Shown here in pieces: positions 1 to 39,641 of a stretch of DNA of 39,641 bases. Origin of the DNA: Sphingomonas bacterium (GTDB taxonomy: Bacteria > Pseudomonadota > Alphaproteobacteria > Sphingomonadales > Sphingomonadaceae). A program made the translations under genes and the position numbers. The stretch is from the NCBI RefSeq assembly GCF_028292925.1, contig NZ_JAQGLK010000032.1:1-39641 (forward strand). The letters run 5' to 3'. Position 1 is the stretch's first letter. The number at the start of each line of letters is the position of its first letter. The notes under the pieces were generated by a model. The model had not been told where the DNA came from, searched no databases, and was given only the letters and a program-made list of their open reading frames with translations.

Positions 1-3000
1 CGGATCGCCCTGACCGATCTCGGCGATCTGGAAGGGCCGCCGTGCTGGCGCACCGCGGTCGGCCCGCGGGCAGGGCTTGAAGAGGATGATGCCGCCGAGC
101 CAGGCGGCGTGGTGCCGGACGGCGTAGTTCCGGACGGCGAGATCCGGGAGGAGGAAGCACCCGCCGCGGAAGCGCCCGAGCTGGATCCTGTCACGGCGCC
201 ACGGCCCATCCGGCTGGTCACCCTGACCCCGCGGCAGCGGCAGGCATGGCGCCGCCACTGGCAGGCGCAGGCCAAGCTGCTGGACCGCGCCATCGAACAC
301 TGGTTTGCCAGCTGCGCCGCCAATCCGAAACGGCGGTTCGATGCAGACGCCCTCTCCGCCCTGTCGGCTATTCCGACGCGTTGGGTGCGGCGCCTGATGT
401 TGAACGATCATGCGCCGGGCACCGATCGTGGCGCCCCGCCGAACCGCTTCAACCCGATGAAGCCGATCCCCGCTTTGCGTCCGCTCGTGCTCCGCTGCCG
501 TCAGGGCGAGACGGTGGAGATCCTCGTCGACAACTGCCTCAGCGAACGAACGATCGGCTTTCACCTCCAGGGAGCGGGTCTGTCCGCTGGCGGCGGCGAG
601 GGGGTGCGATATGCCGACGGCAGCTGGCTCGGCAGCAACGAGCGCAGCACCATCGCGCCGGGCGAACAGTGGACGCTGCGCTGCCATGCCGAACATCAGG
701 GCGTGTGGCCGATCAACGACCTGGCCGACGTGCGCGGGAGCGAGCAGGGCACCAATGTCCACGGCCTGTTCGGCGTCCTCACCGTCGAGCCCCAGGCATG
801 CCGCTGGCGGGATCCCGAAACCGGAGAGGATCTGACGGACGAGCCCTGGGCGGTGTTTCTGGATCTCGACATCATCCCGGACGACGAAAATATCGCCGAT
901 CCCCGCCACAGGCCGTTCATCGACTTCCATAGCGACGACGTGCCGAGGAGCTTCCGCGAGTTTACCGTTTTCATCCATGACGAGCCCGAGGTGCATTCGG
1001 GCCTCCACACGGTCGGCGAGCATAGCATCATGCCGCTGTCGTATCGTGCCGAGCCCATGCACAACCGCTTGCCCCACCGGATGCGCCGCCGGGTCGAGGA
1101 ATCACGGCAGAGGCCGTTCCCGCCGGGGCCTGGCGGCACCGATCGCAACGCCTTCGGCTGGCGGCTGGGCGACGAACTCGAGGAACAGTTCCTGACCGCG
1201 CGGAATTCGGGGGGCGAGTGGCTGGAATATGTCGCCGGGGAGGAGCAGCACCATAGTTCGTGGCTGTTCGGCGATCCGGTGACGCATGTGCAGCGCGCTT
1301 ATCGCGGCGATCCGTGCCGGGTGCGGCTGATCCACGCGGGGGTCAAGGAAACCCACGTCTTCCACCTCCACGTCCACCAGTGGCGCGCGGTTGCCAGCGA
1401 TTTCGCACCACCATCGGTGCACGGCACCGAACCCGACGGCACGCCCAGGCACAAAGGCTCGCAGTTGCTCGATTCGGTCACGATCGGGCCGCAGACGGGC
1501 ACCACCATCGAGCCGCTTTATGGATCGGGCAGCCGCCAGCACGCCTTCGGCGACGTCATCTGGCACTGCCATCTCTATCCGCACTTCCACCACGGCATGT
1601 GGGGGCTGTGGCGGAGCTACGATCGCGAGGTGACGGGCACGCGGCCCTACCCGGACGGCAGCCACTGCGCGCCGCTATGCCCCTTGCCCGGCCGCCCGCC
1701 CGAGTCTTCGACATTGCAGCTGCCGGGTTTTCCCTGGTTCATCGATGGACGTTTTCCCACGAAGTCGCCTCCGCCCCCGGTCGGCGATACCATCACGCCC
1801 GGTGGCAGGCGCCTGCTGCTGAAGATGCCGCGCGCCTCCGCGCTGGAGCGGGACGCGATGCCGCCTGCGTGCCGCAACGGGTCGCAGCCCGGCGCCGTCT
1901 TCGTCGATCTCGATGGAAAGGCGATGCAATGGAACGCCGCCGCAGGCCTGCCGCCGCCGCGCATCGTCAGCTACGATGTCGAAGTGCTGGCCGGGGAGGT
2001 GCAATATAACGTGGATGGCTGGCACGATCCGCGCGGCCACCGATACCGGCTGTTGGCGGCCGAGATACGCGAGCAGGATGCCACCGGCGCGTACCGGATC
2101 ACCTGCCGGCAGCAATTCGCGGCTGGCCCCGATCCGATCCCGCAGCCCCTGTTTCCCCGCGCCAACCACGGCGATATCGTCGAGTTGCGGAACCACAACA
2201 GCCTCGACCACTTCGCCGCCGATGCCTTCGATCACGGCCAGCTGCCCGTCGAGTGCGGCCTGCACGTCCACCTCGTGAAGTTCGATCCGCTCGCCGCGGA
2301 TGGGTCTTCGACGGGTTGGAACTACCTGTCGGGCGCCAGCTGCCGCAGCGTCGTGGGGCACGACGGGCCGGGCGAACAGCGCACCGTCAGCCTCCACCGC
2401 TGGATCATCGACGAGGAGTTCGGTCCCTGCTTTTTCCACGATCACCTGCTCGCCAACTTCCGCCAGAAGCATGGGCTGTTCGCGGCACTGATAGCTCAGC
2501 CGCACGGCTCGCAGTGGCTGCGCGCCGACGATCAGAGTGCGATCGCATGGAGCGATGCCGAAGCGGTGATCGTTCCGCCGGCCGCCACCGGCCTGCCGCC
2601 ATACCGTGAGGCGGGGCTCGCGATCGGCGATTTCGTGCCGCTTCTAGATCGCTCCGGCCGGCCTCTCAACCCACCGTCCACCCTGTCCGGCGATGACGAT
2701 CCCGGCAGCATGGCGGTCAACTACCGCTCTGCCCCGCTCACCTTCCGGGGAAGCGATCCATCCAAATGGTTCAGCACCAGCGCGCGCGCCCGAAGGAGCT
2801 TCGCCGGCGAACGGGGCGATCCCGACACGCCGGTGATCCGCACCTATCCGGGCGAGCGTTTGCGCCTGCGGCTGATCCAGGGCTCGCACGAGGAGCAGCA
2901 CAGCTTCGCGGTCCACGGCCTGCGCTGGCGCCGCGACTGGGGCAATCCGCGATCGCCCCTCGTCAACCAGCAGACCGTCGGCATATCGGAGGCGTTCACG

Positions 3001-4479
3001 CTCGACGTCGATCCGGCGGCCGGATCACCTTACGGGTCGGGGGACCATCTCTGGCACTTCAGCACCGCTGACGATCTCTGGCTTGGCTGCTGGGGGTTGA
3101 TCCGTTCGCTGCCGCCGATTCCCAGGAACACCGACGCCTTCGCGCCGCTGCCAGATTATGTGCGCACCCCGAAGGACGCACGGGACCGCCTGCGATCGGC
3201 CCGTGCGGCTCCCGCCATCGATCCCGCCCGGGTTCGCACTTTCGTGGTGGTCGCGCAGCGAACCGAGCACGAGTTCGCGGGCAAGGCGCTGACCGATCCC
3301 TGGGGCCTGATCTACCGGCCGGTCCCGTTCGACCAGGCGGATCTGGATCAAGCGATCGCGGAGGAGACGTGGCCGCTGAGCGAAGTGCCGCCGATCGACG
3401 AACCGCTCGTGCTGCGCGCGCGGTGCAGAGAGTGGGTGCGCGTGATCCTGGTCAACGACCTGATGGAAGAGGATGGCGGTGCCGAAGACGGGGAGGCAGG
3501 CGACATCGAGTTCGGCGTCGAACCCTCCCCGCCGAGGCTGCCGCTGGAGCATCTCGACGAACTCTACCGCCCCGATCGCCGCACGGTGAGCTCCCGTGTG
3601 TCGTTGCACGCCAGCCTGTTGCGCTACGATGTCGGCAAGTTCGACGGCAGCTATGTCGGGCGCAACCAGGACGGAACGGTTGCACCTCGCCCACGGCGGG
3701 GTGCCGGGCATGCCGGGCTGCACACCGCCGATGTCGAGATTCCGGGGGCCGTCGTTCACCGGGGCGATCATCAAGGGCGCAACTGGCGCGAATATTGGTG
3801 GTATGCGGACGAGGCGCTGGCACCCGATACGTGCGCCGAAGGGGCAGGGCAGGTCTGTTTCCTTCACGACATGGCCGACATCCGCAACCATCGCCACCAC
3901 GGCCTCATCGGCGCGCTGATCGTGCTGCCGGGCGACGTGACGCCCTATGTTCCGGGAGACGACATCGAGGCCTGGTCCGGGCTGGAGGCGGAAATGCGGG
4001 TGGGCGGCACGCGGGTCGCGCATGAGGCGGTCATGTTCTACCAGGACGGCCTTCGCCAGTTCGTCGGGGGGCATCCCGATCATCCGGTGCCGGATGCCGA
4101 CCCGACCGACGATCCCGAGGATAGCGGGCAGAAGGCGATCAACTATCGGACCCATCCGGTGCACCGGGGCGTGATATCGCGCGACGGGACAGCGCCGGCG
4201 CCTCTGGCGACCCTGGCGTCGCCGGGCACGCTCTGGTTGCGGGTGGTCGGCGCGAACGACAAGCCGCGCCAGCACAGCCTGACGGTCCATGGATGTGCCT
4301 GGCAGGATGCGCCGTGGGTGTCCGCTGGTCCGATGGTGGGTGCGATCTCCGGTATCGCGCCGTGTCGCGCCGAAAACGTCGTGCTGCACTTCCCCCATGC
4401 GGGGGATTACGCCGCCCGCACCGGAGCATTCCGCTGGGGAACCGAACATGGCGTCTGGGCGACGATCAAGACCTACTGA
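1..4479 (+). CDS. Giant multicopper oxidase-like protein, three tandem two-cupredoxin units (5' partial)
   Basis: The reading frame is open from base 1, so the N-terminus lies outside the window; a GTG at 109 is only an internal candidate start (1456 residues from there, used for numbering below). Cupredoxin motifs recur three times, at roughly 140-500, 650-1000 and 1080-1456. The third and fourth copper motifs are intact only in unit 1: HVFHLHVH at 416-423 and HCHxxxHxxxxM at 486-497, supplying type 1 Cys487, His492 and axial Met497. The first and second are intact only in unit 2: HVH at 719-721 and HDH at 777-779. All other copies are degenerate, for example WPIND at 200-204 and HDM at 1253-1255. 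All ten ligands of one type 1 plus trinuclear site are therefore present once. A copper-dependent oxidase is likely. Large bacterial relatives such as MnxG oxidise manganese, but the substrate here is unknown. No signal peptide can be judged. Confidence 0.85.
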   Translation, partial: RIALTDLGDLEGPPCWRTAVGPRAGLEEDDAAEPGGVVPDGVVPDGEIREEEAPAAEAPELDPVTAPRPIRLVTLTPRQRQAWRRHWQAQAKLLDRAIEHWFASCAANPKRRFDADALSALSAIPTRWVRRLMLNDHAPGTDRGAPPNRFNPMKPIPALRPLVLRCRQGETVEILVDNCLSERTIGFHLQGAGLSAGGGEGVRYADGSWLGSNERSTIAPGEQWTLRCHAEHQGVWPINDLADVRGSEQGTNVHGLFGVLTVEPQACRWRDPETGEDLTDEPWAVFLDLDIIPDDENIADPRHRPFIDFHSDDVPRSFREFTVFIHDEPEVHSGLHTVGEHSIMPLSYRAEPMHNRLPHRMRRRVEESRQRPFPPGPGGTDRNAFGWRLGDELEEQFLTARNSGGEWLEYVAGEEQHHSSWLFGDPVTHVQRAYRGDPCRVRLIHAGVKETHVFHLHVHQWRAVASDFAPPSVHGTEPDGTPRHKGSQLLDSVTIGPQTGTTIEPLYGSGSRQHAFGDVIWHCHLYPHFHHGMWGLWRSYDREVTGTRPYPDGSHCAPLCPLPGRPPESSTLQLPGFPWFIDGRFPTKSPPPPVGDTITPGGRRLLLKMPRASALERDAMPPACRNGSQPGAVFVDLDGKAMQWNAAAGLPPPRIVSYDVEVLAGEVQYNVDGWHDPRGHRYRLLAAEIREQDATGAYRITCRQQFAAGPDPIPQPLFPRANHGDIVELRNHNSLDHFAADAFDHGQLPVECGLHVHLVKFDPLAADGSSTGWNYLSGASCRSVVGHDGPGEQRTVSLHRWIIDEEFGPCFFHDHLLANFRQKHGLFAALIAQPHGSQWLRADDQSAIAWSDAEAVIVPPAATGLPPYREAGLAIGDFVPLLDRSGRPLNPPSTLSGDDDPGSMAVNYRSAPLTFRGSDPSKWFSTSARARRSFAGERGDPDTPVIRTYPGERLRLRLIQGSHEEQHSFAVHGLRWRRDWGNPRSPLVNQQTVGISEAFTLDVDPAAGSPYGSGDHLWHFSTADDLWLGCWGLIRSLPPIPRNTDAFAPLPDYVRTPKDARDRLRSARAAPAIDPARVRTFVVVAQRTEHEFAGKALTDPWGLIYRPVPFDQADLDQAIAEETWPLSEVPPIDEPLVLRARCREWVRVILVNDLMEEDGGAEDGEAGDIEFGVEPSPPRLPLEHLDELYRPDRRTVSSRVSLHASLLRYDVGKFDGSYVGRNQDGTVAPRPRRGAGHAGLHTADVEIPGAVVHRGDHQGRNWREYWWYADEALAPDTCAEGAGQVCFLHDMADIRNHRHHGLIGALIVLPGDVTPYVPGDDIEAWSGLEAEMRVGGTRVAHEAVMFYQDGLRQFVGGHPDHPVPDADPTDDPEDSGQKAINYRTHPVHRGVISRDGTAPAPLATLASPGTLWLRVVGANDKPRQHSLTVHGCAWQDAPWVSAGPMVGAISGIAPCRAENVVLHFPHAGDYAARTGAFRWGTEHGVWATIKTY

Positions 4480-4708
4480 TCGTCGGCCGTTGTGGGCTCG
4501 CCCGGATAATGCGCGGCGGCGGGCAGGATGTGAGGCGTTCCGCCGGGATGGGCATGGCCGACGCGGTGCACCGTCGGCATGGCCGAGTTCGCGCTGACGA
4601 CCTGCCCGGCGCGGTTTGTCCTGCTGCCGCGAAACGGGATGGGATGAGTTTGCCCGCCGAACCCTTCTGCACTAGCAGCGGCGGGATCAATTCGCGTGAG
4701 GAACCGAC

Positions 4709-5713
4709 ATTTCGACCAAGGCCGAACACCAGCCGCATGCGTGGCATGCCGACCATCTGAGGCTTGCCGTCGAAGCGGCTGGCGTCGCGTTGTGGGCGTG
4801 GAACGTCGATGATGATCGCTTCACGATGGACGAACGCGGCTTTGCGTTGTGGGGGCTGCCGTGGCGCAATGCAGTCACGTTCGAGCAGCTTTCGGAGCAC
4901 ATCCATCCTGCCGATCGCGATCGCGTAAGAGCCGCCTTTCAGGCGACGCGCGCAATCCTGGGGCCGTACGAGAGCGACTTCCGGATCATGGTGGGCGAGG
5001 AGATCCGCTGGATCGCCGCGCGCGGCGAGGGTGAGGATGTCGGCATCGTGGGCCGAACCATGTTCGGCATCTTCCTCGATGTAACCGGCCGCAAGCAGGC
5101 CGAGGAAGGCCACGAGCTGCTGGCGGGCGAGATGAGCCACCGCGTCAAGAACCTGCTCGCCATCGCCGCCGGGCTGACGGAGATCACGTCCCGCACGACG
5201 GTGACCAAGACGGATATGGCGCGGGAACTGATCCAGCGGCTGACCGCACTGGGCCGCGCCCATGATCTCGTCAGGCCGCTGCCGCAAAACCAGGGATCTG
5301 CGGCGCTGCTGGGCGATCTGATCGCGGTTCTTCTGGCTCCCTATGACGATATGGGCGCATTCAGCGGACGTATCCGGGTGGCTGTCGAGCGGATGGGCGT
5401 CGGCGAAGCGGCGGCGACCAGCCTTGCGATGGTGGTGCATGAACTTGCCACGAACTCGCTCAAATACGGGGCGCTCTCGTCCGAAGCGGGCACCCTCGAT
5501 GTCTCGTCCCGCTCCTGCGGCGAGGAGCTTGCGCTCATCTGGATGGAGCGCGGCGGGCCGGCGGTGGAGGCGCCGACCGGCGCGGGCGGGTTTGGCAGCG
5601 AACTGGTCCAGCGCAGCGTGGCGCGTCAGCTTGGCGGAACGATCGACTATAATTGGGCGGAGGGCGGCCTGATCGTCACCCTTCAGCTCGATCGAACGAA
5701 GCTCAAGGGTTAA
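4709..5713 (+). CDS. PAS-domain HWE-family sensor histidine kinase
   Basis: Numbering is from an ATT at 4709. A PAS fold occupies about residues 15-128, followed by the kinase core. The H-box EMSHRVKNLL has phospho-acceptor His144, the N-box is VVHELATNSLKYG (about 243-255), and the HWE-type WxE is Trp278/Glu280. It is probably a soluble cytoplasmic sensor, as there is no membrane segment. Start choice is unusual. The frame contains no ATG or GTG upstream, and the first conventional candidate is TTG 4790. That start would cut off LRLAVEAAGVALW, the normal first PAS helix. A GAGGA at 4698-4702 lies six bases before ATT 4709, giving a start MSTKAEHQ. The frame is closed by TGA at 4697-4699. No response regulator is adjacent. 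The family is certain; the exact start is not. Confidence 0.85.
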   Translation: MSTKAEHQPHAWHADHLRLAVEAAGVALWAWNVDDDRFTMDERGFALWGLPWRNAVTFEQLSEHIHPADRDRVRAAFQATRAILGPYESDFRIMVGEEIRWIAARGEGEDVGIVGRTMFGIFLDVTGRKQAEEGHELLAGEMSHRVKNLLAIAAGLTEITSRTTVTKTDMARELIQRLTALGRAHDLVRPLPQNQGSAALLGDLIAVLLAPYDDMGAFSGRIRVAVERMGVGEAAATSLAMVVHELATNSLKYGALSSEAGTLDVSSRSCGEELALIWMERGGPAVEAPTGAGGFGSELVQRSVARQLGGTIDYNWAEGGLIVTLQLDRTKLKG

Positions 5714-5787
5714 CCGCCCGGCGCCCGGCGCGCGCGCATTGCCATGCGGCGCGAACGCGGCGCAGGCGGCCACGACCGGGCCGGACC

Positions 5788-7176
5788 TCAGCGGCCGACG
5801 GCAAGGATATCGAGCGGCGACCAGCCGCCGCCCATCGCCTGGTACAGCGCCACATGGCTGGTGAGCCGGTCCGTCCGGGCCTGGACGAGCGAAAGCTCGG
5901 CGGTCAGCAGGCTGCGCTGGGCATCCAGCTGTTCGATGTAGGCCGAATAGCCGGCACGGTAGCGGTTCGACGCATTCTGCAGCGCGCCGCGGGCGGCTTC
6001 GGTCTGGCGGAGGAGCTCGGCGGCCTGTTCGCCGGTGCGGCGGACGCCGGCCAGTGAATCGTCGACTTCGCGGAAGGCCACCAGCGCCGCACGGCGATAG
6101 GCGAACGCGGCCTGGTTGCGGCGTGCGGCGGCGGCTTTTTGCTGCGCGGCAAGGCGGCCGGCATCGAAGATCGGGGCAAGGATGCTCGCGCCGAGCGAGA
6201 ACAGCCCGACCGGATCGGACAAGGCGGTCGACAGGACCAGGCCGGCGGAACCCGTCAGCGCCACATTGGGAAGCATCGCCGCGCGCTGGCTGTCGAGCAG
6301 GCGATCGGCGGCGACCAGCGTCTGCTCCGCCTGGAAGAGATCGGGCCGGCGGCGCAGCAGATCGGCGGGCAACCCATCCGGTATCGCGGCCGCCGCCAGA
6401 TCGTCCAGCGGGCGGCCGCGCGGTATCGCGCCGGGTGCCTGACCCGTCAGCAGGGACAGCGCATTTTCCTGGCGGCTGATCGCCAGCTCGGCGGCGGGCA
6501 CCAGCTGCGCGGTCGCGCTATATTCTCCCTCCGCCTGCCGATATTCCAGCCGTGAGGAATAACCTGCCTCGTAGCGCCGGCGCGCGATCCGCAGCGCATC
6601 GGCGCGTGCGGCCAGCGTCGCCCGCGCTATGGCGAGCCGTTGATCGAGCGCGCGCAGCGTTATGTAGCCGGACGCGGCACTCGCCGCCGTCGCCAGCCGC
6701 ACCGTATCGCGCGCGCCCTCGCTGGCCAGTAACTGCGCGCGGGCGGCGCGGGAGGCGAGCCGGAGGCGACCGAACAGGTCCAGATCGTAGCTTGCGGTCA
6801 CCGCCGGCTGGGCGACCAGCGCGCGGCTCGGAGTGCCGAGCGGGCTGAGCGACTGCCCCTGCGCCTCGGGGAGCGCGCCGCCGATCTGCGGCGATAGCTG
6901 CGCGCGCGACAATGCCTCGGCCGCGCGCGCTTCCTCCACGCGGGCCGCCGCGATCTCGATGTCGATGTTGCTGGCCAGCGCGCGCGAGACGAGCGCGCTG
7001 AGTGCCGGATCGCCGAACGCCTGCCACCACCCGGCCCGGATCGCACCGCCCGCGGGCAATTCCGTCCGCCAGGATGGCGGCGGGGCGATGGCCGCGGCGG
7101 CGGGCCCCTCCGGCCGTTTGCCCGGCAGCGTGCAGCCCGCCAGAGCGCCAGCGGCAACCAGGGCGGCGTACCTCAC
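5788..7176 (-). CDS. NodT-type outer-membrane efflux lipoprotein (TolC-like)
   Basis: The 462-residue protein is an outer-membrane factor of the RND/MFS tripartite efflux type. The N-terminus is a lipoprotein signal with lipobox LAGC (residues 12-15). The body carries two related alpha-hairpin segments rich in Ala, Arg and Glu, and the C-terminus has the family signature LYQAMGGGW. It starts at GTG 7176, and this codon overlaps the stop of the upstream adaptor gene (GTGA, 4 bp), so translation is probably coupled. It would form the outer-membrane channel for the EmrA/EmrB proteins encoded just upstream. Drug, organic-acid or aromatic export is plausible; the substrate cannot be read from the sequence. 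Confidence 0.9.
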   Translation of the reverse strand: MRYAALVAAGALAGCTLPGKRPEGPAAAAIAPPPSWRTELPAGGAIRAGWWQAFGDPALSALVSRALASNIDIEIAAARVEEARAAEALSRAQLSPQIGGALPEAQGQSLSPLGTPSRALVAQPAVTASYDLDLFGRLRLASRAARAQLLASEGARDTVRLATAASAASGYITLRALDQRLAIARATLAARADALRIARRRYEAGYSSRLEYRQAEGEYSATAQLVPAAELAISRQENALSLLTGQAPGAIPRGRPLDDLAAAAIPDGLPADLLRRRPDLFQAEQTLVAADRLLDSQRAAMLPNVALTGSAGLVLSTALSDPVGLFSLGASILAPIFDAGRLAAQQKAAAARRNQAAFAYRRAALVAFREVDDSLAGVRRTGEQAAELLRQTEAARGALQNASNRYRAGYSAYIEQLDAQRSLLTAELSLVQARTDRLTSHVALYQAMGGGWSPLDILAVGR

Positions 7177-8348
7177 CGCAGCGGTGGACCGGGCGAGATG
7201 TCGATATGCGCCTGCACCGACATGCCCGGGCGCAGCCGCTGCGCCAGCTTTTGGTTCGGATCGATCCGGATTCTGACCGCGATCCGCTGCGGCACCTTCG
7301 TGAAGTTGCCGGTCGCGTTGTCGGGCTTGAGCACGGCGAACTCGCTGCCCGTCGCAGGCGAAATGCGCTCCACCCGGCCGGTTATGCGGGCATTGTGCAG
7401 GGCATCCACGGTGAAGCGGGCCCGCTGCCCCACGGCGATGCCTGCGGTCTGCGCTTCCTTGAAGTTGGCGATCACCCAGACGTCTGCCGGCACGAGGAAC
7501 ATCAGCTGCGATCCGGCCGTGACGTACTGCCCCGCGCGCACGCCGACTTCGCTCAGCTCGCCCGCTTCAGGCGCGCGGATCACGGTGTTGGCAAGGTCGA
7601 TCCGGGCGAGGCGGAGCGCGGCCTCCGCACCCGAGACCCCGGCCTGCTGGCCACCGCGGCCGACCTCGACGGTGCGGATATCCTGCCGGGCGATCTCGCG
7701 CGCGGCCCGCGCCTGCGCCACCCCCGCCTGGGCCTGGCGCAGCGCCGCCAGCGTCTGATCCCGTTCCCGCAGCGAGACCGATCCGTCCTGCACCAGATCG
7801 TCCACGCGGTTCATGTCGGCCTGCGCGCGCATCAGCTGCGCGGCGGCATTCTGGACGGCCGCATCCTGCGCCTGCAGGCTGGCCGCGCGGCTCGCCGCCG
7901 TCTGCCGGCTGTTGGCGAGCGTCGCTTCCTGGCCGGAAAGCGCGGCCTGCGCCTGATCGACACGCTGCGCGTAGATGCGCTGATCGATCACCACCAGTGG
8001 CTGACCGGCGCGGACGGTGGCAAAATCGCGCACCAGCACGCGGGCGACGTAGCCGGAAACCTGCGGCGCGATAACGGTCACGCGGCCGCGCACATAGGCA
8101 TTGTCCGTCGACTCCGCGGCCGTCGTGAATGGCCAGATCCGCCATGCCGCAAGCACCGCGACGATGCCGGCCAGCGCGAGCAAGGCGATGACGAGGAGCG
8201 CCGGGGAGGAGAGGGCCGGCGGCGCCCAGCCGGACCCGGTGGGGGCGGGCGGAGCAGCCGGCGCCCTGGCCGCATCCTCCGCGATCTTTTCCTCTGTCCG
8301 CGGTGTGGCGGAAACGGCGGAAGGGGCGGGTTCGCGCCTGTCGGTCAC
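7173..8348 (-). CDS. emrA: EmrA-type HlyD-family periplasmic adaptor
   Basis: This 391-residue membrane fusion protein has a Pro/Ala-rich cytoplasmic tail of about 48 residues. One membrane helix follows (about 50-69), then the lipoyl-like half motif around TVIAPQVSGYVARVLV. A long Ala/Gln-rich coiled-coil hairpin comes next, and then the second lipoyl/beta-barrel part (NTVIRAPEAGELSEVGVRAGQYV). It bridges an inner-membrane MFS pump and an outer-membrane channel. Both ends overlap neighbours by 4 bp: the GTG start sits in the emrB stop, and its own stop sits in the GTG of the NodT gene. The three genes thus form a tight operon. The N-terminal tail before the helix is longer than in E. coli EmrA and is low-complexity. 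Confidence 0.92.
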   Translation of the reverse strand: MTDRREPAPSAVSATPRTEEKIAEDAARAPAAPPAPTGSGWAPPALSSPALLVIALLALAGIVAVLAAWRIWPFTTAAESTDNAYVRGRVTVIAPQVSGYVARVLVRDFATVRAGQPLVVIDQRIYAQRVDQAQAALSGQEATLANSRQTAASRAASLQAQDAAVQNAAAQLMRAQADMNRVDDLVQDGSVSLRERDQTLAALRQAQAGVAQARAAREIARQDIRTVEVGRGGQQAGVSGAEAALRLARIDLANTVIRAPEAGELSEVGVRAGQYVTAGSQLMFLVPADVWVIANFKEAQTAGIAVGQRARFTVDALHNARITGRVERISPATGSEFAVLKPDNATGNFTKVPQRIAVRIRIDPNQKLAQRLRPGMSVQAHIDISPGPPLR

Positions 8349-9997
8349 GAACGCGCTTCCCGCCGCTCGCGAAGGTGACGGCGCGTGAGCAGGAAGGCGA
8401 GGTAGGCGAAGGTCATCGCCGCCAACAACGCGACAAGTCGGAATACGTCGTCATAGGCCAGAATATTTGCCTCCCGCGTTGCCGCCTGGGAGAGTAGCGC
8501 GGCGCCCTCGGCCTGCCGGAGTGCGGGATCGGCGATAACGCGGGCCACCCCGCCGGCGCCGGCCTGCAGCCGGGCCTGCACCTGCGGATCGGTCGGGTCG
8601 ATCGTCTGGACGATGGCCGCGCTGTTCGCCTTCTCGCGCACCGCCTGGTACGTGCCCAGCAGCGCCGATCCGCCGAGGCCTCCGATCGAGTTGACGATCC
8701 CGAACAGCGCGATGAAGCTGATGATATGCCCGGTGCCCTGCGCCAGGGCCCGCGTCAGCCCGAACAACAGCGCCGGGCCGAGGAAGAATGCGGCGGAAAA
8801 GGCGATCAGCGCCTGCGTGAAGTAAAGCTGCGGCGCGCGCGTCAGGCTGGTCGCGTGCGAGTCGATATACGCAGCGACGGCGACCAGACCGATCACCAGC
8901 ATCACCGGATGGGTCAGCCGTTTCACGTCGATCGTCGCCGCGCTTGCTGCGACGCCGGTCACGGTAGCGGCGAAGATGATCAGGAAGAAGACGATCAACT
9001 GATCGTTGTTCTGCCCGAGCACCGTCAGCAGCCCGACCGCCCCGGATGTCTGTTCGGAAAGCACGATGCGCGCCATCACCGTCACCACCGTGAAGCGCAG
9101 GATATCCGCACTCGCCAGCCAGCGGGTATTGAGCAGCGGGTTTGCGCGGCCATGTTCGATGACGAGTGCCGCCGCGAGCATCGGGATCGCGGCGAGCAGC
9201 GCCCACCCGATCCAGGCCGATTGCGTCCACCACACGATGCGCCCGAGGCCGAGTACCGCGGCGAACAGCGCCATGGCGCCCGCGAACAGCGGGAAGGTAA
9301 GGAAATCCAGCCCCTCGAACGCCTTCTGCCGCGTCGTCGGCGGCAGGCGGAAGGCGAGCACCGCGGCAAGGCTCATCATCGCCAGCCCAAGTTCGAACAG
9401 GTACAGCGTGCGCCACTGGCTCATCGCCAGCAATTCCGGCGAGAACAGCCGCGCCAGCGGCGTCGCGCATTGCGGAATGCCGATGCCCACCACTACCGCG
9501 CGCAGCCGCCACTCGGCCGGGAAGGACTGCATGAAATAATAAAGCGCGAGGCTGCCGAGCGGCGCCGCGGTCATCCCGCTGACCGCGCGTACCATCACCG
9601 CGGACGAGAAATCCTGTACGAACAGGTGGGCAAACGTGAAGACGACGTACAGTGCCAGGAAGATGATCGCGAACGGGCGGAGCCCGAACTGCTGGCGGAA
9701 CTTGATCATCAGCAGGTTGATGCTGACGTTGGTCATCACATAGACGGTCGGCAGCCACGCGGTCTGCACCGGATCGAGCCCGAGCGCCCCGCCGAGCTGG
9801 GTGGCGTTGACGGCGATCAGCGCGTTGCCGAACCCGCCGGTCAGCCCGACGAGGATCGCGACGAGCGCGTAGGCGATGCGCCGCCGCATCGGGTGTGCCG
9901 GCGATCCGGGCGATCCCGGCATGGCCGGGGCCTCATGGGGCGCGAACGCCCACTCCTCTTCCGCAAGGAATTGCCGGATCTTGCGGGCAATCGTCAT
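8345..9997 (-). CDS. emrB: EmrB-type MFS (DHA2, 14-helix) efflux transporter
   Basis: A 550-residue inner-membrane transporter of the DHA2 family. The first about 32 residues are hydrophilic. About fourteen hydrophobic helices follow, the first beginning near RRRIAYALVAILVGLTGGF. The order emrB-emrA-nodT matches the family's usual tripartite pump. The start is ATG 9997, preceded by an AAGGGG ribosome site in a short gap. The N-terminal cytoplasmic extension and the sequence following the second helix (TQLGGALGLDPVQTAWLPTVYVM) are typical of the proteobacterial EmrB/FarB group. No TetR or MarR regulator is encoded next to it, so control is either distant or by general promoters. Confidence 0.92.
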   Translation of the reverse strand: MTIARKIRQFLAEEEWAFAPHEAPAMPGSPGSPAHPMRRRIAYALVAILVGLTGGFGNALIAVNATQLGGALGLDPVQTAWLPTVYVMTNVSINLLMIKFRQQFGLRPFAIIFLALYVVFTFAHLFVQDFSSAVMVRAVSGMTAAPLGSLALYYFMQSFPAEWRLRAVVVGIGIPQCATPLARLFSPELLAMSQWRTLYLFELGLAMMSLAAVLAFRLPPTTRQKAFEGLDFLTFPLFAGAMALFAAVLGLGRIVWWTQSAWIGWALLAAIPMLAAALVIEHGRANPLLNTRWLASADILRFTVVTVMARIVLSEQTSGAVGLLTVLGQNNDQLIVFFLIIFAATVTGVAASAATIDVKRLTHPVMLVIGLVAVAAYIDSHATSLTRAPQLYFTQALIAFSAAFFLGPALLFGLTRALAQGTGHIISFIALFGIVNSIGGLGGSALLGTYQAVREKANSAAIVQTIDPTDPQVQARLQAGAGGVARVIADPALRQAEGAALLSQAATREANILAYDDVFRLVALLAAMTFAYLAFLLTRRHLRERREARS

Positions 9998-10092
9998 CGC
10001 GGCCCCTTAAAACCGGATCGCGCCCGCGTCATGCCATGTTTGCATGGCGCGTGCGCGCGCGCCTGACGGGGCGCGGCCGGTTGCGGCTGCCC

Positions 10093-10806
10093 TCAGTCCG
10101 GCCGGGTGGCCAGCCAGATATAATGGTGCGGATGCTGCTGCCCGCCATCCGCATCCATGCTGAACTCCTCCACGGTGAAGCCCGCGGCGCCCAGCCGGTC
10201 GCGAAACACATCGTCGGCATAGGCGGACCAGATCGCCAGCACGCCGCCGGGGCGGAGCGCGGAGTACGCGGCACGCACGCCCCAGTTGCAATAGAGCCGC
10301 TCGTTGGCGATGTTGATCAGCCCGTCCGGCCCGTTATCGACATCCAGCAGGATCGCATCGAAACGCCCATTCGCTTCGTCGATCACGTCGTGGACGTCGC
10401 GGATCTCGATAGAGACCCGGGGGTCGCTCAGCCGATCGCCGAACAGGTGGGCGAGCGGCCCGCGCGCCCAGGCGACGACTGTCGGCACGAGTTCGGCGAC
10501 GACGATCGTCGCCGCCGGCGGCATGGCACCCAGCGCCGCGGCGAGGGTGAAGCCCATGCCGAGCCCGCCGATCAGGATGCCGCCATCCGCCGGTATCCGC
10601 CCGCACACGAGCGTGGCGAGCGCCTCTTCCGATCCGCTCGCCCAGCTGCCCATCAACTGTTCGTCGCCGAACAATATCTCGAAATCCTGGCCGTAGCTGA
10701 CGAGGTGGAGCTGCCCGCCACCAGGTATGTCGGCGGTATCGACCAGCGCACCGGAGGCAGGGCGCGCCTCGCCGTCGCTGTGGGCGGCTGTGGTTGCGGT
10801 TTCCAA
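10093..10806 (-). CDS. Spermidine synthase-like SAM-dependent protein
   Basis: A 237-residue Rossmann-fold protein of the spermidine-synthase/methyltransferase superfamily. The glycine-rich nucleotide loop LIGGLGMGFTLA is followed by VVAELVP (acidic residue for the ribose) and LLDVDNGPDG. C-terminal strands (PGGVLAIWSAYAD) complete the fold. The N-terminal domain (HLVSYGQDFEILFGDEQLM) resembles the small beta-domain of SpeE-like proteins. The only sensible start is TTG 10806, three bases after the stop of the 39-codon ORF, so initiation is probably coupled to it. Whether it makes a polyamine or methylates something else cannot be told, because the residues that select putrescine and decarboxylated SAM are not obvious. 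Confidence 0.8.
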   Translation of the reverse strand: METATTAAHSDGEARPASGALVDTADIPGGGQLHLVSYGQDFEILFGDEQLMGSWASGSEEALATLVCGRIPADGGILIGGLGMGFTLAAALGAMPPAATIVVAELVPTVVAWARGPLAHLFGDRLSDPRVSIEIRDVHDVIDEANGRFDAILLDVDNGPDGLINIANERLYCNWGVRAAYSALRPGGVLAIWSAYADDVFRDRLGAAGFTVEEFSMDADGGQQHPHHYIWLATRPD

Positions 10807-10808
10807 GA

Positions 10809-10928
10809 TCAGACGGTCTCCGCCACGATCTCCGGCTGCGCGGCAGGCTTGCTCGCGGCTACCTTGCGCGCCTGCTCGGCGAGGATCGTGCGGTTGCGCC
10901 GCTTGTTGGCTGTTCGCAGCTGGCCCAT
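10809..10928 (-). CDS. Small basic conserved-looking protein, 39 residues
   Basis: The ORF starts MGQLRTANKRRNR, continues with an Ala/Lys-rich helix, and ends in an acidic PEIVAETV tail. It begins at ATG 10928 with an AGGA ribosome site eight bases upstream. Its stop lies two bases before the TTG start of the spermidine-synthase-like gene, which lacks its own ribosome site, so the pair look translationally coupled. The cluster of Arg/Lys at positions 5-13 could bind nucleic acid or ribosomes; this is a guess from composition. It looks like a small ORF of a kind that sphingomonad genomes carry, but no domain is recognised. Confidence 0.65.
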   Translation of the reverse strand: MGQLRTANKRRNRTILAEQARKVAASKPAAQPEIVAETV

Positions 10929-11259
10929 CGAATTCGTCCTGACATGGTTAGATCGGCCGCGGCGGGGCCAGGTAGGCATCGGTGCGCGGGGATCCCGCCA
11001 GCCATGATCACGTTCCGGCTGCGCTGGCAAGGCGCGCGCGTGTTTTAACTTGAGGCTTCGCCGCCTTGCCCGGCAGCGCCGCGACCGGCGGGTCTCCATG
11101 CGCGCCGCACCGTTCGCCTGGGGTGAGGGCGCGGATCGACGTGCAGGCGATGATCGGCCCCTGTTCCAGCGTTCGACCGATCCGATCGGAATGGCGCGTG
11201 CGCTGCCATGTGCCCGACTGGCGCGTTTACCCGCGCGAACATGAATCCGGGAGAATCCG
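10929..11259. other. Intergenic region without a recognisable gene
   Basis: About 330 bases separate the 39-codon ORF (minus) from the DUF4126 gene (plus). It must hold promoters for both divergent transcripts. I see no convincing sigma-70 boxes and no good small ORF with a ribosome site. There is an imperfect hairpin around 11001-11029 (GCCAGC...GCTGGC) of no clear function. Confidence 0.4.
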
Positions 11260-11724
11260 ATGCTCGCCTCTTTCCTGATCGGTCTTGTCGGCGGCCAGCG
11301 TGCGATGACCCCGCTGGCGGCCGTCTCGATCGCCGCCGCCCGCGGCGAACTGCCCGCCGACAACGGCGCCCCGGCGATCCTGGCGCACCCGCTGGTCGCC
11401 GGGGGAATGCTGGTCCTCGCGGTCGCCGAGATGGCCGGCGTCAAGCAGAAGACCGCGCCTGACCGGATCGTTCCGATCGGGCTGGCGGCGCGCTTCGTAA
11501 CGTCGGCCATCGCCGGGGCCGGGCTGGCCCCCCGTCGGCAGCGGTGGATCGGCGCCGGGGTCGCGGGGGTAACGGCGGTCGTGGCGTCCTATCCCGGCTG
11601 GCGCGCGCGGATGGCATCGATGCGAAGCTACGGCCAGACCCCGACCGGCTTTGTCGAGGATGTCGCGGTGATAGCATCCGCCGTGGCGATCACGCGCGGC
11701 CTGGCCAAGCCCGCGGCGGTTTGA
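11260..11724 (+). CDS. DUF4126 family small membrane protein
   Basis: A 154-residue hydrophobic protein. It opens with a membrane helix carrying GLVGGQRAMTPLAAVS, a motif typical of DUF4126 proteins (G-x-R-x-x-T near the start). Further helices lie around LVAGGMLVLAVAEMAG, RWIGAGVAGVTAVVA and the C-terminal VEDVAVIASAVAITRG. A GGGAGA ribosome site precedes ATG 11260. The family has no established biochemical function. It converges on the sugar transporter gene 29 bases downstream and is probably monocistronic. Confidence 0.75.
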   Translation: MLASFLIGLVGGQRAMTPLAAVSIAAARGELPADNGAPAILAHPLVAGGMLVLAVAEMAGVKQKTAPDRIVPIGLAARFVTSAIAGAGLAPRRQRWIGAGVAGVTAVVASYPGWRARMASMRSYGQTPTGFVEDVAVIASAVAITRGLAKPAAV

Positions 11725-11753
11725 TCCCTTGCCCGCAACCTGGCCTGCGGCGT

Positions 11754-13052
11754 TCAGGCGGCGGTAGCGGGCACCGCTTCGCTGGGGTATCGCCGGCAGT
11801 AGAGGCCGAACCCGGCGATCAGCACGTAGCAGGCCGCCGGCACAGCCAGGGCAAGGCGCAGGGTGGTCAGATCGGCGGCGCGCCCGGTGAGCAAGGGCAC
11901 GATCGCGCCGCCCACGATCGCCATGCAGATTATCCCCGATCCTTCCGCCGCGCGGGGGCCTAGCCCCTCGCTCGCCAGGCTGAAGATCGTCGGGAACATG
12001 ATCGCATTGGTCAGGCCCACCGCCAGCAGCGACCAGCCGGAGATCACCCCGCTGGTATTGGCCGAAAGCAGGATCATCAGCACTGCCAGCGTCGCCGCCG
12101 CGACCAGCACCTTGGCCGGCGAGATCAGCCGCAGCAGGTAGGCACCGATGAACCGGCCGACCAGCGCGCCGCCCCAGTAGAAGGCGATATGATGCCCGGC
12201 TTCCTCCGCGCCGAGCCCGAGAACGTCGGCCTGCATCAGATAGTTGACGATCAGCGAACCGATCGCGACCTCCGCGCCCACGTACAGGAAGATGCCCGCC
12301 GTGCCGAAGGCGAAGCGCGGCCGCCGCAGCAGCGTGAATGCCTGAAGGATGCTCTCGCGCACCAGCGTTTCGCGCAGCCGCCCGCGGCCCATCCACACCA
12401 CGCCGGCGATCACCAGCAAAGCCGCCGCCAGCCCGAAATAGGTGTGCACGATCGTCCGTGTCTCCTCGCTGCGATAGGCGGTGAGTGACGCGCCGCTCAG
12501 CGTGGCGGGATCGACCGTCGCCAGCGATCCGAGGATCAGCACCGATCCGGCCAGCGGGAAGAGGGTGGTGCCGAGCGAGTTGAACGCCTGCGCGAAGGTC
12601 AGCCGGCTGTGTGCGGTCGCCGGGGCGCCCAGCATCGAGACGAGCGGGTTGGCGACGACCTGAACGATGGCGATCCCCGATCCCAGCACGAACAAGGCGA
12701 CCAGGAACAGCCCGAACGTGCCCGATCCCGATGCCGGTACGAACAGCAGGCACCCCGCCATCATCGTCAGCAGCCCGATCGATGCGGTGCGCAGATAGCC
12801 GAGCCGCTGGACGATCATCGCCGCCGGCAGGGACACGATGAAATAAGCGGCGAAGAAGGCGGACTGAACCAGCATCGCCTCATGATAGCTGAGCGTGAAC
12901 AGCCCCTTCAGCTTGGGGATCAGCACGTCGTTCAGGCTGGTGATGCCGCCGAAGATGAAGAACAGCGCGAACACGAACCAGCGCAACCCCGCGACCGGCC
13001 CGACCGTCTCGAACGCCGGCTCGGGGATAGTATTGGTCGTCGGGCCCGCCAT
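11754..13052 (-). CDS. FucP/GluP-type MFS sugar transporter
   Basis: A 432-residue, twelve-helix transporter of the fucose/glucose/galactose:H+ symporter family. Supporting segments are FFIFGGITSLNDVLIPKLKG in helix 1, LVQSAFFAAYFIVSLPA, and VQVVANPLVSMLG with the family's conserved ANP. Start ATG 13052 was chosen because AGGAG lies at the correct distance and the membrane domain begins about 20 residues later. Longer readings upstream add a low-complexity Arg-rich stretch with no ribosome site. It lies 121 bp downstream of pccA on the same strand, so it may be read through from that operon or have its own promoter. It probably imports a hexose or related sugar; the exact sugar is unknown. 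Confidence 0.85.
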   Translation of the reverse strand: MAGPTTNTIPEPAFETVGPVAGLRWFVFALFFIFGGITSLNDVLIPKLKGLFTLSYHEAMLVQSAFFAAYFIVSLPAAMIVQRLGYLRTASIGLLTMMAGCLLFVPASGSGTFGLFLVALFVLGSGIAIVQVVANPLVSMLGAPATAHSRLTFAQAFNSLGTTLFPLAGSVLILGSLATVDPATLSGASLTAYRSEETRTIVHTYFGLAAALLVIAGVVWMGRGRLRETLVRESILQAFTLLRRPRFAFGTAGIFLYVGAEVAIGSLIVNYLMQADVLGLGAEEAGHHIAFYWGGALVGRFIGAYLLRLISPAKVLVAAATLAVLMILLSANTSGVISGWSLLAVGLTNAIMFPTIFSLASEGLGPRAAEGSGIICMAIVGGAIVPLLTGRAADLTTLRLALAVPAACYVLIAGFGLYCRRYPSEAVPATAA

Positions 13053-13113
13053 GATGCCTTCACTCCTGTGTCGCCGGGGAGGTGTGCCTGCCCGAAGCCG
13101 GGCCATGATCGCC

Positions 13114-13141
13114 AGCCGGGTAGCACGATGTCTGCCCGGCT
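13114..13141 (-). terminator. Hairpin downstream of pccA, possible terminator
   Basis: An inverted repeat AGCCGGG / CCCGGCT forms a 7-bp stem with a 14-base loop between pccA and the sugar transporter. There is no T-tract, so intrinsic termination is uncertain; it may only slow transcription. Confidence 0.2.
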
Positions 13142-13173
13142 CCACCCGGATAAGGCGGGAAGCGCGCCGAGGA

Positions 13174-15153
13174 TCAGTCGAATTCCAGGATCGGCGCATC
13201 GATCGTCAGGGTGTCGCCAGGCCCTGCGAGGATCTTGCTGACGACCGCCGGCTTCTCGGCACGCAGGATATTCTCCATCTTCATCGCTTCGACCACCGCG
13301 AGCGGCTGCCCCGCCTCGACACGGTCGCCCACGGCCACGTGCAACGCCGCGAGCAGCCCGGGCATGGGGCTGCGCAGGACGCCGGACAGATCGGGCTGCG
13401 GCCGTTCGATCATGTGCCGAAGCAGCGCGGCAACGTGCGGCGGGTAGGTGCGCACGCGGTGGCGGCGGCCGCGCGTCACGAACGTCCACGCGGATCGTTC
13501 GCGGGTGACGCGGACGCTCAAGGGATCGCCGTCGATCGTCGCCTCGATCAGGCGCTGGCCGGGCACGTAGGGCGCCTCGATCACCCGCATCGCCCCGTCG
13601 ATCGTCACTGCCTCACCCTCGATCGCGACCTCATGCGCCGCGCCGTCGATCACCACCACCCAGGCTGCCGGCGGGGCGGGTGGGCCGTTCAGCTGGCCGC
13701 TGATCGCGCCCGCCCGCATCGCCTCCGCCTGCGACAGGATCGCGGCGATCCCGGCGAGGCGCGCCACCATGTCGGGATCGGCCGGTGCGCCGTCGAACCC
13801 TTGCGGAAACTCCTCCGCGATGAAGCCCGTCGTGAGATCGCCGCGGCGGAAGCGGGGATGCTGCATCACGGCCGAGAGGAAATCGACATTGTGGCCGATC
13901 CCCTCGATCTCGAACCGGTCGAGCGCGGCAATCTGCGCGTCGATCGCCGCTTCCCGCGTGGCCCCGGCGGTGATCAGCTTGGCGATCATCGGATCGTAGA
14001 AGACCGGGATGTCCGATCCCTCCGCCACGCCGTCGTCCACCCGTACATCCGGCGCCGCCGCGGGCGGGCGATAGCGGACCAGCCGGCCTGTCGAGGGCAG
14101 GAAGCCGCGATAGGGATCCTCGGCATAGACGCGCGTCTCGATCGCCCAGCCCTCCATCCGAACGTCCGCCTGGGTGAAGCCGAGCGGCTGGCCGGCCGCT
14201 ACCCGGATCATCTGTTCTACCAGATCCAGCCCGGTGACATATTCGGTCACCGGATGCTCCACCTGCAGGCGGGTGTTCATCTCCAGGAAGTAGAAGCTGC
14301 GATCCGCCCCGGCGATGAACTCGACCGTCCCGGCGGAGTGGTAGCCGACGGCCTGGGCCAGCCGCACCGCCTGTTCGCCCATCGCCGCGCGCATCTCGGC
14401 CGTCACGAAGGGGGAGGGCGCTTCCTCGACTACCTTCTGGTGACGGCGCTGGATCGAACATTCCCGCTCGCCCAGGTGGACGATATTGCCGTGCCGATCG
14501 CCGAGCAGCTGGATCTCGATGTGGCGCGGATTTTCGACGAACTTTTCGATGAACACGCGATCGTCGCCGAAGCTGGCGAGCCCTTCGCGCCGGGTCGCGT
14601 CGAAGCCCTCGCGCACGTCGCGCTCGCTCCACGCCAAACGCATCCCCTTGCCGCCGCCGCCCGCCGACGCCTTCATCATCACCGGGTAGCCGATGCCGGC
14701 GGCGATCCCGACCGCGTGATCGGTATCGTGGATCTCGCCGATGAAGCCGGGGACGACCGAGACGCCGGCGTCTCTCGCCAGCTTCTTCGACTGGATCTTG
14801 TCGCCCATCGCCGCAATCGCATCCGCCGGCGGGCCGATGAAGCGGATGCCGTGCTCCTCCAGCAACCGCGCGAACCCCGCTCGTTCGGAAAGGAAGCCGT
14901 AGCCGGGGTGCACCGCATCGGCCCCCGTCTCCTGCGCGGCGAGCAGGATCGCCTCGGCCCGCAGGTAGCTCTCCGCGGCGGGTGGCGGGCCGAGGCGGGC
15001 CTTCTGGTCGGCCATCTCGACGTGCGGCGCGCGCGCATCCGCATCCGAATAGACGGCTACGGTGGCGATCCCCATCGCGCGGGCGGTACGGATGATCCGG
15101 CAGGCGATCTCGCCGCGGTTGGCGATCAGGATCTTGCGGAACATCGGCGTCAT
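13174..15153 (-). CDS. pccA: Propionyl-CoA carboxylase, biotin-containing alpha subunit
   Basis: The 659-residue alpha subunit carboxylates its own biotin with ATP and bicarbonate. The biotin carboxylase domain fills about residues 4-450: [16 protein letters not shown], the Gly-rich ATP loop [12 protein letters not shown], and [14 protein letters not shown] at the catalytic face. A bridging region follows (about 480-580), and then the biotinyl domain with EAMKMEN, the biotin lysine being Lys625. A partner beta subunit in the same operon, together with mutase and epimerase genes, points to propionyl-CoA rather than acetyl-CoA or methylcrotonyl-CoA. The ATG at 15153 overlaps the mutase stop (ATGA); a second ATG three codons in (15144) is also possible. 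Confidence 0.93.
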
Positions 15154-17375
15154 CCCGCTTCCGCCGCAACGGAGGGCATATTGTGGCCGAGCAGGCGGAG
15201 CACCTCTCCGGCCGCCTCGATCAGGTTGGTGCCCGGGCCGAAGATCGCCTGTACCCCCGCGGCGCGCAGGAAGGCGTAATCCTGCTGGGGGATGACCCCG
15301 CCGGCGATCACCTTGATATCCGCCCGGCCGGCGGCCCGCAGGCGATCGATCAGATCGGGGATCAGGGTCTTGTGCCCCGCCGCCAGGCTGGAGGCGCCGA
15401 CGATGTCGACATCCGCGGCCACGGCGAGCGCGGCCGCCTCCTCCGCGGTCTGGAAGAGCGGGCCGGGCACGACCTCGAACCCCAGGTCGCCGAAAGCGGA
15501 GGCGACCAGGTTGGCCCCGCGATCATGGCCATCCTGCCCCATCTTGGCGACGAGCATCCGTGGCGGCCGGCCGTGCCGCCGGGTGATCGCCGCCACTCCT
15601 TCCGTCAGCGCGCGCCATGCCGCATCCGCGCCGTGCGCGCCGCCATAGATGCCGGAGACGGGCTGCGGCACGGTGGCGTAGCGGCCGAACACGTCCTCCA
15701 GCGCTTGGCTGATCTCGCCCAGCGTGGCGCGGGTGCGGGCGCAGTCCAAAGCCAGCGCCAGCAGGTTGGCGTCGCCACGTGCGCCTTTGCGCAGCGCATC
15801 GAGCGAGGCGCGCACCGCCTCCGCATCGCGCGTCGCCCGCACGCGATCCAGCCGCGCCGCCTGGCCGGTGCGGACCGCGTGGTTGTCGATATCGAGAAAG
15901 GCGATCTCGTCTTCGTTCGCGAGCCGGTACTTGTTGACGCCGACGATCACGTCCTCGCCGCGATCGACCCTCGCTGCGCGGGCGGCGGACGCCTCCTCGA
16001 TCATCGCCTTCGGCCATCCCGCCGCCACCGCCTTCGCCATCCCGCCCTCGGCGTCGATGCGGGCGATGATCTCGGCGGCACGATCGTGCAGTTCCTGCGT
16101 CAGCGCTTCGACATAATAGGAGCCGCCCAGCGGATCCGCGACGCGGGTGATCCCGGTTTCCTCCTGCAGCACGATCTGGGTGTTGCGGGCGATCCGCGCC
16201 GAAAAGTCCGTCGGCAGCGCGATCGCCTCGTCCAGCGCGTTGGTGTGGAGCGACTGGGTGCCGCCGAACGCCGCTGCCATCGCCTCCACGGTGGTGCGGA
16301 TCACGTTGTTGTACGGATCCTGCTCGGTCAGCGAGACGCCGGAGGTCTGACAGTGGGTGCGCAGCATCTTCGATCGCTCGTCGCGCGCGCCGAGATCAGT
16401 CATGACGCCGTGCCACAGCTTGCGCGCCGCACGCAGCTTGGCGACCTCCATGAAAAAGTTCATGCCGATCGCGAAGAAGAAGCTCAGCCGCCCGGCAAAG
16501 GCATCGACGTCGAGCCCGCCGGCGATCGCGGCGCGCGCATATTCCTTGCCGTCGGCGATGGTGAAGGCCAGTTCCTGCACCGCCGTCGCGCCGGCCTCCT
16601 GCATGTGGTAGCCGGAAATGGAAATGCTGTTGAACTTCGGCATGTTGGCGGACGTATATGCGATGATGTCCGAGACGATCCGCATGCTGGGGGCGGGCGG
16701 ATAGATGTACGTATTGCGGACCATGAACTCCTTCAGGATGTCGTTCTGGATGGTTCCGTCGAGCGCCGCCTGTGCCACGCCCTGTTCCTCCCCGGCGACG
16801 ATGAAGAAGGCCAGGATCGGGATCACCGCACCGTTCATCGTCATCGAGACCGACATGGCATCCAGCGGAATGCCGTCGAACAGCAGCTTCATGTCCTCGA
16901 TCGTGTCGATCGCCACCCCGGCCTTGCCGACGTCGCCCGTCACGCGGGGATGATCGCTGTCATAGCCGCGGTGCGTCGCCAGATCGAACGCGACGGACAG
17001 GCCCTTCTGCCCGGCGGCGAGGTTGCGGCGGTAAAAGGCGTTCGATTCCGCCGCGGTCGAGAAGCCGGCATATTGGCGGATCGTCCACGGTCTGCCCGCA
17101 TACATCGATGCGCGAACACCGCGCGTGAAGGGAGCAAAGCCCGGCAATCCGGGGTCGATCCCGGCGACATCCTCCTGCGCATAGAGTGGCTTGACAGCGA
17201 TGCCTTCGGGCGTGTGCCAAGTCAGGCCGCGGCCCTTCACCTCACGCGCCGCCAGGGCTTGCCAGTCCGCCAGCGTCGGTAATCCGGCCGGGGGCGGCAT
17301 GTCGTCACGCGGAGCGGGGGCGACGCCCGGATCCTCGCCCGGCATGGTCGGATCAAGGATGGCCAAGCGGATCAT
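15150..17375 (-). CDS. scpA: Methylmalonyl-CoA mutase (adenosylcobalamin-dependent), large/catalytic chain
   Basis: A 741-residue single-chain mutase that interconverts (R)-methylmalonyl-CoA and succinyl-CoA. The substrate-binding TIM barrel contains [20 protein letters not shown] and the conserved [12 protein letters not shown]. The C-terminal B12 domain has DGHDRG, whose His ligates cobalt, followed by [12 protein letters not shown]. Length matches homodimeric or catalytic mutases, and no separate small subunit is encoded. The first ATG (17375) overlaps the epimerase end by 23 bp, while ATG 17345 would begin just after that stop; either is possible. The protein needs cobalamin and usually a MeaB-type G-protein chaperone, which is not in the window. 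Confidence 0.93.
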
Positions 17376-17772
17376 CCATCAGCTCGATCAGCACTCCGCC
17401 CAGGTCGCCGGGATGGAGGAAGATCACCGGCACGCCATGTGCCCCGATCCGCGGTGCCCCCAGCACCCGCGCGCCCTTGACGGCCAGGTCGGCGGCGGCA
17501 GCGGCGATATCCGGCACCTCGAAGCAGAGGTGATGCTGCCCGCCGGCCGGATTCCGCTTCAGAAACCGGATGAGCGGGGAGGCATCGCCCAGCGGCTCGA
17601 TCAACTCGATCTGGCTGTTCGGCGTATCGACGAAGCAGACGCGCACGCCCTGATCCGGCAGATCGAAGGCATCGTGGATGCGCATGGCGCCCAGCACGCC
17701 CCGCCACAGCGCCGCACTCCGCTCGATCGAGGGGGTGACGATGCCGACATGGTTGAGGCGGCCGATGCTCAT
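17353..17772 (-). CDS. mce: Methylmalonyl-CoA epimerase (glyoxalase/VOC fold)
   Basis: A 139-residue protein of the vicinal-oxygen-chelate fold with paired beta-alpha-beta units. RLNHVGIVT provides the first metal His, QIELIEPLG the first Glu, [10 protein letters not shown] the second His, and GGVLIELMD the last Glu. This is the pattern of metal-dependent methylmalonyl-CoA epimerases, which convert the (S) product of propionyl-CoA carboxylase to the (R) substrate of the mutase. I chose ATG 17772 because its ATGA overlap with the pccB stop matches the other junctions in this operon. A longer reading would add nine residues. Confidence 0.88.
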
Positions 17773-19301
17773 AGCGGAATGTTGTCGTGCTTTTTCCACG
17801 GGTTCTGAAGGCTCTTGCCGCGCAGTTTGCGCAACGCCAGCGCGATGCGCCGCCGGGTCGAGCGGGGCTGGATCACCTCGTCGATGAAGCCCTTGCCGGC
17901 GGCTACGAACGGATTGGCAAAGCGGGCCTCATATTCCGCGGTGCGCCCGGCGATCCGCTCCGAATTGCCGGCTTCCTTGCGAAATATGATCTCCACTGCC
18001 CCCTTCGCGCCCATCACCGCGATCTCCGCGGTCGGCCAGGCATAGTTGAGATCGCCGCGCAGGTGCTGGGACGCCAGCACATCATATGCGCCGCCATAGG
18101 CCTTGCGGGTGATGACGGTGATCTTGGGCACAGTCGCCTCGGCGAACGCGAACAACAGCTTGGCGCCGTGCTTGATGATGCCGCCATGTTCCTGAGCCGT
18201 GCCCGGCAGGAAGCCCGGCACGTCGACGAAGGTGACGAGCGGCACCTCGAACGCATCGCAGAAGCGCACGAACCGCGCCGCCTTGCGCGACGATGCGATG
18301 TCGAGCACGCCGGCCAGTACGGTCGGCTGGTTGGCGACGAAGCCGATTGTGCGCCCCTCGATCCGGCCGAAGCCGACAAGGACGTTGGCGGCGTGGGTGG
18401 GCTGGATCTCGAAGAAGTCGCCGTCGTCGGCCACCTTCCGGATCAACTCGTGCATGTCGTAGGGCTGGCTGGAGCTGGCCGGGATCAGCGTATCCAGGCT
18501 GGCATCCTCCCGGTCCCACGGGTCGGCGGCGGCGCGTACCGGCGTCGGGCAGCGGTTGGACGGGGGCAGCAGATCGAAGAAGTCGCGGACGGCAAGCAGC
18601 GCATCGATATCGTTGTCGAACGCCAGGTCGGCCACGCCGGTCTTCGCGGTGTGGGTCAGGGCGCCGCCCAGTTCCTCCTGCGTCACCACCTCGTTGGTCA
18701 CCGTGCGGACAACTTCCGGCCCCGTCACAAACATATACGAGCTGTCCTTCACCATGAAGATGAAGTCCGTCATGGCTGGCGAGTAGACCGCACCGCCGGC
18801 GCAGGGGCCCATCACCACGCTGATCTGCGGGATCACGCCGGAGGCCAGCACGTTGCGCTGGAACACCTCGGCATAGCCGGCCAGGCTCGCCACCCCCTCC
18901 TGGATGCGCGCGCCCCCTGAATCGTTCAGCCCGATCACCGGCGCGCCAACCTTCATCGCCATGTCCATGATCTTGCAGATCTTGGCGGCATGGGCTGCGC
19001 CCAGCGCGCCGCCGAAGACGGTGAAATCCTGGCTGAAGACGAAGGCGAGGCGGCCATTGATCGTGCCCGAACCTGTGACGACGCCATCGCCGGGAATGCG
19101 CTGCGCCGCCATGCCGAATTCGGTGCAGTCATGCTCGACATACATATCGAGCTCCTCGAAGCTGCCGGGATCGAGCAGCACGTCGAGCCGCTCGCGCGCG
19201 GTGAGCTTGCCGCGGGCATGCTGGGCGTCGATCCGCACGGCACCGCCGCCCGCGTGCGCAGCGGCACGGCGCCGTTCCAGCTCCTCGAGGATCTCGATCA
19301 T
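17769..19301 (-). CDS. pccB: Propionyl-CoA carboxylase, carboxyltransferase beta subunit
   Basis: The 510-residue subunit transfers the carboxyl group from biotin to propionyl-CoA. It has the two crotonase-like halves of the acyl-CoA carboxyltransferase family. The first includes [23 protein letters not shown] and the CoA-binding stretch [17 protein letters not shown]. The second includes [14 protein letters not shown] and [13 protein letters not shown]. The downstream epimerase, mutase and biotin subunit make propionyl-CoA the likely substrate. The start is ATG 19301; its ATGA overlap with a short unexplained reading frame upstream is noted separately. It is the first recognised gene of the operon. 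Confidence 0.93.
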
Positions 19302-19390
19302 GCTGCCCCCATGCCGCCGTCATCCCAGCCCTGCGGCCGATCCGCAATGGTGAACATGGCCAGCGTGCCGTCGTGGTCGAGGGCGATCCT
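19298..19390 (-). pseudogene. Short coding-like remnant or leader just upstream of pccB
   Basis: One minus-strand frame reads IALDHDGTLAMFTIADRPQ then [10 protein letters not shown] and stops in the TGA that overlaps the pccB ATG by 4 bp, as real genes in this operon do. It is closed upstream by a TGA at 19391-19393, leaving 30 sense codons. No good start and no ribosome site are visible. Amino-acid order (DHDGTLAMFTIADRP) is reminiscent of the first strand of crotonase-fold enzymes, so it could be the debris of an acyl-CoA hydratase gene, but the match is short. It may also be chance. Confidence 0.3.
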
Positions 19391-19442
19391 TCATTTCGTG
19401 GGGAATGGCCTCCGGCGCTGGGGGCGGGGACGCGGGCGGTCG

Positions 19443-20738
19443 TCAGACCATCGCGGCGAGCAAGTCGTCCAGGGCGACGGTCGCGAACGTGGCGAACCCG
19501 TCCGCCACTCCATAAGGCAGCAGCAGGGTGCGATCGTGCACCAGTCCGCCGCAGCTATAGACGACGTTGGGAACGTAGCCGTCCCGCTCCTTGGGGCTGG
19601 GGTGGACCAGCGGCAGCGCCATCCGTTTGAGGACGATGCTCGGATCGTCGCGATCGAGCAGGCAGGCGCCGATGCAATAGTTGCGCACCGAACCCACGCC
19701 GTGGGTCAGCACCAGCCAGCCTTCCTCGATCTCGATCGGGGAGCCGCAATTGCCGATCTGGAAGAACTCCCAGAAATATTTCGGCTCGATGATCTTCTCT
19801 CCGCCATCCCAGCTATGGAGATCGTCGGAAAAGAGCAGCCAGACGTTCTCGTTGTCATGCCGGGCAAGCATGGCGTAGCGGCCGCCGATCCTGCGCGGGA
19901 ACAGCGCCATGCCCTTGGCCCTGGCCGCGGATCCTTTCAGCGGCCGCATCTCGAACGTGCGGAAGTCCGTCCCGCGGAGCAGTTCGGAGCGGGCGGTCGC
20001 GCCGTCGAAGGCGGTGTAGGTGCCCAGGAAATGCACCTCGCCGTCCTCCGCCACGAAGCGCACCAGCCGCAGATCCTCGATCCCGCGCGCCTGGCTTTTG
20101 GTGACGGGAAACAGCACGCTCTCCGATGCATCCCGCGCCCCGGGGCAGAAGATGCGGGTGACCTCGTCCAGACCATCCCCGACGACCGCCTGGATCCGCG
20201 GCGAGACGACCATCCCGCTGGCGGCGTCGATCCGCACGTCGCCGCCGGGCTGCCACGTGCCGATGCGGAACGTGACGGAGGAGACATGCCCCTCCCCGAT
20301 TCCGCGCAGCGACAGGACGAAGCGGACGGCTCCGTCAGGCAGGCCATGCTGATCGGAATGCAGAACGATGCTCGGGTTGAACAGGGCCGCGGCCTCGAAG
20401 GAATATTCCTCGCTGAAATAGGCGCCGATCAGCAGCGCCCGATCCGGCGAGACGGAGCCACGATCCAGCGTTAGCCCCTCCGCCGCGTGGAAGTTCCGCA
20501 GCAGCGCCTCGTGCACGTCGCGGTGCCGCAGTTCGAGCGATCCGGTGACGCGGGCGACCTCGGCGGCAAGATCGTCTTCGCCCAGCGTCATCACCCGATC
20601 GACGATGCGCTGCGTGCGGGGGCGCCCTTCTTCCGCATAAGCCGGCAGATCCTGCGCGTAGAAGGGCCGGATCACCGTGCGGGAGGGATCCGGGCGCAGG
20701 ATGGTGGGCAGGTGGGTCATGATGTCGGTGCCCTGCAT
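19443..20738 (-). CDS. GH130 family glycoside phosphorylase/hydrolase
   Basis: A 431-residue protein of the five-bladed beta-propeller family GH130, which degrades beta-mannosides, often with phosphate. Family hallmarks are GIEDLRLVRF, the HDNENVWLLFSDDL blade, SPIEIEEGWLVLTHGVG followed by YCIGACLLDRDDPSIVL, and GYVPNVVYSCG. ATG 20738 was chosen because AGGAG lies five bases before it; upstream residues in the frame are low-complexity. No signal peptide is seen, so it is probably cytoplasmic. It is divergent from the transketolase operon, and a mannose-1-phosphate or hexose product would feed that pathway. It could be a phosphorylase or a hydrolase, since GH130 members do both. Confidence 0.82.
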   Translation of the reverse strand: MQGTDIMTHLPTILRPDPSRTVIRPFYAQDLPAYAEEGRPRTQRIVDRVMTLGEDDLAAEVARVTGSLELRHRDVHEALLRNFHAAEGLTLDRGSVSPDRALLIGAYFSEEYSFEAAALFNPSIVLHSDQHGLPDGAVRFVLSLRGIGEGHVSSVTFRIGTWQPGGDVRIDAASGMVVSPRIQAVVGDGLDEVTRIFCPGARDASESVLFPVTKSQARGIEDLRLVRFVAEDGEVHFLGTYTAFDGATARSELLRGTDFRTFEMRPLKGSAARAKGMALFPRRIGGRYAMLARHDNENVWLLFSDDLHSWDGGEKIIEPKYFWEFFQIGNCGSPIEIEEGWLVLTHGVGSVRNYCIGACLLDRDDPSIVLKRMALPLVHPSPKERDGYVPNVVYSCGGLVHDRTLLLPYGVADGFATFATVALDDLLAAMV

Positions 20739-20982
20739 GCGCACTCCTTGGCGGTAAGCGGATCGCGCCGTGCCACAGGAACGCGGCGCAGCCGGTTGCA
20801 AAGCGGCGGATGGCGCCGGTCGTTCCCCCCGCGCGCCACCAAACCGATTCGCCCCGCCACCGAGCGGCTTAAAAACTCTCGCGGTGGATCGGGCACCATC
20901 GCGCGCGCGCGGCGTTCCGAACTGCGCCTGCCCCATTCAGTGCCAGCGGCTTAGCCGTCCGGCCCGCATCAGGAGACCATCC
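20739..20982. promoter_or_regulatory. Divergent promoter region between GH130 and the pentose phosphate operon
   Basis: These 244 bases must carry start signals for GH130 (minus) and tkt (plus), as both genes begin operons here. The clearest signals are the two ribosome sites: AGGAG before the GH130 ATG and AGGAG at 20971-20975 before the tkt TTG. I could not identify convincing -35/-10 boxes or a defined operator palindrome. Confidence 0.45.
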
Positions 20983-23082
20983 TTGGCGACCGCCAACGCA
21001 TCGCAGACATCCGCTTCGTTCCACGAGGACGGATCCCCCGACCGGCTGGCGATCGACACCATCCGCACGCTTTCGATGGATGCGGTGCAGCAGGCCAATT
21101 CCGGGCACCCCGGTACGCCGATGGCGCTCGCCCCCGTCGCCTATACGCTGTGGCGGCAGTTCCTGCGCTACGACCCGGCAACGCCCGACTGGCCCAATCG
21201 CGATCGCTTCGTCCTCTCCGTCGGGCACGCATCGATGCTGCTCTATGCCTTGCTCCATCTGGCCGGTGTCGAGGAGATCGGTGCCGATGGCGTGAAATCC
21301 GGCAAGCCGGCGGTCAGCCTGGACGATATCCGCCAGTTCCGGCAGCTCGACTCCAAGACGCCCGGCCACCCCGAATATCGCATGACGACCGGGGTGGAGA
21401 CGACGACCGGGCCGCTGGGGCAGGGCTGCGGCAATTCGGTGGGCATGGCGATCGCCGAGCGGGCGCTGGCCGCGCGGTTCAACCGGCCCGATTTCACGCT
21501 GTTCGATCACGACGTCTATGTGCTGTGCGGCGATGGCGACATGATGGAGGGCGTATCCGGCGAGGCAGCGTCGGTGGCCGGGCACCTCGCCCTTTCCAAC
21601 CTGTGCTGGATCTATGACAGCAACCATATCTCGATCGAGGGTTCGACCGAGATCGCCTTCACGGAGGATGTCGGGAAGAGGTTCGAGGGCTATGGCTGGA
21701 ACGTCATCCATGTCGACGATGCCAACGATACGCAGGCCGTGGCCGATGCCCTCGCCACCTTTCGCGCGACGGCGGACAAGCCGACCCTGATCGTCGTCCA
21801 TTCGGTGATCGGCTGGGGATCGCCCCGCGCCGGCAGCGAGAAGGCGCACGGCGAACCGCTGGGCGAGGACAATATCCGCGCCACCAAGAAGGCCTATGGC
21901 TGGCCCGAGGATGCCAAGTTCCTGGTGCCGGACGGCGTGGCGGAGGCGTTCAATACCGCGCTCGTCGCCAATGGCGGCAAGGCGCGGGAGGAGTGGCAGG
22001 CGTTGTTCGAGGCGTATCGCGCGCGGTTTCCCGCCGAGGCGACGGAGTTCGACGGCTTGCGCGAGGGCAGGATCCCCGCAGGCTGGGATGCCGACATTCC
22101 CACCTTCCCGGCCGATGCCAAGGGCATTGCGTCGCGCGATGCCGGCGGCAAGGTGATCAACGCGATCGGCCCGCACGTGCCGATGCTGATCGGCGGCGCG
22201 GCCGATCTTTCCCCCTCCACGAAGACCAACCTGACCTTTCAGGGCGCGGGGTCGCTCGAGCCCGGCAACTATGGCGGCCGCAACGTGCATTACGGCGTGC
22301 GCGAACATGGCATGGGGGCGATCGCCAACGGCATGGCGCTCAGCTACCTTCGTTCGTACACCGCCACCTTCCTCGTCTTTGCAGACTATATGCGGGCGCC
22401 GATCCGGCTGGCGGCGATCATGGAAGTGCCGACGATCTTCGTCTTCACCCACGATTCGATCGGCGTCGGCGAAGACGGGCCGACCCACCAGCCGATCGAG
22501 CATCTCGCCACGCTGCGTGCGATCCCCGGTCTCGACACCATCCGGCCGGGCGATGCCAACGAGGTTGCCGAGGCGTGGAAGGTGGCGCTGAGCCACACCC
22601 ATGAGCCGACGGCGCTGATCTTTTCGCGCCAGGCGCTACCGACGCTCGACCGGGGCCGCTACGCCCCGGCCGCCGGGCTGGCCAGAGGCGCGTATGTCCT
22701 GGCCGATGCGGAGGGCGGCGATCCGGAGGTGATCCTGATCGGGACGGGCAGCGAAGTCTCGCTGGTGGTCGACGCGCACGAGAAACTGACGGCCGAGGGC
22801 GTTCGCTCCCGCGTGGTGTCGATGCCGAGCTGGTATCTGTTCGAAAAGCAGGACGTGGAATATCGCGAGAGCGTGTTCCCGCCATCGGTACGCCCGCGCG
22901 TCGCGGTGGAGCAGGCGGGTTCGATGGGCTGGGATCGCTACGTCGGCACGGACGGGACGACGGTTACGATGTCGACCTTCGGTGCGTCCGCACCGCTCGC
23001 CAAGCTTCAGGAAAAGTACGGCTTCACGGTCGAAAACGTGGCGAAACTCGCTCGGGAACTCATCGAAAAGGCCAGGGCATGA
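20983..23082 (+). CDS. tkt: Transketolase
   Basis: A 699-residue thiamine-diphosphate enzyme of the non-oxidative pentose phosphate pathway, moving two-carbon ketol units between sugar phosphates. Early residues include QANSGHPGTPMALAPVAY. The ThDP/Mg motif starts at GDGDMMEGVSGEAASVAGH and ends near WIYDSNH. The pyrimidine domain has FVFTHDSIGVGEDGPTHQP, and the C-terminal domain follows. The start is TTG 20983, placed seven bases after AGGAG; the long in-frame extension upstream is Arg/Pro-rich and non-homologous. Its stop overlaps the next gene's ATG by 4 bp. It heads the seven-gene sugar phosphate operon. Confidence 0.95.
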   Translation: MATANASQTSASFHEDGSPDRLAIDTIRTLSMDAVQQANSGHPGTPMALAPVAYTLWRQFLRYDPATPDWPNRDRFVLSVGHASMLLYALLHLAGVEEIGADGVKSGKPAVSLDDIRQFRQLDSKTPGHPEYRMTTGVETTTGPLGQGCGNSVGMAIAERALAARFNRPDFTLFDHDVYVLCGDGDMMEGVSGEAASVAGHLALSNLCWIYDSNHISIEGSTEIAFTEDVGKRFEGYGWNVIHVDDANDTQAVADALATFRATADKPTLIVVHSVIGWGSPRAGSEKAHGEPLGEDNIRATKKAYGWPEDAKFLVPDGVAEAFNTALVANGGKAREEWQALFEAYRARFPAEATEFDGLREGRIPAGWDADIPTFPADAKGIASRDAGGKVINAIGPHVPMLIGGAADLSPSTKTNLTFQGAGSLEPGNYGGRNVHYGVREHGMGAIANGMALSYLRSYTATFLVFADYMRAPIRLAAIMEVPTIFVFTHDSIGVGEDGPTHQPIEHLATLRAIPGLDTIRPGDANEVAEAWKVALSHTHEPTALIFSRQALPTLDRGRYAPAAGLARGAYVLADAEGGDPEVILIGTGSEVSLVVDAHEKLTAEGVRSRVVSMPSWYLFEKQDVEYRESVFPPSVRPRVAVEQAGSMGWDRYVGTDGTTVTMSTFGASAPLAKLQEKYGFTVENVAKLARELIEKARA

Positions 23083-25880
23083 CGAGCCGCCTCGCAGACC
23101 TCCATGCCGCGGGACAGGCGGTGTGGCTCGATTTCGTCGACCGCAAGTTCCTGTCGGCCGGTGGCCTGCGCGATCTGGTCGCCAACGACGATCTGACCGG
23201 CGTCACCTCCAACCCGTCCATCTTCGAAAAGGCGATGGGGGCGGGCGAGGGCTATGACGAAGGGTTCAACGCGTTCCTCGGCAAGGCCGATGCAAGCGTT
23301 GTCGACACCTACGAATCGCAGGCGATCGCCGACATCCAGGCCGCAGCCGACGATCTGCGCGGCAAGTATGACGCGCTCGGCGGGCAGGACGGCTATGTCA
23401 GCCTGGAGGTCTCGCCCTATCTCGCCCACGGCACCGATACGACGATCGCCGAGGCACGGCGGCTCTGGCAATCGGTCGACAAGCCGAACCTGATGGTCAA
23501 GGTGCCCGGCACCAAGGCCGGCACCCCCGCTATCCGGCAGCTGATAGAAGACGGGATCAACATCAACGTCACGCTGCTGTTTTCCCAAAGCGCGTATGAG
23601 GCGGTGGCCGACGCCTACATCGCCGGGCTGGAAGCGCGTGTCGCCAAGGGCGCGCCGATCGACCGCATCGCCAGCGTCGCAAGCTTCTTCGTCAGCCGGA
23701 TCGACGCGGTGATCGACAAGGCGATCGACACGCGGCTCCTGGACGGGGACCCTGAGGCCGATGCGCTGCGGGCGATCCGCGGCAAGGTCGCGATCGCCAA
23801 CGCCAAGCTGGCGTACGTCCACTATCAGGCGCTGATCGCCAGCCCGCGGTGGCAGGCACTGGCGGCCAAGGGGGCGATGCCGCAGCGCCTGCTCTGGGCG
23901 TCGACCGGCACGAAAGACCCGGCTTTCCCCGACACGCTCTACATCGACAGCCTGATCGGGCCGGACACCGTCAACACCATGCCACCCAAGACGATGGATG
24001 CCTTTCGCCATCACGGCACCGTCGCCCCGACGCTTACCGACGGCGTTGGGGATGCGCGCCGCGTTCTGGCCGAGGCGGAACGGCTCGGGCTCGACCTGGC
24101 GGGTGTTGCCGAGGCTCTGGTGGCGGAAGGGGTGCGCCAGTTCGCCGACGCCGCCGATACTTTGCTGGCCGTCGTCGCCGGCAAGCGCGCGGCATTCCTC
24201 GGCGACCGGCTGAACGCGATGACCGCGGCCCTGCCCGAGGCGCTGGGCGAAGCGGTCGAGGAGCGGCTGGAGGCGGCGCGGGCGGGTGCCTGGTCGCGCC
24301 GGTTGTGGGCGGGCGATGCGACGCTGTGGACCGGCGGGGACGAGGCCCGGTGGCTCGGCTGGCTCGCCGCCGGGCGCGGCGATCAGGTCGTGTGCGACGA
24401 TCTTGCCGCGCTGGCCGAGAAGGCGCGTGGCTACGCGGATGCGGTGCTGCTCGGCATGGGCGGATCGAGCCTGGGGCCGGAGGTGCTGTCGGCGATCCTC
24501 GGCTCGGCGGCAGGCGCGCCCCGGCTGCACGTTCTCGACACGACCGATCCGGGGCAGATCGGCACCGTTGCAGCCGCGATCGATCCGGCGAACACGTTGT
24601 TCATCGTCTCGTCCAAGTCCGGTTCGACGATGGAGCCGGAGTTGCTGCGCGCCTATTTCTACGATCTTGCGGGCCGACGAGGCGACAACTTCATCGCCGT
24701 CACCGATCCCGGCTCGAAGCTGGAGGAGACGGCCGGGGCGGACGGGTTCGCGCGTATCTTCCCCGGCGATCCGGCAATCGGCGGCCGCTACTCCGTCCTG
24801 TCGGCATTCGGGATGGTTCCCGCAGCCGCGATCGGCATCGATGCGGCTGCTTTCTATGCGGCGACGTTGCCGATGGTGCTGGCCTGCGGGGCGGATGCGC
24901 CGCCGGCCGCCAATCCGGGCGTGCGGCTGGGCGTGATCCTGGGCGAGGCGGCCGCGATCGGGCGCGACAAGCTGACCATCGCCGCGTCGCCCCGGCTGGC
25001 GCCGTTCGGGGCGTGGCTGGAGCAGTTGATCGCGGAATCGACCGGCAAGCAGGGCACCGGCATCGTTCCCGTCGATCTCGAACCGATCGGTGAGGCCGAA
25101 GCGTACGGGGTCGACCGCCTATTCGTGCACCTCCAACTGGCTGGGGACGAGGATGCCGGGCTGACCGGCAGGCTTGCCGGGCTGGCGGCGGCGGGGCATC
25201 CGGTGATCACGATCCGCCTCGCAAGTGCCGATCTGATCGGGCAGGAGTTCTTCCGCTGGGAGGTGGCCACGGCCATCGCCGGGGCGGTGATCGGCATCGA
25301 TCCGTTCGACCAGCCGGACGTCGAGGATGCCAAGATCGCCACCCGCAAGCTGGTCGACGCCTATGAGCGATCCGGCGCGCTCGATCCGGAAACCCCGCTC
25401 TATGAGGATGCCCAGCTGGCGATCTTTGCGCCCGGCGATCCGGGCATGGCCCCGACCGACCCGAAGCTGATCCTCTCCACCCTGCTCCAGGCGCTCCATC
25501 CCGGCGACTATTTCGGCGTGCTGGCCTATCTGGAGCGGAACGCAGCGCACGCCGCAGCGATCACCCGGATCCGCACCGCGGTGCGCGATGCGAAGGCCGT
25601 GGCGACAGTCGGGGGGTTCGGGCCACGTTTCCTCCACTCCACCGGGCAGGCGTACAAGGGCGGGCCGATCGAGGGCGTGTTCCTGGAGGTGACGCGCACC
25701 GCGGACCCGGACATCGCGATACCCGGACACCGCGCCGCTTTCGGCACGGTGCAACTGGCACAGGCGCGCGGCGATCTCGACGTGCTCGCCAGCCGCGGCC
25801 AGCGCGTGCTGCGGGTTCACCTGAAGAACGGCGACATTGCGGTGCTCGAAACGCTGGTCTCCGCTGCACTTGCCGCCTGA
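23079..25880 (+). CDS. tal-pgi: Bifunctional transaldolase / glucose-6-phosphate isomerase fusion
   Basis: The 933-residue protein joins two enzymes. Residues 1-about 365 are a transaldolase with [12 protein letters not shown] (41-52) and Schiff-base Lys141 in [11 protein letters not shown]. Residues from about 400 onward are a phosphoglucose isomerase with [13 protein letters not shown] (near 457) and the phosphate loop [11 protein letters not shown] (near 511). An alanine-rich linker (about 370-410) separates them. Both halves keep their catalytic landmarks, so both should be active. The fusion is known in several alphaproteobacteria and acetic acid bacteria. It would link fructose-6-phosphate made by the non-oxidative branch directly back to glucose-6-phosphate for the zwf product downstream. 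ATG 23079 overlaps tkt by 4 bp. Confidence 0.94.
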
Positions 25881-25899
25881 AGAAAGGAACGGACTTCCG

Positions 25900-26877
25900 A
25901 TGCGTATCGCAATGATCGGCCTCGGCCGGATGGGAGCCAATATCGCGCGCCGGCTGATGCGCGGCGGACACGAGATCGTCGCGTTCGACCGGAACGAGAA
26001 AGCGGTTGCCGAACTGGCGGGCGAGGGTGCGAAACCGGCAAACTCGCTGGAAGAGGTGGCCGGGCTGTTCGATGGCAGGCAGCGCATCTTCTGGGTGATG
26101 CTGCCGGCAGGCGCGCCGACGGAGGGCACGATCCGGGATCTCATCCCGCTCTGCTCCCCTGGCGACGTCATCATCGATGGCGGCAATACATTCTACAAGG
26201 ACGACATCCGCCGCGCCGCTTCGCCCGAGATGCAGGAGCTGCACTATGTCGATGTCGGTACGTCCGGGGGCGTCTGGGGGCTGGAACGTGGCTATTGCAT
26301 GATGATCGGCGGCGAAAAGGAGGTGATCGACCTGCTCGACCCGATCTTCGATACGCTTGCGCCGGGACTTGGCACGATCCCCCGGACGGCAGGCCGCAGC
26401 GGCGATGACCGGGCCGAGCGGGGCTATATCCACGCCGGACCGGCGGGGGCCGGGCACTTCGTCAAGATGGTCCATAACGGCATCGAGTACGGGCTGATGC
26501 AGGCCTATGCCGAGGGCTTCGATATCCTGAAGGGCAAGGCTTCCGAAAAGCTGGCCGAGGACGAACGGTTCGACATCGATCTGGCGGACGTTGCCGAGGT
26601 GTGGCGACGCGGCAGCGTGATCTCGTCCTGGCTGCTCGATCTCACCGCCCTCGGCCTGGCGCGCGATCCGAAGCTGGAGCAGTTTTCGGGCCGGGTCGCC
26701 GATTCCGGGGAAGGCCAGTGGACGATCGATGCGGCAATGGAGGAGGCGGTGCCCGTCAACGTCCTCGCCGCCGCCTTGTTCGCCCGCTATCGCAGCCGGG
26801 TCGACACGACGTTCGGAGACAAGCTCCTTTCGGCAATGCGCTTCGGCTTCGGCGGCCATGTCGAGATGCCGCAGTGA
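25900..26877 (+). CDS. gnd: 6-phosphogluconate dehydrogenase, decarboxylating, short (GndA/YqeC-like) form
   Basis: A 325-residue enzyme turning 6-phosphogluconate into ribulose-5-phosphate and CO2. The Rossmann loop GLGRMG is at 7-12. Catalytic Lys189 and Asn193 lie in [14 protein letters not shown], and [10 protein letters not shown] and [15 protein letters not shown] are also present. At about 325 residues it is the short form rather than the about 470-residue E. coli Gnd. Short forms are often NAD-linked, but the coenzyme cannot be fixed from the sequence alone. I chose ATG 25900, following AAAGGA at 25884-25889. Its stop overlaps the GTG of zwf. Confidence 0.93.
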
Positions 26878-28373
26878 GCGACGCATCGGCCCTCGGCAAG
26901 CGCGGCGAGACGCCAACCGTACCGCCATCGACGCTGGTGATCTTCGGTGCGATGGGCGATCTGGCCAAGCGGTTGCTCGTGCCCTCGATCGTCAATCTCT
27001 GCCGCGACGGGCTGGTGGGTGACGACCTGCGGATCATCGGCGTCAGCTACCATGATGGCGACGACGACACGCTGCGCGCCAATCTGGACGAATTCGTCGC
27101 CGGCAGCGATGCGGGCAAGCCCTGTTCGGACGGCGGCTGCTGGGATGGGCTGAAAGGACGGACAACCTACCACAAGGGCGATTTCACGCAGCCGGCAACC
27201 TACGAGGAACTGGCGACCAAGATCGACGGGAACGTCGCCTTCTACCTTGCGACGGCACCGCAATTCTTTGGCACCATCGTCGAGCGGCTGGCCGACGCCG
27301 GCGTGCTGGACGAGGCGGAAGGGTTCCGGCGGGTGTTGATCGAAAAGCCGTTCGGTCATGATCTCGCCTCCGCGCAGGCGCTCAACAGCTGCATCCTGGC
27401 GCGGGTGCCGGAGAGCCAGATCTACCGGATCGATCATTTCCTCGGCAAGGAAACCGTTCAGAACATCCTCGTCTCGCGGTTCGGCAATGCCCTGTTCGAG
27501 GCGGTGTGGAACAATCGCTACATCGATCATGTCCAGATCACCGCCGCCGAGACGGTGACGGTAGGCGCGCGCGGCAAGTTCTATGACGCGACGGGCGCGC
27601 TTCGCGATATGCTGCCCAACCACCTGTTCCAGCTGCTTGCCATGATCGGGATGGAGCCGCCCAACTCGTTCGACGCCGAAGCGATCCGCAACGAAAAGGC
27701 CAAGGTGCTGGCGGCCGTGCGCGGGCCGCGGCCCGAGGATGCTGCGGAGCATGGCGTGCGCGGCCGCTATGTCGCGGGAACGGTGGGCGGAAAGGCCGTG
27801 CCCGATTACCGTGCCGAGGATCAGGTTGCCCCCGACAGCCGGACGGAGACCTACGCTGCCGTGCGCCTGGAGGTCGAGACGTGGCGCTGGGCCGGGGTGC
27901 CGTTCTACCTGCGCACCGGCAAGGCACTGAGCGCGCGCGACACGGAGATCGTCGTCCAGTTCAAGCCGGTGCCGTTCGCGCTGTTCCGCGACACCGATGT
28001 GTCGCAGCTGCCGCCCAACACGCTCGTCCTGCAGGTGCAGCCGGACGAGGGGATCAGCCTGAACTTCCTGGCCAAGCAGCCGGGGCAGGCGGTGAACGCG
28101 AAGGAGGTAAGCATGGACTTCCGCTACGCCGATCATTTCCCGCTGGGCCACCGAACGGGATACGAGACCTTGCTCTACGATGTGCTGGTCGGCGACCAGA
28201 CCCTCTTTCAGCGCGCCGACATGATCGAGGCGGGGTGGGCCGCGATGCAGCCCGTGCTCGATGCCTGGAACGCCGGCGGTGAGCCGGAGGATTATCCGGC
28301 CGGCAGCGATGGCCCGGATGGTGCCCGCGCGCTGCTCGCCCGCGACGGGCGCACGTGGCACGCAATCGGATGA
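26874..28373 (+). CDS. zwf: Glucose-6-phosphate 1-dehydrogenase
   Basis: A 499-residue enzyme oxidising glucose-6-phosphate to the 6-phosphogluconolactone that Pgl hydrolyses. The coenzyme loop reads [10 protein letters not shown] (residues 24-33), a variant of the common GASGDLA. The substrate signature [13 protein letters not shown] begins at Arg185, with Asp187, His188 and Lys192. A C-terminal beta+alpha domain follows ([23 protein letters not shown]). The start GTG 26874 is buried in the gnd stop (GTGA), so translation is coupled. In many sphingomonads zwf sits with edd and glk (Entner-Doudoroff genes); here it sits with gnd and rpiA instead. Confidence 0.94.
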
Positions 28374-29209
28374 GCGCCCAGATGGACGACACCCCGCCGC
28401 TTCGCCTGCTGATCTCGGATGTCGACGGTACGTTGGTACGCAACGACAAGTCGCTGGCCGATGCGACCGTCGCCGCCGTCTCCAATGCCGTCGCCGCCGG
28501 CTTGCCGGTCACGCTGATAAGTGCGCGGCCGCCCTCCGGAATGTACTGGATCGCGGATCGCCTGGGGCTGGCCGGGCCGTTCGGCGCGTTCAACGGCGGC
28601 GTCCTGTTCCGGCGCGACCGGACGGTGATCGCGCGCCACTGCATCGACCCGCAGGTCTGTGAGACGGTGCTGGCGCTGATCCGGGAGGCCGGGATAACCT
28701 GCTGGCTGTTTGCCGGCGATCAATGGCTGTCGAGCAACGACAGCGATCCGCACATTCCGCGCGAAGTGAAATCCGTGAACATCCAACCGATCATCACCGA
28801 CGACTTTGGCGATCGGCTGGGCCGGATCGACAAGATTGTCGGGGTAAGCGACGACGCCGATCTCCTCATCGATCTGGAGGCGCGGGCGATCGCGGCCGTG
28901 GGAGGGCGCGCCACGATCGCCCGGTCCCAGCCTTACTATCTGGACATCACCGCCGCGGTTGCGAACAAGGGCGACGGGGTCTCCTTCCTGGCGAATGCCT
29001 TCGGGGTGCCGCTGGCGCAGGTGGCCGTGATCGGCGACCAGGCGAACGACCTGCCGATGTTCGCGCGCGCCGGCCTCTCCGTCGCCATGGGGCAGGCCAC
29101 GCCCGAGGTGCAGGCCAGGGCGACGCTGACGACCGTGGGCAACGATGAGGACGGGGTGGCCGCGGCGATCGCCGAAATCATCCTGCCGCGCTTTACCGGC
29201 CGCACATAG
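28370..29209 (+). CDS. HAD-superfamily phosphatase (Cof/IIB type)
   Basis: A 279-residue hydrolase with the HAD nucleophile motif SDVDGTLV, with nucleophile Asp17 and Asp19. Motif II (LISARPPSG) follows, then a large type-IIB cap (about 85-190). Lys and the acidic motif are in NKGDGVSFLANAFGVP and VIGDQANDLPMF. Such proteins dephosphorylate sugar phosphates or related small molecules in the cytoplasm. It lies between zwf (ATGA overlap with its stop) and pgl (22-bp gap). That placement suggests a substrate among pentose or hexose phosphates, or a repair role for a by-product, but none can be named from the sequence. Confidence 0.85.
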   Translation: MSAQMDDTPPLRLLISDVDGTLVRNDKSLADATVAAVSNAVAAGLPVTLISARPPSGMYWIADRLGLAGPFGAFNGGVLFRRDRTVIARHCIDPQVCETVLALIREAGITCWLFAGDQWLSSNDSDPHIPREVKSVNIQPIITDDFGDRLGRIDKIVGVSDDADLLIDLEARAIAAVGGRATIARSQPYYLDITAAVANKGDGVSFLANAFGVPLAQVAVIGDQANDLPMFARAGLSVAMGQATPEVQARATLTTVGNDEDGVAAAIAEIILPRFTGRT

Positions 29210-29231
29210 CTTCTGGATCGGAGACGCTGGA

Positions 29232-29933
29232 ATGGCGGAGATCAGGTGGCACCGCTACGACGATGCGCAGGGGATGGCGGCCGCCGCTGCGGACTATGTC
29301 GCGGCGGCGATCTGCGCCGCGGTAGGCGCGCGCGGCGCGGCGACGCTGGCGGTGCCCGGCGGCAAAACCCCGATCCCGATCTTCGAGAAGCTGGCGGTGG
29401 CGCCGGGGATCGACTGGGGGCAGATCGTGCTGCTGCCGACCGACGACAGGCTGGTGGCCGAGGACGACATGCTCAGCAACCTGCGCCTCCTTCGCTCGGC
29501 GCTGGGCGGCACGGGCGCGCGCATCGTCCCGCTGACCAGCACGGACGCGCTCGATCCGCTGCCCGCCGTCGCCTTTGCGGAGCGCGCGCTTGCCGGGATC
29601 CGCTGGCCTATCGATCTCCTGTGGCTGGGGGTGGGCGGGGACGGACATACCGGATCGATCCTGCCGGGGCCGGACTTCTCGGCCGCGCTTGGCGCCGACA
29701 CGCTCGCCGCCGCCGTCACGCCCGATCCGCTCCCGGCAGAGGCGCCGGTTGCGCGCGTAACGCTCACCCGCCGGGCGATGGTGCAGACGCGCCTTGCGAT
29801 GCTTACGATCAGCGGCACCGCGAAGCGCGACGTGCTGGAACAGGCGATCGCGCAAGGGGCTGGGTCCGGTACGGCAATCGGGGCGGTGATCGCGGCGATG
29901 CCGGTGCCGATCGACCTGTTCTGGAGCCCATGA
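29232..29933 (+). CDS. pgl: 6-phosphogluconolactonase
   Basis: A 233-residue enzyme of the DevB/Pgl type that opens 6-phosphoglucono-1,5-lactone to 6-phosphogluconate. Characteristic segments are LAVPGGKTPIPIFE near the start, LLPTDDRLVAEDDMLSN, and GVGGDGHTGSILPG with the catalytic His. Start ATG 29232 has GGAG at 29220-29223. It follows the HAD gene by 22 bp, and its stop overlaps the rpiA ATG by 4 bp. It catalyses the step between zwf and gnd. Confidence 0.92.
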   Translation: MAEIRWHRYDDAQGMAAAAADYVAAAICAAVGARGAATLAVPGGKTPIPIFEKLAVAPGIDWGQIVLLPTDDRLVAEDDMLSNLRLLRSALGGTGARIVPLTSTDALDPLPAVAFAERALAGIRWPIDLLWLGVGGDGHTGSILPGPDFSAALGADTLAAAVTPDPLPAEAPVARVTLTRRAMVQTRLAMLTISGTAKRDVLEQAIAQGAGSGTAIGAVIAAMPVPIDLFWSP

Positions 29934-30637
29934 GCGGCGCGAGGGCCGATCTCGACCGCGAGAAGGCCGCCGCCGCGCGTGCCGCCGTGGCGGAAGTGCG
30001 GGACGGGATGATCGTGGGCATCGGCACCGGCAGCACCGTTGCCTTCGCCATCGCGGCGCTGGCCGAACGCTGCGCGCAAGGCCTGCGGGTGACAGGGGTG
30101 GCCACATCGCTGCGAAGCGACGCGATCGCGCGGGCGGCCGGGATCGCGATGATCGACTTTGCCGATCGTGCCACGGTCGATCTCGCCATCGACGGCGTCG
30201 ACGAGATCGACGGACGCCTTCGGGCGATCAAGGGCGCGGGGGGAGCGATGCTGCGCGAAAAGATCGTCGCCGCGGCCGCCCCCCGGATGATCGCCATCGC
30301 CGACAGCCGCAAGCTGGTCGATCGGCTGGGCCAGGCGCCCCTGCCGGTGGAGGTTCTACCGTTCGCGCGCCGTTTCGTGCAGCGCCGGATCGAGGAGCTC
30401 GGCGGTGCGCCGCACATGCGCGAGGATGCGGCGGGATCGCCCTACCGCACCGATCAGGGCAATGGCGTGCTCGATTGCGGGTTCGGGCGGATCCACGCTG
30501 CCGCGGAACTTGCTGCGGGCCTTTCGGCAATCCCCGGTATCATGGGCCACGGCCTGTTCGTTGGTGAGATCGACGCGCTCTACGTCGGTCGCGGCGATAC
30601 GGCCGAATACCGCGAACGGCCGAACCGCCCCGGCTAG
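29930..30637 (+). CDS. rpiA: Ribose-5-phosphate isomerase A
   Basis: A 235-residue RpiA-type enzyme interconverting ribulose-5-phosphate and ribose-5-phosphate. Motifs are GIGTGSTVAFAI (30-41, phosphate binding), DLAIDGVDEID with the catalytic Asp, and IKGAGGAMLREK with Glu and Lys. It starts at ATG 29930, overlapping the pgl stop. It is the last gene of the operon and faces the cytochrome gene across only 16 bp. I saw no rpe (ribulose-5-phosphate 3-epimerase) in the window. Confidence 0.93.
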   Translation: MSGARADLDREKAAAARAAVAEVRDGMIVGIGTGSTVAFAIAALAERCAQGLRVTGVATSLRSDAIARAAGIAMIDFADRATVDLAIDGVDEIDGRLRAIKGAGGAMLREKIVAAAAPRMIAIADSRKLVDRLGQAPLPVEVLPFARRFVQRRIEELGGAPHMREDAAGSPYRTDQGNGVLDCGFGRIHAAAELAAGLSAIPGIMGHGLFVGEIDALYVGRGDTAEYRERPNRPG

Positions 30638-30653
30638 ACGCCGGAGCCTGCGA

Positions 30654-31232
30654 TCAGCGCGGATCGTGGTTCTTGGCCTCGACCGCTTCGACGAACGCCT
30701 TCTGCTCCGGATACCAGAATTCGAGGTGGCAGGTCTCGCAAACCCCATCCAGCCCGTTGAGCAACGCACCGGCCTTCGGCGCATCCTTCAGCTTTGCCGC
30801 ATCGGCCAGGCTTACCGCATGTACCATCAGCGCATCCGCGAGCGAGCGGTAGACGGCGGGATCGCGCGCGATGTGGCCCTGGATCGCCGCCGGGGAGGGC
30901 GCGCCGGGCGTGCCCTCGTCGGCGATCTTCACCCCCTGGCGGGTGACGACCACCGGGTTCAGCGCGCTCAGTTCCTTGGCATGCGCCGCCATCCGTTCGG
31001 ACGATTCCTGCAGTTCCTGCCAGCTCCTGGCCGTCATCTTCGCGGGATCGAGCGAGGCGGAATCGTCGATCGCGGCATTGCCGATGGCCCAGATCTTGTC
31101 AGCCTCGACGTCGATCTTCCGCGTCATCATCTCGTGAAGCGTCGGAACCGGCGCGACCTTCGCCTCCTCCTTCGGTGACGAACATGCGCCGGCCAGTAGC
31201 ATCGCCGTCAACCAGAACTCTCTGCGTACCAT
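30654..31232 (-). CDS. Putative c'-like cytochrome lipoprotein
   Basis: A 192-residue exported protein. The N-terminus has basic residues, a hydrophobic core and a lipobox-like LAGAC (Cys17). Long amphipathic helices follow, and a single heme c motif CETCH (164-168) sits 24 residues from the C-terminus. A C-terminal CxxCH on a four-helix layout is what cytochrome c' shows. It would sit in the periplasm, tethered to a membrane. Start ATG 31232 was picked for its AGAGGG ribosome site and signal peptide; a longer frame adds an Arg-rich non-signal stretch. It lies downstream of the yjfKLM arm on the same strand with a 159-bp gap. Confidence 0.72.
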   Translation of the reverse strand: MVRREFWLTAMLLAGACSSPKEEAKVAPVPTLHEMMTRKIDVEADKIWAIGNAAIDDSASLDPAKMTARSWQELQESSERMAAHAKELSALNPVVVTRQGVKIADEGTPGAPSPAAIQGHIARDPAVYRSLADALMVHAVSLADAAKLKDAPKAGALLNGLDGVCETCHLEFWYPEQKAFVEAVEAKNHDPR

Positions 31233-31344
31233 TTCAAACCCTCTGCGCCTTCGACACCGATGGGGTGCCGCGGTTCTTCGACCATGCTGGTGCCGTCGAT
31301 CCGGAATGGGGGGAGCCGCGGGCGGCGGCAAGTTATGAACGGTT

Positions 31345-31369
31345 GGCGTTACCCCGCGTAACGTTACGC
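31345..31369. promoter_or_regulatory. 14-bp perfect palindrome with adjacent half-site between DUF1190 and cytochrome genes
   Basis: GCGTAACGTTACGC at 31356-31369 is a perfect palindrome. A nearby GCGTTAC (31346-31352) can pair with GTAACG (31358-31363). It sits about 22 bp after the DUF1190 stop and about 125 bp upstream of the cytochrome start. It may be an operator for the cytochrome or a hairpin ending the DUF1190 transcript. Confidence 0.35.
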
Positions 31370-31391
31370 CCGCCCGCGCCGTTCGCTTCGA

Positions 31392-31952
31392 TCAGCCGCC
31401 GAACCCGCGGCTGCCGAAGCCGCCGCCGAATCCGCCGCGTGAGATCACCGCGCTGCGGGATTGCACGCGCGCGGGCGCCGAGGCGTTGGGGTTGAACGCG
31501 TCCGATCCGATCCGGGTACGGCCGGACACATAATCGCGGCTGATGCGCCCGCCCGCGCCGCCATAATAATCGCCGTTGCGATCACGGTACATCGGCGCGC
31601 CGCGATAGCCGCCGCCCATGTTGCTCAGCGCCTGCCCGACGATGAAGCCGGTCAGCAGCGGGGTGAAGAAGCTGCCATTGTTCCGCGGCACGCACTGGGC
31701 CACGCCATATTGCTCCTCGCAGGTCTGGCGATCGCCGAAGCGGGGGGCGTTGGCCTCGTTCGCCTTCTGCGCCTGCGCATAGGCGGTGTCGCATTCGGAT
31801 GCGGGGATCGCACCCGCCGCGCGGCATTCGGCGACGCTGGTGTAGCTGACCGCGTCGACCGGCTTGCCGCCGACATCGCCCTCGCACGCGGTCAGCGCGA
31901 TGCCGGTGCCGGCCATCAGCGAAGTGAGGACGATCGTGCGGGATCGCTTCAT
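31392..31952 (-). CDS. yjfM: DUF1190 lipoprotein (YjfM/YgiB-like)
   Basis: A 186-residue lipoprotein with signal and lipobox LTAC (Cys23). The middle part carries two cysteine pairs: AECRAAGAIPASECDTAYA, then QTCEEQYGVAQCVPRN. A tyrosine/glycine stretch and a glycine-rich end follow, and the last two residues are Gly-Gly. E. coli YjfM and YgiB have the same plan and are encoded near a glutathionylspermidine-synthase-like gene (YjfC or YgiC), as here. The protein should reside in the envelope. Start ATG 31952 has GAGGGG overlapping the upstream stop. The function is not established. Confidence 0.8.
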   Translation of the reverse strand: MKRSRTIVLTSLMAGTGIALTACEGDVGGKPVDAVSYTSVAECRAAGAIPASECDTAYAQAQKANEANAPRFGDRQTCEEQYGVAQCVPRNNGSFFTPLLTGFIVGQALSNMGGGYRGAPMYRDRNGDYYGGAGGRISRDYVSGRTRIGSDAFNPNASAPARVQSRSAVISRGGFGGGFGSRGFGG

Positions 31953-31965
31953 CGATCTGTTCCCC

Positions 31966-32379
31966 TCAGGCGCTCAGGCAGGCGGCGTTGAGCAGGCCGA
32001 CGCCGAGCGAGATGCTGGCCATATAGATCGCCGCGGCATTCTCGCCCCGGACGATGCGATCCCCGAAATCGGGCATGACGATTCGCCGAACGATCGTGAA
32101 CGCGACGATCTGGATCACCCCGGCGATCAGCGCCCACAGCGCGAACTCGACCAGGCTGACGGTATGCTCCAGCGCGGAGGCCAGCACCAGGATGTACCCG
32201 AGCAGCGCCGCGCCGAGCGTGATCGCGGCGGCGACATTGCCTTCGCGGATCAGCGTCCGCTCATGATAGGGCGTTGCCGCCTGGTAGATGATCTTGAACA
32301 GGATCGCGAACAGCCCCGCCGCGACGAATGCGAGGAGGAAGGCCGTGATGCCGGCCTGAAATCCGTAGGTATCGATCAT
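31966..32379 (-). CDS. yjfL: DUF350 membrane protein (YjfL-like)
   Basis: A 137-residue inner-membrane protein of about four helices. The helices lie around AGITAFLLAFVAAGLFAILF, AAITLGAALLGYILVLASA, ALWALIAGVIQIVAFTIV and the C-terminal AAIYMASISLGVGLLNA. The central loop (YHERTLIREGN) and the MPDFGDRIVRGENAAA segment are typical of DUF350. Start ATG 32379 is preceded by AAGGGGG. It lies 10 bp after DUF2491 and 13 bp before DUF1190, so the three are one operon. The family is associated with PspA-like and ATP-grasp genes in many genomes. Confidence 0.82.
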   Translation of the reverse strand: MIDTYGFQAGITAFLLAFVAAGLFAILFKIIYQAATPYHERTLIREGNVAAAITLGAALLGYILVLASALEHTVSLVEFALWALIAGVIQIVAFTIVRRIVMPDFGDRIVRGENAAAIYMASISLGVGLLNAACLSA

Positions 32380-32389
32380 GGTGCCCCCT

Positions 32390-33028
32390 TCACGCCCGGA
32401 ATTCGCCGAGTTCGAGTGCGACGCCGAGCATGATCTCGAACGAGACCTCGCCCGCTTCGCTTTCCTGGTCGATCGCGAGCAGCAGCTCGCCGCCATTGTC
32501 GTCCAGCGGGCGGCCGAACAGCATCGACGTCTGGAAGATCCGGCGATCGACGATGCCGTCGCGATCGTCGTGCAGGTCTTCCCAAAACGTCACCGGCTCC
32601 TGGCTCTCCGCTTCATCGCCGAACCAGAAGCGGCGATATTCCGGCAGCCCTTCGGCCGTGAAGGTGCGCGCGCTGAGCCGCTGGCGCCATGCCGGCCGCT
32701 CCCACGGCGTGCTCGGATACTTGCTCTCCCACGGGGCGAAGAGCGTCACGTCCGTCACGTCCTGCCCGGCGGCATCGTTCGACACGGCCTGGAACATGAC
32801 GTCCTCGTCTGTGTAGAAGCGGTGGACGTAGCCGCCGTCGTTCAGCTTGATGACACCCTGTGCCACGATCTGCAGCGTATCGCCGTCGAAGGGAAAGTGC
32901 AGATCCGCGCCGAAGCGCCGCCACGCCAGCGGATCGAGCACGACCGATCGGCCGAGTGTCACGTTGCGCACGATCGGCAGGGTGCTGCCGCCAAGCGCCT
33001 GTTTGCGGCCGAAGAGACGATCGAACAT
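32390..33028 (-). CDS. yjfK: DUF2491 protein (YjfK-like)
   Basis: A 212-residue soluble protein. It starts MFDRLFGRK, continues through a beta-rich body (VVLDPLAWRRFGADLHFPFDG, HRFYTDEDVMFQAVS, TLFAPWESKYPST), and ends in an acidic region before the C-terminus. This matches DUF2491, encoded by E. coli yjfK. No signal peptide and no catalytic motif are seen. I took ATG 33028; upstream in-frame residues are low-complexity and lack a good ribosome site, and the site here (CGGGG) is itself modest. It is the first gene of the minus arm and diverges from yjfI. Confidence 0.8.
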   Translation of the reverse strand: MFDRLFGRKQALGGSTLPIVRNVTLGRSVVLDPLAWRRFGADLHFPFDGDTLQIVAQGVIKLNDGGYVHRFYTDEDVMFQAVSNDAAGQDVTDVTLFAPWESKYPSTPWERPAWRQRLSARTFTAEGLPEYRRFWFGDEAESQEPVTFWEDLHDDRDGIVDRRIFQTSMLFGRPLDDNGGELLLAIDQESEAGEVSFEIMLGVALELGEFRA

Positions 33029-33086
33029 GCGAACCCCGCGAAGCGATCCCCCGACATAGGGCAATCCGTCGCGCGGCACAAAGCCC

Positions 33087-33130
33087 CGGCCACGCTTTAC
33101 GGCCAAGCTTTCAGTGCCCGGCCAAGCTTT
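33087..33130. repeat. Three direct 12-bp repeats in the yjfK/yjfI divergent promoter
   Basis: CGGCCACGCTTT (33087-33098), CGGCCAAGCTTT (33100-33111) and CGGCCAAGCTTT (33119-33130) are in the same orientation; the second and third are identical, and the first differs at one base. Their spacing (13 and 19 bases, start to start) is irregular. They lie 59 bp upstream of yjfK and 77 bp upstream of yjfI. This is a plausible array of regulator-binding sites controlling both arms; no regulator gene is nearby. Confidence 0.6.
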
Positions 33131-33207
33131 GTCGCAAAAGGGGGCGGTGGCACGCGTGGCGGAACCCTATATGAAGCAGACTGGAAACCGCGAAGGGATC
33201 GGATGGC

Positions 33208-33645
33208 ATGGCGGATATTGCGTGGACGGTGCGGACGCTGAAGGCCGCGCTCGACGGCTGCGAAGCGGTGCGGGCCGGCGAGTTCAGCGCGCGCATCGTG
33301 GAGGGTGCGGAGCCCGTCCTGCTCGTCACCATGCACCAGCATGGCGATCTGGAAGCATTCGTGACCGTCAGCGAGGAGCAGATCGCCGCATCGGTGCTGC
33401 TGTGGCCGTGCGACGAGCAGCCGGATCGCGAACGGTTCAACGAGTTCCTGTTGAAGGCGCAGAAGCTGGTGCCGCTTTCCAATTTCGGCATCGCCACCGT
33501 CGGCGAGCGCGATTTCTACGAATTGTTCGGGGAGTTGGCGACGACCACCTCGCTCGATACGATCGTGATCGAACTGCGAACGTTGGCCGAGAATGCGATG
33601 GAAGCCGCGACCGACCTGCGCGACGCCTTCGCGTCCGACGCCTGA
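33208..33645 (+). CDS. yjfI: DUF2170 protein (YjfI-like)
   Basis: A 145-residue cytoplasmic protein. The N-terminal part has WTVRTLKAALDGC and ILLVTMHQHGDLEAFVTVSEEQI-type strands. The middle contains LLKAQKLVPLSNFGI followed by GERDFYELFGELA, and the C-terminal helix is acidic. This is the DUF2170 pattern found beside PspA homologues. ATG 33208 follows AAGGGA. It is the first gene of the plus arm, 28 bp before the PspA gene, and likely works with it. The biochemical role is unknown. Confidence 0.82.
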   Translation: MADIAWTVRTLKAALDGCEAVRAGEFSARIVEGAEPVLLVTMHQHGDLEAFVTVSEEQIAASVLLWPCDEQPDRERFNEFLLKAQKLVPLSNFGIATVGERDFYELFGELATTTSLDTIVIELRTLAENAMEAATDLRDAFASDA

Positions 33646-33673
33646 CACCACCCCGAAGCCCGGAAGAGAGATC

Positions 33674-34402
33674 ATGGCCATCTGGAGCAAGCTTTTCACC
33701 CTCGGGCGCGCCGGCGCGCATGAGGCGAGCACCGCGATCGTCGACAGGAATGCGCTGCGGATCCTGGACCAGGAGATCCGCGATGCCGATACCGCCCAGG
33801 GCAAGGCGCGCGACGACCTTGCCGGGCTCGTCGCGCGGCGGCGGATCCTGGAGCAGGAGGTAGACAGCTTTCAGGCGCAGGTAGCGAAATACGAGGCGTC
33901 GGCCCGCGTCGCGGTCGACAAGGGCAACATGGATCTCGCCCGCCAGGTCGCGCAGCGCATCGCGGATCTGGAGCAGGATATTACGATCAAGGCACCCCAG
34001 ATCGCCGACATGCGTGCGGCAGAGGACCAGATCCACACCGCGATCGCCGCGACCGATCGCAAGATCGAGCAGCTCCGCCGCGAGGTGGACGTCGTCAAGG
34101 TCAACGAATCCGTCCAGAAGGCGCAGGCTACCGTCGCCGCCAGCACGGCGGGCAGCTCGATCGGATCGGCAGCGCAGAGCCTGGCGCGCATCCGCGAGCG
34201 GCAGATGATCCGCGGCGAGAAGATCCGTGCGGCGGGCGAACTGGAGGATCGTCGCACCGGCGCCGACCTGGACGAGCAGCTGCGTCTCGCCGGCATCCTG
34301 CCCGGCCAGTCCTCCGCCGACGACGTGCTCGCCCGGCTGAGCGCGCCCAAGCCGACGCTGCAGATCGAGCAGCGCGACGATTCAAAGACCGGCGAGGGCT
34401 GA
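33674..34402 (+). CDS. yjfJ: PspA/IM30 family protein (YjfJ-like)
   Basis: A 242-residue protein that is nearly all alpha-helix and coiled coil from about residue 25 to 170. The start MAIWSKLFTLGRAGAHEA is the amphipathic membrane-touching helix of PspA/IM30/Vipp1 proteins. Many charged heptads follow (LEQEVDSFQAQVAKYEASAR). The C-terminal third is less regular. Such proteins polymerise on membranes to limit leakage. GGAAGAG precedes ATG 33674. It lies between yjfI and the ATP-grasp gene, 6 bp from the latter. No PspF-type activator or sigma-54 promoter was found. Confidence 0.88.
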   Translation: MAIWSKLFTLGRAGAHEASTAIVDRNALRILDQEIRDADTAQGKARDDLAGLVARRRILEQEVDSFQAQVAKYEASARVAVDKGNMDLARQVAQRIADLEQDITIKAPQIADMRAAEDQIHTAIAATDRKIEQLRREVDVVKVNESVQKAQATVAASTAGSSIGSAAQSLARIRERQMIRGEKIRAAGELEDRRTGADLDEQLRLAGILPGQSSADDVLARLSAPKPTLQIEQRDDSKTGEG

Positions 34403-34408
34403 GGGCCC

Positions 34409-35611
34409 GTGCGGCGCGTGGCGCTCACCCCCCGGGAAGGCTGGCGGCAGCAGGCCGATGCGATCGGCTTCGTCTATCACGACACCGCCGGCGAACCCTA
34501 TTGGGACGAGAGCGCCGCCTACGCCTTCACGCTCCGCGAGATCGAGGAGGATATCGAGCCGGTTGCCGAGCAGCTCCACGCCATGTGCCTGGATCTCGTT
34601 TCCGATGTGGTGGCCAGCCAGGAGCTGATGGAGCGGCTGGCGATCCCGGCCGAGCATCGCGACTTCGTGGCCGATGCGTGGAAGACGCGGCAGCCTTCGC
34701 TCTACGGCCGGTTCGATCTGGCCTATGACGGGCAGGGGCCAGCCAAGCTCTACGAATACAACGCCGACACCCCGACATCGGTGTTCGAATGCGCGACCTT
34801 TCAGTGGATCTGGTTGGAGGAGAGTATCGCCGCGGGCGCGCTGCCCGCGGATGCGGACCAGTTCAACAGCCTGTTCGAAAAGCTGCGCGAGCGGTTTCGC
34901 ACGATCTTTCCGGGCGGCGGCTTCGTCCACTTCGCGGCCGATCCCGGCGCGATCGAGGACCGGCAGACGGTCCGCTTCTTCGAGGATCTCGCCACCCAGG
35001 CCGGCATCGAGCCGAAGTTCGTCGGCATGCGCGATATCGGGCTGAACGCCGATGGCCGGTTCATCGACGATGACGGGTTCGAGCTGCAGGCCGCATTCAA
35101 GCTCTACCCGTGGGAGTTCATGCTCCGCGAACCCTATGCCGCCAACCTTCGGCAGGCTGCGGTGCGCTGGATCGAGCCGGCATGGAAGGCGATCCTGTCG
35201 AACAAGGGCATCCTGCCCCTGCTGTGGGCGCGGCACCCCGGCCATCCCAATCTGCTGCCGGCCTTCTTCGACGACGATCCGGCCGCCGCGTCCCTCGGCC
35301 CCGATCACGTCCGCAAGCCGCTCTTCTCGCGCGAAGGGGCGAACGTGGCCGTCGTCCGCGGCGGGCATGCCGATCCCGTCCTCGATCAGGGTTACGGCGA
35401 GGAGGGGCATATCCGGCAGGCGATCCACATGGCCCCGCTGTTCGATGGCAACCACGCCGTGATCGGCGCCTGGATCGTCGGCGACGAAGCCGCCGGGATC
35501 GGCGTGCGCGAGGATCGCTCCGCCGTCACCCGCAATACAGCGCGGTTCGTGCCGCATTTCATCGATGGTGCCACCCGGCACGCGAACACCAACTTCCCAC
35601 GATCGGAGTAG
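34409..35611 (+). CDS. yjfC: Glutathionylspermidine synthase-like ATP-grasp ligase (YjfC/YgiC-like)
   Basis: A 400-residue protein matching the C-terminal synthetase half of glutathionylspermidine synthase but without the N-terminal amidase. Recognisable parts are PSLYGRFDLAYDG, LYEYNADTPTS (about 114-124, with Glu116 and Asn118), FKLYPWEFM, and NKGILPLLWARHPGHPNLLPA (265 onward) in the ATP-grasp core. The family joins an amine to a carboxylate using ATP. For YjfC/YgiC homologues the true substrate is not established, and a peptide or protein tail is possible. It begins at GTG 34409; a second GTG at 34418 is less well placed. It is followed by the aconitase-X gene after 4 bp. Confidence 0.85.
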   Translation: MRRVALTPREGWRQQADAIGFVYHDTAGEPYWDESAAYAFTLREIEEDIEPVAEQLHAMCLDLVSDVVASQELMERLAIPAEHRDFVADAWKTRQPSLYGRFDLAYDGQGPAKLYEYNADTPTSVFECATFQWIWLEESIAAGALPADADQFNSLFEKLRERFRTIFPGGGFVHFAADPGAIEDRQTVRFFEDLATQAGIEPKFVGMRDIGLNADGRFIDDDGFELQAAFKLYPWEFMLREPYAANLRQAAVRWIEPAWKAILSNKGILPLLWARHPGHPNLLPAFFDDDPAAASLGPDHVRKPLFSREGANVAVVRGGHADPVLDQGYGEEGHIRQAIHMAPLFDGNHAVIGAWIVGDEAAGIGVREDRSAVTRNTARFVPHFIDGATRHANTNFPRSE

Positions 35612-35615
35612 CGAC

Positions 35616-36914
35616 ATGGTTGCATTGACCCCGCAGGAACAGGCGATGCTGGGCGGGGAGGAGGGCGCCGCTGTCCAGAAGGCGATGGAACTGCTCGTCC
35701 GCTATGCCGAGGCGCTGGATGCCGAGCGGTTCGTCGAGACGAACAATGTCGCCGGGGTGCCCGGATCGTCCACGCCTTTCGTGAAGGACTATTACAAGGC
35801 GGATGGCGGCGATTACCGTGCCGTCTTCTCCAAGTTCGATCTCGATGCGGACGAGGTTGTCGACGTGCCGCGGATGAACGCTTATTCCTGCCACCTCCAG
35901 GGCGGCATGGATCCCGAGCTGTGGGCCGAACAGGGCATGTCCGCCGAGGCGAACGCCAACTTTGCCGCCGACGAGCGGGAGACCGCCGCGCACGGCATCC
36001 AGATCCTCAAGACCTGCACCCCGTACATCGCCGGCAACGTGCCGGTGATGGGCGAACATTGCGCCTGGATGGAAAGCTCGGCCGTCGTGTTCTGCAACTC
36101 GGTGATCGGGGCGCGGACCAATTGCGAGGGCCGTGAATCGACCAGCGCGGCGATGCTGGCGAAGCGCGTGCCGGACTGGGGCTTCCACCGCCCCGAATAT
36201 CGCTACGGCCAGTACAAGGTGAACGTGGACGTGCCGGTGGACGACGTGTTCGAATGGGGCATGCTCGGCTACTTCGTCGGGGGCGCGGTCGAGGATACCA
36301 TCCCGGTGATCGACGGCAGGATCGGCCAGCAGAGCCTGATCCGGCACAAGCATTTCGGCGCCGCCGCGGCCTCCTCCGGCGGGGTCGAGATGTACCACAT
36401 GGTCGGCATCACGCCCGAGGCACCGACGCTGGAGACGGCATTCGGCCCCAACGCGCCGCGCGACACCTTCACCTACGACGCGGCGGCGCGGGCCAGCATC
36501 TACGAAACGTTGAACGCCGTCGGCAGCTCGACGGACGTCGACTATGTCATGCTTGGCTGCCCGCATTACTCGATCGAGCAGATCGCCCTTGCCGCGCACC
36601 TGATCGAGGGCCGCAAGGTATCGGCCAACAGTGCGATGTGGGTGTTCACCAGCCGCGCCGTGAAAGCCACTGCCGACGCCAACGGCTACACGAAGATCCT
36701 GCGCGACGCGGGCGCCTTCCTGATGACGGACACCTGCTCGTCCATCTCAGCGGCAGTCCCGAAGGGGACGAGGGTCGCCGCGCTCGATAGCGCCAAGCAG
36801 GTCCACTACCTGCCGGCGATCATGGGGATCGAGGGCTGGTACGGCACGACGGCCGAATGCATCGACGCCGCCTGTACCGGCAAGTGGGCCGGGCAGCTGG
36901 CAAGCAGAGTTTGA
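35616..36914 (+). CDS. Aconitase-X type dehydratase, large (catalytic) subunit
   Basis: A 432-residue protein of the AcnX (DUF521) catalytic family, whose members dehydrate small hydroxyacids or cis-3-hydroxy-L-proline using an iron-sulfur cluster. Conserved cysteines include Cys134 (TCTPYIAGN), Cys149, Cys160 and Cys170 (GARTNCEGRES), Cys315 (LGCPHYS) and Cys374 (TDTCSS). With a separate small subunit downstream it corresponds to the two-gene bacterial form. Hydroxyproline metabolism is plausible, but no proline racemase or other hydroxyproline gene is in the window. GGAG lies seven bases before ATG 35616, which is only 4 bp after yjfC. Confidence 0.88.
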   Translation: MVALTPQEQAMLGGEEGAAVQKAMELLVRYAEALDAERFVETNNVAGVPGSSTPFVKDYYKADGGDYRAVFSKFDLDADEVVDVPRMNAYSCHLQGGMDPELWAEQGMSAEANANFAADERETAAHGIQILKTCTPYIAGNVPVMGEHCAWMESSAVVFCNSVIGARTNCEGRESTSAAMLAKRVPDWGFHRPEYRYGQYKVNVDVPVDDVFEWGMLGYFVGGAVEDTIPVIDGRIGQQSLIRHKHFGAAAASSGGVEMYHMVGITPEAPTLETAFGPNAPRDTFTYDAAARASIYETLNAVGSSTDVDYVMLGCPHYSIEQIALAAHLIEGRKVSANSAMWVFTSRAVKATADANGYTKILRDAGAFLMTDTCSSISAAVPKGTRVAALDSAKQVHYLPAIMGIEGWYGTTAECIDAACTGKWAGQLASRV

Positions 36915-36925
36915 GGGAGGCAATC

Positions 36926-37363
36926 ATGCTCGAGACTTTGACGCGGCCCGACATCGTCCTCACCGGCCGCAAGGTCGTCGGCGGGGTGGCCGAGGCCGAG
37001 GCGCTGATGACGCGCGAAACGATTTCCGGCTGGGGCGGGATCAACGCCATGACCGGCACGATCATCGAGAGCCGGCACGAACTGAAGGGCGTGAGCTTCG
37101 CCGGCAAGGTTCTGGTGTTTCCGGGCGCGAAGGGATCGTCCGGCTGGTCGGCGATGTTCCACACCGCGCGGCTGGCGGGCAAGGCGCCGGCGGCGATGCT
37201 GTTCAACATCATGACCACCAAGGCGGCCCTCGGCGCGGTGGTGATGCGGATCCCCACCGTCACCGATTTCGATCGCGATCCGCTCGACCTGATCGAGACC
37301 GGGGACCGGGTGCGCGTCGACGGGGATCGCGGTATCGTCGAGATCTGGAAAGCGCGGGCCTGA
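36926..37363 (+). CDS. Aconitase-X type dehydratase, small (swivel) subunit
   Basis: A 145-residue protein matching the AcnX swiveling domain (DUF126). The N-terminal part has ISGWGGINAMTG (33-44), and the middle has VFPGAKGSSGWS (64-75), the serine-rich loop that contacts substrate. A beta-rich C-terminus follows. It pairs with the large subunit encoded 11 bp upstream and has a strong GAGGGAGG ribosome site at 36913-36920. It is probably the last gene of the plus arm, as the MFS gene converges 15 bp downstream. Confidence 0.86.
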   Translation: MLETLTRPDIVLTGRKVVGGVAEAEALMTRETISGWGGINAMTGTIIESRHELKGVSFAGKVLVFPGAKGSSGWSAMFHTARLAGKAPAAMLFNIMTTKAALGAVVMRIPTVTDFDRDPLDLIETGDRVRVDGDRGIVEIWKARA

Positions 37364-37378
37364 CGCAAGCGGGCCCGC

Positions 37379-38680
37379 TCAGGCCTCGGCGGCCTCGGCA
37401 TTCGCGGCCGGGGCCTTCGACGCTACCTGCGATGCCGCGTAGAAGGCGATTGCGGCGAACAGCTCGCACGCCGCCACCACCAGCAGCGAATAGCGGATAG
37501 CCTGATCGCCGAGCGTGGCGTTGAGCGCGTCGTTCAGCACGCCGACGATCAGCGGCCCGCACACCTGCCCGGCCAACCCGGTAAACAGCACCAGCACCGA
37601 GATCGCCACGGCCCGCATCCGCGGCGCCGCGAGGGTGACGATCGCGGCATAAACCGGCCCCTGATAGGCGGTGGTAAACAGCCCGGTGATACCGAGCCCG
37701 GCGATCCACACCCAGCGCGTATCGGAAAGCAGCATCATGATCTGCCCCGGCACGAACAGCAGGCAGCTGAGCGCCGGCACCCACAGCCGCCAGCGCGGAT
37801 CACGCTTGCCCAGCGAGTTGGCAAGATAGCCCGCGCCGAGGATGCCGATCAGCCCCAGCACACCGCGGGCAGGCCCGACCACCGCGCCGACCTCCGTGAT
37901 GCTGAGGCCGTGGACGCGGGTGAGGAAGGTCGTCGTCCACGTGCCCGAGGCATAGAGCGCGCCGCCGGTGAACGACACGCCGACCATCAGCAGCACGTAG
38001 GCCCGCGATCGCGAGAGGATGCGCAGCGCGGCCAGCATCGGCACCCGCTCCTGCGATGCGCCGCGATCTGCGGCACCGCGCACCGGTTCCTTCACGGTCA
38101 GGAAGAAGATCAGCGCGAGCGCGACACCGATCCCGCCCGAGATGTGGAAGACGGTGCGCCAGCCGAGCGTATCGGCGCCCCACGCCGCCAGCGGCAGGAA
38201 AATCAGCGCATCGAGCGCGAATGCGGCGGTGAAGATCGACAGCGCCAGCGGCCGCCGCGAGGTGGAGAAACGATCGGCGATCATCGACTGCGACGGCGCA
38301 AGCCCGGCCGCTTCGCCCGCGCCCATCAGGAACCGGGCGACCGCCATCTGCCAGCCGTTCACCACGCTGCCGGACACGGCCGTCATCAGGCTCCATGCCG
38401 CGAACCCGATTGCGACGATGTTGCGCCGGTTTGAACGATCGGCCAGCGAGGCGATCGGGATGCCCAGCGTCGAGTAGAACAGGACGAATGCCAGCCCGGA
38501 GATCAGCCCGAGCGCGGTATCCGAGAGCTGCAGGTCTTCCTTGATCAGCGGCAGGACCAGCCCCAGCAGGGACCGATCCATATAGTTGAACATCGAGATG
38601 AGCGTGAGGAAGCCGAGGAAGTAGCAGAGGTTCGGCGTCCAGCGTTCCTCGGCCGCGCCCGGCGGTTCCGCGCCGCTCAC
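37379..38680 (-). CDS. Spinster-like MFS transporter
   Basis: A 433-residue, about twelve-helix major facilitator. Helix 1 contains FLTLISMFNYMDRSLLGLVLP, and the next loop carries the MFS A-motif region GIPIASLADRSNRR. Helix 4 has FLMGAGEAAGLAPSQSMIADRF, typical of spinster-type carriers in sphingomonads. The substrate is unknown; the adjacent AcnX genes hint at an organic acid or amino acid. It starts at GTG 38680 without a clear ribosome site, but this codon overlaps the stop of a 27-codon ORF by 4 bp, suggesting coupled translation. Confidence 0.85.
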   Translation of the reverse strand: MSGAEPPGAAEERWTPNLCYFLGFLTLISMFNYMDRSLLGLVLPLIKEDLQLSDTALGLISGLAFVLFYSTLGIPIASLADRSNRRNIVAIGFAAWSLMTAVSGSVVNGWQMAVARFLMGAGEAAGLAPSQSMIADRFSTSRRPLALSIFTAAFALDALIFLPLAAWGADTLGWRTVFHISGGIGVALALIFFLTVKEPVRGAADRGASQERVPMLAALRILSRSRAYVLLMVGVSFTGGALYASGTWTTTFLTRVHGLSITEVGAVVGPARGVLGLIGILGAGYLANSLGKRDPRWRLWVPALSCLLFVPGQIMMLLSDTRWVWIAGLGITGLFTTAYQGPVYAAIVTLAAPRMRAVAISVLVLFTGLAGQVCGPLIVGVLNDALNATLGDQAIRYSLLVVAACELFAAIAFYAASQVASKAPAANAEAAEA

Positions 38681-38760
38681 GGGCGGCCGTTGCCGGGGTG
38701 CCGGCGGTGACCCGCCGCATGGCGTGTCGCCTCGCGTCTCGCGTTGTCGGTTACCGCCAT
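38677..38760 (-). CDS. 27-codon upstream ORF (leader) coupled to the MFS gene
   Basis: A small ORF starts at ATG 38760 after GGAG (spacing short, with a GAGGAG further back). It reads MAVTDNARREATRHAAGHRR, then HPGNGRP, and stops in the TGA that overlaps the MFS GTG. The product is His/Arg-rich. It may be a leader that couples ribosomes onto the transporter start rather than a working protein. It could also be chance in high-GC DNA. Confidence 0.4.
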   Translation of the reverse strand: MAVTDNARREATRHAAGHRRHPGNGRP

Positions 38761-38898
38761 ATTCTCTCCGCCGATCCGCTCCTCGTTTCGGGAGCGCGCC
38801 GTTTGCGTACCCGTTCGCGCCGGCAGCCGCCAGCAGATTAGGAGGCCGCTTCCGCCAAGCTTCCCACGTGGCCCGACGGCCGGTAGTCTCCGCCGGCC

Positions 38899-39468
38899 AT
38901 GCCGCGCGCCACCAAGCTCAAGGTCTTTCGAACCCCGATCGGGTTTCACGACGCCTATGTCGCGGCATCCAGCCAGAAGGCCGCGATGGAAGCGTGGGGC
39001 AGCGACAAGGATCTGTTCGCGCGTGGTGAGGCGGAACTGGTGACGGATGCGGCGCTGACCGCCGCGCCGCTCGCCCAGCCGGGAAAAGTCATCAAGCGGC
39101 TGCGCGGCACCGCCGCCGAACAGATCGCCGCCCTGCCGCCGGACAGGCCGCGTAGGGCGACGGAGCGGACAGCCGACGATCCCTCGCCACCGCGCGCAAG
39201 ATCCCGATCGACACGCCAGCCGGCCAAGGCGCCTGCGCCCCGCCCGAGCCGATCTGACCTTGAGGGTGCCGAGGCCGCGCTGGCGGCAGCCGAGGCGCGC
39301 CATGCCACGGCCCGCAAGGATCTGGCCGCGCGCGAGAAGGCGCTGGCGCAGGAGCGCCGCGAGATGGAGCGCGCCCAGATCGAGGAGGCAGAGCGGCTGG
39401 AGGATGCCCGCCGCCAGGCCGCCGCGACGTATGAGGCGGCGATGCGGACGTGGAGGAGCGAAGAATAA
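38899..39468 (+). CDS. Conserved hypothetical protein with C-terminal coiled coil (TolA-like composition)
   Basis: A 189-residue protein. The first 60 residues are compact (KLKVFRTPIGFHDAYVAASS, GSDKDLFARGEAELV). A Pro/Arg/Ser-rich linker (about 78-118) follows, then a long Ala/Glu/Arg coiled coil (about 120-180). The composition resembles the hypothetical TolA-like proteins that sphingomonad genomes carry; it is not TolA itself, as there is no membrane helix. The ribosome site is weak. It is divergent from the MFS leader ORF across 138 bp. The function is unknown. Confidence 0.65.
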   Translation: MPRATKLKVFRTPIGFHDAYVAASSQKAAMEAWGSDKDLFARGEAELVTDAALTAAPLAQPGKVIKRLRGTAAEQIAALPPDRPRRATERTADDPSPPRARSRSTRQPAKAPAPRPSRSDLEGAEAALAAAEARHATARKDLAAREKALAQERREMERAQIEEAERLEDARRQAAATYEAAMRTWRSEE

Positions 39469-39493
39469 GGCGCCGCCAGGGGTGCCCGGCGCC
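39469..39493 (+). terminator. Hairpin right after the coiled-coil gene
   Basis: GGCGCCG (39469-39475) and CGGCGCC (39487-39493) can pair as a 7-bp GC stem with an 11-base loop, starting at the base after the stop codon. There is no T-tract, so it is only a weak candidate terminator. Confidence 0.3.
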
Positions 39494-39586
39494 ATGGATG
39501 GTATGGCGACGGCACGAACGTCCGGGTGGGGCGTCAGGCCGGCGGCCGCGACCGGGAGGGCAATGGCGGAAGCCGCGCTTGTCGGC

Positions 39587-39641
39587 TCAGTCCGGTGCGC
39601 CGCCCGCAGGCCCGAACCCGCCGCCCAGCGCACGCACCAGC
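39587..39641 (-). CDS. C-terminus of a second NodT-type outer-membrane efflux lipoprotein (partial)
   Basis: The minus strand enters from the right edge in a frame reading LVRALGGGFGPAGGAPD and then a stop at 39587. The LxxALGGG(F/W) ending is the hallmark of NodT-type outer-membrane efflux lipoproteins; the complete copy at 5788-7176 ends LYQAMGGGW. Only 17 codons are visible. The rest of the gene, and presumably its pump genes, lie outside the window. Confidence 0.65.
   Translation of the reverse strand, partial: LVRALGGGFGPAGGAPD

Follow-up and report, generated by a model that had tools for sequence, protein, structure and literature searches.

MnxG, the multicopper oxidase of Bacillus sp. 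PL-12, works with MnxE and MnxF. Its wider kind has been surveyed by Vasin et al. (2013; PMC3600357), and in that paper all the bacterial six-domain oxidases analysed carry the histidines of the trinuclear copper cluster in domains 2 and 3 and their mononuclear sites in domain 2 only, while the ferroxidases of Chlamydomonas and Dunaliella also have trinuclear histidines in domains 2 and 3. The authors contrast this placement with that of ceruloplasmin, whose trinuclear cluster lies between domains 1 and 6, and derive the 2/3 arrangement from a six-domain ancestor through loss of sites. With regard to copper delivery, a 2010 review (PMC2855505) describes PpoB2 of Marinomonas mediterranea, which reportedly supplies copper to the tyrosinase encoded in its own operon but not to the multicopper laccase PpoA; only one protein of the PpoB2-type membrane copper-chaperone family is given a role there. 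Here we compare with these systems an oxidase gene at the left edge of the window, the whole stretch of 39,641 nucleotides of Sphingomonas DNA that was analysed.

Domain units and copper ligands of the window oxidase

The oxidase frame runs without a stop from window base 1 to 4479 (1492 aa), and window base 1 is also base 1 of its contig, which we call C60. Its nearest relative, the 1638-aa oxidase of locus L023 (Pseudoroseomonas), is 75% identical. Residues 161-285 of the L023 protein match the stretch after window codon 25 (E 1.3e-56), and residues 136-160 align weakly with window codons 1-25 (E 0.018), which places about 135 residues of the window protein beyond the contig edge. The contig edge thus truncates the gene, whose true start lies off the contig and is not the GTG at 109 from which an earlier note counted its residues. 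That GTG is 36 codons into the open frame, and the earlier residue numbers are converted to the open-frame numbers used here by adding 36. The part missing from the window includes a strand with which relatives begin (VPIVYTLEGDHDPNG in L023) and which, by eye, repeats where units 2 and 3 begin.

The earlier note had described three homologous two-domain units, and profile-profile comparison bears this out, with E values of 4.6e-37 for units 1 and 2, 4.4e-45 for units 2 and 3, and 6.8e-33 for units 1 and 3. It had also proposed that the sole complete ligand set is split, unit 1 carrying motifs III and IV and unit 2 carrying I and II, and the motifs are located as it said (Table 1). We aligned the window protein with 38 relatives whose stop-to-stop frames are 1100 aa or longer (39 rows in all); they reach down to 38% identity with it. 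Twelve ligand positions (H452, H455, H457, H522, C523, H524, H528, M533, H755, H757, H813, and H815) are invariant in 39/39 rows, the window included, and together they make up the full T1 and trinuclear ligand set across four motifs that marks the multicopper oxidase superfamily. Following the multicopper oxidase literature, we take H452, H528, C523, and the axial M533 to serve the T1 copper and H455 and H457 of motif III to serve the trinuclear cluster; H522 and H524 of motif IV presumably have the roles assigned to them in the same literature. With motifs III/IV in the first and I/II in the second of three homologous two-domain units, the protein has the unit and motif layout of the six-domain type with a 2/3 cluster described by Vasin et al.

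Table 1. Oxidase features in the window. Residues are numbered in the open frame from window base 1; the fifth column gives the numbering of the earlier note, and fractions are rows of the 39-row alignment.
Feature	Position	Strand	Residues	Earlier numbering	Remarks
Six-domain (three-unit) MnxG-type multicopper oxidase	1..4479	+			N-terminus truncated at contig edge (G000:C60 base 1)
Motif III HVFHLHVHQW, unit 1 (domain 2)	1354..1383	+	452-461	416-423 (= 452-459)	H452, H455, H457 39/39
Motif IV HCHLYPHFHHGM, unit 1 (domain 2)	1564..1602	+	522-533	486-497	H522, C523, H524, H528, M533 39/39
Motif I HVH, unit 2 (domain 3)	2263..2271	+	755-757	719-721	H755, H757 39/39
Motif II HDH, unit 2 (domain 3)	2437..2445	+	813-815	777-779	H813, H815 39/39
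Decayed motifs III/IV, unit 2	2899..3093	+			H967 39/39, H972 32/39, D1025 38/39
Unit 3, cupredoxin-type fold without complete copper site	3178..4476	+			AlphaFold2 model; fold match to 9bxa; residual H1203, D1290, H1430

Elsewhere in the alignment the motifs are decayed, namely I and II in units 1 and 3 and III and IV in units 2 and 3, although D1025, H1203, D1290, and H1430 each persist in 38/39 rows, the missing row being a gap. The claim that unit 3 has lost all its motifs is right in that the unit lacks a complete site, but two of its histidines, H1203 and H1430, persist. No second complete copper site was found in the alignment or in the N-termini. Within the residues that precede the window start (the last 220 at most, upstream frame included), HxH occurs in 9/37 rows in differing contexts and 'HC' in 0/37 rows having such residues, so that no second motif set is seen upstream of the window start; a cluster supplied by the N-terminus, which would have spoken against the split set, does not appear among these 37 rows.

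With E values up to 1 allowed, the PDB yielded a single sequence match, MnxG, chain A of 9bxa (E 8e-153). Motifs I to IV of the window oxidase pair one to one with those of 9bxa, so that the comparison with MnxG-type oxidases suggested earlier gives agreement at all four; the deposited protein is an H340A mutant, and its Ala at position 340 aligns with window H528. AlphaFold2 models were of moderate confidence for units 1 and 2 together (pLDDT 70.0, pTM 0.77) and scored 78.5 and 0.85 for unit 3. In both cases the best fold match was again 9bxa (units 1 and 2: VIA Z 19.8 over 726 residues with rmsd 3.5, Foldseek E 5e-54; unit 3: E 2.6e-28). The protein also matches Cu-oxidase_2 (E 1.5e-9), scoring 38.1 bits for PF07731, over the curated cut-off of 20.4 that we used for Pfam Cu-oxidase membership, and 17.1 bits for PF00394, under its cut-off of 21. 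Since it reaches only 212.8 bits against the NCBIfam MnxG equivalog NF041487, far under the cut-off of 3100, we call it MnxG-type and reject the name MnxG proper; the absent 135 or so N-terminal residues are unlikely to cause this shortfall. A search of the open-access literature for the MnxG trinuclear site together with cryo-EM returned nothing, which with that coverage is a weak negative.

The predicted position of the trinuclear cluster, at the interface of domains 2 and 3, is thus supported, because exactly that ligand set is invariant, the motifs align with MnxG in 9bxa, and Vasin et al. (2013; PMC3600357) report the same location. The earlier note had arrived at this position and had interpreted it as a permuted arrangement after triplication and loss; that interpretation is correct and was already in print in the same paper. 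The copper-site arrangement is therefore a known, published one, and the protein belongs to a known kind.

Upstream operon of relatives, probable assembly gap, and distribution

A search for related loci around the oxidase gave 41. At 27 of them a DUF1326 gene (B) and a PpoB2-family gene (C) lie directly upstream on the same strand, and at 21 of those 27 a further gene (A) precedes them. L003 has C only, at a contig edge, and at L033 B and C are present but lie on the opposite strand. Nine loci (L026 and L036 to L043) have none of A, B, or C despite several kb of upstream sequence, among them L026, which falls inside the operon-bearing tree group, and L040, with 4.6 and 7.5 kb upstream, respectively; L017, L027, and L031 have under 1 kb upstream and are uninformative (27 + 1 + 1 + 9 + 3 = 41). 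Downstream of the oxidase, no gene family is common to more than five of the 41 loci. The oxidase copy at L040 (7542-12358, an Acidimicrobiales metagenome-assembled genome) is spread over three overlapping frames, from a frameshift or an assembly error.

Assignment of the two families rests on the L023 and L007 proteins, which score 153 and 139.5 bits for PF09948 (gene C, cut-off 28.7) and 54.7 and 61.2 bits for PF07040 (gene B, cut-off 25); B and C at the other loci were called with profiles built from these proteins. Both carry conserved residues, given here in L007 stop-to-stop numbering: C retains cysteines 160, 164, 195, 198, and 199 and methionines 203 and 217 in 29/29 sequences, and B retains cysteines 24, 26, 30, 32, and 43 and His 42 in 27/28, the exception being the divergent L033. 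Gene A frames (n = 22, including the copy described below) span 370 to 736 codons stop to stop, and a PKD-type domain was found in both A proteins scanned. The linkage of this oxidase subfamily to a DUF1326 and PpoB2 operon looks new; our literature search, weak in that it covered open-access text only, found nothing joining DUF1326 with DUF2182 or either of them with a multicopper oxidase.

In the window's own genome, the 5' part of gene A (locus L055, G000:C144:8599-9738) fills the last 1.1 kb of another contig, C144 (9740 bases), and runs off its end; it is 68% identical to the L023 gene A over residues 31-408. Since gene A is cut off by the end of C144 and the oxidase by the edge of C60, an assembly gap probably lies within the operon, and the two contigs would flank the part that holds the remaining genes. 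Judged by L023, the stretch with the end of A, all of B and C, and the beginning of the oxidase would measure about 2.5 kb. B and C were not found in this assembly (searches run without a positive control), and their presence is inferred across the gap. C144 also has frames that by eye are flagellar-like and phosphoglucosamine-mutase-like, and the same genome encodes a separate multicopper oxidase of ordinary size (618-aa frame, Cu-oxidase_3, G000:C220:16795-18381).

The rest of the window begins, directly downstream of the oxidase, with an HWE-type histidine kinase with a PAS domain (4790-5713, + strand). It is followed on the - strand (5788-9997) by an outer-membrane efflux protein, an HlyD-type adaptor, and a weak MFS frame below the curated cut-off, which look like a tripartite efflux set. 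A 933-aa frame at 23079-25880 (+ strand) matches transaldolase and then phosphoglucose isomerase; a transketolase gene precedes this fusion, and genes of the HAD-hydrolase and glucosamine-6-phosphate isomerase/6-phosphogluconolactonase types come after it, making up a pentose-phosphate cluster. No tRNA turned up in a scan of the window, nor any defence gene in a scan of three neighbours.

We placed 37 alignment rows and three plasmid relatives in one tree of 40 rows. A group of 29 rows with support 100 comprises the window, all 20 rows with A, B, and C, seven that have both B and C or show C at a contig edge, and L026; since the root is a midpoint root, this group is one side of a branch and not a proven clade. 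The other 11 rows have no operon, apart from the opposite-strand pair of L033 and the uninformative L031. So far the oxidase group occurs in Actinomycetota, Pseudomonadota, Gemmatimonadota, and Cyanobacteriota, the last through two rows from metagenome-assembled genomes that may be mis-binned. Phyla are mixed in the tree, and horizontal spread of the oxidase is likely. Among 58 relatives there was no full homologue and one weak partial match (E 2.2e-4), and of the other 384 genomes in a sample of the class a single one had matches that reached E 1e-20, and these were partial.

Plasmid-borne relatives, found in 30 records, are more distant, the best place of each lying under 60% identity. The operon status of the three plasmid rows in the tree was labelled by annotation and then confirmed by profile: the A, B, and C profiles gave no match on the three stretches, while B and C were detected on a Bradyrhizobium control stretch. 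DUF1326 and DUF2182 genes do occur on plasmids, adjoining each other in four of five neighbourhoods; in the fifth, whose gene table is incomplete, only DUF1326 is listed. In none of the five does the annotation show a multicopper oxidase within 5 kb. Because these plasmid pairs adjoin other genes, the B-C pair is evidently not exclusive to this oxidase but of general occurrence, and in the window's group it is tied to a multicopper oxidase.

Proposed mechanism and alternative readings

We read the window protein as a six-domain oxidase of MnxG architecture, with a T1 copper in domain 2 and a trinuclear cluster between domains 2 and 3, that would be metallated by the products of the DUF1326/PpoB2 operon, and we put the probability of this reading at about 0.85. 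If the invariant ligands are occupied by copper, the T1 site would accept electrons singly from the reducing substrate and pass them through the Cys-His link of motif IV to the cluster, where O2 would be reduced to water; the remaining, decayed cupredoxin domains would complete the ring. The DUF1326 protein (B) and the PpoB2-type protein (C) most likely load copper into the oxidase, and protein A may be a partner of the oxidase or a surface protein. To assume such delivery for a multicopper oxidase is to extrapolate from the characterised chaperone, because PpoB2 reportedly does not serve the laccase PpoA. Candidate substrates are Mn(II) or another metal first and phenols second, and the present comparison does not separate Mn(II) from phenols.

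The chief competing view is that the same fold and copper site belong to a laccase-like oxidase of phenols or other organic substrates rather than to a metal oxidase. The score under the MnxG equivalog cut-off is consistent with it, as are the PpoB2 and DUF1326 genes adjoining the relatives, given that the sole PpoB2 protein with a role reported in PMC2855505 serves a phenol oxidase; on a Caballeronia plasmid, a tyrosinase gene lies on the opposite strand some 2.3 kb from a DUF1326-DUF2182 pair. MnxG, however, is the closest characterised relative by both sequence and fold, and a phenol-specific feature was not identified in the oxidase, so that we consider organic substrates possible at rather less than even odds.

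Two other explanations concern whether the gene is functional and whether it is native. Decay of motifs I/II in units 1 and 3 and of III/IV in units 2 and 3 could indicate a structural protein with a vestigial copper site, a notion that we rejected as highly improbable on the invariance of all twelve remaining ligands in relatives as distant as 38% identity. A contaminant or mis-binned contig, bringing in an oxidase foreign to this genome, would fit the scarcity of homologues among the 58 relatives and the 384 class genomes, and third-position GC is slightly lower in the oxidase (0.82) than in four other genes (0.84-0.88). Against this, overall GC is even (0.681 in the oxidase and 0.682 in the rest of the window), this assembly has gene A on another contig, and the methylmalonyl-CoA mutase encoded with the oxidase on its contig shows 86% and 72% identity with two fragments in the one genome of the same genus. 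Contamination is accordingly judged unlikely on the mutase identity and the even GC, and the contig looks native.

Beyond the MnxG-type architecture, we suggest tentatively, as a proposal more doubtful than probable, that the window belongs to a distinct oxidase group with its own assembly operon, in which DUF1326 and PpoB2 would form one metallating relay and protein A would replace MnxE and MnxF as partner or mineral-facing scaffold. If so, DUF1326 would gain a function as half of a general copper-loading pair. The operon connects a multicopper oxidase of giant size with a family of membrane copper chaperones and with a domain of unknown function, in a group far removed from the Bacillus enzyme, and it makes testable both how giant oxidases acquire copper and whether this group oxidises manganese.

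Comparison with known systems

The predicted trinuclear site of the window oxidase lies between domains 2 and 3, as in the bacterial and algal six-domain proteins of Vasin et al. (2013), and its mononuclear site in domain 2 only, as in the bacterial ones; the available sections of that paper describe no group with an A-DUF1326-PpoB2 operon. Ceruloplasmin and hephaestin resemble it in their six-domain fold, and ceruloplasmin chains match the window models at E values of about 1e-10 to 1e-12. In PpoB1-PpoB2 of Marinomonas mediterranea, a copper oxidase gene likewise shares an operon with a PpoB2-type membrane copper chaperone, but the oxidase there is a tyrosinase and not a multicopper oxidase. 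MnxG of Bacillus sp. PL-12 (9bxa) is alike in its six cupredoxin-type domains and in the order and unit placement of all four motifs. It differs in sequence, with 35% identity over the aligned fold of units 1 and 2, in size, with 1227 aa against 1637-1638 in two relatives with complete genes, and in having MnxE and MnxF as partners where the window's relatives have the A-DUF1326-PpoB2 operon.
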